A stretch of 64,000 bases of DNA from assembly GCF_008830185.1 (NCBI RefSeq), contig NZ_WAGX01000004.1:620001-684000 (forward strand), written 5' to 3'. Source of the stretch: Candidatus Galacturonatibacter soehngenii (lineage in GTDB: Bacteria > Bacillota > Clostridia > Lachnospirales > Lachnospiraceae). The notes under the pieces are model-generated. The model ran no database searches and was not told where the DNA came from. It saw only the letters and a program-made list of their open reading frames with translations. A program made the translations under genes and the position numbers. This document shows, in pieces, positions 1-64,000 of this stretch (position 1 is the first letter of the stretch; every line of letters begins with the position of its first letter).

Positions 1-532
1 TAGCTGCAAAGCTTTTCATTAAATCTAATGAAAAGGGTTTGAGTTCGTTTAACCCTCTATAAGCATTTATGCTCATGGAAACCGTACAGGTTATGGTGAC
101 TACTATTGTTTTTGCTAACATACTTCTAGTACTTGCATCATTGCTAAAATCCTTTGTTAAGTTATTTAAAATTGGGGCAATTGCTATGATTGGTACCGCG
201 CTAATCGCAGAAGCAATGCTTAAGCCCCCTACTCCCCATTTGGGAAATATAGTTGCAATGATTCCAAGTAAATATCCAAGTAAGGAACCACAAATTAGTC
301 CCCCTATTGCAACAATCACAGTTGCATTTACATTCTTCATAACAGTTGATTTGTTATCGGCAATGATTCGAAGAATTCTTCCAGGCAAAGGAAGTGCAAA
401 GGTATCTGCACCAATCATCTTGTGCAAAAGCTGTGTCTGCCAAAGAATGAGCAAAAGGATTCCAAATAATACTGGATATAACACAGTTGATATGGATTGT
501 TTATCCCATTTAAAATGTGTTTTTTTCTTCAT
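1..532 (-). CDS. ABC transporter permease, second subunit (3' end outside window)
   Basis: The reading frame is open from the ATG at 532 to the window edge, about 177 codons, so the C-terminus is missing. A GGAGG site lies just upstream and the previous gene stops at 544, so the two are coupled. The visible part has one N-terminal membrane segment (about residues 15-33) and then the hydrophobic blocks of a SsuC/TauC-type (BPD_transp_1) permease, resembling the neighbouring permease at 544-1365. Two different permease genes served by one ATPase suggest a heteromeric importer of a small organic anion. A periplasmic-type binding protein is not in the window and is expected further left. The taurine-like substrate is inferred only from the enzymes upstream. 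Family call is good, substrate weak. Confidence 0.8.
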   Translation of the reverse strand, partial: MKKKTHFKWDKQSISTVLYPVLFGILLLILWQTQLLHKMIGADTFALPLPGRILRIIADNKSTVMKNVNATVIVAIGGLICGSLLGYLLGIIATIFPKWGVGGLSIASAISAVPIIAIAPILNNLTKDFSNDASTRSMLAKTIVVTITCTVSMSINAYRGLNELKPFSLDLMKSFAA

Positions 533-543
533 GTCATTTCCTC

Positions 544-1365
544 CTACTTTTTCTTCTTTTTCTTATATGGTGATACTGTCTGTTCTAGCAACAGCATGAA
601 ATAAAAACTTAAAATACCAATCATCGCACTTAAAAATACAATCTGCCAAAAGATATAAATGGTAGTAGCGTGTTTTAGAGATTGAGAAAGTACAGTTCCA
701 AGTCCAGCGCCACCTTGCAACGTGTCAACAAGAATTGCCGCAGTAATAGCCATAGGAGCAGATATCTTTAATCCTGTGAAAAAATAGGGTAAAGACGACG
801 GAATCATTAATTTACGGTATATCTCAAACTTGCTTGCCGCCAACGAATACATCAGCTCATGTTTTTCTTTTGCCACTGATTGAAATCCTGCTAATGTATT
901 GGTTGCCACAGGATAAAAGGTTAATATGGCCGCAATGATAATTCGACTTTTGTTAATGTCCTTTGTAATTGCAAGTACAATTGGAGCCATACCAAGAATT
1001 GGAATCATTTGTATCATCATCAGATAAGGAAATAATATCTTTTCTATTGGTAGAAATAAATTCATGAGCAAGGCAAGTAAGAAGCCTATACCTGCACCGA
1101 TTACAAAACCAATTCCAGCTCGTAGTAACGTAGTCCCTGTATTGCTCAATACCATTTGAAATGCTGTTTGCGTTCCATTTACTTTATTGGTTGTAAATAC
1201 AGATTGAATGATTTGATGCAAATGTGGCAATATATTTTCAGGTGAACGTTTACTACCTGCTATGACTGTTGCCCCAATCTCCCAAAGGATAATGAGTCCG
1301 ATTACCCATACAAGCGTCACTATGTATTTAGAGGAAAGAACCTTTTTGATTTGAATCATACTCAT
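544..1365 (-). CDS. ABC transporter permease, nitrate/sulfonate/taurine type
   Basis: A 273-residue inner-membrane permease with an N-terminal anchor (about residues 15-33) and five further hydrophobic stretches. It has the length and layout of the SsuC/TauC/ThiX permease family. The cytoplasmic coupling region around the motif LAASKFEIYRKLMIP is visible and is the usual EAA-type contact with the ATPase. The C-terminus is a run of lysines. The start codon overlaps the stop of the ATPase gene (ATGA at 1362-1365), a typical sign of an operon. With the ATPase at 1362-2189 and the partial permease at 1-532 it forms the import channel of one transporter. Confidence 0.87.
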   Translation of the reverse strand: MSMIQIKKVLSSKYIVTLVWVIGLIILWEIGATVIAGSKRSPENILPHLHQIIQSVFTTNKVNGTQTAFQMVLSNTGTTLLRAGIGFVIGAGIGFLLALLMNLFLPIEKILFPYLMMIQMIPILGMAPIVLAITKDINKSRIIIAAILTFYPVATNTLAGFQSVAKEKHELMYSLAASKFEIYRKLMIPSSLPYFFTGLKISAPMAITAAILVDTLQGGAGLGTVLSQSLKHATTIYIFWQIVFLSAMIGILSFYFMLLLEQTVSPYKKKKKK

Positions 1366-2189
1366 ACCCCCTCAAAGCTATTTCTTACCTTAGAAACCAA
1401 AGCGTTAAATTCCTGACTTTCCTTTATCGCAATCGGTCTTGGTCTTTCTAGATTAATATCAACTACAGCAGACACTCGGCCTGGATGTGGAGAAAGAACA
1501 ACGACACGATCTGACAAATACACTGCCTCTTGAATATTATGGGTCACAAAAAGGATTGTTTTATTCGTTTTCTTCCAGATTTTAAGTAAATCTTCATGCA
1601 GCTTTTCCTTTGTAAATTCATCCAACGCTGAAAATGGTTCATCCATTAAAAGTATTTCAGGACGAATGGCCAATGCTCTTGCGATATTCACTCTTTGTTG
1701 CATTCCGCCACTTAATTCATGAGGGTATTTCTCTCCAAATTCCATCAATCCAACTAGCTCAAGCATTTTGGTAACTCTTGCAGTACGGTCTTTTTTTGGC
1801 ATTCCAAGAAGTTCCATTGGCATACATACGTTTCTTCGTACTGTTCTCCACTCGTATAATACAGGTGATTGAAATACGATTCCGTATTTCTTTTGTAAAC
1901 GGATTTCTCTTGGTGATAATCCTCTTACCAAAATATCGCCCGATGTTTGATCTTGTAGATTTGCAATGGTACGAAGCAAGGTTGTCTTTCCACACCCAGA
2001 AGGGCCTAGTAAAGAGATAAATTCACCTTGTTTTATTTCCAAATTTACATTTGATAACGCTATTATTGGTTCACCACCGTTTTTATCTGGAAATGTAACA
2101 CATAGGTTTTCAATTTTAATTTCTGTTTCTCTTGGAAGGGATGCATCCCTTTCTTTAAACTCATCTTCAATGATTTCTAAATTAGCCAT
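1362..2189 (-). CDS. ABC transporter ATP-binding protein, SsuB/TauB type
   Basis: ATPase of the importer, 275 residues. The longer frame begins at 2228, but the ATG at 2189 is preceded by a strong AAAGGAGG, so I chose it. Counted from there, Walker A GPSGCGKT is at about 62-69, the signature LSGGMQ at about 159-164, and the Walker B end DEP at about 183-185, followed by a switch histidine in the FVTHNIQEA segment. The arrangement and the ELSGGMQQRVNIARAL stretch fit the nitrate/sulfonate/taurine ATPase family. It is separated from the alcohol dehydrogenase gene by about 105 bp containing a 12-bp hairpin, so it may be transcribed partly by read-through or from its own promoter. Confidence 0.9.
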   Translation of the reverse strand: MANLEIIEDEFKERDASLPRETEIKIENLCVTFPDKNGGEPIIALSNVNLEIKQGEFISLLGPSGCGKTTLLRTIANLQDQTSGDILVRGLSPREIRLQKKYGIVFQSPVLYEWRTVRRNVCMPMELLGMPKKDRTARVTKMLELVGLMEFGEKYPHELSGGMQQRVNIARALAIRPEILLMDEPFSALDEFTKEKLHEDLLKIWKKTNKTILFVTHNIQEAVYLSDRVVVLSPHPGRVSAVVDINLERPRPIAIKESQEFNALVSKVRNSFEGV

Positions 2190-2224
2190 ATAAATCCTCC
2201 TTTTTGGCTTAAGGGATAGATACA

Positions 2225-2258
2225 ACAAGGGCGTAAAGCTTTCGCCTTACGCCCTTGT
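2225..2258. terminator. GC-rich 12-bp hairpin between dehydrogenase and ABC genes
   Basis: A perfect 12-bp inverted repeat (2225-2236 and 2247-2258, arm ACAAGGGCGTAA) with a 10-nt loop lies between the alcohol dehydrogenase and the ABC ATPase, both leftward. The T-rich tail is better on the plus strand than on the minus strand, so on the minus strand it may be a leaky terminator or an mRNA-stabilising structure that sets the enzyme:transporter ratio. Confidence 0.5.
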
Positions 2259-2293
2259 AAGTTTTATTCTTGTTTGCTTAAGCATCCCCTAAG

Positions 2294-3445
2294 CTAAAAT
2301 AATCTGCCATATATCTTTACTAAATCTTCTTTTTGAATGTCCATTCGTGTATTAGATGGACTGCCACTTGCCATGGCATCACTTGCCATTTTATCGATAG
2401 CTGCACTAAATTCTGCTTCTTTGATTCCGTACTCTTTTAAAGTAGGTATTTCACATTTTCTACAGATATCTTTTAATGCGCTGATAAATGCCTCACTGGC
2501 ATCTTTTTCATTCATTCCCTCATTTGCTACACCAATTGCAAACGCCATATCAGCAAATCTGTCATAGCAACCCTCTTTGGCATAAGACAAACACTCTGTA
2601 ATAAGCATTGCATTGGATATCCCATGTGGAACATGAAACAAGGCTCCTATTGGTCTACTCATACCATGTACCAGTGTTACTGAAGCATTATTGATACATA
2701 CACCAGCTTCAAAGGCTGCAATTGCCATCTCTTTTCTTGCCATTCGATTGGTACCATCTGCATATGCAAGTGGTAAATATTTAAAAATACGCTTGATTGC
2801 TGAAATTGCATATAAATCCGTTAAGGTATTGGCTTTCTTTGAAGTGTAAGACTCCACTGCATGCGTTAATGCATCCATACCTGTTGCGGCTGTAATACCT
2901 TTTGGTGCTGTCAATGTAAATTCTGGATCGATGATTGCGACATCTGGCAATAAATCATCACCTTTTAAAAGCATTTTCACGCCTTTTTTCGTATCGGTAA
3001 TAATTGTAAATTTTGTTGTCTCAGAACCAGTTCCTGCTGTTGTTGGAATTAAAACCATAGGTGGGAACTCGCCTTTTATTTCTACGCCCATATAATCAGC
3101 AATATCACCTTTTAAGACTGACATTGCAGCAATTGCTTTTACACTATCAAGCGGACTTCCACCGCCAATTCCAATCAAAAAATCACACTTAGATTCCTGA
3201 TATGCCTTTACTCCCAAAAGAATCATTTCATCGGTTGGCTCGCCTGTAATATCATTAAATATTTCGTATGCAATTCCCCACTTTTTGAGAAAATCAGTTA
3301 GAATTGCCACCGTTCCCATTTTCGTAACTACCTTACCTGTTACAATAAATGCCTTCTTTCCAAGACTTTTGATTGCCATTTCACTGCTTTCTAATGCGTG
3401 TTCACCTAATATGGTTCTTCCTGGTAATGTAAATTGAGTTGCCAT
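2294..3445 (-). CDS. Iron-containing alcohol dehydrogenase (candidate sulfoacetaldehyde reductase)
   Basis: A 383-residue group III (Fe-ADH) dehydrogenase. The NAD-binding motif GGGSPLD is at 94-100. The metal ligands expected for the family are present: D191 and H195 in GMDALTH, H260 in LVHGM, and H274 in VPHG. It reduces an aldehyde to an alcohol with NAD(P)H in the cytoplasm. The gene follows the class III aminotransferase by 19 bp, so the two are one operon. Its likely job is therefore reduction of the aldehyde released by that aminotransferase. If the substrate is taurine, the product would be isethionate. Substrate specificity cannot be read from the sequence. Confidence 0.85.
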   Translation of the reverse strand: MATQFTLPGRTILGEHALESSEMAIKSLGKKAFIVTGKVVTKMGTVAILTDFLKKWGIAYEIFNDITGEPTDEMILLGVKAYQESKCDFLIGIGGGSPLDSVKAIAAMSVLKGDIADYMGVEIKGEFPPMVLIPTTAGTGSETTKFTIITDTKKGVKMLLKGDDLLPDVAIIDPEFTLTAPKGITAATGMDALTHAVESYTSKKANTLTDLYAISAIKRIFKYLPLAYADGTNRMARKEMAIAAFEAGVCINNASVTLVHGMSRPIGALFHVPHGISNAMLITECLSYAKEGCYDRFADMAFAIGVANEGMNEKDASEAFISALKDICRKCEIPTLKEYGIKEAEFSAAIDKMASDAMASGSPSNTRMDIQKEDLVKIYGRLF

Positions 3446-3464
3446 ATCATACCTCTTTTCTTTT

Positions 3465-4793
3465 TTATTTCACGTATGTATCGTCTACAATAGAAAGTAC
3501 TTCATCTACTTTCACTAATTCTTCTACTAATTGCTCCTTTGTAATAATAAGCGGAGGTGCAATTAATATCATATTCTCATGGGTATAGGTCATAAATTTA
3601 CGTTCTTTAAGAAGTCCTAATATCTTACCCATGATGCCTTGTGTATCTTTTCCATAAGGAACTAACGCTTCTTTTGTTTCTTTGCTTTTAACTAGCTCAA
3701 TTGCTGAAAACAAACCAATGTATCGAACATCTCCAACACAATCATGCGACGCTTTTAATTCTTCTAGTTTCTCACCTAATAGCATACCAACTTCATTGAC
3801 ATTGTCAAGTATATTTGCTTCTTCATAGTAATTCACACAAGCAACACCTGCCGCACAAGAGAGTGGGTGACCACTATAAGTAAGTCCACAAGACAATAAA
3901 TTATCATCAAAATAAGCTGCAATTTCTTTGGTTACTACCACGCCACCAAGTGGTACATAACCACAAGTAACTCCCTTTGCAAAGGTTACGATGTCTGGTT
4001 TGATATCAAAATGTTCAAATGCAAACATTTTTCCAGTACGACACCAGCCAGTCATTACCTCATCACATATCATCAATATTCCATATTTATCACAAAGAGC
4101 ACGAACACCAGACATATAACCCTTTGGTGGTATTAAGATACCGTTTGAGCCTGTTATGGTCTCCATTACAATTGCCGCTATGCTGTCTGTTCCTTCGTAC
4201 TGAATCTGTTCTTCTAACTTGGTCAAATAATATTTGGTAGCTGCTTCTTCTGATTCAAAGTCAACTGCTTCTCTGTATACATATGGATCAAAGAATTTAA
4301 TAAAACCAGGTACACCAGGTTCTAAGGCATATCTTCTTGGCTCACCTGTCAAATTACCCGCCCCAAAAGAAGATCCATGATAACTTCTATATCGGCTAAA
4401 TATTTTATGTTTTCCTGTAAACATTCTTGCTATTTTTACTGCATTTTCATTCGACTCGGCACCTGCATTGGTAAAGAATACTTTTCCCATATTTTCAGGC
4501 ATCAATTTAATAATTCTTTTTGCAAGTTCTGCCCTTGACTCGGCTCCGTATGATGGACCTACAAAGCAAAACTGATCCACTTGATCTTTGATTGCTTGGT
4601 TAATTGCCTGATTGCCAAAACCAAGATTCATATTTACAAGTTGTGAGGACATATCCGTATAGCGATTGCCTTCGTAATCCCAAAAATAAATACCCTCTGC
4701 TTTTTCAACTGGTATTGGGTTTAGATTCTTTTGCTTACTCCAGGATTGTAAATTATATTCTTTTAGTGTACGTTTAATCTCTTCACCGTTCAT
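3465..4793 (-). CDS. toa: Class III aminotransferase, taurine:2-oxoglutarate aminotransferase-like
   Basis: A 442-residue PLP-dependent omega-aminotransferase of fold type I. The cofactor lysine is K273 in FAKGVTCG, the pyridine-binding aspartate is D244 in CDEVMTG, and the YHG element is at 138-140. The N-terminal block SWSKQKNLNPIPVEKAEGIY followed by WDYEGNRYTDMSSQL is, from memory, characteristic of taurine:2-oxoglutarate aminotransferases rather than of ornithine or GABA aminotransferases. That identification is recollection, not a search. It would convert taurine to sulfoacetaldehyde and glutamate. The gene follows a PucR-type regulator and precedes an iron alcohol dehydrogenase and an SsuBC/TauBC-type transporter, which supports an aminosulfonate nitrogen-scavenging role. 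Beta-alanine or another omega-amine remains possible. Confidence 0.72.
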   Translation of the reverse strand: MNGEEIKRTLKEYNLQSWSKQKNLNPIPVEKAEGIYFWDYEGNRYTDMSSQLVNMNLGFGNQAINQAIKDQVDQFCFVGPSYGAESRAELAKRIIKLMPENMGKVFFTNAGAESNENAVKIARMFTGKHKIFSRYRSYHGSSFGAGNLTGEPRRYALEPGVPGFIKFFDPYVYREAVDFESEEAATKYYLTKLEEQIQYEGTDSIAAIVMETITGSNGILIPPKGYMSGVRALCDKYGILMICDEVMTGWCRTGKMFAFEHFDIKPDIVTFAKGVTCGYVPLGGVVVTKEIAAYFDDNLLSCGLTYSGHPLSCAAGVACVNYYEEANILDNVNEVGMLLGEKLEELKASHDCVGDVRYIGLFSAIELVKSKETKEALVPYGKDTQGIMGKILGLLKERKFMTYTHENMILIAPPLIITKEQLVEELVKVDEVLSIVDDTYVK

Positions 4794-4810
4794 CTTCCAT
4801 ATCCTCCTAC

Positions 4811-4853
4811 AAAAAAAGCAGCAAACCGATAGCTTTGATAGCTTCGTCGCTGC
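4811..4853 (-). terminator. Terminator-like hairpin in the aminotransferase leader
   Basis: Read on the minus strand, GCAGC (4853-4849) pairs with GCTGC (4822-4818), with an inner CGA-AGCT/AGCT-A-TCG stem, and is followed directly by seven T (4817-4811). The ribosome binding site of the aminotransferase begins right after the T run. The hairpin lies between the predicted promoter and the gene, so it could attenuate transcription. Confidence 0.45.
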
Positions 4854-4878
4854 AATTAATCATGTTTAATATGGTAGT

Positions 4879-4908
4879 ATTATAAACATGGTCAGGCATA
4901 GTTTGCAA
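4879..4908 (-). promoter_or_regulatory. Predicted sigma-A promoter of the aminotransferase operon
   Basis: On the minus strand a -35 element TTGCAA (4908-4903) and a -10 element TATAAT (4884-4879) are separated by 18 bp. Transcription would start near 4871 and give a leader of about 75 nt. An 8-bp inverted repeat, CATGTTTA/TAAACATG (4861-4868 and 4883-4890), overlaps the -10 box and could be an operator. Confidence 0.5.
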
Positions 4909-4929
4909 CTAACAAGTGAACAAATATAT

Positions 4930-4945
4930 TTGTGCAGTTGCACAA
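4930..4945. promoter_or_regulatory. Palindrome TTGTGCA-GT-TGCACAA, candidate PucR-family site
   Basis: A perfect 7-2-7 palindrome lies just downstream of the regulator's stop codon and about 20 bp upstream of the -35 box of the aminotransferase promoter. That is the position expected for an activator site. Binding by the PucR-like protein is inference. Confidence 0.4.
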
Positions 4946-6106
4946 TTAAATAATATCTTGAATATAAAATCCCAGATATAACTTTACTTTATCCTCTAAT
5001 TCAAGCGGATTAAAGCCTGTAATTTTCTCGATTTTTTTCAACTGGTTGGTTACTGTATTACGATGAATGTACATTTTTTCAGAAACCAACTGAAGACTTG
5101 CGTTATTTTCTAAATAGGTTTTCAGTAGCAAGAGCAAATCCGTTTGATTTTCTCTGTCGTATTTTTCCAAAAGGCCAATCGTATCATTGTAAAAACTTCT
5201 TAGCACTGTCTTATCATTTACTGCATAGAGAATCTTATAAACGCTTAAATAGTCGTAGTATAACACATATTCCTTTTGCTTTTTTGCCATCTCCATTGCA
5301 GATATTGCCTTTTCAAAATTTTGTTCTTGATTGTAAATCCCTGCTTGGTTGGAACTAACACCCATATGAATCACATATTCTTTTTTCTTTGCTTTTACAT
5401 AATCTAAGAAATCCTTACAAAAGCTTTCGATTTCTTCATCGGTATAATCAACCAATACAAAGACTAGATTTTCTTTATAGGTAAAGGAAATAAATAGTTC
5501 CCGAATTCTTCTAGCCGTCTTTTCTGCATGAATGTTAAGCTCATCCATATATTCTTCCAAAGAAACCTGCTCTTTTGCTTCCATGTAAAGGCTAATAAAG
5601 CAAAATCGGTCACTTCGCTTATATCCATAACGTTCCATCTGTAGTATTTGAGACTCCAAGTCTCCAATGTTAAAAATAATATTTTTAATCGTTGATGCCA
5701 TACTATTTTCTACCGTATCATTCATCATAATACGTCGGCAAAAATCCCTTGTCATGTCAACCATTCTAGTCTCCCAAGGTATCGTAAATAACGGCATATT
5801 TACTTCGTCACAGTACTCAACTACTTCCTTTGGAATTTCTTTTGTGTGAGGACCTAGATTTACTACAAATGCACTAACGCCTGAGTCATTTAATTTTTTT
5901 GCAAATTCCAAAAGCCAGTCTTTCGTCTTATTCAATATTCCAGCCGTAAATACCAATTCATATCCATGTAAAAATGGACTCACCGCATCATCCTCAATGA
6001 TATGCACCCATTGAACCAGATTGTTCATTCCGTTTCTTCCTGCAATTAATTCCATTTTATATAAAAATGATGCATTCTTAACCAGCTTTTTAACAATGAT
6101 AGCCAT
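4946..6106 (-). CDS. PucR-family transcriptional regulator
   Basis: A 386-residue regulator. The N-terminal part (about 1-125, including LVQWVHIIEDDAVSPFLHG) matches the PucR N-terminal domain, the middle part resembles a GGDEF-like domain, and the C-terminus (about 330-380, SEKMYIHRNTVTNQLKKIE) is the PucR-type helix-turn-helix. Family members usually activate purine, amino-acid or amine catabolism genes in response to a small ligand. It is immediately upstream of the aminotransferase-dehydrogenase pair in the same direction, with 153 bp between them that hold a promoter-like sequence and a palindrome. The natural reading is that it controls that operon. Start chosen from a GGAGG 8 nt upstream of the ATG. 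Confidence 0.88.
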   Translation of the reverse strand: MAIIVKKLVKNASFLYKMELIAGRNGMNNLVQWVHIIEDDAVSPFLHGYELVFTAGILNKTKDWLLEFAKKLNDSGVSAFVVNLGPHTKEIPKEVVEYCDEVNMPLFTIPWETRMVDMTRDFCRRIMMNDTVENSMASTIKNIIFNIGDLESQILQMERYGYKRSDRFCFISLYMEAKEQVSLEEYMDELNIHAEKTARRIRELFISFTYKENLVFVLVDYTDEEIESFCKDFLDYVKAKKKEYVIHMGVSSNQAGIYNQEQNFEKAISAMEMAKKQKEYVLYYDYLSVYKILYAVNDKTVLRSFYNDTIGLLEKYDRENQTDLLLLLKTYLENNASLQLVSEKMYIHRNTVTNQLKKIEKITGFNPLELEDKVKLYLGFYIQDII

Positions 6107-6286
6107 AAAATCCTCCCTGTAAGGAATTCCTTCTTATCTTATTTTTGTATACTAGCATTCGCAAAAAAGCTTGTCAAGAAATCTTGATGTACTTTTTGCT
6201 ATTTATAAGTAGACTTCTTTTCAATTATAATCTAAAATATATGGAGAAACGGTTCTGACTTAACTATTTATACGAGGATTTTTCAT

Positions 6287-6922
6287 ATGAGAAAACATTA
6301 CATACAATTGATTTTTTGTATCTGCTTCTTTTTATCTGGATGTCATTTAACTAACAATGTAGCTACTGATGACACGAAAATTAATACCATTGAGTCAAAC
6401 AATGACACAATCTTTGAATCTGGGGATAGTGACACAGAAACAAAAGAAATTACTACATCATTTTCTGATGAAGAAAATAAAAGTTCTATCGTATCAGAGC
6501 AAGATTTACAGCAACGAATCTATGACAGATACTATGCTTCTTGGTCTGACGAGGCGTTACTTACTGCCATCAACGATAAACAAACCTATCTTGACAATTG
6601 TACTTTTTATCAAGAAGTTAAAGATTACATGGAACAGATTCGTGAAGTGCGAGATGTATCAAACATGATAGAGCCCTTGTATTCTACAGATATGAAGTAT
6701 TATCAAAAACAAGATTTTGATAACGCTCCTTCTATCATAATACGATTGGCAAAGAATGAAATTTATGCAAGAAAAGGCTACATCTTTCAAGATAAAGATT
6801 TGTTGAATTATTTTATGGGACAATTATGGTATGAGCCTTTGATTTTACCCGATGATTTTGATGATTGTGTTTTTAACGAATACGAAAAAGCAAATTTAGC
6901 GTTACTCGTTGAGTTAGAGTAA
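6287..6922 (+). CDS. YARHG-domain lipoprotein
   Basis: A 211-residue surface lipoprotein. The signal peptide ends in the lipobox LSGC at residues 16-19, followed by a Thr/Ser/Asp/Glu-rich linker to about residue 75. The C-terminal region contains LAKNEIYARKGYIF and then a WYEP motif, which is a YARHG domain, an extracellular domain of unknown function common in Firmicutes. It is a single-gene unit ending in a bidirectional terminator shared with the convergent dehydrogenase. No function can be assigned from the sequence. Confidence 0.8.
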   Translation: MRKHYIQLIFCICFFLSGCHLTNNVATDDTKINTIESNNDTIFESGDSDTETKEITTSFSDEENKSSIVSEQDLQQRIYDRYYASWSDEALLTAINDKQTYLDNCTFYQEVKDYMEQIREVRDVSNMIEPLYSTDMKYYQKQDFDNAPSIIIRLAKNEIYARKGYIFQDKDLLNYFMGQLWYEPLILPDDFDDCVFNEYEKANLALLVELE

Positions 6923-6930
6923 ATGATAAT

Positions 6931-6977
6931 AAAGATATGCACAGGCTTGCTCGGATGAAAAGCCTGTGCATATCTTT
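6931..6977. terminator. Bidirectional intrinsic terminator
   Basis: Perfect 18-bp inverted repeat (6931-6948 and 6960-6977, containing GATATGCACAGGC) with an 11-nt loop, between the lipoprotein gene and the convergent LDH2-family gene. AT-rich tails lie on both sides. Confidence 0.85.
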
Positions 6978-6995
6978 ATCTTTCTATCATAAAAC

Positions 6996-8108
6996 TTATT
7001 CAAATGGAAACTTATATTGTATAAGTCCAAGCTCATCTCGTACATTGATGATTTCTTTTTGTACTGCCTCGTTTATTGGAACTCCACTATCTTTTCGCTC
7101 TAGCCATACCAAATATTCTTTTTCACCTGCTGTATAAATATGCTCACTCTCTGGTGCTTTTGCAGAGGCTCTAAGGTCACGTAGTATATCACCACAAGTC
7201 TTTTGAAATGCTTCCAATCCCATAAACGCTTCTGTATCAATTGCAATGAAAAAATGGCCCAAATGATATGGTCTTTTTTGTCCATTTTCATCAATTCCAG
7301 TAAGCCCTAATAAGAAATTGCCCTGCTGTAGAGCTGCTGAAAGAATTTCCACCACCGTAGCATAACCATATCCTTTATATCCTGCTAATTCCTCACCAAT
7401 ACCTCCAAGTGGTGCAAGAGCTGCATTTCCAGTGTTTAAATCCGATAATATCTGATCAGAATCAGTTTTACTCTTCCCATCTCGACCAATAACCATTCCC
7501 TCAGGTGTTGGTTTTCCAACACGAGAATAATATTCGATTCGTCCTCTTTGCGTAATGGAGGTTGCACAGTCTAACACAAAAGGAAATTCTTCATCCGTTG
7601 GCATCCCAAAGGTAAGCGGATTCGTACCAAGCATATTCTCTACGCCAAACGTAGGGGCAATGGAAGGTCTTGCATTCGTTCCAGTGATTCCAATGCAACC
7701 TGCCTTGGTAGCCATCGTTGCATAATAGCCTGCAATTCCATAGTGTGTAGAGTTACGTGCAACTACCATGCCCATTCCATATTTTTTGGCCTTTTCAATT
7801 GCCATATTCATGGATTTTACACCGATGACCTGCCCCATTCCATCATGTCCATCCACCACCGCTGTGGTTGGTGTTTCTCTAATGATTTCAAAGTTGGTAA
7901 CTGGATTTTGGATGCCTGCCTTAATTCGATCAAGATAAATTGGTTTAAAACGATTCACACCATGTGATTCAATACCTCGTTTGTCCGATTCTAGCAATAC
8001 ATCTGCACAGATTATCGCATCCTCCCTTGGAATACCATATCCAACAAATGCATCAATGACAAAGTTTGTAATCATTTCCCAGTCAACAATATTTGATTTA
8101 ACTGCCAT
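6996..8108 (-). CDS. LDH2/MDH2-family oxidoreductase (malate/2-hydroxyacid dehydrogenase-like)
   Basis: A 370-residue NAD(P)H-dependent enzyme of the Ldh_2 family, which uses a fold unlike classical lactate dehydrogenase. The conserved core VARNSTHYGIAGYYA carries the catalytic histidine. The blocks GTNARPSIAPTFG and LGTNPLTFGMP, and the C-terminal GYKGYGYATVVEILS region, are also present. Members reduce or oxidise malate, L-lactate, ureidoglycolate, 2,3-diketogulonate or sulfolactate, so the substrate is open. The nearby aminosulfonate-like cluster makes sulfolactate worth testing, but the genes are not in one transcription unit. RBS AGAGGAGG precedes the ATG. Confidence 0.82.
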   Translation of the reverse strand: MAVKSNIVDWEMITNFVIDAFVGYGIPREDAIICADVLLESDKRGIESHGVNRFKPIYLDRIKAGIQNPVTNFEIIRETPTTAVVDGHDGMGQVIGVKSMNMAIEKAKKYGMGMVVARNSTHYGIAGYYATMATKAGCIGITGTNARPSIAPTFGVENMLGTNPLTFGMPTDEEFPFVLDCATSITQRGRIEYYSRVGKPTPEGMVIGRDGKSKTDSDQILSDLNTGNAALAPLGGIGEELAGYKGYGYATVVEILSAALQQGNFLLGLTGIDENGQKRPYHLGHFFIAIDTEAFMGLEAFQKTCGDILRDLRASAKAPESEHIYTAGEKEYLVWLERKDSGVPINEAVQKEIINVRDELGLIQYKFPFE

Positions 8109-8330
8109 ATCAATTCCTCCTCTTATTATAAGATGCCTACATAGATAATTTTACCTTTTACTGCTATTATTATTGTATCAAATCGCCAGTACAATGGCTA
8201 GCCAAGTTACATATTTATTAAAACAATTGCTCACTCTACGATACGTTGATTGTAAAATATCCTAAAACCCATTAAAATGTATGAGTAAAGTGTACTACCT
8301 TACATCAATCCAAAAAGGAGGTTTTAACGG

Positions 8331-8675
8331 ATGGATAAACAATCAAGAAAAGAATTAAAGGAGCAATATAAAAATAGAACGCGAATTGGTGGTGTATATC
8401 GTATCATATGTAAGGATAATAAAGAACAATGGATTCGAACCACTATGGATATGCAAGGCGCTAAGAACCGTTTTTTATTTTCAGTCTCTATGGATTCCTA
8501 CCCCGAACAAGCTATGGCAAAGGCTTGGAAGCAATATGGAAAGTCCGCCTTTTCTTTTGAAGTTTTGGAAGAATTACAAATGAGTGAGACGCAAACAGAA
8601 CAAGAATTTCTAGAAGATATTAATACTTTACTAGAAATCTGGAACGAAAAGCATTCGATTGGAAAGGTGGAATAA
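8331..8675 (+). CDS. GIY-YIG nuclease-like small protein
   Basis: A 114-residue protein with a GIY-YIG-like core. The element GGVYRI is at residues 20-25, and the helix with AMAKAWKQYGKSAFSFEVLEE later in the chain is typical of the short GIY-YIG proteins found next to DUF2087 genes in Clostridia. It is followed two bases later by the DUF2087 gene, so the two are translationally linked. Whether it is an active nuclease is unclear because the second tyrosine motif is replaced by IRTT. RBS AAGGAGG is at about 8315. A role in regulation or defence is unknown. Confidence 0.6.
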   Translation: MDKQSRKELKEQYKNRTRIGGVYRIICKDNKEQWIRTTMDMQGAKNRFLFSVSMDSYPEQAMAKAWKQYGKSAFSFEVLEELQMSETQTEQEFLEDINTLLEIWNEKHSIGKVE

Positions 8676-8677
8676 CC

Positions 8678-8944
8678 ATGTGTCAAAGAATAGATCCTAG
8701 TCGTTTCCTTGATGAAGATGGAAAAATAACACAATTATCAAGGAAACACCGTTTAAAGATTGCTACACTTCAATATTTAGCAAGTAAATTTGAAGTGAAT
8801 CGGTATTATACCGAAAAAGAAGTCAATGCTATCTGTGATAAATGGCACACGTTTGGCGACTTCTTTCTATTACGGCGTGAGCTGATTGATTATGGTTTAT
8901 TACAGCGTGAAGCAAACGGTGCACGCTATTGGAAAGAATCATAA
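8678..8944 (+). CDS. DUF2087-domain protein
   Basis: An 88-residue protein that is essentially one DUF2087 domain: RFLDEDGKITQLSRKHRLK at the start, then an EVNAICDKWHTFGDFFLLRR segment and a C-terminal GLLQREANGARYW. This domain is a winged-helix-like module often attached to ArsR or GIY-YIG proteins in Firmicutes. It starts two bases after the GIY-YIG gene, so both probably act together. Function is unknown. Confidence 0.75.
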   Translation: MCQRIDPSRFLDEDGKITQLSRKHRLKIATLQYLASKFEVNRYYTEKEVNAICDKWHTFGDFFLLRRELIDYGLLQREANGARYWKES

Positions 8945-8996
8945 AAAGTATAGCTCAATGTAGTATTCCTATTAAAATAAAAGGGAGGAAAAATAA

Positions 8997-9581
8997 ATGC
9001 AACAAAATAACCTTGGACAAATCATTCGTTCTTTTCGTCTAGAACAAAACCTGACACAAAAGCAACTCGCTGACATAATGAACCTAAGCGACAAAACGAT
9101 TTCAAAGTGGGAACGTGGCTTAGGTTTTCCTGATATCTCTTTACTTGTGAAGCTTTCAGATATACTAGGAATTGACACACAGAATCTATTAGCAGGCAAT
9201 CTATTACCAAATGATTTTGTAAGTGGTAATATGAAACAAACCAAATATTTTATTTGTCCCACTTGTCATAATATTACACTTTGTACCGGAGCCGCAGAGG
9301 TCTCTTGCTGTGGCAAAAAGTTAAGTCCTAAGCAGTTGAAAAAAGCAAAGGAAGATGAAACACTCTCAGTCCATGTGATTGAAAATGATTGGTTTATTAC
9401 AAGTGAACATCCAATGACAAAGACGCATTATATCTCCTTTGTGGCACTTGTAACTGGTGAACGCATTCAGATAATTAAGCAATATCCAGAATGGAATTTA
9501 AGCGTACGTGTACCAAAAGGTGGACATGAAATGCTTCTTTGGTTTTGTACCCAGCACGGCTTGTTTTATCAATTGTTGTAG
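8997..9581 (+). CDS. XRE-type HTH regulator fused to a desulfoferrodoxin (superoxide reductase) module
   Basis: 194 residues in three parts. Residues 6-62 are an XRE helix-turn-helix (LTQKQLADIMNLSDKTISKW). Residues 82-110 look like a desulforedoxin centre: C87, C90, C104 and C105 with the CPTC and CCG signatures. Residues 120-194 look like the catalytic superoxide reductase domain. EHPMTKTHYI gives H138 and H144 at the family's six-residue spacing, CTQHGLF gives C184 and H187 at its three-residue spacing, and H126 is the likely fifth ligand. All iron ligands of a 2Fe superoxide reductase thus appear conserved. It may be a redox-sensing repressor, a DNA-tethered detoxifier, or both. The last 15 codons lie in a segment that is repeated at 11604. 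RBS GGGAGG. Confidence 0.8.
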   Translation: MQQNNLGQIIRSFRLEQNLTQKQLADIMNLSDKTISKWERGLGFPDISLLVKLSDILGIDTQNLLAGNLLPNDFVSGNMKQTKYFICPTCHNITLCTGAAEVSCCGKKLSPKQLKKAKEDETLSVHVIENDWFITSEHPMTKTHYISFVALVTGERIQIIKQYPEWNLSVRVPKGGHEMLLWFCTQHGLFYQLL

Positions 9582-10048
9582 TCTATTAACCTATCGGTAT
9601 ATGAAATATTACCTTTGCTCCATGTGAATCTGCATCGTTTTCTAAAATCAGATAACCACCATGTTGTTTTGCAACCGAATCGGCAATATAAAGTCCCATC
9701 CCATAGTGTGACTTTACATTTCGACTCCTATCTCCCATATAGAATTGTTCGGTTGCATGCTTTAAGGCTTCTTGTGTAAATCCCTCTCCGTTATCACAAA
9801 TGGAAAAAATCAGATACCCCTTCTCTTCTTCTATCTCAATCGTTATGACTCCATCTTGTAAAGTATGCTCAACCGCATTGGCCACTACATTGTTGATTGC
9901 TCTTTCTAGCAGACTATCATCCACTTGAATCCACTTTGATTGATAGCATTCGTTCCAAACCAGTTGGATATGTTTTACCATACATAGACCATTTGCTTGC
10001 CTCTTAACATTTTGTAGGAATTCAGCTATTGCTATCTTATTAAATTTA
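9536..10048. repeat. 513-bp duplicated segment, copy A
   Basis: Bases 9536-10048 match 11604-12116 at a constant offset of 2068 with no gaps. I found two differences (9552 and 9554). The segment holds the last codons of the HTH-desulfoferrodoxin gene and the 3' third of the histidine kinase gene. The near identity suggests a recent event. Confidence 0.93.
9586..10048 (-). pseudogene. 3' fragment of the histidine kinase gene (copy of 11654-13027)
   Basis: This encodes only the ATPase end of the kinase, identical in protein sequence over the last 131 residues to the intact kinase at 11654-13027 (N-box NNVVANAVEHTL, G1-box DNGEGF, G2-box GMGLYIADSV). It lacks the membrane sensor and the histidine box because the repeat ends at 10048. 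An internal ATG at 9981 could start a 131-residue ATPase-only protein, but no ribosome binding site stands out there. I treat it as a by-product of the duplication. It converges with the HTH-desulfoferrodoxin gene, leaving only four bases between the stops. Confidence 0.85.
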
Positions 10049-10073
10049 CCCTCTTTCTCAGCCTAAAAGTTTT

Positions 10074-10137
10074 GTTACTTTTGTACAAAAGTAACGCAAT
10101 ATTAGTTATGTAGGCCCCTATCGGGTCGTACATAACT
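10074..10137. repeat. Two palindromes at the left side of the inserted segment
   Basis: A perfect 22-bp palindrome (10074-10095, arms GTTACTTTTGT/ACAAAAGTAAC) is followed by an inverted repeat AGTTATGTA/TACATAACT (10104-10112 and 10129-10137) with a GC-rich loop. They start 25 bp inside the left junction of the non-duplicated DNA and are not linked to a gene stop codon. Confidence 0.7.
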
Positions 10138-10204
10138 ATATCACGCTCTCTCCGAGGGTCTGCAACACTTATGATGACTAAAATATTGTTTATAAATTTA
10201 GTTG

Positions 10205-10233
10205 TTTACATTTATAGATGTCTATGTTATAAT
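10205..10233 (+). promoter_or_regulatory. Predicted sigma-A promoter for the inserted genes
   Basis: -35 TTTACA (10205-10210) and -10 TATAAT (10228-10233) are spaced by exactly 17 bp, about 55 bp upstream of the small membrane peptide gene. Confidence 0.65.
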
Positions 10234-10287
10234 TAATTCAATTTTATGGAATTTCTATAATTTAATATTTTATTAAGGAGGGAAAGT

Positions 10288-10389
10288 ATGAAAATAAATA
10301 TTAAAAAAATTATAATTTTTTTAATATTAGTACTATTAATTTTCGTAGCATTTATTTTTATAAATAATTATGCTGTGCGGATTACATAA
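10288..10389 (+). CDS. 33-residue membrane peptide
   Basis: ATG at 10288 with a strong AAGGAGGG 6-7 bp upstream, stop at 10387-10389. The peptide starts MKINIKK and then has about 20 hydrophobic residues (IIIFLILVLLIFVAFIFI), ending NNYAVRIT. It is a single-span, positive-inside peptide. It lies between a good promoter and the secreted-protein gene 53 bp downstream, so both share a transcript. It could be an immunity or accessory peptide, a leader peptide, or a small toxin. The sequence does not decide. The base composition is more AT-rich than in the flanking kinase genes. Confidence 0.6.
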   Translation: MKINIKKIIIFLILVLLIFVAFIFINNYAVRIT

Positions 10390-10442
10390 TTTCTTTTAAT
10401 AAAAAAGACAAAAAAATTATAAATAACAAGGGGGATATTAAA

Positions 10443-11219
10443 TTGAAAAAACTTATAGCATTTTTTTTAACAGTAGTAATGATAGGCTTACCAGTTATAC
10501 CAAGTATGGCTACAACTACTACTGCAACTTTATCAAGAGATAAAAAAAATAGTATTGAAAAAATTATTGCTAATACACCATATGAACAAAGAGAAGATAG
10601 CCTTAAAGAGTTATTAAATTCAACTAATAAAACAGCAAACATTACTCCTTCACTTAAAAGTAATACAAATAATGTTAATGAAAAAGATATTACTTATGTT
10701 GAAGCTCAGATAGATGAAACTGTTAATATTGATGAAGATACTTCTATTGTGTTTTTTACATCAGGTGATTTTCTTGTATATGATACTGTAGATACTGTAG
10801 ATATGCCTGTCATGTTAAATACGTGTGCTACAAATTATATATATGCAAATAACAAAGCTTCGTCATATACTTCAACTAAAAAGTCAGTAGCTTCAGCATA
10901 TAACGCATTAGGTTATATTATATTGGAAGTATGGGCAGAAGGATATTTTTCTTATAATGGTTCTTCTACACCAACTCCATATATGGTAGATTATGATTAT
11001 GAGAAATATGGAGTTTTAAATGCGTGGAATGTAGAGAATTGGAAAGGTGGCACTAGCACAAATGCTTCCAATAAAACGGCACAATTTAAAGCTTCTGGTA
11101 CATTTGGATGGGGGCTTTCATGGAAAGACAACCATTGGAACATGCAAACTTATACCATAACAGTTGGATATAAATGTACTAAAGCAGGAAAAACTCAAAG
11201 TATCAAAAGTGGAATCTAA
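10443..11219 (+). CDS. Secreted protein of unknown family
   Basis: A 258-residue protein starting at a TTG with AAGGGGG 8 bp upstream. A Sec signal peptide (KK, then a hydrophobic stretch) probably ends at SMA, residue 24. Residues 25-125 are hydrophilic with many Asn, Thr and Ser. The C-terminal half (about 130-258) is rich in aromatic residues and glycine (AYNALGYIILEVWAEGYF, WKGGTS, FGWGLSWKDNHW) and looks like a compact beta-rich extracellular domain with only two cysteines (about 127 and 246). I do not recognise the family. It sits next to a LanFEG/Cpr-type immunity locus and inside a recently duplicated or inserted segment, so a bacteriocin-like or cell-surface role is possible but unproven. 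Confidence 0.75.
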   Translation: MKKLIAFFLTVVMIGLPVIPSMATTTTATLSRDKKNSIEKIIANTPYEQREDSLKELLNSTNKTANITPSLKSNTNNVNEKDITYVEAQIDETVNIDEDTSIVFFTSGDFLVYDTVDTVDMPVMLNTCATNYIYANNKASSYTSTKKSVASAYNALGYIILEVWAEGYFSYNGSSTPTPYMVDYDYEKYGVLNAWNVENWKGGTSTNASNKTAQFKASGTFGWGLSWKDNHWNMQTYTITVGYKCTKAGKTQSIKSGI

Positions 11220-11276
11220 TATTTTCTGAACTAACAATAAGATATTTTAATTTAAAACTTAAATTATAGAAATGTT

Positions 11277-11306
11277 AAAACCACTTGTTTATACGAGTGG
11301 TTTTTA
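11277..11306 (+). terminator. Intrinsic terminator after the secreted protein
   Basis: AAAACCACT (11277-11285) pairs with AGTGGTTTT (11296-11304), loop 10 nt, followed by T-rich sequence; 58 bp after the stop codon. Confidence 0.8.
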
Positions 11307-11323
11307 AATTGTATCCTCCGTAA

Positions 11324-11366
11324 GTGGGGGCTTTGCCCCTCAACCCCACAAGGGACTAGTCCCTTG
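11324..11366. repeat. GC-rich palindromes at the right side of the inserted segment
   Basis: GTGGGG/CCCCAC (11324-11329 and 11344-11349), containing a GGGGC-TTT-GCCCC hairpin (11327-11339), is followed by a perfect 18-bp palindrome CAAGGGACTAGTCCCTTG (11349-11366). The GC content is far above the surroundings. Such sequences are common near ends of mobile DNA, but no transposase is present here. Confidence 0.7.
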
Positions 11367-11400
11367 ACCAAATATTGCTACCGCAAGGGTGAGCCAAAGG

Positions 11401-11606
11401 ACATGTTCATACTTCGTTGTTTTCGTGTTGGGTGGAAGGCATTCATGTCCTTCAATCTCTCCATAATGCTAAGTAAATGAATGCGACAATTGTTTTTATT
11501 TTTATCTAATGTTAGTTGATCAGTTGCTTTTATTTTTTCATCCTTTTTCTCTTCTACTTCTTCTTTTACTTTTTCATTTTCATTATTTGCCATAAAAAAA
11601 TCCTCT
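11401..11606 (-). pseudogene. 5' fragment of the ClpP-like gene (copy of about 17701-17909)
   Basis: The first 42 codons match those of the intact ClpP/TepA-like gene at 17087-17899 except for one residue. A one-base deletion then shifts the frame, and similarity at DNA level continues to about 11401. Over about 205 bp I count roughly six substitutions and two single-base gaps, so this copy is older or faster-changing than the 513-bp repeat. It includes the ribosome binding site region and joins directly to the right copy of the 513-bp repeat at about 11603. Confidence 0.88.
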
Positions 11607-12116
11607 TTGGTTTTGTACCAAACACGGCTTGTTTTATCAATTGTTGTAGTCTATTAACCTATCGGTATATGAAATATTACCTTTGCTCCATGTGAATCTG
11701 CATCGTTTTCTAAAATCAGATAACCACCATGTTGTTTTGCAACCGAATCGGCAATATAAAGTCCCATCCCATAGTGTGACTTTACATTTCGACTCCTATC
11801 TCCCATATAGAATTGTTCGGTTGCATGCTTTAAGGCTTCTTGTGTAAATCCCTCTCCGTTATCACAAATGGAAAAAATCAGATACCCCTTCTCTTCTTCT
11901 ATCTCAATCGTTATGACTCCATCTTGTAAAGTATGCTCAACCGCATTGGCCACTACATTGTTGATTGCTCTTTCTAGCAGACTATCATCCACTTGAATCC
12001 ACTTTGATTGATAGCATTCGTTCCAAACCAGTTGGATATGTTTTACCATACATAGACCATTTGCTTGCCTCTTAACATTTTGTAGGAATTCAGCTATTGC
12101 TATCTTATTAAATTTA
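11604..12116. repeat. 513-bp duplicated segment, copy B
   Basis: Partner of 9536-10048. Here the kinase part is continuous with the full kinase gene, while the first 45 bases are an orphan 3' tail of the HTH-desulfoferrodoxin gene (CTKHGLFYQLL in place of CTQHGLFYQLL). This shows that the ancestral order was HTH gene directly convergent with the kinase gene. Confidence 0.93.
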
Positions 12117-13027
12117 GCTTGCATACCATCATTTGATTTGGTGACCTCCATTAATAACTGTACATAATCTTGTATTTTACGTGTATTCGTTTTTATATAA
12201 TCAAGGCACTCTAACTGCTCTGTGGATGGATTGGTATCATACAATAAGTCTGTATTACCTAAAATTAACGTCAATGGTGTTTTTAGATCGTGTGCCAGTG
12301 CAGACATTTGCTCTTTTTTTAACTGCTCCATCTTCCACTGACTTTCAAGCGAATGCTTTAGTTCATTTCGCATATTATCCATAGAAGCTAGAACCTGATT
12401 TAATTCCTTAATATTACCTAGTTGAATGGCAAAATCCAATTCTTGATTTTGAATCTTTTGTGTTGCAAGAATCAGTGGATTCAATTTTTTATTAAGAACA
12501 TGTCCAAAACGAATTGCAACACAAATTAGACTTAATAGAATCAAAAGTATTGTGATTATGAAGATAGCTGTTTGGGGAGGTAGCACGTATTGCCGTAAAA
12601 ATGCGGATTTATATTGTGGAACAATCTGATATCGCAGAACACAATATTCATTCTTTCTTTTAATCACCTTGTAGTAATTGCCGTAAATGTCAGATTTACT
12701 TCCCTCTACCGCTTTCCAAGCATGCTCTATTCCTCGCTCCTTTATAATACTTCCATCTATTCTATTTCCGTCTTGATCAAACACCACATATTGACATAAT
12801 TCTGGAATCAAGTCTTTGGTTACCACCTCTGAGTTTAAAATTGTTTCATAGGCTAAATTTGCCTGTTCCTGCGCATAATCTGCCCGATAAATTGTATTGC
12901 TAGAAAACAAAAGGCCTAACGTGATAAAAACAAGAAGAGCAATCAAAATGACACTTAAAAACACATACCCAAAATATTTAAGATAAAACAAACTAAGAGA
13001 GATCTCTCTTTTCTTTATCCTTCCCAT
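11654..13027 (-). CDS. Sensor histidine kinase of the peptide-resistance locus (CprK/VanS-like)
   Basis: A 457-residue membrane kinase. There are two membrane segments (about 12-38 and 150-175) around a roughly 110-residue extracellular loop, then a HAMP-like linker, the H-box SALAHDLKTPLTLILGN with its histidine at about 245, and the N, G1 and G2 ATP-binding boxes. It partners with the response regulator, overlapping its 3' end by 13 bp. It lies directly downstream of a LanFEG/Cpr-type ABC transporter, so it probably senses antimicrobial peptides or lipid II-binding lantibiotics. The last third is duplicated at 9586-10048. Confidence 0.88.
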   Translation of the reverse strand: MGRIKKREISLSLFYLKYFGYVFLSVILIALLVFITLGLLFSSNTIYRADYAQEQANLAYETILNSEVVTKDLIPELCQYVVFDQDGNRIDGSIIKERGIEHAWKAVEGSKSDIYGNYYKVIKRKNEYCVLRYQIVPQYKSAFLRQYVLPPQTAIFIITILLILLSLICVAIRFGHVLNKKLNPLILATQKIQNQELDFAIQLGNIKELNQVLASMDNMRNELKHSLESQWKMEQLKKEQMSALAHDLKTPLTLILGNTDLLYDTNPSTEQLECLDYIKTNTRKIQDYVQLLMEVTKSNDGMQAKFNKIAIAEFLQNVKRQANGLCMVKHIQLVWNECYQSKWIQVDDSLLERAINNVVANAVEHTLQDGVITIEIEEEKGYLIFSICDNGEGFTQEALKHATEQFYMGDRSRNVKSHYGMGLYIADSVAKQHGGYLILENDADSHGAKVIFHIPIG

Positions 13028-13677
13028 TTATAGCCAATCCCCCAAACTGTTTTAATTGGAAAATAATTCAATTCCTCTAATTTAGAGCGTATATTTTTAA
13101 TATGTGTTGCTATGGTATTATCGTTACTTTCTCCATCGTACCCAAATGTTTTCTCATATACTTGCTCCCTTGTAAATACTTGGCCAGCATTCTGCGCTAA
13201 AAATTCACAGATTTGATACTCACCCTTTGTTAAAGGCACTACCCTTTCATCAACCATTAGCTGTTTTCCTGACAGGTTAAAATAAGATCTTTCAAAAGTT
13301 AGCTTTAAGCATCGCTCTCTTTGTTCTCTCCTTAGATGTGCCAATACCCTCGCCCTTAGTTCTAAGTCCCCAAATGGTTTACTTATATAATCATCGGCCC
13401 CTGCCCCAAGTCCAATTACCAGGCTATTTTCCTCTGTCTTTGCTGTAAGAAACAAAATGGGACAATCAACACGACGTCGAATCTCTTTGCATAATATAAA
13501 TCCATCTATTTTAGGCATCATTACATCTAATAAAATCAAATCAAAAGACTCTAATTTTAACGCGCTAACTGTGGTTTCATCCGATACTAGCGTTACATGA
13601 TGACCGTCTTTATTTAAGATTTTTTTTATTAGAATCAATATTCCTTCTTCATCATCAACTGCCAAAATTTTTGCCAT
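13015..13677 (-). CDS. OmpR-family response regulator of the peptide-resistance locus (CprR-like)
   Basis: 220 residues: a receiver domain with acidic pocket VDDEEG and phosphoacceptor aspartate in LILLDVMMP (D52), the switch lysine in SKPFG, and a C-terminal OmpR winged helix (FTREQVYEKTFGYDGESNDNTIATHIKNIRSKL). It would be phosphorylated by the kinase encoded just downstream and activate the ABC genes upstream. An 8-bp hairpin lies in the 86-bp gap after the last permease gene. Confidence 0.9.
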   Translation of the reverse strand: MAKILAVDDEEGILILIKKILNKDGHHVTLVSDETTVSALKLESFDLILLDVMMPKIDGFILCKEIRRRVDCPILFLTAKTEENSLVIGLGAGADDYISKPFGDLELRARVLAHLRREQRERCLKLTFERSYFNLSGKQLMVDERVVPLTKGEYQICEFLAQNAGQVFTREQVYEKTFGYDGESNDNTIATHIKNIRSKLEELNYFPIKTVWGIGYKWEG

Positions 13678-13704
13678 AGTTCTTCCTTCCTTTGCTATGT
13701 AACT

Positions 13705-13729
13705 AGCGTTAGAGCTTTGCCCTAACGCT
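13705..13729 (-). terminator. Hairpin between the permease and regulator genes
   Basis: AGCGTTAG (13705-13712) pairs with CTAACGCT (13722-13729). It sits in the leader of the response regulator gene and could lower read-through from the ABC genes. It lacks a clear U tract on the minus strand. Confidence 0.4.
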
Positions 13730-13763
13730 GACTTACCATAATAATATTATAATTATATATAGA

Positions 13764-14516
13764 TTAATCACTGCTGCTTTGTCCTTCCCAGTGATAGGCC
13801 CATATTCCGTACAAGAGCAAAGATCCTATTGTGATAATAACGCAAAGAAGAATTGCCACCTTGCAATCAGGCTTCAATTCGCCTTTTTGATGTTCCATCA
13901 TAAGTGCGTAGGTGACAAATCTTGCTGACCAAGAACAAGGTACATAGCTCCAGATAATGTCACCCAATCCAGTAAGAAATAACGCAGAGACTAAACTTTC
14001 TGTGATTGCAACTCCGATTGAGATTCCTTTGTTAAAACGAAAGGCTAGGAACAAATGAAGCGTATACAAACATATACTACTTCCTAGCAAAATAAAAGCT
14101 GCCTTTGCATAAAAGATAGGCTCAATAATATCTTGCTTTTGCAATACAAAGGGTAAACCAATTCCAAATAAAAGACATGCAACGAGACATGAAAAAGTCC
14201 CCCAACCAATTAAAAGGATTAGTTTACTAAAAAATACAGGTAATCTTTTGGAAGCAGATAGCATTTCATAAAAATTGCCAGCGCTTTGCTCTTGTTCTGC
14301 CAAAATAACACTAAACAATCCAATTAAAAACGGAAATCCTATTCCAATTACTTGAAGATAAGCTCCAATTTTATCATATGTATTCCAAGGGGAATAAGCA
14401 TAATAAATCAAAAATAAAATCGAAAGACAAATAGGAATTAATATATGCGCCAACCGAATTGGTAATCTCTTTATTTTGATGGAGTCAGACCGTAAACAGC
14501 GAATCAACTCGATCAT
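13764..14516 (-). CDS. Lantibiotic-immunity type ABC permease (MutG/CprC-like)
   Basis: A 250-residue permease with six hydrophobic segments. The longer frame begins at 14543, but the ATG at 14516 overlaps the preceding stop (ATGA) and has GGAGGTAAAGG in front, so that start is chosen. The QEQSAGNFYEMLSASKRLPVF segment in the first cytoplasmic loop is typical of LanE/LanG-type subunits. With the ATPase and the second permease it should form an exporter that expels lantibiotic-like peptides from the membrane. Confidence 0.8.
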   Translation of the reverse strand: MIELIRCLRSDSIKIKRLPIRLAHILIPICLSILFLIYYAYSPWNTYDKIGAYLQVIGIGFPFLIGLFSVILAEQEQSAGNFYEMLSASKRLPVFFSKLILLIGWGTFSCLVACLLFGIGLPFVLQKQDIIEPIFYAKAAFILLGSSICLYTLHLFLAFRFNKGISIGVAITESLVSALFLTGLGDIIWSYVPCSWSARFVTYALMMEHQKGELKPDCKVAILLCVIITIGSLLLYGIWAYHWEGQSSSD

Positions 14517-15250
14517 CCCTTTACCTCCATTCTTCGAAACCAACGTGCGGTCAAATAAAGAAGTCCCAAAAACAATAGTACAGAGATCAAAACACCTGGC
14601 AAAATAACACTTAAGCTAGCAAGTACGCTATCATCTGGCATTGGTAGTCCATTTGGCAATATCTTAAGTACTGGGCACATCAATCGAATTGGGATTGAAG
14701 GTGGATACACCCACCACAAACTTGTATCTGCTAGTGTTACCGTTGCACTAATTGCCAATACCATACTTGTAAAAACACTTGCAAACATACCAAATCTAGC
14801 ACTTAAATACAACAAAAGGGGAATTTCCCATAAATATGTTATACACAGTAATAGCACTCCATATAAACCACCTTGAAACGTGATTGTAGTACCAAGAATG
14901 ATACCTCCTATGAATGTACCTGTCAAAATAATTAAATTTGCCACTACAAGTCCCAAGGCACAGTACATATTTTTACCAATCCAGCTTTTTTCTGGTAGTA
15001 ATGGAAGCACTAAAATATTGTAGTATTTCGTCTTCTTATCTTTCTTTATAATGAGGTAACAAAGTATCCCTAACATGCCAGGAAGCATCATGGTATACCA
15101 CCAATTATAGGCACCTGCAGGAAATGCTTTTTCTATTCCACCTGATAGAATAAGCGCCAAAAACATGGTAAGAATTGGTGCAAGCACCACAATTTTTCTT
15201 CCAAAAGTATGTTTAAGCTTTAAATGCTCTGTTCGTATGATAGCAAGCAT
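14513..15250 (-). CDS. Lantibiotic-immunity type ABC permease (MutE/EpiE/CprB-like)
   Basis: A 245-residue permease with about six membrane segments. The N-terminus LAIIRTEHLKLKHTFGRKIV is the amphipathic element found at the start of the LanE/MutE/EpiE group. The gene follows the ATPase stop by two bases and overlaps the next permease by four, so the three are translationally coupled. The role is self-protection or resistance against lantibiotics and other cationic peptides. No lantibiotic biosynthesis genes are visible nearby, which favours resistance over producer immunity. Confidence 0.82.
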   Translation of the reverse strand: MLAIIRTEHLKLKHTFGRKIVVLAPILTMFLALILSGGIEKAFPAGAYNWWYTMMLPGMLGILCYLIIKKDKKTKYYNILVLPLLPEKSWIGKNMYCALGLVVANLIILTGTFIGGIILGTTITFQGGLYGVLLLCITYLWEIPLLLYLSARFGMFASVFTSMVLAISATVTLADTSLWWVYPPSIPIRLMCPVLKILPNGLPMPDDSVLASLSVILPGVLISVLLFLGLLYLTARWFRRMEVKG

Positions 15251-15252
15251 CT

Positions 15253-15960
15253 TTATTCCCCCTCCCTTTTATTTTCTCGAGTCACTTGCATAAAAAGTTT
15301 CTCTAGGTTTTCATTTGGATTTATTTTCTCACTATATCCTAATACTCCACCAGCAATAATTCCAATATGATCTGCGATCTGTGAAACTTCGGATAGGATA
15401 TGACTCGATAAAATAACCGTTATGCCCTTTTGTGGAAAGGAACGAATTAATTCTCGTAACTCTTCGATTCCTACAGGATCAAGACCATTGGTCGGTTCAT
15501 CCAAAATAAGTAGTTTGGGGGAATTTAATAGGGCAATTGCTATCCCAAGGCGTTGTTTCATTCCAAGAGAAAATTGACCTGCTCTTTTTTTCCCTGTCTT
15601 TGTTAAATTTACAATTTGTAAAACCTCTTTGATTCTTTTATCCGACAGCCCAAGCAAGGTCGTTCTAACCTTTAAATTTTCATAAGCAGTCAAGTTCTCA
15701 TAAAGTGGAGGCGTTTCAATTAATGCGCCTATTTGTAATAAATCATTTCGCGTTAAAGGGTGTCCATCAAATTCTACGATGCCTGATGATGGTCTTAAAA
15801 TCCCTGTTATTATTTTTAATGTGGTAGACTTTCCTGCTCCGTTTGGTCCTAGTAAAGCATAAACCGAATTTCTCTCAATTGATAAGGACACATTATGAAT
15901 TGCTTTTTGTCCTTTAAATTCTTTGCATAGCATTGTTGTTTTTAAAATTATATCCTCCAT
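15253..15960 (-). CDS. Lantibiotic-immunity type ABC ATPase (LanF/CprA-like)
   Basis: A 235-residue ATPase with Walker A GPNGAGKST, the Q-loop region with IGALIETPPLYENLTAYENL, signature FSLGMKQRLGIA (the LGMKQR form is typical of the BcrA/LanF group), Walker B LLILDEPTNGLDP and the switch-histidine segment ILSSHILSEV. First gene of a five-gene leftward locus: ATPase, permease, permease, regulator, kinase. That order matches clostridial Cpr-type cationic-peptide resistance loci. Confidence 0.88.
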   Translation of the reverse strand: MEDIILKTTMLCKEFKGQKAIHNVSLSIERNSVYALLGPNGAGKSTTLKIITGILRPSSGIVEFDGHPLTRNDLLQIGALIETPPLYENLTAYENLKVRTTLLGLSDKRIKEVLQIVNLTKTGKKRAGQFSLGMKQRLGIAIALLNSPKLLILDEPTNGLDPVGIEELRELIRSFPQKGITVILSSHILSEVSQIADHIGIIAGGVLGYSEKINPNENLEKLFMQVTRENKREGE

Positions 15961-15981
15961 ATCAAAATCCTTTCATTGTTT

Positions 15982-15994
15982 TAACATGATGTTA
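15982..15994. promoter_or_regulatory. Palindrome TAACATGATGTTA before the LanF-like gene
   Basis: A 13-bp perfect palindrome lies within a larger TTGTTT...AAACAA frame (15977-16002), 22-34 bp upstream of the start codon. It may be an operator or a leader hairpin of the resistance operon. Confidence 0.35.
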
Positions 15995-16051
15995 GCAAAC
16001 AATTTTAAAGATTTAATAAAGATTCTAATTTTTATTTCTCTTATTGATACT

Positions 16052-16822
16052 TTAATCCATACCATTTAAGTTTTTTGAAATAAATTCTTTTGTCATTCTG
16101 GCGATATTATCCGCATTTGACCAATGTAAATAATGTCCGCCTTCTAGAATTTCAATCATTTGTATGTTGGAATTTGATATTAGTTCTTCATGAAGGGGCA
16201 GCCACTCTCCATCACTTACAGATTCTGTAGCTAAAAATGCTAAAATAGGTAAATCATTTGGATATTTTACATCATACAGTTCTTTTGTATTTGCATTTCC
16301 CATATTGTACTCATTTATCACAGTACGGTTTCCGCTATTCCAAGCCGTTGCCATTTTGTTTCATTTCATTTGTTCTTCGGAATAATAATTATATTCGTTC
16401 ATTCCATCGTCAATAGGTGGTAATGGATAAGCTGCATCTAACGCTTGTAACGCTATTCTTATTTCCTTCACAATGTTTTCATTTGAACGTTCTTTCATTG
16501 TTGAGTCACTAAAACCATATCCAAAATATTCAAGTATTACTACTTTGTAATCTTTACCTAATCTTTCTGCCAAAGGCATAAAATCTATGATTGGAGAAGC
16601 AGTTCCTAAACCACTTAATAAGACAATTGTTTTCTCTCCTGCTCCTGTTGTGTACGCTTGCATATTGCCTCCATCTACCTCTATCGTTTGCCCCATTTTA
16701 TATTTATTCTTTTCAAATGGTTTTAAAATGTTATGTACAATTGCTGATATTATGATTAAGGCAACTAAAATGACTACGATCCAAAGAACTATCTTACCCG
16801 TTTTATTCATATGTTTTTTCAT
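16052..16822 (-). pseudogene. Alpha/beta hydrolase, internally deleted and interrupted by a stop
   Basis: Two in-frame pieces (16822-16361 and 16360-16052) are separated by a TGA at 16363-16361. The first has a membrane anchor, the oxyanion segment LLSGLGTASPIIDFMPLAE and a GYGFSDS motif. The second ends with the GGHYLHW segment that holds the catalytic histidine. The part that should contain the nucleophile elbow (a G-H-S-x-G-like motif) and the following strand is absent: the chain runs from EIRIALQ straight to ALDAAYPLPP. The deletion and the stop together mean no active hydrolase can be made. RBS and start codon are still intact, so decay is probably recent. Confidence 0.85.
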
Positions 16823-16915
16823 GTACTTTCTCCTTATGTATCTACAACTTTAAAATCTAATGATACAAATATAACGACATTTTCCTTACTCTTAGATAAA
16901 TAAACATAGATACCG

Positions 16916-16953
16916 TTGTATTATTGTATTACTCTATTAATACAATAATACAA
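16916..16953. repeat. 15-bp AT-rich inverted repeat, candidate operator
   Basis: TTGTATTATTGTATT (16916-16930) and its exact reverse complement (16939-16953) are separated by 8 bp, about 95 bp upstream of the decayed hydrolase. The TTGTATTATTG-type arms resemble operators of TetR or MarR regulators, but no such regulator gene is adjacent. Confidence 0.5.
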
Positions 16954-17001
16954 TATATTTTATATTCTGTCAACACAATAATTTAGGCAAAAGTATTCAT
17001 T

Positions 17002-17046
17002 ACAACACAAAAGGGTAACCCTTGTAGGGCTACCCTTTTGTGTTGT
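17002..17046 (-). terminator. Intrinsic terminator of the ClpP-like gene
   Basis: Perfect 16-bp inverted repeat (17002-17017 and 17031-17046, containing CACAAAAGGGTA) with a 13-nt loop, 41 bp beyond the stop codon. Confidence 0.85.
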
Positions 17047-17086
17047 ATATTCAGTGATATTTCATATCTTTGTAGTTGAAGGAATG

Positions 17087-17899
17087 TCAGGATTTTTTTG
17101 TTTTTTCGTTTTTTACATTCTTTTCATTCGTTTCTTTGCTTGCCTTCGTTTCTTTTTGTTTCGATTGTTCTTTGGAATCTTTGTTTTCATTACACTCATT
17201 CGATTTTCTTTCGTCTATCATCTGATAAAGCTTTTGCAGTGCTTCTCTTATTCCTCCTACTTCATCAATCAATCCTTCGAAAACTGCTTCTTTTCCAACT
17301 AATATCGTACCAACATCCTTCGTTAATATACCCGTTTCCATCATTAGATTTTCTAATCTCTTTTCATTTGTCTTACAATGGCTTGCTATAAATTTTAAAA
17401 TTCTATCCTGAATTATTTTAAAGTAGTCAAATGTTTGCGGTACTCCAATTACCAGACCATTTACTCGAACAGGATGAATAATCATCGTTCCACTTGGAAC
17501 AATGAAAGAGTAATCCGTTGCAACAGCAAGTGGCACTCCGATGGAATGACTTCCCCCAAGTACAAGAGATACTGTTGGCTTGCTAAGAGACGCAATCATT
17601 TCTGCAATCGCAAGTCCACTTTCGACATCTCCTCCCACTGTGTTTATTATTATTAATACTCCATCAACCTCAGTACTATCTTCAATGGAAGCCATAGTTG
17701 GTAAAACATGTTCATATTTCGTTGTTTTGGTGTTGGGTGGAAGGCATTCGTGTCCTTCAATCTCTCCAATAATACTAAGTAAATGAATGCGACAATTGTT
17801 TTTATTTTTATCTAATGTTAGTTGCCCAGTTGCTTTTATTTTTTCATCCTTTTTCTCTTCTACTTCTTCTTTTACTTTTTCATTTTCATTATTTGCCAT
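17087..17899 (-). CDS. ClpP-like serine protease, TepA type
   Basis: 270 residues. A charged, Lys/Glu-rich N-terminus (1-30) is followed by a ClpP/crotonase-type fold. The catalytic triad is probably S119 in LGGSHSIG, H142 in MIIHPVR and D195 in LTKDVG. DGVLIIINTVGGDVESGLAI is the typical ClpP strand-turn that shapes the oxyanion hole. The last 50 residues are an almost pure Lys/Glu/Asn/Ser tail. It has no signal peptide, so it acts in the cytoplasm or at the inner membrane face, as proposed for TepA-type proteins. The ribosome binding site is part of a long hairpin (17905-17976). A frameshifted 5' copy lies at 11401-11606. Confidence 0.85.
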   Translation of the reverse strand: MANNENEKVKEEVEEKKDEKIKATGQLTLDKNKNNCRIHLLSIIGEIEGHECLPPNTKTTKYEHVLPTMASIEDSTEVDGVLIIINTVGGDVESGLAIAEMIASLSKPTVSLVLGGSHSIGVPLAVATDYSFIVPSGTMIIHPVRVNGLVIGVPQTFDYFKIIQDRILKFIASHCKTNEKRLENLMMETGILTKDVGTILVGKEAVFEGLIDEVGGIREALQKLYQMIDERKSNECNENKDSKEQSKQKETKASKETNEKNVKNEKTKKS

Positions 17900-17904
17900 T
17901 AAAA

Positions 17905-17976
17905 AAATCCTCCATTTTCGTTAGAAGGATACACATTTTCTTGTGTAATCCTATCATCTTCTATTATGGAGGATTT
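17905..17976 (-). promoter_or_regulatory. Leader hairpin that sequesters the Shine-Dalgarno of the ClpP-like gene
   Basis: Perfect 11-bp arms AAATCCTCCAT (17905-17915) and ATGGAGGATTT (17966-17976) enclose a second hairpin GGATACACA/TGTGTAATCC (17927-17935 and 17942-17951). On the minus-strand transcript the 3' arm contains the GGAGGA ribosome binding site of the gene starting at 17899, paired to an anti-SD about 60 nt upstream and followed by seven U. It could be a translational switch, an RNA thermometer, or a terminator for the MATE transcript. Confidence 0.65.
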
Positions 17977-17994
17977 ATTATATTTTTATACGGC

Positions 17995-19344
17995 TTAATG
18001 ATTGATTTTAACAACCGATTTCGATTTCCATTTTCCAGACAGATAACGAAGCATCGTTACAAAACAAGCCATTCCCCAAGATAAAGGAATTGCAACCCAC
18101 AAGCCTGTGGAGCCCATAATTTGAATTAATATATAAGATAATAAAACTCTTGCTGATAGCTCTACCAGTCCTATAAGCATAGAGGCATTGACATCTCCTG
18201 AACCTCGAATCACATTTAAAAAGGTCTGCATAATTCCAGCTATGACATAGGCAAAACAAACAATTTGTAAATACTTCGAGCCAATCAATACTGCTTCAAG
18301 TGCTTCCGCTTTATTTAAGAACAAACCTAGCAATGGTATTCTTACTAAAACGATAAAACTTGCGACCACGATGCAACCTCCTATCATGATTACAAGGACT
18401 TGCTTCACTGCTTTCTTAATTCGTTCAATATTTCCTGCACCAATATTATGACCTGTAAAGATAGACATTGCCGTACCAAGAGATACAATTGGTTGTATTG
18501 CGATACCATCAATTTTACTTGCTGCGGTATAGGCTGCAACGGTCATTTCACCACAGGAATTTACCAGACTTTGTACACTCATATTTCCAATTGCAATCAA
18601 AGAGCTTTGCAACGCAGTCGGTACACCAAGTTTAATAATTTTTAAAATCAGCTCCCAATTTAAAATAAGATCTTCCTTTGCAATTATTAATATAGGATGC
18701 TTCTTAACGATAATTATCATACAAAATATAGCGGATACAATTTGTGCAATAATGGTAGCAATGGCAACTCCTGCTACTCCCATGTTGAATTCGACTACAA
18801 ATAACAAATCAAGTACTACGTTTATAAAGGATGAAATAACGAGTGAAAGCAATGGAGTTTTAGAATCTCCGATGCTTCGTAATATCGCCGAACACATGTT
18901 ATAGATTGCAAGTGATAATATACCAGCAAAAAAAATACGCATATAAATCACTGCCTGACCAATAATTGCATCTGGCGTATGTAATGCGGTCAGAATCACT
19001 CTTGATAATAGTACTCCAAGAAGTGTCGTTATGATGCCGACAAACATTATAATATAAAACAATGCGACAACTGCTTTTTTTAACGTCTTTAAATCACCAT
19101 GTCCAAAATACTGCGCAATAATAATAGACGCACCATTTGTCAATCCCATCATAAGTGAAATCAATAAAAAATTTGTAGATCCAGAAGAACCAACAGCAGC
19201 AAGTGCACTTGCACCGACAAATCGTCCTACTACAATAGCATCTACCATATTGTAAAACTGCTGAAATATATTACCTAATATCATTGGACCAGCAAAGGCC
19301 AAAATTAACTTTGCTGGATTTCCTTCGTTCATGTTTTTAACCAT
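17995..19344 (-). CDS. MATE-family efflux transporter
   Basis: A 449-residue membrane protein with about twelve hydrophobic segments. The N-terminal block NPAKLILAFAGPMILGNIFQQFYNMVDAIVVGRFVG and the second-half repeat (NWELILKIIKLGVPTALQSSL) are characteristic of DinF/NorM-type MATE proteins. These export drugs or cationic compounds in exchange for Na+ or H+. It lies between the M16 peptidase and ClpP-like genes, all leftward, but hairpins on both sides suggest it is transcribed alone. The substrate is not predictable. Confidence 0.9.
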   Translation of the reverse strand: MVKNMNEGNPAKLILAFAGPMILGNIFQQFYNMVDAIVVGRFVGASALAAVGSSGSTNFLLISLMMGLTNGASIIIAQYFGHGDLKTLKKAVVALFYIIMFVGIITTLLGVLLSRVILTALHTPDAIIGQAVIYMRIFFAGILSLAIYNMCSAILRSIGDSKTPLLSLVISSFINVVLDLLFVVEFNMGVAGVAIATIIAQIVSAIFCMIIIVKKHPILIIAKEDLILNWELILKIIKLGVPTALQSSLIAIGNMSVQSLVNSCGEMTVAAYTAASKIDGIAIQPIVSLGTAMSIFTGHNIGAGNIERIKKAVKQVLVIMIGGCIVVASFIVLVRIPLLGLFLNKAEALEAVLIGSKYLQIVCFAYVIAGIMQTFLNVIRGSGDVNASMLIGLVELSARVLLSYILIQIMGSTGLWVAIPLSWGMACFVTMLRYLSGKWKSKSVVKINH

Positions 19345-19377
19345 ATCTTTATATCCTAACTTCCTTCAAATACCTAG

Positions 19378-19402
19378 AAGCGTTTGCTATATGCAGACGC
19401 TT
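19378..19402 (-). terminator. Hairpin at the end of the M16 peptidase gene
   Basis: AAGCGT-t-TGC pairs with GCA-g-ACGCTT (19378-19387 and 19393-19402), overlapping the stop codon of the peptidase gene. The U tract is weak. Confidence 0.45.
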
Positions 19403-20624
19403 ATGACAATTTTCCAATGATAGCGGTTGACGGCTTTATGTCTTTTAAATAGTGATCAATAATATAAGATGTATCGTCAAGAGTAACTTTATCAAGTTCT
19501 TTTATTGTTTCATCTAAGGTTACCATTCTATCAAATTGCAACAATGCCTTAGCATTATTCTCCATTCTACATTGTGTACTTTCAGCATTTATAATAAGCT
19601 CAGTTTTTAATTCTTCTCTTGCATTATTTAATTCATGCAAAGTGAATTTCTCTTTTACAAACTCATCGATTGTATGATAAATAGCTTCCATTACCTCTTC
19701 TATAAGTGAGGGATTCATACCAGCATAAATTTGAAGTAAACCGCATTTATCATAAGAGCTTCCGTAAGAATAAATGGAATATACCATTCCCTCTTCTTCT
19801 CGAATCCGTTGGAATAGTCTAGAATTTACACTTCCTCCCAGTACAGAATTTACAATTGAAAATGCATACCTTTCTTCCGATAACGAGGAGATTGCGTTGT
19901 AGGCAACATTAAGATGAGCCTGCTCTAAATCCTTATTTTTTCTATAATCACAGCGGATATATTCTGGTTTTATCAAAGGACTTGTATTTCCCTTAGAAGG
20001 TATCCGTCCAAACGATTCCTCCAGTTTTTCTATCACTTTTTCCAAATTAAAACTTCCAGCGATAGAAATTACAATATTTTCTCCAGTATAATAATTATCT
20101 TTAAAATCAACGATTTGTTTTCTTGTGAAACTTTTTACCGTCTCTTTATCTCCTGAAATAATATATCCATGCGGATTATCCTTCCAAACATATTGTTGAA
20201 GCTCTTCATGTACCATATCTTCTGGTGAATCCTCATACATATCGATTTCATCTAATATAACACTTTTTTCTTTTTCAATATCTTCTTTTGTTATTGTAGA
20301 GTTAATAATCATGTCACTAAGCAAATCAATACTAGCTTCTAGATGAATATCCAATGTTCTTATGTAATAGGACGTGTATTCCTTACTGGTAAAGGCATTT
20401 AGATTTCCCCCCAGACTTGTCGTAATATCTGCAATATCTTTGGCACTCTTTGTCTTAGTTCCTTTAAAGAGCATGTGCTCGATTACATGGGATATTCCAT
20501 TTAATTCTAATGTCTCATAGGCTGATCCGGCTTTTATCCAAATACCAAGTGAAACCGATTTTAAATAAGAAATAGGCTCTAAAACAACTCTGATTTGATT
20601 GGATAATGTAAAGCATTTGATCAT
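19401..20624 (-). CDS. M16-family zinc peptidase
   Basis: 407 residues, the normal length of the bacterial YmxG/PqqL-like processing peptidases. The inverted zinc motif HVIEH is at 46-50 (H46, H50 as ligands, E49 as base), and a downstream glutamate ligand is expected in the KSVILDEIDMYED segment. The C-terminal half contains the R/Y motif region SRLFQRIREEEGMVYS. No signal peptide, so it is cytoplasmic or membrane-associated. It may degrade peptides. It is preceded by a strong terminator and so forms its own unit. Confidence 0.88.
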   Translation of the reverse strand: MIKCFTLSNQIRVVLEPISYLKSVSLGIWIKAGSAYETLELNGISHVIEHMLFKGTKTKSAKDIADITTSLGGNLNAFTSKEYTSYYIRTLDIHLEASIDLLSDMIINSTITKEDIEKEKSVILDEIDMYEDSPEDMVHEELQQYVWKDNPHGYIISGDKETVKSFTRKQIVDFKDNYYTGENIVISIAGSFNLEKVIEKLEESFGRIPSKGNTSPLIKPEYIRCDYRKNKDLEQAHLNVAYNAISSLSEERYAFSIVNSVLGGSVNSRLFQRIREEEGMVYSIYSYGSSYDKCGLLQIYAGMNPSLIEEVMEAIYHTIDEFVKEKFTLHELNNAREELKTELIINAESTQCRMENNAKALLQFDRMVTLDETIKELDKVTLDDTSYIIDHYLKDIKPSTAIIGKLS

Positions 20625-20646
20625 ATCGTGATTCCTTTCCTAAAAA

Positions 20647-20673
20647 CAGAGAATGTGCTGCGCACATTCTCTG
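20647..20673 (-). terminator. Intrinsic terminator of the zinc-ribbon gene
   Basis: Perfect 12-bp stem CAGAGAATGTGC/GCACATTCTCTG with a 3-nt loop, followed on the minus strand by TTTTTA. Confidence 0.88.
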
Positions 20674-20677
20674 CGGT

Positions 20678-21619
20678 TTATTCATAACAATATTCTTTTT
20701 GTAAATCTCGAACCATTTTGTAATAAACATCTTTACATTCCATGTTTTTATTGTCTTCAATGAGCTTTACACAAGGATTTAGATAATTATCCCAGACCGA
20801 TTGATATACTTCTTTTGCATTTGATAGTTTATTAATTCGTTTTACAATGGTAGGAGCAATATTATAGTATTCACTTATCACTTCTTCTCCATCTGGTTGA
20901 TTAAGAAGAAAATGATCTCTATAATGTCTTAGTAAGGTTAATTCATAGCAATCATCACCTTTACCAAGTGTTTCGCAGACTGCTGTTGTGATATAGCATA
21001 ACTTTTTACGAAAACCTTTGAATATATTTTCAAAATCAGATTTTCCAACGTTGGTTTTAGGAAATTTAGCTTTCCATTCTTCCAGAATTTTATCTGCAAG
21101 TTCTTCCATCGCTTTATTTTTATATTCTAATATAAGAGGAACTACGTAAACTGCTAGACTTAAATTAAAATCCATTAGTTTTTGCTCCTTCGCCCCCTTT
21201 TTAGGGATTGAGTCAACTACTTGAGAGGCTTGGCTTACGAATTCCTTCGCTAGCCTTCCTATTATATCAGTCTTATCATCTGCATAATAAATAGTCTGCC
21301 AAACATTATGAAGCATGTCCTCATTTGTATCGTATAAATTTCTAAAATAAGATTCATATTGATCTTTTTTAAATGCTTGTAAAGGATTCTCTAAATCCAA
21401 TAAAAGTTTGGGTAACTTTTCGAAAGCTTCATCTAAACTTTTTTCATAATTTAGTGGGATTTGTTCCTCATCTACTTTAGTTTGACTATGACTTTCCTCT
21501 TTAATCACCTCACTAGCAGGCAACTTAGAGCCACAATACATACAAATAATCTCTTCTATATTGTCCGGTACTTGAAGTATGCCAAGACATTTTGGACATT
21601 TACCTTCTTTAAAATTCAT
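20678..21619 (-). CDS. Zinc-ribbon protein with CFI-box C-terminal domain
   Basis: 313 residues. A zinc ribbon with CPKC (8-11) and CMYC (31-34) is followed by GSKL. Residues 70-200 are helical and without a recognised domain. Residues around 210-255 (CYITTAVCETLGKGDDCYELTLLRHYRDHFL) form a CFI-box, a cysteine-containing module of unknown function often attached to zinc-ribbon and restriction-like proteins. It lies just downstream of YebC with 32 bp between them and ends at a strong terminator. Function unknown. Confidence 0.7.
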   Translation of the reverse strand: MNFKEGKCPKCLGILQVPDNIEEIICMYCGSKLPASEVIKEESHSQTKVDEEQIPLNYEKSLDEAFEKLPKLLLDLENPLQAFKKDQYESYFRNLYDTNEDMLHNVWQTIYYADDKTDIIGRLAKEFVSQASQVVDSIPKKGAKEQKLMDFNLSLAVYVVPLILEYKNKAMEELADKILEEWKAKFPKTNVGKSDFENIFKGFRKKLCYITTAVCETLGKGDDCYELTLLRHYRDHFLLNQPDGEEVISEYYNIAPTIVKRINKLSNAKEVYQSVWDNYLNPCVKLIEDNKNMECKDVYYKMVRDLQKEYCYE

Positions 21620-21651
21620 GATTACCTCCGTATTTAGGTTAAGCTTTTAAC

Positions 21652-22380
21652 CTATTCAGCCCAATTATGGTATACTGCTTGAACGTCATCATCTGCATCT
21701 AATAAGTCTAATGTCTTTTGAAGATTAGCAATCGCAGTTTCATCTGTTAGTTCTACCCAAGTCTGTGGGATCATTGTTACTTCTGCCTCTGCCATTGGAA
21801 TTCCCGCTTCTTCAAGCGTTTGTCTTACTTGTGAAAATTCCTCTGGAACTGTGGTTATTTCATAACTATCGTCTTCTTCGTTAAAATCTTCTGCACCTGC
21901 ATCTAGTGCTATCATCATAAGTTCATCTGCGTCCATGGTGCATTCTTCTTTATCAATAATAATTTGTCCTTTTTGATCAAACATAAAAGAAACACAACCT
22001 TGCGTTCCAATACTTCCTTTTCCTTTGGTGAATGCACTTCTAACATTAGCTGCTGTTCTATTTTTATTATCTGTTAACGCATCTACAATAATCGCAGTTC
22101 CATTTGGACCGTATCCTTCATACGTTACTACTTCATAATTAACAGAATTAACATCACCAGCGGCTTTTTTGATTCCACGTTCAATTGTATCATTTGGCAT
22201 ATTATTAGCCTTAGCTTTTGCAACAACATCCCTTAGTCTACTATTATTAGCAAGATCAGCTCCACCTTCTTTTACTGCAACAGCAATTTCTCTACCAATA
22301 ATTGTAAATATTTTTCCTTTTGCCGCATCATTTTTTTCTTTTTTATGTTTTATATTTGCAAATTTTGAATGTCCTGACAT
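21652..22380 (-). CDS. yebC: YebC/PmpR-family protein
   Basis: 242 residues starting [26 protein letters not shown], the conserved beginning of YebC/TACO1-like proteins. The frame opens two codons earlier, but AAGGAG spacing favours the ATG at 22380. The family is full length. Members bind DNA as regulators in some bacteria, and the group has been linked to ribosome stalling relief at proline stretches, so the exact role is open. The acidic C-terminal third ([14 protein letters not shown]) is typical. Confidence 0.92.
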
Positions 22381-22386
22381 GAACAA

Positions 22387-22792
22387 AACTCCTTTTCCTC
22401 TATGTAAATTAAATATCTACTTAATGGACTCTCTCTTAGAGAATCACAAAAGTGTGAGTAAACTCACACTTTCTAATTTTAACACTGATTTAACATCATT
22501 TCAAGGAAAATCTATGAAGTTAGATGTGCTTACGTTATCTTTTTGGATTAAGCTGTTTGTCCAACTTTCGTTGCCATAACACAATGGATTCAAAGCTCTT
22601 TTATAGCTTGTTTCAAGATTGAGAAAGGTAATAGGAAAAGAATTTCTGATTTCTTCTCTTCCTTCACATTTCTTGTATTGTCATTATTTTATCACAACCC
22701 AAACTATAAAATCTATTATTATAGTTAGCATTAGATAAACTATCCTTACGTCCTTTGGCTTTTATCTGTTATTTCTTATTATATTTTCCCGT
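22387..22792. other. 406-bp intergenic region between mazF and yebC
   Basis: I see no supported gene here. It holds two hairpins: an 11-bp stem AAAGTGTGAGT/ACTCACACTTT at 22449-22472 with a 2-nt loop, near the yebC start, and AACTATAA/TTATAGTT at 22702-22726, which may end the mazF transcript. The remainder is AT-rich and presumably carries the yebC promoter. Confidence 0.6.
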
Positions 22793-23149
22793 CTATGTAT
22801 TCAATTCAAGACTAACAAGTAATGCTTTATCTACTTTTTCAAGTATTTCATTGTCTAAATGACATACTTTATCTTTTAATCTTTTCTTATCTATTGTTCG
22901 AAGCTGCTCCAATAAGATTACAGAATCTTTTACAATTGCATACTTCTTTGAATCTATTTCTACATGTGTAGGCAACTTAGCTTTGTTCATTTTAGAAGTG
23001 ATAGCTGCACAAATAACCGTTGGGCTATGTTTGTTACCTACATCATTTTGAATAATCAAGACAGGTCTAATGCCTCCTTGCTCTGAACCTATAACAGGCC
23101 TTAAATCCGCATAAAATATATCGCCTCTTTTAATAATCACTTTTTTCAC
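22793..23149 (-). CDS. ndoA: MazF/NdoA-type endoribonuclease
   Basis: 118 residues with the PemK/MazF core: [32 protein letters not shown], then CAAITSK carrying the catalytic threonine, and the terminal helix [14 protein letters not shown]. It would cut mRNA at short motifs in the cytoplasm. It lies 104 bp downstream of alanine racemase, as in many Firmicutes. The antitoxin MazE that usually sits between is not visible: the gap has no ATG-started frame of useful length. The antitoxin may be elsewhere, or the toxin may be controlled differently. Confidence 0.9.
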
Positions 23150-23253
23150 ACTCCGATGATTTGTAGTTTATGTATCGCTACCTTTATTATTGACTGTTTC
23201 ATCAGACGTATTCCAAAATGTAACTATTTTTTTATCGACTCTTTCTGCAAATA

Positions 23254-24426
23254 TTAAAATTCCAAATAATAATCCTTTGTTTCAACCACCTTATTATTTC
23301 TCAAAAAAATTCGTGGAACTCTTTTTCCAATATCACAAACAAATTCATAATTAAATCGTCCAGATATTTCACTCATTTCCTCTACAAGAATTGACTCGTT
23401 TTCAGATTTACCAATTAAAACTACCTCATCGTTTAGTTGTACCCCTTTTATATCCGTAACATCCACCATAAACTGATCCATACAGACTCTTCCTAATATT
23501 TTTGCTTTTTCACCTCTTATTAAAACCCAGCCTTTGTTTGACAAACTTCTAGGATAGCCATCTGCATACCCAACTGGTATGGTTGCAACCTTTGTAACTT
23601 TATCTGTAATACAAGTCCATCCATAGCTGATACCAGATCCTGGTGTCACCTCTTTTATATGAACAATATGACTTTTCCATTCCAAGACAGGTTGTAACAA
23701 TACTTGATTCATACAAACTTCTGCTGAAGGATAGAGTCCATAAATGCTAATGCCTGCTCTTACTGCGTCCATATTTGCTTCTTTTATATCAATGATTGAA
23801 GCACTATTGGAACAGTGCTTCAATGGTATCGTAATACCTGAATCTTCTATCTTTTTTACAAAACTTTTATACAAAGCCAGTTGCTTATTTGCAGACTCTT
23901 TATCTTTTTCATCGGCCTTTGCAAAATGCGTAAAAACTGCTTCTATTGAAATATTTTCTAGCTGGTTGATTTCTTTTATGGTAGAAATACTTTCTTCTAT
24001 ACACTGAAAACCTATTCGGTTCATACCCGTATCAAGTTTTAAATGTATGTTCACTCTTTTCTTTTGTTTCGCTCCTATATTAGACAGTTCTCTAGCCATT
24101 TCAAGTCCAAAAACGGTAAAATGAATGTCAAGATCAACTAATTTATTATAATGTTCTGGAAACACATAACCTAAAATCAGAATCGGCTTCTTAATTTGAT
24201 TCATTCTAAGTTCAAATGCCTCTTCGGCTGTAGCAACTGCGAATCCCCATATATACTCATATGCTTCAATTAAGCGCGCAATTGGTACTGCACCATGGCC
24301 ATAACCATCTGCCTTTATTACTGCGATAATTTGTGTATCCTTTTCTATATTCGCTTTCATCTGTTGTATGTTGAATTCAACAGCATCTAAATTTACTGTT
24401 GCATAGACTCTATTATATTGATTCAT
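23254..24426 (-). CDS. alr: Alanine racemase
   Basis: 390 residues, PLP-dependent, making D-alanine for peptidoglycan. The cofactor lysine is K38 in AVIKADGYGHG (counted from the chosen start), and the opposite base tyrosine is in GSGISYGW. The frame is open ten codons further upstream, but the GGAGG before the ATG at 24426 fixes this start. It follows the NAD(P)H-hydrate repair gene by about 80 bp. Confidence 0.94.
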   Translation of the reverse strand: MNQYNRVYATVNLDAVEFNIQQMKANIEKDTQIIAVIKADGYGHGAVPIARLIEAYEYIWGFAVATAEEAFELRMNQIKKPILILGYVFPEHYNKLVDLDIHFTVFGLEMARELSNIGAKQKKRVNIHLKLDTGMNRIGFQCIEESISTIKEINQLENISIEAVFTHFAKADEKDKESANKQLALYKSFVKKIEDSGITIPLKHCSNSASIIDIKEANMDAVRAGISIYGLYPSAEVCMNQVLLQPVLEWKSHIVHIKEVTPGSGISYGWTCITDKVTKVATIPVGYADGYPRSLSNKGWVLIRGEKAKILGRVCMDQFMVDVTDIKGVQLNDEVVLIGKSENESILVEEMSEISGRFNYEFVCDIGKRVPRIFLRNNKVVETKDYYLEF

Positions 24427-24509
24427 TTTCTCCTCCATCTGTACGTTAAAACGCACACTCTGGTGTTGCTATGCCCCGCCAATAAGCGAGCGTATATGCA
24501 AAGTACATC

Positions 24510-25979
24510 CTAAATTACATTACTTATGGAATCGGCAATGTCTCTTGCCAAGATACCATACTGACCCATTTTTTGTGCTGCCTTATCACCAGACAGTCCG
24601 TGTATATAAACACCTAGCGCTGCACCTTCAAATATTTCCATGTGCTGTGCCAAAAGTCCTGTTATGATACCTGATAAGATATCACCAGAGCCAGCTTTTG
24701 CCATTCCATTGTTTCCACTCTGATTTATATATATTTGGTTATCACCTGCAACTATCGTTCTTGTATCTTTTAATACACATACCAATTTATGCATGGATGC
24801 CAGTTTTGTTGCTGTTTGAATTAAGTTATCCTTTATTTTAGCTATCTTTGTTTGGCAAATGCCAGACATTTCTTTTAAATGTGGTGTCATTACTACATCT
24901 TTCATAGTTTCATTCCAAAGTTCTTGATGCATTGCCATTAAATTGATTGCATCTGCATCTATCACAAGTGGACAATTTCTTTTTTGCAGTACCAATTTTA
25001 ATATTCTTTTTGCAGTTTCACTTTTTCCAATACCTGGTCCAATATTTATTACATCTGCCCAAGAAATTGCATCTTCTATCATCTCTAAATCAGGGTTTTG
25101 TGTTTGATAAGTACTAAGGATAGCTTCTGGTAAAAGTGATTGAAGTATTTCTCGATTTTCTTGTGGCGTAACAATTCTTACCAATCCGCAACCTGTTTTA
25201 TATGCTGCATATGCTGCAAGGTATGCTGCCCCTGCCATATTAACACTTCCTGCTATGATAAGTGCTTTCCCATAGGTACCCTTGTTTGAATACGCTACCC
25301 TTTTTGGTAATCGATTCAAATCTTTTTTGGTATAAGATACGATTGCATTTATTTTATCTGCTCCATATACTCCAATGTCACATACGATTATTTTATTACA
25401 ATACGAAGCTCCAGGATATAATACATGCCCTAGCTTTTTATAGGCTATGGCAACTGTAAGGTCTGCCTTTACTGCACTTCCCATTACTTTTCCTGTATCT
25501 GCTGATATTCCAGACGGTATATCAACTGCTACTTTAAACCCTTTTGCTTCATTTATATAATGTATTGCCTCTTTATAGCTACCTTCAATTTCTCTTGATA
25601 CTCCTATTCCAAACAAAGCATCTATAATTACATTATATTCAGAATTATCGAAGGTGCTATATATTTTAACATTATATTTTTTAGCAATTGCTATTTGTCT
25701 CTTCGTCTCAACCGTTGCCTGATTCTCATCTCCAATTAAGACAATTCGAACTTGTTTTCCTTCTAACGTCAACATTCTTCCAATTGCAATACCGTCCCCG
25801 CCATTGTTACCAGTACCACAAACAATCAATATGCGTTCTGGTGAAGGTATTGAGTTATTTAACGCTTTTATCACTCCTAACGCTGCCTTTTCCATCAAAA
25901 CAGCAGAAGGTACTCCTATTTCCTCTATCGTTATTAGATCAAGTTGTTTCATTTCATGACTGGTAAGTATATATTCCAT
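24510..25979 (-). CDS. nnr: Bifunctional NAD(P)H-hydrate epimerase / ADP-dependent dehydratase
   Basis: A 489-residue fusion that repairs damaged NAD(P)H. The N-terminal YjeF_N epimerase domain (about 1-215) has GTGNNGGDGIAIGRML and the PSGISADTG segment. The C-terminal ribokinase-like dehydratase domain (about 225-489) has NIGPGIGKS, MTPHLKEMS and the AKAGSGDILSGIITGLLAQ motif with the catalytic aspartate. It lies between acpS and alr in one leftward operon, a common order in Bacillota. Confidence 0.93.
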   Translation of the reverse strand: MEYILTSHEMKQLDLITIEEIGVPSAVLMEKAALGVIKALNNSIPSPERILIVCGTGNNGGDGIAIGRMLTLEGKQVRIVLIGDENQATVETKRQIAIAKKYNVKIYSTFDNSEYNVIIDALFGIGVSREIEGSYKEAIHYINEAKGFKVAVDIPSGISADTGKVMGSAVKADLTVAIAYKKLGHVLYPGASYCNKIIVCDIGVYGADKINAIVSYTKKDLNRLPKRVAYSNKGTYGKALIIAGSVNMAGAAYLAAYAAYKTGCGLVRIVTPQENREILQSLLPEAILSTYQTQNPDLEMIEDAISWADVINIGPGIGKSETAKRILKLVLQKRNCPLVIDADAINLMAMHQELWNETMKDVVMTPHLKEMSGICQTKIAKIKDNLIQTATKLASMHKLVCVLKDTRTIVAGDNQIYINQSGNNGMAKAGSGDILSGIITGLLAQHMEIFEGAALGVYIHGLSGDKAAQKMGQYGILARDIADSISNVI

Positions 25980-25993
25980 CTCACAACCTCCTG

Positions 25994-26353
25994 TTATGAT
26001 TCTCCTACTACATAGGCTAATGCAAAGTCTTTTGTATTAGATATACTGACATGAAGCTTGGTGATTTTATTTTTCTTTGCAATTATAAGAGCATTGCGAT
26101 AAAGATTTACATATGGTCTTCCAAGTTCATCACGTAATACTTCAATATCTATCAACTCAAAACCTCTTATTCCTGTACCAAATACTTTTGACACTGCTTC
26201 TTTTACTGCAAAATTACCTGCAGCCTTTGTATAATTCTTACCAATTAATTCTCTTTCTTTATCTGTAAAACAACGCACAAAGAAAGCCTCTCTTGCACAG
26301 GCTTTTTTTATGCGTTGAATTTCAATTAAATCTGTTCCTATTCCTATTATCAT
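25994..26353 (-). CDS. acpS: Holo-[acyl-carrier-protein] synthase
   Basis: 119 residues, standard AcpS length. It has IGIGTDLIEIQRIK with the magnesium-binding aspartate, and the FAVKEAVSKVFGTG block with the second acidic ligand. It transfers 4'-phosphopantetheine from CoA to ACP for fatty acid synthesis. Its start overlaps the stop of the coiled-coil protein gene (ATGA), and the NAD(P)H-hydrate repair gene follows 14 bp later. Confidence 0.94.
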   Translation of the reverse strand: MIIGIGTDLIEIQRIKKACAREAFFVRCFTDKERELIGKNYTKAAGNFAVKEAVSKVFGTGIRGFELIDIEVLRDELGRPYVNLYRNALIIAKKNKITKLHVSISNTKDFALAYVVGES

Positions 26354-26973
26354 TCTTCTGATGGAGCCTCATCATGATACAAATCAAATACATCCAAAAC
26401 TTCAAATCCTAAAATATCATGCATATAGGAATATATTTGATTTGTTTCTTCTTGAATTTCTTGTTTTTTTACAATGTTATTCTTTAATTCTAAGCGAACC
26501 TCTTCAATCCATGTATTAATTAATTCAATATTTTTTTTATTAACCTTCATTGCATCGTAGCAAATACTCATACCTTCAATCAGCAGTCTTTTATTTACCC
26601 GATCAATTTCCATTGGCAGCTCTTCTAATTCCTTCTCGCCACTTGAAATTTTCTTATTTATATCCTTAATTAACTTTTGACTGGCATCTAGCTTTTTGAT
26701 TTTAAATTCGCCATTATGTTCTTCAACATTCGGATCCATATTTTCTAATATCTTATCCATTAAAGTCTTCTTGGCCTTTTCCATTTCTTTTAAATCGTTA
26801 TAAAGCTGACCTTGGCGCCTTAAAAGCTTATTAAGTTTTTTTTCTAAGTTTGTTAATGTGAAGGTTCTTAAATTATTATCAAATAATAGATACCATTTTT
26901 GATCCAACGTAACAAGTGGAATTTTTTTATCCTTCAGTGCTTCTTCAAATCTTTCTAAATCCTTATCCTTCAC
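26350..26973 (-). CDS. Coiled-coil protein of unknown function in the acpS operon
   Basis: 207 residues, starting at a GTG with AAGGGGTG upstream. It is very rich in Lys, Glu, Leu and Asn, with long predicted coiled-coil helices (about 45-75, 95-135 and 145-180) and no cysteine motif, signal peptide or membrane segment. I do not recognise a domain. It overlaps acpS by four bases and follows rex by 46 bp, so it is co-transcribed with them. The position suggests a conserved cytoplasmic accessory protein of this lineage. Confidence 0.7.
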   Translation of the reverse strand: MKDKDLERFEEALKDKKIPLVTLDQKWYLLFDNNLRTFTLTNLEKKLNKLLRRQGQLYNDLKEMEKAKKTLMDKILENMDPNVEEHNGEFKIKKLDASQKLIKDINKKISSGEKELEELPMEIDRVNKRLLIEGMSICYDAMKVNKKNIELINTWIEEVRLELKNNIVKKQEIQEETNQIYSYMHDILGFEVLDVFDLYHDEAPSEE

Positions 26974-27019
26974 GCTACAAACACCCCTTGTATCTTTATC
27001 TTATGAATACCCCATGTTG

Positions 27020-27676
27020 CTAATTATCATTTTCGTTAAGTCGTTCTTTTTCATAACGGGTTATGTTATAAGATAACCTCATTAAACTTTCTGATAAATG
27101 TACATTTTCAATTAATATATCATCGGGAAGGTTCAAATCCGTATGTGCAAAATTCCAAATTGCTTTTACACCATACTTTACTAATAATTCCGCCATTTCA
27201 GCTGCTTTTGTTTTTGGAATAGTCAAAGCTGCAATCTGTACATTATTATCTTTAATAAATTGTTCGAGTTCATCAATCATTCGAATCTCAATTCCTCTTA
27301 CGGTAACACCCTGAAGTCTTGGATTTACATCAAAAATTCCTTTTATAATAAATCCTCTTTTTTCAAAAGCTCCATAATTTGCAATCGCCTGTCCCAGATT
27401 ACCTGCACCCACAATAATGACATTATGGTTTTTATCAAGTCCCAAAATCTTACCAATTTCTGTATAGAGATGCTTTACGTTATATCCATATCCTTGCTGA
27501 CCAAAGCCACCAAAATTATTTAAATCTTGTCTTATCTGTGACGCTGTAACCTTCATCTTTGAACTTAGTTCATTTGATGATATTCTTTCAACACCACTTT
27601 CCATTAATTCACCCAAATATCTATAGTACCTAGGCAATCTTTTAATGACCGCTTTTGAAATTTCTTTTTCTTCCAC
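27020..27676 (-). CDS. rex: Redox-sensing transcriptional repressor Rex
   Basis: 218 residues. An N-terminal winged helix (about 1-80, with SSNELSSKMKVTASQIRQDLNNFG) is followed by a Rossmann domain with the NADH motif GAGNLGQAIANYG (about 91-103) and the domain-swapping C-terminal helix. Rex senses the NADH/NAD+ ratio and represses fermentation genes when NADH is low. A good Rex operator (27742-27759) lies in its own upstream region, so it is probably autoregulated. Confidence 0.95.
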   Translation of the reverse strand: MEEKEISKAVIKRLPRYYRYLGELMESGVERISSNELSSKMKVTASQIRQDLNNFGGFGQQGYGYNVKHLYTEIGKILGLDKNHNVIIVGAGNLGQAIANYGAFEKRGFIIKGIFDVNPRLQGVTVRGIEIRMIDELEQFIKDNNVQIAALTIPKTKAAEMAELLVKYGVKAIWNFAHTDLNLPDDILIENVHLSESLMRLSYNITRYEKERLNENDN

Positions 27677-27741
27677 GGATTCGCCTCCTATCTAAAACAT
27701 ATACTTAAATTATATATAAATGACAAAAAGATGTCAATCTA

Positions 27742-27759
27742 TTGTTATTATTCTAACAA
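27742..27759. promoter_or_regulatory. Rex operator TTGTTA-N6-TAACAA
   Basis: The 18-bp palindrome TTGTTATTATTCTAACAA matches the general Rex site (TTGTTAANNNNTTAACAA) in its outer half-sites and spacing. It lies 66 bp upstream of rex and about 120 bp upstream of the divergent PHP gene, so it could control both. Confidence 0.75.
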
Positions 27760-27880
27760 TTTATATAAAGTTTTTTGTATTCAATCGTGTTATAATCAAT
27801 TTGTACAGTCAAATATCTTTATGTTTTGCTACAGATATTGACCGACATAAATATAGTAGCAAGGAAAGGAATTAAAACCT

Positions 27881-28717
27881 ATGAAATATATTGATCTTCA
27901 TGTCCATTCGAATGCATCTGACGGCACCTATGCTCCATCTCAACTGGTTGAATATGCACTACAAAAAAAATTAAGTGCATTTGCCTTAACAGATCACGAT
28001 ACCATCTCTGGTATTGAATCTGCTATTCAAAGCTCAAAGAATACTTTCGTTACAGTCATACCAGGTGTAGAGTTATCTACTACGTATCATAGCAAGGATG
28101 TCCATATTTTAGGATTATTTATTGATTATACTAGTGAATGGCTAATAAATCAACTAAATGAATTAAATAACTTGAGATCAAAAAGAAATGTTTTAATGTG
28201 CGAGCTGCTTTCAAAAGAAGGATTTGACATATCGATTTCAAAATTACATGAAAAATTCGGCGATACTGTAATCACGAGAGCACACTTTGCCAGATACCTA
28301 CTTGATAAGGGCTACACCACCTCAATGAAGGAAGCCTTTGATAAATACATTGATAAAGGTGGTCCTTGTTATGTTCCCAAAGTTAAATGTACTCCAAAAC
28401 AGGCAATCGACATAATAAAAAAAGCGGGTGGTGTGCCAATTCTTGCGCATCCTTTGTTATACCACTTCTCCAACGAAGAATTGGAGGAATTGATTATTTT
28501 TCTCAAAAATAATGGACTAGAAGGAATCGAGGCAATTTATTCCTTAAATGAAGGAAAGGATGAGGAAAACATGCTAGGGCTAGCAAAAAAATATAATTTA
28601 AAAATTACGGGTGGTTCTGATTTTCATGGTAGCAATAAGCCCGATATTGATCTTGGTGTCGGCAAAGGTAATTTACGTATTCCTTTTTCCCTTCTTGAAC
28701 AATTTACACTCTCTTAA
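27881..28717 (+). CDS. PHP-domain phosphoesterase (TrpH/YciV-like)
   Basis: 278 residues. PHP motifs: DLHVHSNASDGTY (metal ligands), LTDHDTISG, PGVELSTTY, ILAHPLLY and the terminal GGSDFHGSNKP. This set is typical of the cytoplasmic PHP proteins that hydrolyse 3'-phosphates from nucleotides or short RNAs. It is divergent from rex and shares its upstream region. Its last 45 bp overlap, on the opposite strand, the end of an ABC permease gene, so there is no room for a separate terminator between them. Confidence 0.88.
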   Translation: MKYIDLHVHSNASDGTYAPSQLVEYALQKKLSAFALTDHDTISGIESAIQSSKNTFVTVIPGVELSTTYHSKDVHILGLFIDYTSEWLINQLNELNNLRSKRNVLMCELLSKEGFDISISKLHEKFGDTVITRAHFARYLLDKGYTTSMKEAFDKYIDKGGPCYVPKVKCTPKQAIDIIKKAGGVPILAHPLLYHFSNEELEELIIFLKNNGLEGIEAIYSLNEGKDEENMLGLAKKYNLKITGGSDFHGSNKPDIDLGVGKGNLRIPFSLLEQFTLS

Positions 28718-29578
28718 CGGATTGATTTTAGCTTGTGCGATTACAACAAAAACAGTTGAAAGTGCAAGCTGAATCACCATACTAATACCGATCCAATATT
28801 TTACAACTAAGTTATTATCATAATTTCCAAATTGATTGCAGATAGACATAATCTCACTTGAGCCCCCTGCCTGCTTACTGATTAAACCAGCAAATGTTAT
28901 GATTGGATTGATTAGCAATACATAAATTGCGCCTTTTATATCAGTGACAGAATCCACAATCGCAGTATTTTTGGTTTGCTCAAACGAATAAACTCCTTGA
29001 ACGAACAAATAGGTGCCAACAAAAATAAATAACAATGTTGTATAGGTTAAAACAGTTGCAGACGTTGTCTTTTTAAAAAGAGAGGAAAAGAAAAGACCTA
29101 TGGTGCCTATAAATACTGCTTCTACCACTAACAATAAGATGAGTATTAATAAATCAACAATCTTAATCCCTCCAAAAACAAAAACAATGGAAACGATTGG
29201 CAGGCTAGTGGTCGCTAATAACAATACAACTAGCAGAGAACTTTGTAATTTCCCCATAATGATTTGCCAAGGTTTCAATTGCGTTGATAATAAAATATCA
29301 AGTGTTTGACGTTCTCTTTCTCCTGAAATAGCGCCCGCTGTTAGTCCTGGAATAATTAAAATCAACATACCAAATTGTATATACGCCATGATAATGTAGA
29401 TTTGAATGATACTCTTATATTCAACCGAACCTGTAAACCTTGACGTATGAAGCATGTCATAGAAAATCGCAAAAGCAACAAGAGCTAATATTATATTATA
29501 GATAAATATGACCACAGATATCTTTATGGATCTTTCGAATATACGAAGTTCTTTTCCAAAAACTGGATTTAATTTCAC
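28673..29578 (-). CDS. ABC-2 type permease of a two-component/ABC operon
   Basis: A 301-residue membrane protein with six hydrophobic segments and the AGAISGERERQTLDILLSTQL loop typical of ABC-2 (NatB/GldF-like) permeases. It starts at a GTG that overlaps the ATPase stop (TAGTG). It is the last gene of a five-gene operon, and its final 45 bp overlap the convergent PHP gene. The transported substrate is unknown. Confidence 0.85.
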   Translation of the reverse strand: MKLNPVFGKELRIFERSIKISVVIFIYNIILALVAFAIFYDMLHTSRFTGSVEYKSIIQIYIIMAYIQFGMLILIIPGLTAGAISGERERQTLDILLSTQLKPWQIIMGKLQSSLLVVLLLATTSLPIVSIVFVFGGIKIVDLLILILLLVVEAVFIGTIGLFFSSLFKKTTSATVLTYTTLLFIFVGTYLFVQGVYSFEQTKNTAIVDSVTDIKGAIYVLLINPIITFAGLISKQAGGSSEIMSICNQFGNYDNNLVVKYWIGISMVIQLALSTVFVVIAQAKINPLRECKLFKKGKRNT

Positions 29579-30507
29579 TAAAATTCACTTCCTTTTTCTA
29601 TAATCTTTAAAAACAAGGACTCAAGGTTGCTTTGCTCTCTTTTGAATGATATAACTAATACTCCACTCTCAATTAACTCTTTGAGTAAATTCGCTTCGTC
29701 TTCTTTTCTTCCAATGAAAGTAACCATAATCTTGTTTTCTTCCACAGAAAGTGTTCTTACATACTTATTCTTCTTCAATATAAGAACCGCTTTATTTACG
29801 TTATCTAGAACATGTACAAGCAGTGGGTTTGAAGAATCCACTTGAAACATGATTTCTTCAATATTACCATTCATAATCACTCTTCCCTTTTCAATAATAC
29901 AAATACTACTGCATAGCTCTGCTAATTCGGTTAAAATATGAGAACTAATTATAATGGTTTTACCTGTCTCGCTCAAATGCCTAAGTATCGACTTTAATTG
30001 ATGTCTTGTATAAGGATCTAGTCCCGATGCAGGCTCATCTAAAATTAAAATATCTGGATTGTGCACTAAGGTACGAGCAAGGCAAAGTCTTTGCTTCATT
30101 CCTCTTGAAAGACTATCAACATATTCATTTACCTTTTCTTGCAAATCAACCAGTTCCAACAATTCTTTGGCTCTTTCCCTAGCCACATCATCTGATATTC
30201 CATATGCGGCACTATAAAAAAGAAGATATTCTATCACCGTCAAATTATCATAGACGCCAAAAAAATCGGGCATATAGCCAATTGTCTTTTTTAATCTGGT
30301 GATGTCTTTTAAGATGTTTTCATTATCAATGGTTATTGTTCCTGCATCTGCTGGCAAAAGTCCAGACAAAATTTTCATAATCGTAGTTTTACCAGCTCCA
30401 TTTGGTCCAACAAAACCATATATATCTCCTTCTTTTACACTTAGTGTAAAGTCATCCACAGCTTTAAAATCACCATAAGACTTCGTTAGATTTTTAATTT
30501 CCAGCAT
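29578..30507 (-). CDS. ABC transporter ATP-binding protein (NatA/GldA-like)
   Basis: 309 residues. Walker A GPNGAGKTT, signature LSRGMKQRL, Walker B LILDEPASGLDP and a switch histidine in ISSHILTEL, followed by a roughly 90-residue C-terminal extension typical of the NatA/CcmA drug-exporter and gliding-type ATPases. It overlaps the large membrane protein gene upstream by 14 bp and the permease downstream by one base. Confidence 0.88.
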   Translation of the reverse strand: MLEIKNLTKSYGDFKAVDDFTLSVKEGDIYGFVGPNGAGKTTIMKILSGLLPADAGTITIDNENILKDITRLKKTIGYMPDFFGVYDNLTVIEYLLFYSAAYGISDDVARERAKELLELVDLQEKVNEYVDSLSRGMKQRLCLARTLVHNPDILILDEPASGLDPYTRHQLKSILRHLSETGKTIIISSHILTELAELCSSICIIEKGRVIMNGNIEEIMFQVDSSNPLLVHVLDNVNKAVLILKKNKYVRTLSVEENKIMVTFIGRKEDEANLLKELIESGVLVISFKREQSNLESLFLKIIEKGSEF

Positions 30508-32677
30508 CTCTCACCCTCCCTATGGTTGATAACGAAGGCAGCAATGCCTGTTTTCCCTCTTTGTCAAATTGCTCTACATATTTAATTACTATCTCATTCT
30601 CTTCGTTTAAATAAGGCTTAAGATTCGTTGCTGTCACCTTTTTTATCGATAAATCAAATGGGTCATATAAGGTGGTGCTTCTGTTATAAAAATAAATATG
30701 ACCTGAAAAAGGTTTATAATACTCCTCATCATAATAGCTTAAATCGTTAAAATATAAACTAATATCAGTTAGATCTTTGCCTAAACTATAAGTTAGAATC
30801 ATTTCATCTGTATACATAATATCACCTGATGAACTATACTCTTCGTTCTTAATCGGAACATAGGTTGTATAAAGAGAACCATCACTTGAATAGTTCGCAT
30901 GTACAGGCACCTCTATCAATGTCATCCCGTATGCATCATAAGAAGAATCCAACTGCAATTCCAATTGATTTGCATCCTTCGTAAATCCAATCAAAAATGC
31001 ATTATCATTATAAACATTAAACCTATTCTCCATATAAAAATCCAAAATTGTCTTTTTTTGATTTTGGGTCATATATCCTTCCTTGATATAACCGTTTTTA
31101 TCTACCTTTAATCCAGCTATCTCATTCGTAAGACCATATTTAAACTTCGGATTATACGTATATATTTTCATATTTGATAAATCAATCGTAGATTCTGCTG
31201 GAATCGTACTTAAGAAAATAATCTTGTTAAAGATAATAATTGCAGCATTTTCTATCGGCTCTTCTAAATGATTCGTAACCGTTCCTTTTACCTGATCGCC
31301 AAAAAGATTCATATCTACCCGTATCAAGCTACTTCCTGATTTATTTTCTGATTTTTCAGCATAAAAATATTCTTTTGTGAAGGCTACATCATTTTTCACA
31401 TTTATGATATTTTCCTGCTCATTTTTTGTAATGCCGATATTATAAGATTCTAACTTAACTTTCTTTCTTCGATCATTGTAATAAGAATATTCATATATAG
31501 GTTTTAGGGAATACTCTTTATCTAAATATAGTTTATATTCATTATTATATGGTGCTCGAATATTAAAATAAACACTATTGTCAACGCTATCATCATTATA
31601 AGTAACTATTTTAAAATAATTTATAAATGGTGCTTTTAATCTTGTATTTGTTCCCAAAACGATTACAATCAAGACAAACAAAATAGAGAGTACTACTTCA
31701 CACCCCCAGAAAAGATTTCTTTTATTTAATTTCTTTAAAATAAGATAAAGACAAGGACCAACTAAAACAATATAAATGGCTATAACAACGGCAAATAACG
31801 TAAAGCTTGGGAGTTCATTCATGAACACATTACTAAGTGCAGTTGTAATGGACCAATTTACATAACTTCGATAGGAATACTCCAGTTTTTTTAATTGGCT
31901 TTCAGGTACCAATCTTTCCCACGAAATGTCATTTGGCTGTTTAGAAAGATTGCTAAGATTTACGATATAGCCACCATTTTTTTCCCAATTATGAATTACA
32001 TTCTTCTGCTCTTTAGAAAGCTTATCAAGTTCTTCTTGATTGGTTATTAATAGATTAAAAATATCTAATCCGTAATTCTCAACTGGTATATCTTTTTCCT
32101 CTAGCATAACGGCACGAAAGGTATAATCATTGTATTGGTACAATGCCATATTTTCAAAATAATTTTGTACGGATAAATCATTTGATAAAATACCTGCATA
32201 GACATAATAGTAATAATCGTCAGCTTCAATTTCTTGCATACTGGTTAGGACAACATTATCATATTCATCATAAATTAAAACTTTTAAGCGGTTTAACTGA
32301 CTCATAAGCGGAATAATCATAGATACTTGCGTTGTACTATTTGATGCAATATTTACTTTTGATTCGTACATATAATTTTTTTCTTTAAAACCATTTAATA
32401 GAACCGTCTCTATGGTAGAATTGGTAGGAGTAACAAATGATTGTATTACCTGAACCTTCCCTTTTATCTCTTCTCCTTCGTTATAGATTGCAATACGAAT
32501 TGGTGTACATGAATCTATTTTTGTAATCCCTTGAAAACCATATGTAAATTCAATGGATAATTGATTCGTATCACTAGCCTTGGCAACTAGATGAGGAAAA
32601 ATTATAAAAAAAATGCAAATAAGAAATAAGTATAAAAGTTTGCTACACCATTGCTTTTTTCGTTGTAAGTATATCAT
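30494..32677 (-). CDS. Large membrane-anchored protein of the ABC operon
   Basis: 727 residues. It has an N-terminal signal or anchor (about 14-33, cleavage possible after VAKA), an extracytoplasmic region to about 285 with beta-rich blocks, two closely spaced membrane segments (about 290-345), then a second extracytoplasmic region to the C-terminus. It shows no enzyme motif I recognise. The tight overlaps with the kinase gene (ATGA) and with the ATPase suggest it works with the ABC transporter, much as GldG-like proteins accompany GldA/GldF. This is an analogy, not an identification. Confidence 0.7.
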   Translation of the reverse strand: MIYLQRKKQWCSKLLYLFLICIFFIIFPHLVAKASDTNQLSIEFTYGFQGITKIDSCTPIRIAIYNEGEEIKGKVQVIQSFVTPTNSTIETVLLNGFKEKNYMYESKVNIASNSTTQVSMIIPLMSQLNRLKVLIYDEYDNVVLTSMQEIEADDYYYYVYAGILSNDLSVQNYFENMALYQYNDYTFRAVMLEEKDIPVENYGLDIFNLLITNQEELDKLSKEQKNVIHNWEKNGGYIVNLSNLSKQPNDISWERLVPESQLKKLEYSYRSYVNWSITTALSNVFMNELPSFTLFAVVIAIYIVLVGPCLYLILKKLNKRNLFWGCEVVLSILFVLIVIVLGTNTRLKAPFINYFKIVTYNDDSVDNSVYFNIRAPYNNEYKLYLDKEYSLKPIYEYSYYNDRRKKVKLESYNIGITKNEQENIINVKNDVAFTKEYFYAEKSENKSGSSLIRVDMNLFGDQVKGTVTNHLEEPIENAAIIIFNKIIFLSTIPAESTIDLSNMKIYTYNPKFKYGLTNEIAGLKVDKNGYIKEGYMTQNQKKTILDFYMENRFNVYNDNAFLIGFTKDANQLELQLDSSYDAYGMTLIEVPVHANYSSDGSLYTTYVPIKNEEYSSSGDIMYTDEMILTYSLGKDLTDISLYFNDLSYYDEEYYKPFSGHIYFYNRSTTLYDPFDLSIKKVTATNLKPYLNEENEIVIKYVEQFDKEGKQALLPSLSTIGRVRDAGN

Positions 32678-33834
32678 TCTATCTTCCCCGCATTTCTATC
32701 ATGTTCCGTTACAAATTTTTCTTTATTTCCATTAAGATCAAAGGGCAAACAGACAGTAAACGTAGTTCCTTTTAAGCTACTTGTAACCTCAATTGTACCA
32801 TTATGCATATCCACAACGTTTTTAGCAATTGCAAGGCCAAGCCCTGTTCCTCCAGTATTTTCAGAACGTGACTGTTCAACACGGTAAAACTTCTTAAATA
32901 TATGATCTAGTTCATTATTAGGAATTACTTTACCATAGTTAATTACATCTACTTTCACCATATCTTTGATTTCACGGATGCAAACCTTTATCATTTTTCC
33001 ATCCGCTCCATATTTAATTGCATTATTTATCAAATTATCAAATAGTCTAGCAATTAATTCTCCGTCTGCCTCAATCAGAATGTCCTTTTGCTTAGCTTCA
33101 TATTCATATTCTAGATTATTCTCTTGAAAGCTTGGATAAAACTCATCCAGCAATTGCTCTAATAATTTTACAATATTAATGCTTCCTGGTCTAATTGCTA
33201 TCTTCCCATGATTTAATTTTGTAAAATCAAACAAATCATAAATTAGATTTTCCAATCGCTTGGATTTATTGTAAACAATATCAATGTATTTTTCTCTCGT
33301 CTGTTCCTCTAATTGTTTGTTCATTTTTAATAGTTCAAGATATCCTGTAATAGAAGTCAGTGGAGTTCTAAGGTCATGAGCAACACTTGTAATTAACTCG
33401 TTTTTACTTCTTTCCGTTTCTCTTTCTCGATCCATAATAATTAATACTTCTTTTGTCATTTTATTTATGTTTTGTGCAAGTCTAGCAAACTCATCATTTC
33501 CCTTTTCTTCCAGGTTTATATACAAATTACCGTCTGATATTTGCTCAATTCCCTTTGATAATTCATCAACATAAGTAAATAAATCACTAAGCATGATAAA
33601 AAAAGTAGTCAAAAAAACAAATATCCCACAAACTAATAAGATAACAAATCTTATAGTTGGATCAATACCATCTCTTCCAATGGCATAGCTTCGATATCCA
33701 TGCGTTCTCAAAAAATCAATTAGCATATGCATATCAATGATTAAAAATAATTCTACTGCCAATGTAATGGTGCAACTTACAATTGTATATCCAAATATTT
33801 TTTTTCGAAAGGTGTTAAAAAAATTATTTTTCAA
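32674..33834 (-). CDS. Sensor histidine kinase
   Basis: 386 residues, starting at a TTG that overlaps the regulator gene. There are two membrane segments (about 14-36 and 56-84) with a very short extracytoplasmic loop, then HAMP, the H-box SVAHDLRTPLTSITGYLELL, N-box DNLINNAIKYG and G-boxes ENTGGTGLGLAIAKN. The short loop places it among kinases that sense within the membrane or through a transporter, common for Bce-like ABC partners. Its partner regulator is immediately upstream. Confidence 0.9.
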   Translation of the reverse strand: MKNNFFNTFRKKIFGYTIVSCTITLAVELFLIIDMHMLIDFLRTHGYRSYAIGRDGIDPTIRFVILLVCGIFVFLTTFFIMLSDLFTYVDELSKGIEQISDGNLYINLEEKGNDEFARLAQNINKMTKEVLIIMDRERETERSKNELITSVAHDLRTPLTSITGYLELLKMNKQLEEQTREKYIDIVYNKSKRLENLIYDLFDFTKLNHGKIAIRPGSINIVKLLEQLLDEFYPSFQENNLEYEYEAKQKDILIEADGELIARLFDNLINNAIKYGADGKMIKVCIREIKDMVKVDVINYGKVIPNNELDHIFKKFYRVEQSRSENTGGTGLGLAIAKNVVDMHNGTIEVTSSLKGTTFTVCLPFDLNGNKEKFVTEHDRNAGKIE

Positions 33835-34525
33835 TTTTGTAACCTACCCCCCAAACGGTTGTAATAATTTTTTTATTTCTTGTATCCTCATGAAGCTTTC
33901 CTCTTAGTCTTCTGATATGTACCATGACTGTATTATTCGCTTCATATACCTTTTCATTCCATACTCTTTCAAATATCTCATCGGTACTAAACACACGTCC
34001 AGGGTTGGATGCCAATAGATATAGAATATCAAATTCAATTGGAGTTAGTTTCACTTCTTCTCCAAATACTGTTACCATGTGATTTTCTTTGTTGATTTGT
34101 AGTCCATGTATTTGAATATCACTTTCAATGACTTCAACAGGCTTACCAGGATTTAATTGCGTATAGCGTCTTAACTGGGATTTCACTCTTGCGGTTAGTT
34201 CTAGCGGATTAAAAGGCTTCACCACATAATCATCGGCTCCTGTACTTAGACCAAGTATCTTGTCCAAATCAGTTGATTTCGCACTTAACATAATAATAGG
34301 GATGTTATTGTACTCTCTGATTCTTCGACACATTTCTAATCCATCCATACCTGGCATCATAATATCAAGTAAAACTAACTCGATTTTATTTTGCTCTAGT
34401 ACTTTAAAGCCCTCTTCTGCACTGTAAGCTTTAAAAACTTTATAGCCATCACTTACCAAATATATTTCAACTAAGTCTGCAATTTCTTTTTCATCATCTA
34501 CAACTAATATATTAATGTTTGACAT
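33824..34525 (-). CDS. OmpR-family response regulator
   Basis: 233 residues: receiver domain with VDDEKE, the phosphoacceptor in LVLLDIMMP (D54) and KPFNP, then an OmpR winged helix ending TVWGVGYKIEK. It is the first gene of a five-gene leftward operon (regulator, kinase, large membrane protein, ATPase, permease) and probably controls it. The 259-bp divergent region with the HAD gene carries the promoters. Confidence 0.91.
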   Translation of the reverse strand: MSNINILVVDDEKEIADLVEIYLVSDGYKVFKAYSAEEGFKVLEQNKIELVLLDIMMPGMDGLEMCRRIREYNNIPIIMLSAKSTDLDKILGLSTGADDYVVKPFNPLELTARVKSQLRRYTQLNPGKPVEVIESDIQIHGLQINKENHMVTVFGEEVKLTPIEFDILYLLASNPGRVFSTDEIFERVWNEKVYEANNTVMVHIRRLRGKLHEDTRNKKIITTVWGVGYKIEK

Positions 34526-34720
34526 TTATCTTACCTTACCTTTCCAAAGTGTATTCGTAACCATATAGATAATTTGCACTTTTTACCACATAACTTATTA
34601 CAATTTTATCATAATTAGGTTGATAAATCATTAAAAATCCTTTACGATATTCAAACAAACCTTGTCAAATTTAAGCTAGTTACATCTTTTCTTTTGAATC
34701 AGCAAAATATTTAAGAAAAT

Positions 34721-34747
34721 TTGACTTTTTGAAGTATTTGCTATAAT
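34721..34747 (+). promoter_or_regulatory. Promoter-like sequence of the HAD phosphatase gene
   Basis: -35 TTGACT (34721-34726) and -10 TATAAT (34742-34747) with 15 bp spacing (16 if TTTGAC is taken as -35), 38 bp before the ATG. Spacing is slightly short for sigma-A. Confidence 0.5.
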
Positions 34748-34784
34748 CTTAACATCATAAAATAAAGACGTAAAGGAGTATCTT

Positions 34785-35600
34785 ATGAGTTCAACTAAAA
34801 TTCTTTTTACTGATCTAGACGGCACACTACTCAATGACGAACGAAACATTTCTTATCAAAATAAACAAGCAATACAAAAAGCACTCGATCAAAATCATAA
34901 AGTTGTAGTTACCACAGGCCGCCCCCTTCCAAGTGCTCTTCTATTAATAGAAGAATTGGGATTAGCAAAAGAAGGGTGCTTTGCTATTACATATAACGGC
35001 GGACTTATTTACGATTGCGGTACAAAAAAAGCAATTGCAAAGTCAACTATTCCTCTTGAATATGTTTATCATATATTTGACATAGCAAAAGCACACGGCG
35101 TACATTGTCATACCTATTCAGATGAAGGTGTAATATCTGAACATCTTACGAAAGAGCTGGAGCGTTATTGTGAAAATATTAAGATATCATATGAAATAAT
35201 AAAAGATATTAAAACAGCTCCAATTGAAAGTCCTGTAAAAACCATTATGATCGATTTTGCTGGCAAAGAGCATTTAGAAACAATCAAAGAGGAACTAAAG
35301 CCTTGGTGCGTTAATAAAGTTAATTGCCACTTTTCTAATCCATATTTACTTGAATTTGGTCCACTTGAAGCAACCAAAGGCAATGCCCTTACATTTCTAT
35401 GTGATTACTTAAACATACCAATTGAGAACTCAATCGCTGCTGGTGATGAAGAAAACGATATCTCAATGCTTCAAGCTGCTGGAATCGGGGTTGCAATGGC
35501 GAATGCCTCAGATGAAATCAAAAAATATGGTGATTATATCACAACAAATAACAATAATAATCATGGTATTGCGGAAATCATAGAAAAATTTTTATTATAA
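34785..35600 (+). CDS. Cof-type HAD-IIB hydrolase
   Basis: 271 residues with motif I FTDLDGTLLNDE (nucleophile D10, acid D12), motif II TTGRP, a type IIB cap, and motif IV AAGDEENDISMLQAAG. Members dephosphorylate sugar phosphates, flavin or pyridoxal phosphate, and here the substrate is unknown. It is followed 66 bp later by an AraC-type regulator and ClpP in the same direction. Confidence 0.9.
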   Translation: MSSTKILFTDLDGTLLNDERNISYQNKQAIQKALDQNHKVVVTTGRPLPSALLLIEELGLAKEGCFAITYNGGLIYDCGTKKAIAKSTIPLEYVYHIFDIAKAHGVHCHTYSDEGVISEHLTKELERYCENIKISYEIIKDIKTAPIESPVKTIMIDFAGKEHLETIKEELKPWCVNKVNCHFSNPYLLEFGPLEATKGNALTFLCDYLNIPIENSIAAGDEENDISMLQAAGIGVAMANASDEIKKYGDYITTNNNNNHGIAEIIEKFLL

Positions 35601-35665
35601 AAAAGCATTTTCTATTAAGACAGCATAAGCTACACTTGCTATGATAGAGAAAAGGAGGCGATTAT

Positions 35666-36079
35666 TTGAAAAAAAATTATGATATTGTAGAAAAAGTCAT
35701 TCACTATATGGAAGAAAACTTGGATGAAGAGCTTACTCTAGATACAATTTCTAAGCATGTTGGATATTCTAAATTTCATTTGAATCGAATTTTTACAGAA
35801 GTAACTGGATATACCATGCACAAATTTATCCAATCAAGACGTCTTTATCTTGCAGCAAGAAAGCTTACCACAACTACTACACCAATTGCGCAGATTGCAT
35901 TGGAGGCTGGATATCATTCACAACAAGCCTTCACTCTTGCCTTTCGTCAAATATATCAGTATCCACCGCAAACCTATCGAAAATTAGCATCGACGGTTCT
36001 ATCTGTTCCTTCCTTTAATCAAAGTCATGCTAAACAATCATCCAAAATCTCGTATGCTTGGGAGGTGTTGGCCGCTTGA
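35666..36079 (+). CDS. AraC-type regulator consisting only of the DNA-binding domain
   Basis: 137 residues starting at a TTG with AAAGGAGG 7 bp before it. Two helix-turn-helix units make up almost the whole protein (about 8-105: [21 protein letters not shown] and [22 protein letters not shown]). There is no ligand-binding domain, as in SoxS/MarA-type stress regulators. Its last four bases overlap the start of clpP (TTGA), so the two are translationally coupled, an unusual partnership suggesting it regulates protein quality control or its own operon. Confidence 0.85.
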
Positions 36080-36666
36080 GTACGGTTCCTTATGTAATTG
36101 AACAAACCAGCCGCGGCGAACGTAGCTATGATATTTATTCCAGACTGCTGGCGGATCGAATTATTTTTTTAGGCGAAGAGGTTAACAATACTTCTGCAAG
36201 CTTAATTACTGCACAATTACTTTTTTTAGAAGCAAGTGACCCAAACAAAGATATTAACTTATATCTAAATTGCCCTGGTGGCTCAGTTACGGCTGGCCTA
36301 GCAATTTATGATACGATGCGCTACATTAAATGTGATGTGTCAACTATATGCATCGGCCTGGCGGCAAGCTTTGGAGCTTTTCTATTAGCAGGTGGTACAA
36401 AAGGAAAACGCTTTGCCTTGCCAAATGCTGAAATTATGATACACCAACCTGCCGTTCACGGAAATGGTATTCAAGGTCAGGCAAGTGATATCAAAATCAT
36501 GTCTGATCATATGCAAAAAAGTAAAGAACGTTTGAATCGTATCATGGCAGAAAATACAGGACATACGATAAAAGACATTGAAAGAGACACAGAAAGAGAC
36601 TATTTTATGAGTGCTAAGGAAGCCTTTTCTTATGGAATCATTGATTCCGTTATAACTAATCGCTAG
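36076..36666 (+). CDS. clpP: ATP-dependent Clp protease proteolytic subunit
   Basis: 196 residues starting at TTG 36076, with GGAGGTG 8 bp upstream inside the AraC-type gene. The protein then begins [22 protein letters not shown], the usual ClpP N-terminus. Catalytic triad: S98 in LAASFG, H123 in MIHQP and D171 in ERDTERD. It forms the tetradecameric peptidase chamber with Clp ATPases. It is not next to clpX or tig as in many genomes, so it may be an additional ClpP copy. A TepA-like relative is at 17087-17899. Confidence 0.93.
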
Positions 36667-36704
36667 CTTTTTAACCTTTACTATTGTTCCTAGGTAAGCT
36701 TCAT

Positions 36705-36747
36705 GTAAAATGCTGATTTTTCATTTAGTAATCAATCAGCATTTTAC
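36705..36747. terminator. Bidirectional terminator between clpP and the ABC exporter
   Basis: Perfect 14-bp stem GTAAAATGCTGATT (36705-36718) with its complement at 36734-36747 and AT-rich tails on both sides; the flanking genes converge. Confidence 0.85.
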
Positions 36748-36794
36748 ACAACAGTTTCTACGACACGCTATCTCAAAAGAATCTATCTTTCTTC

Positions 36795-38480
36795 TTACTT
36801 TTTCAAATGATAAAACTGATAAAATTTTTCTTTCTTAGATAGAAGCTCATCTATTTGTCCATACTCTTCTACCTTTCCATTTTCCATGTAAAGTATTTCA
36901 TCGTACAGACTTAAAATATCGTAATTCATATTATGGGTAATTGTAATCAATGTTAAATCATTAACTTCTAATAAGCTTTTCTCAATATCATAAGCATTTT
37001 GCATATCAACCGCTGATGTTCCCTCATCCAAAATCAAAATCGGTTTTTTCCGAATCAAGGCTCTAGCTACTGCAATTCGCTGTTTTTGTCCACCTGAAAG
37101 ATTTTTCCCATTTTCTCCAACCAGAGTTGAAATACCATCGGTTAAACTCCCCAAAAACTGTGTTACACCACTTTTATCCAAAGCATCTGCTAGTTCTTCT
37201 TCGGTATACGTTTCATATAGACATATATTTTCTCTTACACTCTCATCAAACATGTAAACACTTTGATGTATCGTCGAAATCATTCGATTTAACTCTTGTA
37301 TTTTTAGCTCCATAAGATTGTTATCATCATAAGAAATCTTCCCTTGATAATCTGAATAATATCCTGTTAGGAGTTTTACTAGAGTCGATTTTCCACATCC
37401 ACTTTTTCCAACAATTGCGTATTTTTTATTTTTGTGTATAGAAAGATTCAACCCATTTAAAACTGGCTGATTTTCTTTATAAGAAAAAGTAACATCCTCC
37501 ATATTTATCTTATCCTCAAAGGAAGAAAGAATTTTATCGCCAAATAAGTCCTCTTGGTACTCTATCAATGCATCAATTCGTTTTATCACTGGAGTGATTC
37601 CACTGATTTTAGGAATATTTTGTAAAATTATCATAACAGGTGATACAAAGGTTGCGGATAACTGGATCAATGCAACTAAGGTACCTGCTGTTATTTCTCC
37701 TTTTATAATCAGATAAGCACCTATAAACATCCCAGAAAATTGTGTAAGAAAAGCAAGTATCTCTGAAACACCTTCGTTAAGTGACAATAGCTGCTCAACA
37801 TGAAACCTAGTATCTGTAAATCTTTTGTTTTCATGCTCAAACTCTTTCTTTATCTTTTCTTCCATTTGATATGATTTAATCACTTCATACCCTAGAAAAT
37901 AATCCTTTAACTTTTGCGTAAACGAAGAATTTTGATGTGAAAAAGTTTCCTGCCTTCTTTGTAGGGCATTGCCTAAAATACTAGGAACCAGAATCATTAC
38001 AACAATGCAACCAATTAAGCATAACATAATTGTTGGACTAATTTCAAAAAGTAGTTTTAGAGTCATGATAAACATGACCAAATACTGTAAGACTAGTAAC
38101 AAGGGATTCAAGAAATTCTCTTCTATTAGTTTGATGTCATTTGTAGTAGCCGATAAGTAATCGGCAGTATTTACATCATGGAACGCTTTTGCATTTCTTT
38201 GAAATATTCCATAAAAGGTTCTTTGTCGAAGTCCTTTTGTGACCAGACATACTAGCTTCTTGCTGGATAGAGAATACAAAAAGCTAATGAAACTTAGCAA
38301 TACAATATAAAAAATCGATAAAACTAGCATCTTTTGAAAAGAAGCCATATTGCCTATTAAGGCTATGTCTATTACTTTTTGAAGAATCCTCGCTAGATAT
38401 ACTGCTAGCCATGAATGAATCACACTAAAGAACACGGTAAGAACAATGAATGGCATATTTTTTTTAAGACATAGTTTCAA
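36795..38480 (-). CDS. ABC exporter, fused membrane and ATPase domains
   Basis: A 561-residue half-transporter. Six membrane helices occupy about 1-300 and the nucleotide-binding domain about 330-561, with Walker A GKSGCGKST, the signature NLSGGQKQRIAVARAL and Walker B PILILDEGTSAVD (glutamate next to the aspartate; EGTSAVD form). It should work as a homodimer because no second half is adjacent. The upstream ArsR-type regulator and palindromes in the promoter suggest ligand-induced expression. Substrate unknown: drugs, peptides or lipids are all possible. Confidence 0.88.
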   Translation of the reverse strand: MKLCLKKNMPFIVLTVFFSVIHSWLAVYLARILQKVIDIALIGNMASFQKMLVLSIFYIVLLSFISFLYSLSSKKLVCLVTKGLRQRTFYGIFQRNAKAFHDVNTADYLSATTNDIKLIEENFLNPLLLVLQYLVMFIMTLKLLFEISPTIMLCLIGCIVVMILVPSILGNALQRRQETFSHQNSSFTQKLKDYFLGYEVIKSYQMEEKIKKEFEHENKRFTDTRFHVEQLLSLNEGVSEILAFLTQFSGMFIGAYLIIKGEITAGTLVALIQLSATFVSPVMIILQNIPKISGITPVIKRIDALIEYQEDLFGDKILSSFEDKINMEDVTFSYKENQPVLNGLNLSIHKNKKYAIVGKSGCGKSTLVKLLTGYYSDYQGKISYDDNNLMELKIQELNRMISTIHQSVYMFDESVRENICLYETYTEEELADALDKSGVTQFLGSLTDGISTLVGENGKNLSGGQKQRIAVARALIRKKPILILDEGTSAVDMQNAYDIEKSLLEVNDLTLITITHNMNYDILSLYDEILYMENGKVEEYGQIDELLSKKEKFYQFYHLKK

Positions 38481-38507
38481 ATTGTTTTCTCCTTTATTTG
38501 ATTATAA

Positions 38508-38565
38508 TCTAATATATTAGATATATAACGTATCATATAATTATATATATGTCAAATATATTTGA
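38508..38565. promoter_or_regulatory. Cluster of palindromes in the ABC exporter promoter
   Basis: Two perfect 14-bp palindromes, TCTAATATATTAGA (38508-38521) and TCAAATATATTTGA (38552-38565), with further dyad AT sequence between them and an overlapping TTTGAT/ATCAAA. Their position 28-85 bp upstream of the exporter start fits operators for the adjacent ArsR-type regulator. Confidence 0.55.
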
Positions 38566-38604
38566 TTGATATCAAATATAAATAGGTTGCTAATTATGAT
38601 TCTA

Positions 38605-38655
38605 AAAATGGCTGTCGCACTTAATAATTAAATTTATCAAGTGCAACAGCCATTT
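38605..38655 (-). terminator. Intrinsic terminator of the ArsR-type gene
   Basis: AAAATGGCTGTCGCACTT (38605-38622) pairs with the segment at 38639-38655 with one mismatch, and TTTTTA follows on the minus strand. Confidence 0.8.
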
Positions 38656-38663
38656 CATTTATC

Positions 38664-39677
38664 TTATATCATTGTTTGTTCCAATTCTTTGAAAAACTCT
38701 TTTATATTTTCCCTTTGTAAATGATAATATACTTTTCCATCTTTTTTTTCTACATCAACAAAACCACAATTAAGCAAGGCATTCATATGATGAGACATGG
38801 TAGCTGGGGTTAAACCTAAATGTTGTGCTATTTCCAAATTATATTTGGGGCTTGTTTTAAGCGATGTAATAATTTCTAATTTACTGTTATCACTTAATGC
38901 CTTTAATTTCATAAGTAGTTCTTCTTTGGAATGCTTTACATTTCTACCGTATGTCATAAGTAAACCGCTAAGTAATCCATAGTAACATCTATCTTCTAAA
39001 ATAATTTGTGTGACTGGAAATATTAGTGTTGGATAAATAACGGATGCTTCCGTGAGCTTGTCCTTTAATGGGTAAAATGTTTTAACCGAAAGCATATATT
39101 GGTTCAATAACTTTTTTAAAGGCTTGTCGATATCTTTTATAACCGATTCATATATCTCTAAGTTGGTATTTACCTTATCTATTAATTTACCTATATATTT
39201 CTTTGGTTCTTGCATGATTTGAAGCAATTTCCATTTAGCATTATCTTCTAATTCAACTTTTTCGATAAATTGAATGATTTGATCTAAGGATTCTATTGGT
39301 TCTAAGACAAATTCATCCTCTAGACCAGATTTTGAAATCTTAACAATTTGCTCATTTATGATAGAATCTGTTAAGGAGTCTTTTCTAGACAGCCACTCCT
39401 TATTTTCAACCAAAAGAAATAGTAAGATTAAAAAAAAATTAGAATCTGTTTCGTTAAAAAAAATATCTTCCTCATTGTTTACTATATTTTTTTTAAACAA
39501 GTTAACATATTTTTCAAATATCTTTAAATTCTTGGCATAAAACTGCTCACCATCAAAGCCCAAATCTGTAATCCCTTTTATGATTTCATCCTTTAATTTA
39601 TCAAAGTTGTAACTAGTATAAAGAAGTCCCATTGTTTCAACTACCGGATCTAACTCACAAAATACTTTTTCTTCCAT
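38664..39677 (-). CDS. ArsR-type transcriptional regulator with large N-terminal domain
   Basis: 337 residues. The last 80 residues are an ArsR/SmtB winged helix (LKALSDNSKLEIITSLK, then TPATMSHHMNALLNCGFVDVEKKDGKVYYHL). The first 250 residues are helical and acidic with no recognised motif, probably the sensing domain. The frame opens at a GTG at 39683, but GAGG spacing favours the ATG at 39677. It precedes the ABC exporter and is separated from it by a terminator and palindromic sites. Confidence 0.85.
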   Translation of the reverse strand: MEEKVFCELDPVVETMGLLYTSYNFDKLKDEIIKGITDLGFDGEQFYAKNLKIFEKYVNLFKKNIVNNEEDIFFNETDSNFFLILLFLLVENKEWLSRKDSLTDSIINEQIVKISKSGLEDEFVLEPIESLDQIIQFIEKVELEDNAKWKLLQIMQEPKKYIGKLIDKVNTNLEIYESVIKDIDKPLKKLLNQYMLSVKTFYPLKDKLTEASVIYPTLIFPVTQIILEDRCYYGLLSGLLMTYGRNVKHSKEELLMKLKALSDNSKLEIITSLKTSPKYNLEIAQHLGLTPATMSHHMNALLNCGFVDVEKKDGKVYYHLQRENIKEFFKELEQTMI

Positions 39678-39798
39678 TGCCACACCTCAACCTTTTCCTA
39701 TCCTATCCGTACTATTTGATGACCATCTAATTTATTATACTTTAACGATTTTGTAATGGCAAGTACAACCTCTATTCAATAAAAACAACCATGCACTC

Positions 39799-40467
39799 TT
39801 AATTTGTGACCGTATCAAGTCCTACTTCTTCCATTTTCTCAACTGACATGGTCTCAATATAATAAAACTGACCGCTTTCATCTTCATCTTGACGTAATAT
39901 TCCCTTAACTTTAATCCAATCCTGCCCAGACACCAACTGTGTTAAGTCCTCCTTGGTATAAAACTCAAAGCATACGTAGCCACCTTGACAATATGGGCAA
40001 GTTGGACCATATCTACCTACAAATAAATATGGTAAATAATCGGCTATATAATATCCTTCTATCTCCACTGTCTTGCCTTCGTATTCTTCAAAGTTCATAT
40101 ACCAATCATTAATTTGTGTGGAATAATATTCATCTCCAACAACGATATCAATATTAGACTCATCAAAATGTTCTCTGTCTTTTTCAATGTCACAGTTATA
40201 ATTAAGAGAAGAATGAGGCTTTTTCTTGGTTTCAAGTAAACCAAACTGATTTGAGTCTGTGGTATTTCCGTCGTTGTTTGTACTTACTTCGCTCTGACCA
40301 AGCTCTGTTACCTCATCCATATTTTTAGTATCCGTTTTGCTTTCTTGAGAACTTACTGTTTCATTCTGTGTCATTTTGGAATTATTCGTTGAAGTATCTG
40401 CCACACTACATCCACTTATCAAAAATATAACACCCATTAGGATAATACTTTGTTTATAACAATTCAT
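39799..40467 (-). CDS. Lipoprotein with OB-fold-like and CPYC region
   Basis: 222 residues. Signal peptide with lipobox ISGC (residues 17-20), a Ser/Thr/Asp-rich linker to about 75, then a domain with the block YEGKTVEIEGYYIAD, a CPYCQGGYVCFEF segment (three cysteines) and the block DWIKVKGILRQDED. This resembles the OB-like domain of YcgQ/TIGR03943-type proteins linked to metal transport. It lies beyond an IS110 insertion from the zinc/manganese ABC operon and in the same direction, so it may once have been the last gene of that operon. Confidence 0.7.
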   Translation of the reverse strand: MNCYKQSIILMGVIFLISGCSVADTSTNNSKMTQNETVSSQESKTDTKNMDEVTELGQSEVSTNNDGNTTDSNQFGLLETKKKPHSSLNYNCDIEKDREHFDESNIDIVVGDEYYSTQINDWYMNFEEYEGKTVEIEGYYIADYLPYLFVGRYGPTCPYCQGGYVCFEFYTKEDLTQLVSGQDWIKVKGILRQDEDESGQFYYIETMSVEKMEEVGLDTVTN

Positions 40468-40556
40468 TTTTGCCTCCCATAATTATCTTAGTTTTTCTCT
40501 TGTTAACTCGCTTTTTCTTACTTTTTCATTTTTTTATAGAATAGCTTTCTTAGTCT

Positions 40557-40888
40557 ATGTCATTCCCCATGGCCTTAAATCATGGATATATGGATGTTTG
40601 GGGTTCACTTAATAAGACATCGTCCTATTTCGCTATGATTGGCCCTTCTATCTCCCCATGTCCTTACGGCAGCCTAACCTCCCATGTCATACTGGATCAC
40701 CTTTACTTCAGGGTCCTGAATTCCTTCGTTCTGCTTATCCATAAAGGGGCGTCATGATGCTCCTACGCTGAGTCTGTGCTCTGATGGAAAAAAATCTGAC
40801 TTCGGCTCTCTATGTTTTATTTGTATCTTTCTTGCTGTTTTCTTCAGCGCCTTTCGGCGGACGTCTTCCTGAATGCTACAGTTTCTTC
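40557..40888 (-). other. Non-coding 3' region of the IS110 element, candidate guide-RNA region
   Basis: 332 bp downstream of the transposase stop without a supported gene. It has GC-rich stem candidates such as CGCC-TTTC-GGCG (40848-40859) and a T-rich stretch. IS110-family elements are known to encode a bridge (seek) RNA in a non-coding end, and in the IS1111 subgroup this is the transposase-distal end. Size and position fit, but no RNA structure was computed. Confidence 0.35.
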
Positions 40889-42166
40889 TTATGCTGCTAC
40901 TGACTGTCTGTGTATATCAGACATCATCTTTTGTGCATCATACGACACTCCTTTGGTCAAAATAGCATAGAAGATTCGGATCAGCTTACAGCTGATGGCT
41001 ATCACTGATTGTTTCTTTTTCAATGGATTATTCGCTCTGGTTGTATAATACTCATGCAATGCACGAAACTCTGGATTTGTAGCTATCAGTGGGATTGCCG
41101 CATTGAACAGTACAGCTCGTAACTTACTTCGACCTCGTTTACTTATGGTCGTCTGTCCTTTATGCTTTCCCGAACTATTTTCCCTTAATGAGAGTCCTGC
41201 CAGCTTTTGTATCTGTCGTGGTGATTCGAAACGTCTCGCATCACCTACCTCAGCCAGAAATCCAGCAACAGTGATAATTCCTATACCTTTGATGGCAAGC
41301 ATCTGCTCGCTTTCGGGTATCTTTTTGCACAGGCTTTCTATTTCATCCATAACGGATTCAAGCTGTGCCTTTTTGTAATCATAATCCTGAAGCAGTAGTT
41401 TCATTTCATACTCAGCAGCCGAAGATCCTTTCTTTAAGCCTATGCTTCGCTTTGCTGTTTCACACAGGGTCGTTGCCCTTTTCATTCCAACAGCTCTCAG
41501 CTTTGCATCACGCCAGATTTGATTTATTTTCTCGGCTCCGAGTTCCACGATTGCTTCCGGTGTACAAACTGTTTTCAGCAGTAACATACTGCTTTGTGAT
41601 TCATAGTCTCCGAATACATCACTGTATTCCGGAAAATATATGGCAAACCATCTGGCAAATCTGTTTTTGATCTGGGTAAGTTCCCTGATCAGTCTCTTCC
41701 GATTGGATGCCATAATTCGTAAATCTGCATACACACCATCCGGCGTATATGGTGCTGAATATCTTCCCTCAATAACGAGTTTTGCTATTACCTTGGGATC
41801 CTTGTTGTCGTTTTTACTTTGGCTGTTGTCATCCAGTTCCTTGGTCTGCTTTACCGCATAAGGGTTAACCATAACCAGGAGGAGGCTTTCATCTTCAAGA
41901 TAAGCGCCAAGGTCAAACCAGTAATGACCTGTTGGTTCGATACCTACAATAACATCTGATTTTTTATTCTTGTCCTGTATCCACCTCATCCAGTTCTTGA
42001 AGCTTTCAAAACCTTCTCTGCTGTTGCTAAATTTAAAGACCTTCCCTAATTCGATGCCTCGCCAGTCAAAAGCTCTGGCGTATTGTGTTGTACTTCCGAT
42101 ATCAATTCCAACTACCAAAGTTGATTCTTTTACTTGATTGATTTTCTGATTTTGTTTACAATTCAT
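40889..42166 (-). CDS. IS110-family transposase
   Basis: 425 residues. The N-terminal RuvC-like DEDD domain shows GIDIGSTTQYARAF (first aspartate), VGIEPTGHYW (glutamate) and NKDPKVIAKL (late acidic residues). The C-terminal IS116/IS110/IS902 domain shows LLAIKGIGIITVAGFLAEVG, then GLSLRENSSGKHKGQ with the serine-containing motif and ISKRGRSKLRAVLF. Full length with no stops, so it may be active. Codon use is more GC-rich than in neighbouring genes, as expected for acquired DNA. Confidence 0.93.
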   Translation of the reverse strand: MNCKQNQKINQVKESTLVVGIDIGSTTQYARAFDWRGIELGKVFKFSNSREGFESFKNWMRWIQDKNKKSDVIVGIEPTGHYWFDLGAYLEDESLLLVMVNPYAVKQTKELDDNSQSKNDNKDPKVIAKLVIEGRYSAPYTPDGVYADLRIMASNRKRLIRELTQIKNRFARWFAIYFPEYSDVFGDYESQSSMLLLKTVCTPEAIVELGAEKINQIWRDAKLRAVGMKRATTLCETAKRSIGLKKGSSAAEYEMKLLLQDYDYKKAQLESVMDEIESLCKKIPESEQMLAIKGIGIITVAGFLAEVGDARRFESPRQIQKLAGLSLRENSSGKHKGQTTISKRGRSKLRAVLFNAAIPLIATNPEFRALHEYYTTRANNPLKKKQSVIAISCKLIRIFYAILTKGVSYDAQKMMSDIHRQSVAA

Positions 42167-42296
42167 TTGTGAGTGTCTCCTTTGAACGATGATTATTTAA
42201 CCTGCCAGTTAACAATCATTATTCTATGGGTGACGCTCATTTTTTGCAAACCTGTCATTTGTTACTTAACAGGAATGCTCCTATAAAGCATTTACT

Positions 42297-43112
42297 TTAT
42301 GCCTTTCTCAACTTTTCAATCAATACAAAGAATAAAAATACAGCCAAATTAACTATTACAACACTTGCTCCAGCTGGAGTGGAAAATCGATAGGAACCTA
42401 TGATTCCGATTACAAAACAAACTACGGAAAGGATACCCGATAAAATAACAACGCCAAAAAACGTCTTTACCACTCTCATTGAAGTCAGTGCTGGAAAAAT
42501 AATCAAGCTCGATATTAACATAGCACCCATCATTCTCATTCCCAGTACAATCGTAACTGCAGTTAAAACAGCAAGCATGGAATGATAAAAATTTACATTG
42601 ACTCCTGTTGCATTTGCAAATGTTTCATCAAACGTTACTGCAAATATCTTATGATAACAAAAAATAAATAAGAGAATGACTACGATTGATAAAAAGATAC
42701 TTAATTTAACATCTTTTTGGCTCATTGCAAGTATACTTCCAAACATATAACCACACACATCTGTATTCAGTCCTGTTGTCAAAGCAGTTACAATTACGCC
42801 AACGGCTAGAGAAGCTGAGGATACAAGGGCAATCGCTGCATCACTTCTTATTCTTGAATTCTGGGTAATGCGAAGCAAGAAAAAAGCTGCAATAATAACG
42901 ACTGGAATGGAAACCTCCAGTGGTGCTAAACCAAATGCCAAAGCAATAGATAATGCTCCATAGGAAACATGGGAAAGTCCATCCCCTATCATAGAATATC
43001 GTTTTAGCACAAGGCTTACTCCAAGCAATGCAGAACACAATGACACCATGATTCCTACTTCAAAAGCTCTTTGCATAAATGGGTACGAAAGCATTTCAAA
43101 TAAAAGTTTCAT
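42297..43112 (-). CDS. Zinc/manganese ABC transporter permease (AdcB/ZnuB/MntB family)
   Basis: 271 residues with eight hydrophobic segments of the ABC-3 family (LVLKRYSMIGDGLSHVSYGALSIAL, and MRMMGAMLISSLIIFPA). The start at 43112 has GGAGGTAAAAAAG before it, inside the end of the ATPase gene. An IS110 element lies a few bases beyond its stop. The permease passes a divalent metal, most likely zinc, delivered by the lipoprotein encoded at 43782-44750. Confidence 0.88.
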   Translation of the reverse strand: MKLLFEMLSYPFMQRAFEVGIMVSLCSALLGVSLVLKRYSMIGDGLSHVSYGALSIALAFGLAPLEVSIPVVIIAAFFLLRITQNSRIRSDAAIALVSSASLAVGVIVTALTTGLNTDVCGYMFGSILAMSQKDVKLSIFLSIVVILLFIFCYHKIFAVTFDETFANATGVNVNFYHSMLAVLTAVTIVLGMRMMGAMLISSLIIFPALTSMRVVKTFFGVVILSGILSVVCFVIGIIGSYRFSTPAGASVVIVNLAVFLFFVLIEKLRKA

Positions 43113-43785
43113 CTTTTTTACCTCCAAGTTCGAGATACCAACTATCTTTTTTCATATGCAACACTTTATCCGCCTGTACCAAAGCGTTTTGTATATCATG
43201 TGAAATCATTAGGATTGCCATGTTTCTTTTTTCATTTATCTCTTTTAAATTAGAGTACAAGTCCTTAGCCGCTTCTGGATCTAGACCTGATACAGGTTCA
43301 TCTAAAACAAGAAAATGATTAGATGCACACAAAGCTCTTGCCAGTAGAACTCGTTGCTGTTGTCCTCCAGATAACTCGCGATAACATTTATTTTTCAAAT
43401 CAAGAATACGAAGTAAATCCATATTTTTCATTGCTTCTTTTTTCTCTGCCAAAGAATAAAAGGGGCGTTTGTTTGCCCTATTTAAAAAACCTGAAATAAC
43501 AACTTCATATACACTAGCTGGAAAATCCCTTTGTACTCTCGTTTGTTGAGGTAAATAACCAATCCCTCCCTTACCTTTCATATCCTTTATGACTCTTCCA
43601 GATATTGGTGTAAGTAAACCTAATATTGTCTTAATTAATGTACTTTTTCCTACACCATTTTCTCCAATCACTGTAATGTAATCTCCCTCATATATCTCCA
43701 AATTAAAATCCTTTACAATTGGTTTGTTATCATAACCAATCCACAAATTTTCACAAGAAAGTATTCGTTTCTTCTCAAGCATCAT
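43096..43785 (-). CDS. Zinc/manganese ABC transporter ATPase (AdcC/ZnuC family)
   Basis: 229 residues. Walker A GENGVGKST, the GYLPQQTRVQRDFPASVYEVV segment typical of Zn/Mn ATPases, signature LSGGQQQRVLLARAL and Walker B FLVLDEPVSGLDP with a switch histidine in ISHDIQ. Its start overlaps the binding-protein stop (ATGA) and it overlaps the permease start, so the three are one operon. Confidence 0.9.
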   Translation of the reverse strand: MMLEKKRILSCENLWIGYDNKPIVKDFNLEIYEGDYITVIGENGVGKSTLIKTILGLLTPISGRVIKDMKGKGGIGYLPQQTRVQRDFPASVYEVVISGFLNRANKRPFYSLAEKKEAMKNMDLLRILDLKNKCYRELSGGQQQRVLLARALCASNHFLVLDEPVSGLDPEAAKDLYSNLKEINEKRNMAILMISHDIQNALVQADKVLHMKKDSWYLELGGKKDETFI

Positions 43786-44750
43786 TCATTCAATCCTTCC
43801 TGAAGCACTTTAACATTTTGCCTCATAAGTTCAAGATAGGTTACTCCTTTTTCAAAGTCTTCTTTTGTCACATTATGTGTCGAATGAAAGGTAAGTACTT
43901 TCGCCCCTGTTGCTTCACTAATTGTATCCGCAATCTTTCCATTGCTTAACTCCATGTGAAAGACCGCATTTACTTGTTCTTCTTTTGTTATATTAATTAG
44001 ATATGCAATTGTATCAGCACTTGGTTCTGTCTGTGTTGTGCATCCACTAAATGCTGCTCTATAATCAAGTCCATATTCATCTACCAAATAACGAAGAGGA
44101 AATTTATCTCCCACTATCATGATTTTTTTGGTAGCTTGATTTACTACACCTTGAAAGGAAGCATCCAATTCTTTTAGTTCTTCCAAATACTTCTTTGCAT
44201 TTGCTTCGTAATACGATGCATTTTTTTCATCTGCCTGCATTAGAGTCTCACAGATAGTCTCTACTAATTTTTGAGCATTTACTGGAGATGTCCATATATG
44301 TTCATCATATTCTGGCTCTTCTAACCCTTCTTCCTCTTCCTCCTCTGTTTCCATTCCTTCTTTTTCCTCTTCTACAACTGTTTTCACATAATCCATCATG
44401 CGTAATGATACTTGATTCTTATTTTCTGTGGCTTTAAGGATTTGTTCTACCCAGTTCTCCATTTCACCGCCATTATAAATAAATACATCCGCCTTTTGCA
44501 CATCGATCATATTGGCTGGTGTTGGTTCAAAAGAATGCGCATCCATTCCAGGAGATAGTAACATCATATTATTGACCTTATCTCCTGCAATCTGCCTAAC
44601 AAAATCATAGTATGGAAATAGAGTTGTTACTACTGTTAGCTTTTCATTTTCTCCTTCTACCGTAGTATTTGCAGGTGAGTTTTTTGTACAACTTACTAAG
44701 ACTGTTACTAAAAGCACAGTCAACATGATAACTTTTATTTTATTTTTCAT
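43782..44750 (-). CDS. Zinc/manganese-binding lipoprotein (AdcA/ZnuA family)
   Basis: 322 residues from the ATG at 44750 (GGAGGAATAAG upstream; the frame opens 12 codons earlier). Lipobox LVSC. The cluster A-I binding-protein motifs TTLFPYYDFVRQIAGDKV, SPGMDAHSFEPTPANMIDVQKADVF (first His ligand), DEHIWTSPVNAQ (second His) and VNAVFHMELSNGKIA are present. The loop before the second His, usually His-rich in zinc proteins, is instead almost all Glu (EGMETEEEEEEGLEEPEYDE). Delivers metal to the permease at the outer face of the membrane. Confidence 0.9.
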   Translation of the reverse strand: MKNKIKVIMLTVLLVTVLVSCTKNSPANTTVEGENEKLTVVTTLFPYYDFVRQIAGDKVNNMMLLSPGMDAHSFEPTPANMIDVQKADVFIYNGGEMENWVEQILKATENKNQVSLRMMDYVKTVVEEEKEGMETEEEEEEGLEEPEYDEHIWTSPVNAQKLVETICETLMQADEKNASYYEANAKKYLEELKELDASFQGVVNQATKKIMIVGDKFPLRYLVDEYGLDYRAAFSGCTTQTEPSADTIAYLINITKEEQVNAVFHMELSNGKIADTISEATGAKVLTFHSTHNVTKEDFEKGVTYLELMRQNVKVLQEGLNE

Positions 44751-44784
44751 TCTTATTCCTCCGTTTTTTGCAACAAAATGAAGC

Positions 44785-44802
44785 AAAGTATTATAATACT
44801 TT
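44785..44802. promoter_or_regulatory. 18-bp palindrome before the metal-transport genes
   Basis: AAAGTATTATAATACTTT is a perfect palindrome, 35 bp upstream of the binding-protein start and after the small membrane protein gene. It includes a TATAAT core. It resembles Fur/PerR/Zur-type operators in being AT-rich and dyad-symmetric, but does not match a consensus exactly. Confidence 0.45.
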
Positions 44803-44832
44803 ACTGATGTATCTGTCAGTTATTTGGAGAAA

Positions 44833-45138
44833 TCAATTGTTTAATCTTACTTTTCTTTTCACTAGGGAATCTTTTACTAATAAGACATATGTCATATCCA
44901 ACAAATGACATATAAAGAAAACTGTCATACATAAGACAGCAATTGTAATAATTGCATTTTTTACTTGTTCAATGATATGTTCTGCAATTTGTATCTGCTC
45001 ACACACAGGACATTCGTGCTTCGAACAGTGATGGTTACTATTCGAAAATATGTAAAGATAAGAAAAGCTTAAAACTAAAATTAGAGCTGCACACAAAACG
45101 AGCGCCATAAAACTTTTTTTACTACTATTTACGTTCAT
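44833..45138 (-). CDS. Small membrane protein with a His/Cys-rich extracytoplasmic loop
   Basis: 101 residues with two membrane segments (about 10-30 and 60-85). The loop between them carries HHCSKHECPVCEQIQIAEH, a dense set of metal ligands (three Cys and four His within 19 residues). It lies immediately upstream of the zinc/manganese transporter operon in the same direction, separated by 82 bp. A role in extracellular zinc capture or sensing is inferred from that motif and location. I do not recognise the family name. Confidence 0.75.
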   Translation of the reverse strand: MNVNSSKKSFMALVLCAALILVLSFSYLYIFSNSNHHCSKHECPVCEQIQIAEHIIEQVKNAIITIAVLCMTVFFICHLLDMTYVLLVKDSLVKRKVRLNN

Positions 45139-45239
45139 ACTCTCTTCCTTTCTTATCCTATTTTACTTTTCTTATTCTAGCATAGGTTCTAACTTTTTAA
45201 AACTTACGTTTTATTTAAAAATTTGCTTTCGATAGAATC

Positions 45240-45274
45240 CATGCCGATTGGATTACAACTTCCATATCGGCATG
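45240..45274 (-). terminator. Terminator-like hairpin after the superoxide dismutase gene
   Basis: CATGCCGAT (45240-45248) and ATCGGCATG (45266-45274) form a 9-bp stem 39 bp beyond the stop codon. Confidence 0.65.
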
Positions 45275-45312
45275 AGTCTACTTTGTCTGTTCGTATATCC
45301 TAATGTATTCCT

Positions 45313-45909
45313 TTACTCTCCCATAACATTGCGTAGAATTCTCTTATCTACGACAGGCCAGTTAATATTTTTCATAAAATTATTGATATACTCATCTTTT
45401 TTATTTGCATACTGCAGAAAATAGGCATGTTCATATACGTCTAGTACAAGCACAGGTGTAGATAATGCAATGTTACCTACATCATGTGCATCTAGACTAA
45501 TATTTCGAAATCGATACGATCTCCAGTCAAAAGCAAGTATAGCCCATCCTCGACTTGCTCTTGCAGTAGCCACAAAATGCTTTTCCCAACTTTCATAACT
45601 TCCAAACGATTGGATTAAATAGTTGGTTGTTGTTTCATTGGGCATATTATACCCATTTCCCATATTTTGAAAATACAGTTCATGAAGAATCACACCATCT
45701 AAGGCAAATGTTTCTCCTCGTTTAATTCCCCTGTATTTACTATAGGTGGCATTTGCATTCTCGTAATCGCTACCCTCCATAAGCAATGCATCAATTTCAT
45801 TCATTTTATTTATGTAGCCTTCATAAAGCTTCATATGTACGTTAAACTGCTCTTCGTTCACAGCTGTAATTCCTGGTGTAAATTGAAAATCAATTTTTTT
45901 AAATTCCAT
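45313..45909 (-). CDS. Divergent Fe/Mn superoxide dismutase
   Basis: 198 residues. The family's four metal ligands are in place: H25 (NVHMKLYEGY), H76 (LHELYF), D157 and H161 (DVYEHAYFLQY), and WAILAFDW precedes the last pair. The usual second-shell KHHxTY sequence after the first ligand is replaced by LYEGYIN, so the substrate entrance differs from classical SodA/SodB. It is cytoplasmic and lies next to a zinc/manganese importer, which could supply its metal. Activity on superoxide is likely but the changed funnel makes it worth testing. Confidence 0.8.
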   Translation of the reverse strand: MEFKKIDFQFTPGITAVNEEQFNVHMKLYEGYINKMNEIDALLMEGSDYENANATYSKYRGIKRGETFALDGVILHELYFQNMGNGYNMPNETTTNYLIQSFGSYESWEKHFVATARASRGWAILAFDWRSYRFRNISLDAHDVGNIALSTPVLVLDVYEHAYFLQYANKKDEYINNFMKNINWPVVDKRILRNVMGE

Positions 45910-46000
45910 CTGTCAAACCTTTATACCTATTTATTATAAGTATACGCAGTTCTTTCCTTGAATACGATAATTAAATGCAGAATGTTAGAATAATTTAATT

Positions 46001-48049
46001 TCATTCGCCTCTAAAATTAAAACGTCCAACTAACTCACTTAACGTATCTGCTTGTGCTGATAACTCCTCACTTGTCGCAGATGTTTCTTCTGCTACTGCT
46101 GAATTTCCTTGAACAACACTCGATATTTGATTGATTCCTTGTTCAATCTGTTCCATCGCCTCAGCTTGTTTTTTGGTAAGTTCACTCGCTTTTTGCACGC
46201 TACCTTTAATATCATTAATTCCATCTATGACCTGTTTGTTTGAATGAGCAGTTTTTTGCGTAATTTCGTTTCCAGTCGTAATTTCATTTAAAGACGCTTC
46301 AATTAACTTTCTTGTGTTAATTGCAGATTGAGCACTTTCATCTGCCAGTTTTCTAATTTGATCTGCAACAACAGCAAATCCTTTTCCAGCTTCTCCTGCT
46401 CTTGCCGCTTCAATTGCTGCATTTAATGATAATAGATTAGTCTGTGAAGCAATACTTTCTATCTCGCCAATGATATGTTCAATTTCTTTGGAAGTCTCAC
46501 TAATTCGTATCATGGCATTCGTCAGTTCATTCATATTTTCATTACTTTTGGATGCTTCTTGTGTCACTTCATCCGCTTTTTCATAAGATTTATAAGCCTC
46601 TAAAGCGTTTGCTTCTACCTGACTGGTTATATTAGCTATGGTTGCCTGTAATTCTTCAACCGAGCCTGCCTGATCAGTTGCTCCTTCTGCTAAGGATTGT
46701 GCACTTTCAGACATTTGGTTTGCACCAAGTGCAACCTGTCTGGATGCTTCGTTGATATCCTTTAGGGTAGCATCTAATCTTCTATTTAAATTACGAACGG
46801 ATAGTAATAATCCTTCGAAATCACCAATATATTTTTCTTCACAACTTGTTGAAACATCAAAATTGCCCTCAGCCATTTCTTCTAACAAGTAATCCATATC
46901 CTTAACTACGGATGCAAGCATATCAATCATAGTAGCAACACTCTTAGCGATTTCCTCTATTTCATCGCCCGTACTAATCTCTATTTTAATGTCAAGGTTT
47001 CCATTTGAAACTTCCTCAAACTTATCTTTTAGAATGTCTAGTGGTGAAAGTGCCTTATATAAAATTTTCTTTATAAAGTATACTAAGCATACCAAAGTTA
47101 CAAATGCTACTACCATTAAAATAATAATAATGATATTACGAATAAATGTTGTTTCTGCTTTTGGCAAATAAGCAACAATAGTCCAACCTGTTGTGTTACA
47201 TTGGTCAAATATTCCTAGATAAGTTTTCCCGTCATATTTAAAATTCTTATTTCCTTCAAATTGATTTTTCACGGAGTCAACATAGGAGTTAGATAGTTTT
47301 GAACTTATCTCATCCAGTGTTTTTCCTTTGCTTGCTTCATCACCAGAATAAGCAATATGATACTCATTGGTAATTAAATCAATGGAACCATTCTCGCCTA
47401 TCTTAATTGCATTTAACTTTTCTTCTAAGGTTGATTCAAATAAATCAATCCCTAAAAAGCCAACAACAATCGAAGAATCTTTACTTGAAAATATTGGGGT
47501 TACAATACTAATACTAGTATTATTTAACTCTTCATTTTTATAAGGCTCACTTACAATGACATCTTTTGCTTGCGAAACTGCTTCATACCAAGCCAAAGAA
47601 TTAATATCTGTTTGTTTTACGCTACCATCACTCGATAGAAAAGTCTGATTTTGTACTCCATAAATCCATAAATTTTCTCCACCATCTGTTGCAACAGTCT
47701 CATAGGCCGCGTATAATTTTTCTACTATTTTATCTTTATCCTTACTTTTTTCAACCTCATTCAAAGTAGTTGCTTTTTCAACAAAATCAGATATCTCCTC
47801 GTTATATTGAAACATCTCTGCCGCAAATATTTTATTTCGAAATAAAGAGTCTACCTGCTTTCTTGCATTAATCGATTGCTCATGCAAAGCACTATCTTCA
47901 AGTCCCGTAATTGTAATTGATATCAATACGACCGGAATGATAATAATAATTATTAACGCAGGTATCATTACCGATAGCATTCCGCTTTGTACTTTATTCA
48001 TAATCGTCTTGTCTTTTCTCTTTTGTATCATTCTTACTTTACCTTTCAT
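46001..48049 (-). CDS. Methyl-accepting chemotaxis protein
   Basis: 682 residues. Membrane segment at about 24-50, an extracytoplasmic dCache-like sensor (about 50-300, with [19 protein letters not shown] and [11 protein letters not shown]), a second membrane segment at about 302-327, HAMP, and the cytoplasmic signalling helical hairpin whose tip contains [20 protein letters not shown]. It detects an outside ligand, probably an amino or organic acid, and controls CheA. Signal genes are not in the window. Stand-alone gene. Confidence 0.92.
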
Positions 48050-48123
48050 TTTTGCATCGTATGACTAGTCTTTTTTATTTCCTTTATTCTCTTATTTTTC
48101 ATATATTCTTACGTGAATTAACC

Positions 48124-49401
48124 TTATCGAACAAAAAAACGTTCTATTACCTCTAATGTTTCTTTTACTTCCCCCTCTCCCATGGCCCCTGATACAAACA
48201 TAGCTTCAAATTGAGAAGGAGCAATGTAGATTCCGTTCTCTATCATATGTTTAAAATAGGTTCCAAAAGCTTTTGTATCAGCCATTTTAGCCGTTGTATA
48301 ATTTCTAACCTTCTGATTGGTAAAAAACATACATCCAAGAGAGCCTATATAGTTTATCGAAGCCTCAACTTCATTCTCTTTAATAATTTGCTTCATTCCT
48401 TCAAAAAGCATGGTCGCAGTTTCATTTAACTTTTGATAAAAGGATGGGTTTTCTTTTAATAAAGTCAACTGTGTAAAACCAGCCGCCATTGCCACAGGAT
48501 TACCACTTAAGGTTCCAGCTTGATAAACCATGCCCAAAGGAGCTACCATTTCCATAATCTCTCGTCTTCCACCATAAGCTCCAACAGGCATTCCACCACC
48601 TATTATTTTACCAAAAGTGGTCAAATCTGGCTTGATATCATAATAGCCTTGCGCTCCATCAATTCCCAATCGAAACCCTGTAATGACTTCATCAAAAATA
48701 AGTAAGGATTTATTTTCATCACAGATTTGTCTTAGTTTCTTTAGAAAATCATCTTCTGGTAATACAACCCCCATATTGGCGGCAACTGGTTCAATAATGA
48801 TTGCAGCAATCTCTTTTCCCCACTTTTCAAATAGTGTTTGCACACTGTCAAAATCATTATAAACGGCTGTTAATGTATCCTTTGCACATCCCTCAGGTAC
48901 TCCCGCACTATCAGGTACGCCTGCTGTCATAACACCAGAGCCTGCCTTTACAAGCATAGCATCACTATGTCCATGATAGCAACCTTCAAATTTTACGATT
49001 TTATTTCTTCCTGTATATCCTCTTGCGACACGGATTGCACTCATTACCGCTTCTGTTCCTGAATTCACCATACGAATCATATCAATGGAAGGTACTAACT
49101 CACAGATTAATTTTGCCATTTTCACTTCGTATTCGGTAGCTGCTCCAAAGCTTAGACCGTTTTGGCAGGCCGCTACTACATTTTCGAATACCTGTTTTTG
49201 ATTACTTCCGAGTATCATAGGCCCCCATGAACCAATGTAATCGATATATTTTTTCCCATCTGCATCTACGATATAAGCACCCTCTGCTTTGCTGATAAAT
49301 CTTGGTACTAATCCAACAGACTTATATGCCCTTACTGGGCTGTTTACTCCACCAGGAATATATTTTTGCGCCTCTTCATATAATTGCTCTGATTTGGTCA
49401 T
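48124..49401 (-). CDS. hemL: Glutamate-1-semialdehyde 2,1-aminomutase
   Basis: 425 residues, PLP-dependent. The cofactor lysine is K265 in TFGKIIGGG. NSGTEAVMSAIRVARGYTG and GCYHGHSD are intact. It turns glutamate-1-semialdehyde into 5-aminolevulinate, the second step of the C5 route. Last gene of the tetrapyrrole operon. Its ATG overlaps the hemB stop (TAATG). Confidence 0.95.
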   Translation of the reverse strand: MTKSEQLYEEAQKYIPGGVNSPVRAYKSVGLVPRFISKAEGAYIVDADGKKYIDYIGSWGPMILGSNQKQVFENVVAACQNGLSFGAATEYEVKMAKLICELVPSIDMIRMVNSGTEAVMSAIRVARGYTGRNKIVKFEGCYHGHSDAMLVKAGSGVMTAGVPDSAGVPEGCAKDTLTAVYNDFDSVQTLFEKWGKEIAAIIIEPVAANMGVVLPEDDFLKKLRQICDENKSLLIFDEVITGFRLGIDGAQGYYDIKPDLTTFGKIIGGGMPVGAYGGRREIMEMVAPLGMVYQAGTLSGNPVAMAAGFTQLTLLKENPSFYQKLNETATMLFEGMKQIIKENEVEASINYIGSLGCMFFTNQKVRNYTTAKMADTKAFGTYFKHMIENGIYIAPSQFEAMFVSGAMGEGEVKETLEVIERFFVR

Positions 49402-50378
49402 TATCCAATTCTCCCTTCGTCCATGTATTTCGCTAATTCTTTTGCAAAATATGTAATATAAATATCGGTACCCGCCCGATACGTACTTGCTGCCATTTCA
49501 CAAACAATTGAAGCTTCATCAATATAACCCATGCTGGATGCGGCTTTTACCATCGCATATTCTCCACTTACACTATAGGCAGCAATTGGAAGATTAACAG
49601 ACTCAGATACTTCCTTAATAATGTCCAAATATGATAATGCAGGCTTAACCATTATAATATCTGCTCCTTCATTTGCATCTAAAAGAGCTTCCTTAATGGC
49701 TTCTTTTTTATTATGGTAATCCATCTGATAACTTTTTCGATCTCCAAAGGAGGGAGTCGATCCTGCCGCTTCACGAAACGGTCCATAAAAAGACGACGCA
49801 TATTTTACGGCATAACTCATAATCGGTGTTTGAACATAACCGTTTTTTTCTAACTCTTCACGAATTCTTTGTACTCTTTTATCCATCATATCAGAAGGTG
49901 CAACCATATCTGCACCTGCCTGTACATGAGAAAGGGCTGTTTTGGCTAACAATTCTAATGTCTGGTCATTGTCAAGATATTCACCCTTTAAGATTCCACA
50001 ATGCCCATGTGAAGTGTATTCACAAAGACAAACATCCGTTGCATAATAAAGGTTTGGAAATTCTTTTTTTGCCTCCATAAGAGCCTTTTGAATAATGCCG
50101 TCTTCTGCATATGCTTCACTTCCAACTAAATCCTTATTTTTCGGAATTCCAAACAGCATTACGCTTGATACACCTGCATTTGAAACTCGCTCTAGTTCGT
50201 ATTTTAGTCGATCCACACTATAACGATATTGCCCCTTCATAGATGCAATTTCTTCCTCAATCTTATCCCCTTCTTGCACAAATATTGGATACATTAAAGA
50301 GGATTTGTCCATCCTTGTTTCTCTCACCATTTTTCTAAGTATTTCACTGCTTCTAGTCCTTCTTGGTCTAACTAACAC
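49401..50378 (-). CDS. hemB: Delta-aminolevulinic acid dehydratase (porphobilinogen synthase)
   Basis: 325 residues, starting at a GTG with TTGGAGG upstream. The zinc-site cysteines are in DVCLCEYTSHGHC, the two active lysines in the SYAVKYASSFYGPFR and MVKPALSYLDII segments. It condenses two 5-aminolevulinate molecules to porphobilinogen. Lies between the HemC-CobA-HemD fusion and hemL. Confidence 0.95.
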   Translation of the reverse strand: MLVRPRRTRSSEILRKMVRETRMDKSSLMYPIFVQEGDKIEEEIASMKGQYRYSVDRLKYELERVSNAGVSSVMLFGIPKNKDLVGSEAYAEDGIIQKALMEAKKEFPNLYYATDVCLCEYTSHGHCGILKGEYLDNDQTLELLAKTALSHVQAGADMVAPSDMMDKRVQRIREELEKNGYVQTPIMSYAVKYASSFYGPFREAAGSTPSFGDRKSYQMDYHNKKEAIKEALLDANEGADIIMVKPALSYLDIIKEVSESVNLPIAAYSVSGEYAMVKAASSMGYIDEASIVCEMAASTYRAGTDIYITYFAKELAKYMDEGRIG

Positions 50379-50413
50379 GTCTCTACCTCCAACTAACCAT
50401 TGCCATTATTCTA

Positions 50414-52780
50414 TTATTTATTTATTCTTCTACTCTGATGTAGTTTTTCCAGACATTCCACTAAACTCTCCATCGTTGCTTCTTTTGAAACATAGGTTTG
50501 CATCTTATAACGATTCGCAGCTTCTTTCGTTTTATTTCCAATACAAATGGCTCTTAAATTCGTGTAATCAACGTTTTGATTGGCCTTAACAAATCCTTCT
50601 ACCGTTGATGCACTGGTAAATACTGCATAATCGATTTCTCCCTTTTCAAGTTCTTTTGAGATATCAAAAATTGGCTCTTCATAATTAATCTCATACGTTG
50701 CTACATCATAGATATCAGCTTGTGACTTTGTAAGTTCACTAAGAATTTCATCTGCGCCTTCTTTCGCTCTCGCAATTAGAACTTTCTCTTCTTTTTGAAG
50801 AACTTTACTTAATTCTTTACCAAGCTCTTCTCCATAATATAGCGTAGGCATTAAGTCTGGAAAAATTCCTTTTTCTTCTAATACCTGGCTGGTTGCTTTT
50901 CCAACAACTGCAAACTTAATATGATTTAGCTTTCGAATATCTACTTTTAAGGTTTGCAGCTCTTCAAAGAATATTTTTGCACCTGTTGGACTTGTCAATA
51001 CAACCCACTGAAATTGTTTTAGCTGTTTAAGACAATCATAGAGTCTTTCATTGTTTTCTATTTTACTGGCAACGATACTAGGAAGCTCTAATACTTGTGC
51101 ACCTTTGTTTTTAAGCATAATCGAAAGCTTTGAAGATAATGCTTTTGGCCTTGTTACTACCACTTTACAACCAGATAAGCTGTTTTTATCATACCAGGAA
51201 AATTTATCTGACAGCTCACATACCTTTCCAACTACAATAATAGATGGCGATATTATCTTATCTTTTTTTGCTGCTTCATATAGATTCTCTATGGTTGAAA
51301 CAACCTTACGCTGATGTGCTTTGGTACCATTTTCAAGTACGGCTGCTGGCATATCTTTACTCATTCCACCTGCTATAAGTCCATCACAAATCTCCTTTAA
51401 AGAAGAAACACTCATTAGAAAAACAAGTGTACCCTTTGTTCTTACTAACGCCTCAAAGTCAATATCCAATGCCTCGTTCCTCTTCTTGTGTCCTGTTATA
51501 ATATGTAGGGAAGAACAATAATCACGATAAGTAACTGGAATTCCCTGATATGCTGGAACTGAAACGGCACTTGTAATTCCTGGAACAATTTCAAATGCGA
51601 TTTTATTTTGCACTAAAAGCTCTAGTTCTTCTCCACCTCTTCCAAATACAAATGGATCGCCACCCTTTAAACGCACTACTTTTTTGCCTTCCATCGCTTC
51701 ATTAAGTAAAATTTGATTGATTTCACTTTGTGAAACAATGTGATCGCCTGCCTGTTTTCCAACATAAATCTTCTTTGAAGTAGCTGGAATCATTGTAAGA
51801 ACTCCATCGCCAACTAATCGATCATATACAACGGTATCTGCTTGCTCCAATAATTCTTTCGCCTTTAAAGTAAGCAACTGTGCATCACCTGGACCAGCGC
51901 CAACTAACCACACCTTACCTTTCACATGTTTTTTTTGCCTTGCAGCGTATATTCCAAGTTCTTTTGCATGATGAATGCTATCTTGAAAGGTTGCTTTTTC
52001 TCCATCTTCATACATGCATTCTAACGTAATTACCTCGTCTTGTATCCTTGCATAAGCTGCCACTGGTGAGGTACAGCCTCCATTTAATTCCTTAATAAAT
52101 GCACGTTCACATAGAGAAGCCACTTCACTTTCTGTGTCATTTACACAAGTAAGAAAGGAGTAATCTTCTCCTTTTCTTCCTTGAACTGCAAGGATTCCCT
52201 GACCAGCCGCAGGTAACATTTCTTCTATGGTAAACTCTTTTGATATTCTATCTTGCAATCCTAATCTTTTTATTCCAGCAGCCGCCAAAATGAGTGCAGA
52301 AAATTCACCTGAGTCCAATTTTGCTAGCCTTGTAATCACATTTCCTCGTATCGGCTTAACTTGCATTTTGGGATATAACGCCTTCATTTGCAAAGTTCTT
52401 CTAAGGCTTGAACAACCAATTGGAAGCTCCTTCCTTAACACAGTTACATCCTTTGGTAATAGTAAGACATCCTTTGGATCTTCTCGTTTTGAATAAGCAA
52501 GAATGGGAAGATCTTCATTTACTTCCATTGGCATATCCTTTAAGGAATGAACTGCAATGTCTATTTCATGGTTTAGCAATGCCTTGTCTAATTCTTTGAC
52601 AAATAAGCCTTTGCCTCCAATTTTATCTAATGTTTTATCAAGTATCCTATCACCTGTTGTTTTCATTGTAATTAATTCAATTTCCAGTTCGGGATGATGT
52701 CTTTTTATACAATCAATTATAAGCTTCGTCTGTACGATTGCTAATTTACTTTCCCGACTTCCAACTCTAATTTTTCGCAC
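50414..52780 (-). CDS. Three-domain fusion HemC-CobA-HemD
   Basis: 788 residues in one continuous frame. Residues 1-286 are hydroxymethylbilane synthase: IRVGSRESKLA, GGKGLFVKELD and the cofactor-binding C236 in NGGCTSP, with a shortened C-terminal domain. Residues about 287-530 are uroporphyrinogen-III C-methyltransferase: VWLVGAGPGDAQLLTLKA, VVRLKGGDPFVFGRGGEE and VPGITSA. Residues about 535-788 are uroporphyrinogen-III synthase: VVVTRPKALSSKL, VLTSPTGAKIFF and DYAVFTSASTVEGF. It thus takes porphobilinogen to precorrin-2 in one polypeptide, diverting flux to cobalamin or siroheme rather than heme. GTG start overlaps the previous stop (TAGTG). CobA-HemD fusions are common in Clostridia. The additional HemC is much less so. 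Confidence 0.93.
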   Translation of the reverse strand: MRKIRVGSRESKLAIVQTKLIIDCIKRHHPELEIELITMKTTGDRILDKTLDKIGGKGLFVKELDKALLNHEIDIAVHSLKDMPMEVNEDLPILAYSKREDPKDVLLLPKDVTVLRKELPIGCSSLRRTLQMKALYPKMQVKPIRGNVITRLAKLDSGEFSALILAAAGIKRLGLQDRISKEFTIEEMLPAAGQGILAVQGRKGEDYSFLTCVNDTESEVASLCERAFIKELNGGCTSPVAAYARIQDEVITLECMYEDGEKATFQDSIHHAKELGIYAARQKKHVKGKVWLVGAGPGDAQLLTLKAKELLEQADTVVYDRLVGDGVLTMIPATSKKIYVGKQAGDHIVSQSEINQILLNEAMEGKKVVRLKGGDPFVFGRGGEELELLVQNKIAFEIVPGITSAVSVPAYQGIPVTYRDYCSSLHIITGHKKRNEALDIDFEALVRTKGTLVFLMSVSSLKEICDGLIAGGMSKDMPAAVLENGTKAHQRKVVSTIENLYEAAKKDKIISPSIIVVGKVCELSDKFSWYDKNSLSGCKVVVTRPKALSSKLSIMLKNKGAQVLELPSIVASKIENNERLYDCLKQLKQFQWVVLTSPTGAKIFFEELQTLKVDIRKLNHIKFAVVGKATSQVLEEKGIFPDLMPTLYYGEELGKELSKVLQKEEKVLIARAKEGADEILSELTKSQADIYDVATYEINYEEPIFDISKELEKGEIDYAVFTSASTVEGFVKANQNVDYTNLRAICIGNKTKEAANRYKMQTYVSKEATMESLVECLEKLHQSRRINK

Positions 52781-53244
52781 TACTCTCCACCTCTTAACTC
52801 TTTTCTGATTTTTGTGGCTGTCTCACTTACTTTTTTATGATTTGAACCATTTCCTGCTATGCCAACGATCAAATCGTTTGTCTCTACAATTGCAGGAAAA
52901 AAGAAATCACACTGGGACTGATTTCCTGCATTATTGACTAGTAAATTATTTTTTTTACATTCTTTATAGATGCTTTCATTGATTTTTTCATCATTTGTTG
53001 CAGCTAAAATAAAAAAGGCATCTGTTTCGATTAAACAGTCAGGATAGCTGCCCTTTATCCAGTATATTTTTTTCTGATTAATTAAATTCTCCAGTTCTTT
53101 ACATACAGCAGGAGAAACGACTGTAATGTTGGCATGAAATAAAAGCAAGGTGTTTATTCTTCGATAAGCGACCTTGCCCGCACCAAATACCATTATTTTT
53201 TTATGTTCCAAAGGTATAAACATAGGAAATCTCAATTCACTCAT
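52780..53244 (-). CDS. Precorrin-2 dehydrogenase (NAD-binding Met8/CysG-N type)
   Basis: 154 residues comprising only the Rossmann and short dimerisation parts of the Met8/SirC/CysG-N family: KKIMVFGAGKVAYRRINTLL at the start, AATNDEKINE and NNAGNQSQCDFFFPA. It oxidises precorrin-2 to sirohydrochlorin with NAD+. Without the C-terminal half, chelatase activity is unlikely, which fits the separate CbiK at 59896. The stop overlaps the start of the triple-fusion gene. Follows hemA by 24 bp. Confidence 0.88.
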   Translation of the reverse strand: MSELRFPMFIPLEHKKIMVFGAGKVAYRRINTLLLFHANITVVSPAVCKELENLINQKKIYWIKGSYPDCLIETDAFFILAATNDEKINESIYKECKKNNLLVNNAGNQSQCDFFFPAIVETNDLIVGIAGNGSNHKKVSETATKIRKELRGGE

Positions 53245-53268
53245 TCATTTGACTCCAAAAACAACATT

Positions 53269-54504
53269 TTAATCATTATTTGTATAAATTTTATTCATTC
53301 CCTCAATGCATTCTCTCCAGGTATCAATGTTAATATTATCTCTTAACCCAAATATTAATTTATCTACTACCTTTTTCGATGCCTCCGCGATATTTTTTTC
53401 CAGACTTTCTCTACATTCCTCTTCCATCTCTAACTTTCTAGAGACACCCCAAACTCGATTACCAATATCTTTTGCTGCCAAGTCTGCAATCTGCTTTACC
53501 AATGGAATGACATCCTTGCACTCATACCATTCTACGAACTCTTCAATTTGAGCATGTAAGATTTCTCCTACACGCTTTAAATCTTCATTTATATTTTCAT
53601 CCGAAATATCAACTTTAAAATCATCGATATCGTATAATGTAACAAATGGAAGGCCTTTTACTTTAGGATCTATATCTCTTGGAACGGCCAAATCCAAAAG
53701 AAGTAAAGGTTTTTCCAGTTTGATTTGTTTTAATTCTTCATATTTTACAGTACAATTGGGACTAACTGTAGCACTGATAACGATATCACAGTTATTTATG
53801 TAATCCATTCTCTCACCATAGTTGATACGTTTACATCCTTTTGGTATTTCAACAACACCACTTTTGTACTGCCTTACCGTAACTGTTACATCTGCATTTT
53901 TATTTTTCAAGGTGGTTGCAGAAAGCTTTCCCATTTCACCATTGCCTATGACCATACAAACTTTATTCTTTAATTCAATTCCTTCCCTTTGCAAATATGA
54001 AATTGCCTCTTCAACAACGGAATGATTTGCATTTGATAGCCTTACGTTAGTTTTAACTTTTTTTGCTGCCGTAATTGCCATTCGAAACAAAACCTCAAGA
54101 ACATGATCCGTACAGTAGTTATCTCTAGCAAGTGCCAAGGCATCTTTGACCTGCGTAATTATTTGATCTTCTCCAAATACCTTTGATTTAACTCCGCATG
54201 AAAGATTGAATAGATGCTTTACAGCCACTAAACTTTCTCTTTCCGTTAGAAACGATTCATAATCCGAATAATTAAGTTTTCTTAACTCGCAGAAATATTT
54301 CTTTAAATCAACCGATAATTTGTCGTGATAACTTACCCATATTTCTGTACGATTACAGGTGGAAACAATAACACATCCTTCTATTCCTTCTATTTCTTTT
54401 ATTTTTTCCATCGCTTGTACACTGCTACTTTTTGTTAATGCAAATTGTTCTCTATATTCAACTGACGCTTTGTCATGGTCAATTCCTACCATTCTTATGT
54501 TCAC
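53269..54504 (-). CDS. hemA: Glutamyl-tRNA reductase
   Basis: 411 residues. Nucleophile C50 in VSTCNRTEIWVS, the FGEDQIITQVKDA segment, NADPH domain GNGEMGKLSATTLK, and the helical dimerisation region at about 310-411. First gene of the leftward operon hemA, precorrin-2 dehydrogenase, HemC-CobA-HemD, hemB, hemL, committing glutamyl-tRNA to tetrapyrroles. No cobalamin riboswitch is evident in the short 117-bp upstream gap. Confidence 0.95.
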   Translation of the reverse strand: MNIRMVGIDHDKASVEYREQFALTKSSSVQAMEKIKEIEGIEGCVIVSTCNRTEIWVSYHDKLSVDLKKYFCELRKLNYSDYESFLTERESLVAVKHLFNLSCGVKSKVFGEDQIITQVKDALALARDNYCTDHVLEVLFRMAITAAKKVKTNVRLSNANHSVVEEAISYLQREGIELKNKVCMVIGNGEMGKLSATTLKNKNADVTVTVRQYKSGVVEIPKGCKRINYGERMDYINNCDIVISATVSPNCTVKYEELKQIKLEKPLLLLDLAVPRDIDPKVKGLPFVTLYDIDDFKVDISDENINEDLKRVGEILHAQIEEFVEWYECKDVIPLVKQIADLAAKDIGNRVWGVSRKLEMEEECRESLEKNIAEASKKVVDKLIFGLRDNINIDTWRECIEGMNKIYTNND

Positions 54505-54621
54505 TGATATTGCTCCTCTTTATTTAGTCCACGGTTCATGTGTTATTCTTTCTAGATTATACTCTTTTCATATCTATCTGTCCATGCCATAAATAGAGAT
54601 ATATCGACATTAATACGACAC

Positions 54622-55095
54622 TTATTCCATCAATTTGATCGGTATAAAGGTTTCCATTTGAGCAAAACCTTGTCTTTTTATTACTTCTTTTGGTGTAATA
54701 ATATGCCCCATTGTATAATGATTGTGTCTTTCGTCTAATTCAATGATAGTAGATTGTTCAATATAATCTAACGCTTTTGTATGCAATCTATTATTTTCTT
54801 CTTCATCTCCATCTTGATAGACATAAGTAAGATATAATCCCCCTTCAAAATCAACCACCTGATTTCCACCATCTTCCATACCTTCTGCTAAAGCAAACCA
54901 CCATACCATACCATTTTCTCTCTTATCATAAAAAAGAAAATCCCTAGGCATAAAGTTGTCTCTGTCTGATGGTTCAATACTAGAAAAATAAGAATCAAAT
55001 TTTCCTAGTATTCCATTTGAAGAAAAATCAAAATTTGTATCAACTCCTGAAGATGCTGCTTGAAACGATGGTAATGAAATAATCTTAAAGCTCAT
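54622..55095 (-). CDS. GyrI-like effector-binding domain protein
   Basis: 157 residues that look like a single GyrI/AraC-effector-binding domain: beta-rich, with FEGGLYLTYVYQDGDEEENNRL in the middle and ending METFIPIKLME, the usual last strand. No helix-turn-helix is attached, so it is a stand-alone small-molecule-binding protein or a member that sequesters drugs. Surrounding genes give no clue about its ligand. Similarity is by pattern only. Confidence 0.6.
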   Translation of the reverse strand: MSFKIISLPSFQAASSGVDTNFDFSSNGILGKFDSYFSSIEPSDRDNFMPRDFLFYDKRENGMVWWFALAEGMEDGGNQVVDFEGGLYLTYVYQDGDEEENNRLHTKALDYIEQSTIIELDERHNHYTMGHIITPKEVIKRQGFAQMETFIPIKLME

Positions 55096-55274
55096 AATTA
55101 TACTCTCCTTTTTTGTTTTTATTTTTTTATATATTTTTTACTATATATTTTTAACAACTTTTTTATTTACCATATATTTCAACCTTTTCCATTCTTTAAA
55201 TATTACATAGTTGTTACAAAAGTGTTACAATTAACTTGTTCTTAAGAAACAAATAATTAAAGGAGGATATGCAT

Positions 55275-55346
55275 ATGTGTTTCAACTTTAGCTCATGTAA
55301 CTTAAGTGACTTATTAAGCTTGCTTTCTAAATACTGTGGTAAATAA
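55275..55346 (+). CDS. 23-residue cysteine-containing peptide, stand-alone transcription unit
   Basis: ATG at 55275 (an in-frame ATG at 55269 is too close to the SD) with AAAGGAGG at 55259-55266, stop TAA at 55344-55346. The peptide begins MCFNFSSC, continues with a leucine-rich SDLLSLLSK and ends YCGK, giving cysteines at 2, 8 and 21. An intrinsic terminator begins 36 bp later, and AT-rich upstream DNA (about 55140-55250) can hold a promoter. A perfectly placed SD plus terminator around so short a frame argues that it is expressed. Peptide signal, metal-binding microprotein or bacteriocin precursor are possible. Confidence 0.6.
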   Translation: MCFNFSSCNLSDLLSLLSKYCGK

Positions 55347-55381
55347 TAATAAAGTCCATAAATTAAATAATAATTTGAAGC

Positions 55382-55416
55382 AAAGACAATCTTTTTACAA
55401 TGGGGATTGTCTTTGT
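55382..55416. terminator. Intrinsic terminator
   Basis: AAAGACAATC (55382-55391) and GATTGTCTTT (55405-55414), followed by GTTTC. It closes the small peptide unit and, from the other strand, the DUF-like gene at 55429-56463. Confidence 0.85.
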
Positions 55417-55428
55417 TTCATTTATCAC

Positions 55429-56463
55429 TTAAGTAAACTTTATAACATTACAATCCTCTTCCTTTGAATATAGCTTCAAGAAATAAGGACCACACTCCTC
55501 TTCATGTGTCTTTGCAAACGTCCAACAAAAATCTTTATCTGTCATTACAAAGTCTTCATATAAATCTTTGTTTTTCCATTCAAAACGATCTGCATTTCTT
55601 ATTTTAATCCCGACATTAAAATAACTTAAATACAAGTAGCAATCCTCTTTTGTTGTTTTGTCAAATGCCTTTAACGCATTTTCATGGGTTTTACATTTTG
55701 CATACTCATAGCTAAACATATGCCATAGATAAAAACCTTCTGGATAACATACTTTTTTTGCTTTTTTTATATTTTCTTCTGGAGCAAAAGTGTAAATCCA
55801 TGCATTTTTAAAGGCATTTACTTGACTTTTTTTCATAACATGAAAAGGAATGTTTTGCTCTTTTAAATCCCAAATAACAGATTGCAATGTTTCTTGCTTC
55901 CATTTTTCGTTCATTTTTCTATCATGAAGCACTTCTTTCACCTTTTTGACAGGATGCCACCAATTTGCTGGCTCAGGAATTGTGTGATTTGGCTTTTCAG
56001 GCAGTACCCAAGGAAATCTTTCTGAAAAAACTTCAATGCAAACAAATCCTTCTTCTATATTAACAACATCTCCATTCCATCTTACATTTTTTAGAATTGG
56101 TCTAAAAGAAAAGCGTCCCACTTCAATCATATTAAAATAAGTAATTGCATCTTCTGCACTCTTATCACTATCATTGACAACATCCTCTTTGTCAGATTGA
56201 ATCATACTACCTTTTATCAGATACATTCCAACGATTGGATAATATCTATTTGCGTTATACCCCAATGATTCAATGTCACATTTGTGTGGTAATATGCCAA
56301 GCTCCTCAAAAAAACTTTTTTCTTCTGGCTTCATCTTTTCCAGATATAAGCAGTAATTGTTCCACGCTTCAATATCTCTTGGTAAAACTTGAAGTGTACT
56401 ATAATATTTCTTTGTTGCTTCTACATCAACATCAATTTTTATTTTCCCAAATTCTTTGATCAT
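55429..56463 (-). CDS. Conserved cytoplasmic protein of unknown function
   Basis: 344 residues from the ATG at 56463, chosen because GGAGGTCTT precedes it; the frame opens 25 codons earlier. No signal peptide or membrane segment. Rich in Trp and Tyr with blocks such as VLPRDIEAWNNYCLYLEK, RYYPIVGMYLIKGS and PEPANWWHPVKKVKEVL. It may belong to the DUF4085-like proteins of Firmicutes, but this is a weak pattern match and no function is offered. It is the only gene of its unit. Confidence 0.6.
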   Translation of the reverse strand: MIKEFGKIKIDVDVEATKKYYSTLQVLPRDIEAWNNYCLYLEKMKPEEKSFFEELGILPHKCDIESLGYNANRYYPIVGMYLIKGSMIQSDKEDVVNDSDKSAEDAITYFNMIEVGRFSFRPILKNVRWNGDVVNIEEGFVCIEVFSERFPWVLPEKPNHTIPEPANWWHPVKKVKEVLHDRKMNEKWKQETLQSVIWDLKEQNIPFHVMKKSQVNAFKNAWIYTFAPEENIKKAKKVCYPEGFYLWHMFSYEYAKCKTHENALKAFDKTTKEDCYLYLSYFNVGIKIRNADRFEWKNKDLYEDFVMTDKDFCWTFAKTHEEECGPYFLKLYSKEEDCNVIKFT

Positions 56464-56638
56464 ATAAGACCTCCATTTTCTGTAATTTATCATATCATAC
56501 AATATTTTATATAGAATATAACACACAGATACAATCAAAAATAAATGATTTTTTAGTAATTTTTTTTACTATACTAAACACATCGTAACATATTTTATAC
56601 TTAATTTGTAGGGTTATTATTATTTCTTCTTATTTTGA

Positions 56639-57040
56639 GCTTTTCAGCTAGCCAAAGAACGTCTAAAAGAGCTAACTGTTTATGGCGATAACGAGGAAAT
56701 TGCTTATTTAAGAAGTCAAAGCTCCTCTTTGCGTTTGTTATCAATGGACATGTTGAAAAAGGCTCTATTACAATATGAACTAATTGGCTTTACAGGATAT
56801 GTCCCAAAATCCATGCATAATATGGAGCTACATATTCCACTTAAATATGCCAAATATCTTTGGGGTTGGCCGTATAAATTTGTAAAACGTATGGAATCAG
56901 TAAATACTCGTGTCGTAATTGTAGAGGGGAACGCAAAATTGTCAGAGGGGTTTGATACGAAAGAAAGCCTAACTTCAATTCCCAATAAATATGAGGGATA
57001 TGTTTGGACGAACAGAATTGATCGAACAGCCTCCCAATAG
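56639..57040 (+). pseudogene. C-terminal gene remnant, possibly glycerophosphodiester phosphodiesterase-like
   Basis: An open frame of 133 codons follows an in-frame TGA (56636-56638) without a proper start codon or ribosome binding site. It encodes FQLAKERLKELT, then GWPYKFVKRMESVNTRVVIV and ends GYVWTNRIDRTASQ. The closing VWTNRID and the preceding GWP...NT-V block remind me of the end of glycerophosphodiester phosphodiesterases. This is recollection with low certainty. The first part of the gene is missing, so it is treated as dead. Confidence 0.55.
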
Positions 57041-57150
57041 AAAAAATATGGTACTTTAAATTATAGTTCAAATGTCTAATCATTCAAATATTTATAATAA
57101 AATTTTTCTATATCTGCATATACTATAATAAAACCAAGGTTACTGATAAG

Positions 57151-58446
57151 ATGGAAATTTATGTAGTAAAACCAAATGATACAATTTATTCAATCGCTAA
57201 TAAATTTGATGTTTCTGCAACACAACTGATACGAGATAACGAATTAGAATTTCCAAATGAATTAGTTCCCGGACAGACCATCGTAATTGTTTATCCGAAG
57301 GAATTCTATCTGGTAAAAGAGGGGGATACCATTGAAAGTATTGCAAAAGAACATGGTATCTCTCAAATGCAATTGCTTCGAAACAACCCCTTCTTAGCAG
57401 ATTCACCCCTTTATCCTGGTGAATCATTAACCATACGTTATAATACAACAAATACTATTACAACCCAAGGCTATATTTTTCCTTATATTGATAATGAAAT
57501 TCTTAGAAAAACTCTTCCAAGCTTAACTTATGTTTCGATTTATAACTATAGAGCCGTTAATGAAGGAAATATAATTACTTATATTGATGATACAGAGGTA
57601 ATTAAAATTGCAAAAGAATATGGTACCATTCCACTCATGATGACTACCACAATGTCGCCACAAGGCAATCCTGATAGCGAGACCGCATATGGATTGTTAT
57701 TAAACGAAACATATCAAGATACGTTAGTAAATAACACGTTACGTATCATGAAAGATAAGGGTTACATGGGGATTAATATAGTCTTTAACTATATTAATTT
57801 AAATAGTCTTTATTTATACGAGAGAATGATTTTAAAATTTAGAGCAAAATTGGCTGATGAAGGGTTCCTACTCTTTATTACTATCAATCCAATCATAAAA
57901 TATATAAACAATGAGTTAGTCTTTGACGAAATCAATTATAGTAATATAGCTGAATCCGTGGATCGCATCACCTTTCTTCAATTTATTTGGGGAACCAATT
58001 ATGGTCCTCCCTTACCCGTTAATTCTATTTACAAATTAAGAGCAGTCGTTGAAAGTGCATTAACTACACTTCAATCGAAGCAATTACTTGTTGGATATTC
58101 CTTAATTAGTTATGATTGGCAATTACCATATGTTCCTGGTACTTCCTATGCTAATGCCCTTAGTATAAACTCCTCCTTAAGACTGGCCCAAGACGTAGGC
58201 GCAACCATCGAGTTTGATTTAGTGTCCCAATCTCCTTTTTTTAATTATATTCAAGGTGATAAATCAGAGCATATCGTATGGGCAGTGGATGCTAGAAGCA
58301 TTGAAGCTCTTATGCAGTTAATTACTAGTGATGATCTTTGCGGGGCAAGTTTTTGGAATCTTATGGTATATACAGCCCAACTATGGTTAGTCATTAATTC
58401 TCAATTTGAAATCATAAAGCTTATTCCAAATAAATTTGACGGATAA
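57151..58446 (+). CDS. LysM-LysM-GH18-like protein, catalytic acids lost (paralogue 1)
   Basis: 431 residues. Two LysM domains (about 2-48 and 52-97) bind peptidoglycan or chitin. They are followed by a GH18-type barrel (about 105-430) like the spore cortex-lytic SleL/YaaH group, including SYDWQLPYVPG. The GH18 signature DxxDxDxE should lie in the strand KGYMGINIVFNY, but the positions read M206, N209, V211 and N213: the proton donor Glu is Asn. The protein should bind but not cleave. There is no signal peptide, as in SleL-type spore proteins. A close paralogue follows 60 bp later. Confidence 0.85.
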   Translation: MEIYVVKPNDTIYSIANKFDVSATQLIRDNELEFPNELVPGQTIVIVYPKEFYLVKEGDTIESIAKEHGISQMQLLRNNPFLADSPLYPGESLTIRYNTTNTITTQGYIFPYIDNEILRKTLPSLTYVSIYNYRAVNEGNIITYIDDTEVIKIAKEYGTIPLMMTTTMSPQGNPDSETAYGLLLNETYQDTLVNNTLRIMKDKGYMGINIVFNYINLNSLYLYERMILKFRAKLADEGFLLFITINPIIKYINNELVFDEINYSNIAESVDRITFLQFIWGTNYGPPLPVNSIYKLRAVVESALTTLQSKQLLVGYSLISYDWQLPYVPGTSYANALSINSSLRLAQDVGATIEFDLVSQSPFFNYIQGDKSEHIVWAVDARSIEALMQLITSDDLCGASFWNLMVYTAQLWLVINSQFEIIKLIPNKFDG

Positions 58447-58506
58447 AGAATGGTAAACTCATGTATTTATTCATATATATAGAAATAAAACAAAGGTATT
58501 ACTAAT

Positions 58507-59799
58507 ATGGAAATTTATGTGGTACAACCAAATGATACAATATATTCGATTGCAGCAAAATATAATGTATCTCCCAAAAAACTAATTCAAGATAATCAAC
58601 TTGATTACCCAAACAGACTCGTTACGGGCCAAACCATTGTAATTGTATATCCCAAACAGACTTATATTGTTAAACCAGGAGATTCTTTAGAAAGTATTGC
58701 AAGAGAAAATAACGTATCTTTTATGCAGCTATTAAGAAATAATCCCTTTCTATCTAATACCACAATTAAGCCAGGAGATGTGTTAACGATAAGCTATAAT
58801 ACATCAGGAACAATGGATACCAATGGTTATATTTATCCTTATGTTGATCGAAATATTTATAAAAAAACACTTCCTAGTCTAACTTACATCACCATTTATA
58901 ATTATAGAACAACTGGCGAAGGTGGTATTATATCCTATTATGATGATACAGAGGTTGTGCAATTGGCAAGGGAGTATGGAACGATTCCTCTCTTCATGGC
59001 AACTACATTATCCGCCCAAGGAGAGCCAGACACAGAAGCAGTCTACAGTCTTCTATTAAATGAAACCTATTTTAACAATTTTGTTAATAATTCAATCGAA
59101 CTTATGAAGCAAAAAGGATATTTAGGTTTAAATATTGTCTTTAATTATATGAATCAAGGCAGTTTACAACTGTACTTAGATGTCGTAGTAAAATTAAATG
59201 AAAAACTTGCACAGAATAATTTCTTATTGTTTTTGACAATCAATCCAGATACTAGGTATGTAGATGATCAGGTAGTCTTTGAAAGAATCGATTACAGCGT
59301 TTTTGAAGATAAAATAACGAATATAACCTTTCTTCCATTAATTTGGGGTACCAACTATGGTCCTCCTTTGCCAATTAATTCATTCAAGTGCTTATCAACA
59401 TTTGTTGAATATGTCACAAGTATTATGAGTGCTGATAAAATCATAGTTGGAAATACTCTTATTAGCTATGACTGGCCTCTTCCATATGTACCAGGTGTGA
59501 CATATGCCAATTCATTGAGTATTAATTCTTCTTTGCGATTGGCAATGGAAGAAGGAAGTACGATTCAATTTGATGAGATATCCCAATCTCCTTATTTTAA
59601 CTATACCAATAATTCAACAGAACATATTGTATGGACAGTAGATGCAAGAAGTATTCAAGCTTTGGTTGATGTAATTCGAGAATATAAGTTAGAAGGAGCT
59701 GGATTTTGGAATCTTATGATTTATGCTGCCCAATTATGGTTAGTCATTAATTCACAGTTTGATGTCAATAAATTTATTCCAAACATATTTGATTCCTGA
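58507..59799 (+). CDS. LysM-LysM-GH18-like protein, catalytic acids lost (paralogue 2)
   Basis: 430 residues, aligned almost without gaps to the preceding gene product. Two LysM domains (about 2-48 and 52-97) and a GH18-like barrel with SYDWPLPYVPG. The signature strand reads KGYLGLNIVFNYM, with L206, N209, V211 and N213 in place of the acidic residues, so the same catalytic loss occurs here. Shared loss in both copies indicates that it predates the duplication and that the fold is kept for binding, for example in spore cortex or coat recognition. Confidence 0.85.
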   Translation: MEIYVVQPNDTIYSIAAKYNVSPKKLIQDNQLDYPNRLVTGQTIVIVYPKQTYIVKPGDSLESIARENNVSFMQLLRNNPFLSNTTIKPGDVLTISYNTSGTMDTNGYIYPYVDRNIYKKTLPSLTYITIYNYRTTGEGGIISYYDDTEVVQLAREYGTIPLFMATTLSAQGEPDTEAVYSLLLNETYFNNFVNNSIELMKQKGYLGLNIVFNYMNQGSLQLYLDVVVKLNEKLAQNNFLLFLTINPDTRYVDDQVVFERIDYSVFEDKITNITFLPLIWGTNYGPPLPINSFKCLSTFVEYVTSIMSADKIIVGNTLISYDWPLPYVPGVTYANSLSINSSLRLAMEEGSTIQFDEISQSPYFNYTNNSTEHIVWTVDARSIQALVDVIREYKLEGAGFWNLMIYAAQLWLVINSQFDVNKFIPNIFDS

Positions 59800-59895
59800 T
59801 TACAAGCTGGTCTAGCATTGACAATCTTATAAAGCAATGTTAGACTCATATGTGAAATTATGGCTTTTTAACAACTTTCATACAAGGAGATAAAA

Positions 59896-60714
59896 ATGTT
59901 TACAAAAAAAGCAATTCTAGTTGTAAGCTTTGGTACTAGCCATCTAGATACCTTAGATAAAAATATTAAAGCAATTGAGCAGGATATCCAAAACTCATAT
60001 CCTGATTATAAGATATATCGAGCTTTTACAAGTCAAATGATTATAAAGAAGCTTAAATCAGTTCATAACATTTCCATCCATACCGTTTCTAGCGCAATGA
60101 AAAAAATGCAGGCTGATGGCATTACTGAAGTAATGATTCAACCCACTCATATCATTCATGGAATTGAAAATGATAACATGATAAAAGATGCGTACCAAGC
60201 AAAGGATGCTTTTACATCTATCAAAATATCCACTCCCCTACTTTCTACTTCTGAGGATTATCTCAAAGTAGTAAATATTCTTATGAAGAATTATCCAGTT
60301 AAAAAAGAAGAAGCGCTTGTATTAATGGGGCACGGAACCTCGCATTACGCAAATTCCTCTTACCCAGCTCTTTCTTATACATTTACACAGCAAGGGTATA
60401 ACAATGTATTCGTTGGTACGGTGGAAGGATATCCAGAGTTAGAACACCTTTTCGATATGATAAATAAACAATCCATACAACATATTAAACTTTTACCTTT
60501 TATGCTAGTAGCTGGAGATCATGCGCTAAATGACATGGATAGTAATGACGAAGATTCTTGGAAATCCAAATTTCTACAAGAAGGTTATGAAGTAGAATCA
60601 ATTGTAAAAGGACTTGGTGAGATAAAAGAAATCAGAGAACTTTATCTAGAACATCTTAATAAAGCGATACATGGCGAATCTACGATTTTAGACTTTAAAC
60701 TTGATACTATCTAA
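59896..60714 (+). CDS. cbiK: Sirohydrochlorin cobaltochelatase CbiK
   Basis: 272 residues of the type II chelatase CbiK: KKAILVVSFGTSHLDTLDKN at the start, QPTHIIHGIEND, the metal-site LMGHGTSHYANSSY, and FVGTVEGYPELEH with LLPFMLVAGDHALNDM at the end. It inserts cobalt into sirohydrochlorin produced by the operon at 48-54 kb. It is a single-gene unit with AAGGAG before the ATG and a strong terminator after it. No export signal is visible, so it is cytoplasmic. Confidence 0.93.
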   Translation: MFTKKAILVVSFGTSHLDTLDKNIKAIEQDIQNSYPDYKIYRAFTSQMIIKKLKSVHNISIHTVSSAMKKMQADGITEVMIQPTHIIHGIENDNMIKDAYQAKDAFTSIKISTPLLSTSEDYLKVVNILMKNYPVKKEEALVLMGHGTSHYANSSYPALSYTFTQQGYNNVFVGTVEGYPELEHLFDMINKQSIQHIKLLPFMLVAGDHALNDMDSNDEDSWKSKFLQEGYEVESIVKGLGEIKEIRELYLEHLNKAIHGESTILDFKLDTI

Positions 60715-60721
60715 TTTTAGA

Positions 60722-60769
60722 TATCAAAAGAGGAGGAAAGTATGGCGTAACTTTCCTCCTCTTTTGATA
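60722..60769. terminator. Bidirectional intrinsic terminator
   Basis: Perfect 19-bp stem (60722-60740 and 60751-60769, containing AAAAGAGGAGGAAAG) between convergent cbiK and the amidase gene. Confidence 0.9.
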
Positions 60770-60772
60770 AGC

Positions 60773-61888
60773 TTATTCATTTTCAAAAAATCGGTCTAAT
60801 CCATTGGCTATTCCAATTGATATTTTATTCTGGTATTCATCTGTCGCCATCAAAGCATCCTCTTCTTTATTTGTCATAAATCCCATCTCGATAATAGTAA
60901 CAGGAAGGTTACACCAATTAATACCGCTCATGTTGTCTGTTTCTATGATTCCTTTATCAGCTGCATTCGTTGTTGCAATACATTCTGTTAATACCATCTT
61001 TGACAATCGCTTACTTTGTTCATAATAAGAGCCTACATAAGGATTCGCTGAGGTTTGACACATGGTAAGAAGTCCATGAACATTACTATCCTCGGAACCA
61101 TTCGCATGTATCCTAACAAATGCTTCTGCCCCAGATTCGTTTGCAATTTGTGCTCTCTTTGCATTACTTAGATTTACATCATTCGTTTCTCGTATCATTA
61201 CGACTTGATAGCCACGATCTAAGAGTTCTTGCTTTACTTTCATTGCAACTGACAGCGTTAACTGATATTCTGCTAACCCGCTTACCACCCCACTCGTTCC
61301 AGATGCAACTTTCGCCTTTGTTTGGGTAGCTCCAGGCCCTATTGGCTCTTGCTCACTATTCCCCTTTGCCTGATGTCCTGCATCAATTGCTACGATATGT
61401 CCTGCGCCACTGCTACTTGGTTCCTCGGTTGTCAGATATTCGGTCGCTATATATCCTTCGACATCTTGATATATGACTTTACTCCACTTCGTTGCGATTC
61501 CAATTCTTTGGAGGTTAGCATTTTTTCTTAAGATACCTAGACTTTCACTTTCTATACTTGGCAAGCTTCTAACATTAACGTTTGTTACTGCATAAACCGT
61601 TTCTTCAACCGAAGTAAAATTTAAGTCCTGATTATTTATATCCTGCACAGTTGCTTCATTCTCAACTTCTAAATCTTGTGTAATCATTTGCTCTGTCTTT
61701 TCTTCTTGCTGTTTTGGTTTTTCTTGATTCTCTTGTAGCGAAGAATCTTTTGTAACCTCTTCTTTTTCTTCTACTTGAGTAGAGTTATTTGTATTATTTT
61801 CTTTCTCAAGGTCTACTTTCCTATTTGTACAACTAATCAAGGACATAGCCAAACAACACACGAACAAAATTGTAATTATCCTCTTCAT
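60773..61888 (-). CDS. N-acetylmuramoyl-L-alanine amidase lipoprotein with SH3 domain
   Basis: 371 residues from the ATG at 61888 (one base after the cbiC stop, with GAGGAGCG upstream; the frame opens 12 codons earlier). Lipobox LISC, a Glu/Gln/Lys-rich linker, a bacterial SH3 domain (TNVNVRSLPSIESESLGIL), then an Amidase_3 zinc domain with AIDAGHQAKG, RETNDVNLSNAKRAQIAN, RIHANGS and EMGFMTNKEED. It cuts peptides from the glycan strand at the cell surface. Coupling to cobalamin genes is unusual. Confidence 0.9.
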   Translation of the reverse strand: MKRIITILFVCCLAMSLISCTNRKVDLEKENNTNNSTQVEEKEEVTKDSSLQENQEKPKQQEEKTEQMITQDLEVENEATVQDINNQDLNFTSVEETVYAVTNVNVRSLPSIESESLGILRKNANLQRIGIATKWSKVIYQDVEGYIATEYLTTEEPSSSGAGHIVAIDAGHQAKGNSEQEPIGPGATQTKAKVASGTSGVVSGLAEYQLTLSVAMKVKQELLDRGYQVVMIRETNDVNLSNAKRAQIANESGAEAFVRIHANGSEDSNVHGLLTMCQTSANPYVGSYYEQSKRLSKMVLTECIATTNAADKGIIETDNMSGINWCNLPVTIIEMGFMTNKEEDALMATDEYQNKISIGIANGLDRFFENE

Positions 61889-61889
61889 T

Positions 61890-62528
61890 TTATCGCTCCT
61901 CATCCAACATGTATAATAACGCATTGCAAATAGCCGCTGCTACGTTACTGCCCCCTTTTCGTCCTCTTGCAACAATATAAGGTATGTCAAGGCTCATAAT
62001 TAGTTCTTTTGATTGTATTACATTAACAAATCCAACTGGTACACCAATAATAAGTGCTGGATTTATCTTTCCTTCTTGAATTAATTCATATAGTCGAACC
62101 AGTGCTGTTGGAGCATTACCAATTGCAAAAATAATTGGCTTTTGAAGTAAAGCTGCTTTATCCATGCTCGCAGTTGCTCTGGTCGTACCATTTTCCTTCG
62201 CTATTTGAGCAACATCGTCATCTGACATAAAACAGTATACTTCTCCTCCAAATTTAGCCAACGATTTTTTATTAATTCCAGCTTTACCCATCTGCGTATC
62301 TGTTACAATACATGCACCATTTTTGAGCTGTTCCAGCGTTTTCTTTACTACATCTTTTGAAAAACACAGCGTATTGGCATACTCAAAATCTGCTGAAGTA
62401 TGTATAACCCTTTTTATAATCGGTGCCTTATCATCCTCTGGAATCGGGGGATTCATTTCTTGTGTTATGATTTCAAAGCTTCTCTTTTCAATGTCTCTTG
62501 GGAGTACATTTTCTAAATCAATCTTCAT
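61890..62528 (-). CDS. cbiC: Precorrin-8X / cobalt-precorrin-8 methylmutase
   Basis: 212 residues starting at the ATG 62528 with GGAGGTAAT just upstream (a TTG at 62549 is less likely). It carries RVIHTSADFEYANTLCF with the catalytic histidine, DTQMGKAGINKK, GNAPTAL, GVPVGFVNV and ARGRKGGSNVAAAICNALL, all typical of CbiC/CobH. It moves a methyl group to form (cobalt-)hydrogenobyrinic/cobyrinic acid. Gene follows cobyric acid synthase with almost no gap. Confidence 0.93.
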   Translation of the reverse strand: MKIDLENVLPRDIEKRSFEIITQEMNPPIPEDDKAPIIKRVIHTSADFEYANTLCFSKDVVKKTLEQLKNGACIVTDTQMGKAGINKKSLAKFGGEVYCFMSDDDVAQIAKENGTTRATASMDKAALLQKPIIFAIGNAPTALVRLYELIQEGKINPALIIGVPVGFVNVIQSKELIMSLDIPYIVARGRKGGSNVAAAICNALLYMLDEER

Positions 62529-62545
62529 ATTACCTCCATTACTTA

Positions 62546-64000
62546 TCAAGTGGTAAGACCTTCCTCTAGTATCTGATAGATCTGTTTCATATCCAAGCTT
62601 TCTCTTAAATAATTAGCCAAACTATCATATTGTTTTTCTTTATATTCATCAAAATCTATCGACTTAATATCTTCTTCCTTTAATCCAAGCTTAACGCCAA
62701 GCGATAGAATTAATTTTCTAGTTACTTCTTCTTCATCAAAGATACCATGGATGTAAGAGCCATATACATTATCTAAATATGCACCATCCCATTTTTCCTT
62801 TATAAAATGTTCATTTTTATCAGTATTTATCTCTTTTATTCTAGTAAGAGGCTTTATAACATCACTTAACAGAGTGCTTTGTCCCATATGAAGCTCATAG
62901 CCTTTTAACGCTACGGAAGATAACGCATTAAGCCCTCCCTGTAACAGTTCGAATCTTCCTGTAACTTGCCTTCTTGTTTTCTGTTCTTCAAAAACTGTCT
63001 TAATTGGAAGTAAACCCATTCCCTTCATTTCTCCGCCCGCTTCGACTGCATAAGGATCGTGTAAGGTTTCACCAAGCATTTGATATCCGCCGCAAATACC
63101 AAATATAATAGTGTCTTTTGCAGCTTCCTTTAATATAGCAGCTTCTAAACCATTTTGACGCATCCACAACAAATCACCCATTGTATTTTTTGTTCCAGGA
63201 ATAATAATCATGTCAGGGCTTTTTAAATCCTGTACTTTATCTATAAAACGAAGCGATACTCCTTCGATTCGCTCCAGTGCATTAAAGTCTGTAAAATTCG
63301 AAATCCTTGGTAACTTAATCACTGCGATGTCAATACTTGATGCTTTTTTAGTCTTGGTAAAACGATCCGTTAGACTGTCCTCATCCTCAATATCTACATG
63401 CATGTATGGAACCACTCCAACTACAGGAATCCTTGACTTTTCCTCTAGCATGACAAGTCCTGGTTTTAGAATTTCTTTATCACCACGAAACTTATTAATA
63501 ATGCTTCCTTTTACCATTCTTTGTTCTTCTTCCTCTAACAAAACCATAGTACCAATTAGTTGCGCAAAAACGCCACCTCTGTCAATATCTCCAACCAGTA
63601 ATACAGGAGCTTTTGCCATTTTTGCCATTCCCATATTCACAATATCTTCACTTTTTAGATTAATTTCAGCTGGACTTCCTGCACCTTCAATTACAATAAT
63701 ATCATATTCCTTCGAAAGTGTATGATAAGCCTTCATGATATCAGGAACTAAATTCTTTTTATATTTGAAGTAATCAACCGCTTTCATATTACCAATTACT
63801 TCCCCATTTACAATGACTTGAGATCCAAGATCATTTGTAGGTTTTAATAGAATTGGATTCATTAATACATTAGGCTCTATCTTAGCTGCTTGTGCTTGCA
63901 TTACTTGTGCTCTTCCCATCTCAAGACCGTCTTTTGTGATAAAAGAGTTCAATGCCATATTCTGCGACTTAAAGGGGGCAACTTTATAGCCATCTTGTTT
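62546..64000 (-). CDS. cbiP: Cobyric acid synthase (5' end outside window)
   Basis: The frame continues to the window edge with the upstream residues [19 protein letters not shown], so the ATG at 63958 is internal and the P-loop lies outside. Visible parts: synthetase domain with [11 protein letters not shown] and [14 protein letters not shown], then the class I glutamine amidotransferase-like domain with [11 protein letters not shown], the nucleophile C in [13 protein letters not shown] and a late [13 protein letters not shown] with the histidine. Amidates adenosylcobyrinic acid a,c-diamide to cobyric acid. Upstream part of the cobalamin operon lies to the right. Confidence 0.93.

Follow-up and report, generated by a model that had tools for sequence, protein, structure and literature searches.

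An XRE-family protein with a putative desulfoferrodoxin-derived redox sensor in Candidatus Galacturonatibacter soehngenii, its predicted operator and a small predicted regulon

The last gene of a three-gene operon in Candidatus Galacturonatibacter soehngenii encodes a helix-turn-helix (HTH) domain, a desulforedoxin (Dx) metal site and a superoxide reductase (SOR)-like domain in one chain, an architecture termed HTH-Dx-SOR. Judging from sequence comparisons, this protein is probably a local, redox-sensing one-component transcription factor of the XRE family, which would control a small regulon through a palindromic operator, probably as an activator, and whose sensor would derive from desulfoferrodoxin. 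The evidence lies in its domains, the state of its metal ligands, an operator with a recurring promoter geometry and a predicted regulon (Table 1). The gene lies in a stretch of 64,000 nucleotides (the window), for which an initial annotation had proposed an HTH regulator fused to an apparently complete two-iron superoxide reductase, either sensing and removing superoxide or using the iron site purely as a redox sensor.

Table 1. Features of the window, with window positions, and sites found away from HTH-Dx-SOR genes in other carrier genomes, with locus handles
Feature	Position	Strand	Basis or remarks
Operator TCTACGATACGTTGA (family consensus TCTACGnnnCGTAGA)	8235..8249	+	predicted binding site of the HTH-Dx-SOR dimer
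Promoter: -35 TTGTAA 8250-8255, 17-nt spacer, -10 TAAAAT 8273-8278	8250..8278	+	scan and family geometry
First gene: small GIY-YIG-fold protein, 114 aa	8331..8675	+	TIGR01453, E 4e-7, under its cut-off
Second gene: DUF2087 protein, 88 aa	8678..8944	+	PF09860, E 6.4e-24
Third gene: HTH-Dx-SOR, 194 aa	8997..9581	+	XRE HTH, desulforedoxin and SOR-like domain; predicted regulator
Centre I Cys codons 87-105 (C87, C90, C104, C105)	9255..9311	+	ORF translation and alignments
Codon 121: Glu where SOR has its first catalytic His	9357..9359	+	pairwise, multiple and profile alignments
Remaining centre II ligands: H138 9408-9410, H144 9426-9428, C184 9546-9548, H187 9555-9557	9408..9557	+	alignment
Distal site: CAT-family acetyltransferase			L202, L254
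Distal site: DUF2087-CAT fusion			L203
Distal site: FMN reductase			L204, L207, L208
Distal site: DUF2087			L252; L205, behind an apparent duplicate of the regulator's promoter
Distal site: GIY-YIG-like, divergent subgroup			L217, L255; L217 matches the window's at E 2e-9
Distal site: GIY-YIG with DUF2087			L184, L251
Distal site: GIY-YIG with DUF2087 and FMN reductase			L257
Distal site: operon headed by an HTH-only 71-aa protein			L249 (GIY-YIG); L250 (GIY-YIG, DUF2087, CAT)

Domain architecture and fold

The Pfam family HTH_3 (PF01381) matches residues 10-61 of the window protein (E 1.1e-13; 51.4 bits against a cut-off of 23), which places it among XRE-family DNA-binding proteins as the initial annotation had read it. 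The Desulfoferrodox family (PF01880) matches residues 116-190 at 23.7 bits, narrowly above its cut-off of 22.2, and the NCBIfam equivalog TIGR00320 scores 24.6 bits, below its cut-off of 146.9. A structure model built from a 66-row alignment (mean pLDDT 88.2) has the desulfoferrodoxin-type fold; the top nine PDB matches comprise desulfoferrodoxins together with the SOR of Treponema pallidum (TMt 0.69-0.73), while the N-terminal part matches XRE-type DNA-binding domains (P22 c2, SinR and ImmR). The domain search and structure prediction, both of a kind suggested as checks, thus returned HTH_3, Desulfoferrodox and the desulfoferrodoxin-type fold, and together they indicate a real rather than a chance fusion.

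The fusion architecture is not new. The class HTH-Dx-SOR was published in 2011 in SORGOdb (PMC3116461), where it comprises 19 of 325 proteins with the same order of HTH, desulforedoxin and SOR domain. The window protein has the N-terminal helix-turn-helix and the desulforedoxin Cys4 motif of this class, and its desulforedoxin-like Cys set stands, as first noted, in register with that of desulfoferrodoxin, with a spacing of CX2C-X13-CC against the CXXCX15CC quoted by SORGOdb. All 325 proteins in SORGOdb are described as holding at least the active centre II domain. The SOR centre II domain of the window protein has the right fold and barely exceeds the PF01880 cut-off; it differs from the SORGOdb class in lacking one of five ligands, and 15 of 39 HTH-Dx-SORs in genomes of its family have all five. 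The SORGOdb passages on the class give no function, operator or regulon. A search of the open-access literature by title and beginning of abstract returned, besides SORGOdb, nothing on the fusion, on XRE domains with desulfoferrodoxin or on a regulon, and no experimental work; the candidates PMC12724145 and PMC8579941 concern unrelated proteins.

An incomplete catalytic site and retention of the desulforedoxin site

The catalytic iron site (centre II) was assigned from alignments in which E119-D120-E121 pairs with the SOR triplet Glu-Lys-His (phmmer to 2ji1; joint MAFFT with stand-alone SORs; hhalign, E 1.3e-22). The initial annotation had counted all five catalytic ligands. H138, H144, C184 and H187 are indeed present and in register with desulfoferrodoxin, but H126 does not occupy a ligand position; its column holds mostly Thr, Glu or Lys in SORs, and among 110 HTH-Dx-SORs it is His in seven, with His at column 121 in 89. 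Since Glu121 holds the first-His position, four of the five ligands remain, short of the four His and one Cys of a class I desulfoferrodoxin centre II, and a complete two-iron SOR was rejected on the ligand columns. The tuning Glu or Lys near the iron, which had been left unjudged, can be placed by the same alignments: the Glu is kept as E119, and Asp (D120) replaces the Lys. Compared with class I desulfoferrodoxins (2ji1, 1dfx, 1vzg), with which it shares the fold, the centre I Cys set and these four ligands, the window protein therefore has Glu for the first His and Asp for the Lys, and it further adds a DNA-binding domain, carries a three-residue deletion before HPM and has a shorter Cys spacing.

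The two metal sites have decayed in opposite directions in HTH-Dx-SORs and stand-alone SORs. The main comparison covers 150 genomes of the window's family, with all 39 of their HTH-Dx-SORs (one of them, L312, is cut short and scored as not whole) and 74 of 75 strongly matching stand-alone SORs, the omitted one (G104) carrying an internal stop. All 74 stand-alone SORs retain every one of the five ligands of centre II, together with the Glu-Lys pair that precedes the first His, a count to be read with the finding profile in mind, which covers centre II and may miss SORs without it; their centre I Cys set is intact in 60. Conversely, all 39 HTH-Dx-SORs retain the centre I ligands (the fourth being Cys in 21 and His in 18), and centre II is whole in only 15, with His at column 121 in 33, H138 in 38, H144 in 37, C184 in 38 and H187 in 20. 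The wider set of 110 HTH-Dx-SORs was picked by similarity to the window protein (the best 80 of 301, plus other fetched loci) and was aligned with 32 stand-alone SORs, mostly best-scoring and including one gene twice (L021 occupies the place of L139); the 150-genome comparison removes this choice by score or similarity. In the wider set, three Cys are present in 110/110 and the fourth ligand is Cys in 99 and His in 11, while centre II is whole in 70, with His at column 121 in 89, H138 in 110, H144 in 104, C184 in 104 and H187 in 83. The Lys before the first His is found in 11/110.

On a tree of the 110 rows (quick method, SH-aLRT support only, root not inferred), the state of centre II, whole or broken, changes at least 12 times, column 121 at least 11 times and column 187 at least 14 times. 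A branch with support 93, slightly under the level marked as well supported, sets apart 17 rows that include the window protein and of which none has His at 121; a set of 11 inside these reaches that level at 97. Its closest relative found, L026 (68% identity), has Ser184 and Tyr187, so that the Cys ligand and the last His are gone too. Opposite ligand retention and the tree together suggest that selection maintains the metal site of the desulforedoxin domain rather than catalysis. The lineage of the window protein shows this most clearly; its catalytic site is most likely a relic under relaxed constraint. A full SOR site persists in 70 of 110 relatives, so some members of the family may still rely on centre II.

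Two further variations were observed in the same genomes. In 14 of the 74 stand-alone SORs (e.g. L146, L149, L153, L285 and L296), the Dx Cys set is partly or wholly lost with centre II kept. Of the 18 HTH-Dx-SORs with His for the fourth Dx Cys, 17 have Asp at column 187 and the last is cut short; loci with this replacement include L117, L120-L122, L124, L125, L127 and L130-L133.

Operator and promoter geometry

An operator adjoining the -35 box of HTH-Dx-SOR genes is new here. The motif arose from an enumeration of inverted repeats, which is not counted as evidence. Within 300 nt upstream (1000 nt for the window), TCTACGnnnCGTAGA with at most two mismatches precedes 88 of 111 genes, where mononucleotide shuffles, which ignore dinucleotides, give 0.75; at three mismatches the count is 103 against 9.1. 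The 111 upstream regions include that of L042, which lacks C184 and H187 and was left out of the 110-protein counts.

The surroundings of the sites are also ordered. Anchored on the site, the consensus becomes AACTCTACGGAGCGTTTATTGAA, followed by the -10 box. TTG immediately follows the operator in 83/103 cases, a -10 hexamer with at least four of six matches lies at a spacer of 16-18 in 98/103 (29 in shuffles; 200 nt upstream scanned, further for L026, L039 and the window), and 55-75 nt separate operator and start codon in 88 of 100 sites. In the window, ACTCTACGnnnCGTnGATTG is matched exactly at 8233-8252, other matches in the same genome having three mismatches. The promoter scan of the window, with 8 promoter-like sites in 1.6 kb against 5.9 expected, is not evidence alone. 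With a 17-nt spacer, the operator centre would lie about 43 nt before the inferred transcription start. Class II activators bind around this position, which makes an activator the more likely role.

Operon and predicted regulon

The operator of the window precedes the GIY-YIG-like gene and not the regulator. The first protein has no Pfam GIY-YIG match; its model (pLDDT 76, from five sequences) has the I-TevI catalytic domain as top fold match (probability 1.00, E 0.04), and other genomes likewise have members of its family downstream of the operator. Its second motif (YIG) is not apparent, and the protein may thus be inactive as a nuclease. The second product is the sole match in its genome to DUF2087, a domain for which nucleic-acid binding has been proposed and which is associated with putative regulators (PMC7113386).

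The site of the operon is the only strong operator in its own genome, and the regulon there may therefore be just these three genes. At up to three mismatches, 11 matches are found (one exact, one its opposite strand) against 10 in the reversed control. A larger regulon in this genome was rejected on that total and because none of the eight loci inspected among the other nine holds a regulon family. The genome's only CAT-family match (C5:668273-668887) has no site among these matches.

Sites are common in other genomes with the gene. Of the 34 handles of carrier genomes, which stand for 33 assemblies should G056 and G163 be the same, 29 contain sites with no more than one mismatch (33 sites; two in the reversed control), and among 44 further handles, a set that excludes L084 and L095, 39 do (50 sites; again two in the control). 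Repeated assemblies, recognized by identical site coordinates, are G056/G163, G178/G523 and G407/G529, and the second site of G523 was counted once, as L217. Separation by hand of distal from own sites, based on coordinates, gave 18 distal sites in carriers: five from the 34-handle set, three from 348 genomes of the phylum and ten from the 44-handle set. Fifteen of them precede regulon families (GIY-YIG-like, DUF2087, CAT-family acetyltransferase and FMN reductase), which also neighbour HTH-Dx-SOR genes; gene identities are Pfam-backed for some only. All seven exact distal sites belong to these fifteen. The three others (L248, L253 and L256) have one mismatch each, those of L253 and L256 lying inside coding frames.

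Besides clostridia, HTH-Dx-SOR genes occur in Paenibacillus, Cohnella and Bacillus relatives. As a side observation, the HTH-only 71-aa paralogues of L249 (~1033-1245) and L250 (~1076-1290) have no sensor and head GIY-YIG operons under the same operator; they are possible competitors of the full regulator.

Proposed mechanism and alternatives

From these features we infer DNA binding, the kind of metal, a redox signal and activation over repression. The HTH-Dx-SOR dimer would bind the palindrome next to the -35 box of its own operon and, elsewhere, sites before GIY-YIG-like, DUF2087, CAT-family acetyltransferase and FMN reductase genes. The metal of the Dx site, probably Fe(Cys)4, would be oxidized by superoxide, O2 or redox-cycling compounds, and the oxidation would change the dimer and switch transcription, most likely on. 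The early proposal of a DNA-binding protein using its iron site as a redox sensor is thus supported indirectly, by the conserved Dx ligands together with the operator and the predicted regulon.

The composition of the regulon bears on what is sensed. Neighbours in 83 loci, including the window, comprise isochorismatase-type hydrolases (13), CAT (11), GIY-YIG (7) and DUF2087 (4) proteins, and a flavodoxin-ferredoxin protein and a flavin reductase are also found among or beside the targets. The FMN reductases, the flavodoxin-ferredoxin protein and the flavin reductase fit a response to redox stress or redox-cycling drugs. CAT, isochorismatase and GIY-YIG proteins are not classic oxidant defences, and the genes for the CAT-family and isochorismatase proteins would suit the modification of drugs or metabolites just as well. 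The metal could then be structural (Zn or Fe) and the protein a small-molecule sensor, for instance of a nitro- or phenol-type drug or an electrophile, with the CAT-family, FMN reductase and isochorismatase genes as its detoxifying output. A structural site would tolerate the His found as fourth Dx ligand in 11/110 and 18/39 proteins, and the Dx-type site could hold zinc instead of iron. Further, HTH-Dx-SOR carriers are not enriched for a stand-alone SOR (PF01880 at E 1e-13 or better), which occurs in 20 of 39 carriers and in 49 of the 111 genomes that lack the gene (p 0.46), and thus no direct link to superoxide defence appears. Against a small-molecule sensor stand the descent of the domain from a redox enzyme and the fact that most members keep H138 and the majority of the centre II ligands, something that a purely structural role would not require, and we consider it rather unlikely.

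The operator might instead belong to another regulator, the HTH-Dx-SOR gene being merely one of its targets. Binding of the site by the HTH-Dx-SOR protein is a prediction, and the site of the window, like those of L026 and L039, does not lie immediately upstream of the regulator gene: operator and gene order in L039 match those of the window, and in L026 the operator precedes the GIY-YIG gene. The distribution of the sites argues otherwise. Of the 348 phylum genomes, the gene occurs in 24 and an operator in 10 (12 sites against six in the reversed control, so that single-mismatch matches alone mean little), yet the gene is present in 7 of the 10 site-bearing genomes (Fisher p 3e-7). The three non-carriers (L210, L213 and L215) have single-mismatch matches in coding frames, which were taken as chance. 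In addition, the operators of all 11 proteins with the His-variant Dx site whose promoters were read end in GTAGG, an ending shared by some near relatives (L112, L113, L123 and L128), so operator and protein seem to vary together. Given also the site before 103 of 111 gene copies, control by another regulator is quite improbable.

A regulator that doubles as a superoxide reductase with a complete two-iron site would account for the correct fold, the four remaining ligands and the full set in 70/110 relatives, but is hardly credible for the window protein, which has lost the catalytic His and Lys, with the His absent from all 17 rows of its clade and further ligands lost in L026, and whose genome encodes a separate, normal 127-aa SOR with all ligands. 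The small ORF adjoining that SOR gene is rubredoxin-like (named by eye).

Relation to known regulators

The redox-sensing reading resembles SoxR in outline: a metal-centre redox switch would control a small set of genes for reductases and modifying enzymes. SoxR combines a MerR-type HTH with a C-terminal [2Fe-2S] Cys cluster, and its operator lies between the promoter hexamers. HTH-Dx-SOR has instead an XRE HTH, a Dx-type mononuclear site and an operator upstream of the -35 box, and is not a member of the SoxR family; among the matches listed for the window protein at E up to 1 there is no MerR, but HTH_3, beside the Dx-type Cys set. The SoxR regulon of Streptomyces coelicolor comprises six genes, including oxidoreductases, a monooxygenase, a flavoprotein reductase and an ABC transporter (PMC4146615). 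Lambda-type XRE activators share the HTH_3 domain and the operator position, the operator centre being near -42 for cI at PRM, and differ in having an unrelated sensor domain.

We see about an even chance that HTH-Dx-SOR is an SOR-built redox sensor convergent with SoxR: a module captured by a repressor-type HTH in many Bacillota, with the electron-transfer iron centre kept as sensor, catalysis lost several times and a previously undescribed regulon reached via a defined operator, whose targets include the conserved GIY-YIG/DUF2087 pair of no known function and the sensor-less HTH-only paralogues. It would then illustrate how an enzyme turned into a sensor, a change whose losses can be followed at individual residues and of which its enzyme cousins in the same genomes show the mirror image. 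The operator and regulon turn a catalogued domain curiosity into a testable regulatory circuit, which would give the uncharacterized DUF2087 proteins and the small GIY-YIG proteins a place in the response to redox or drug stress.

Adjacent DNA and a fused variant

The final codons of the regulator gene, together with the 3' end of a histidine kinase gene that converges on it (11654-13027, minus strand), are duplicated in a near-perfect direct repeat of ~510 nt (9536-10048 and 11604-12116, offset by 2068 nt). The repeats enclose ~1.5 kb of DNA with a lower GC content, in which 10443-11219 is a secreted-protein-like ORF; the arrangement looks like the integration of a circular element through a single crossover. 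In Clostridium sp. E02 (L042, ~4001-5161), the HTH-Dx-SOR frame runs into a flavodoxin-type FMN reductase before the Cys184 region, representing either a sensor-reductase fusion or a deletion; an FMN reductase of this kind lies downstream in L027 and L028.
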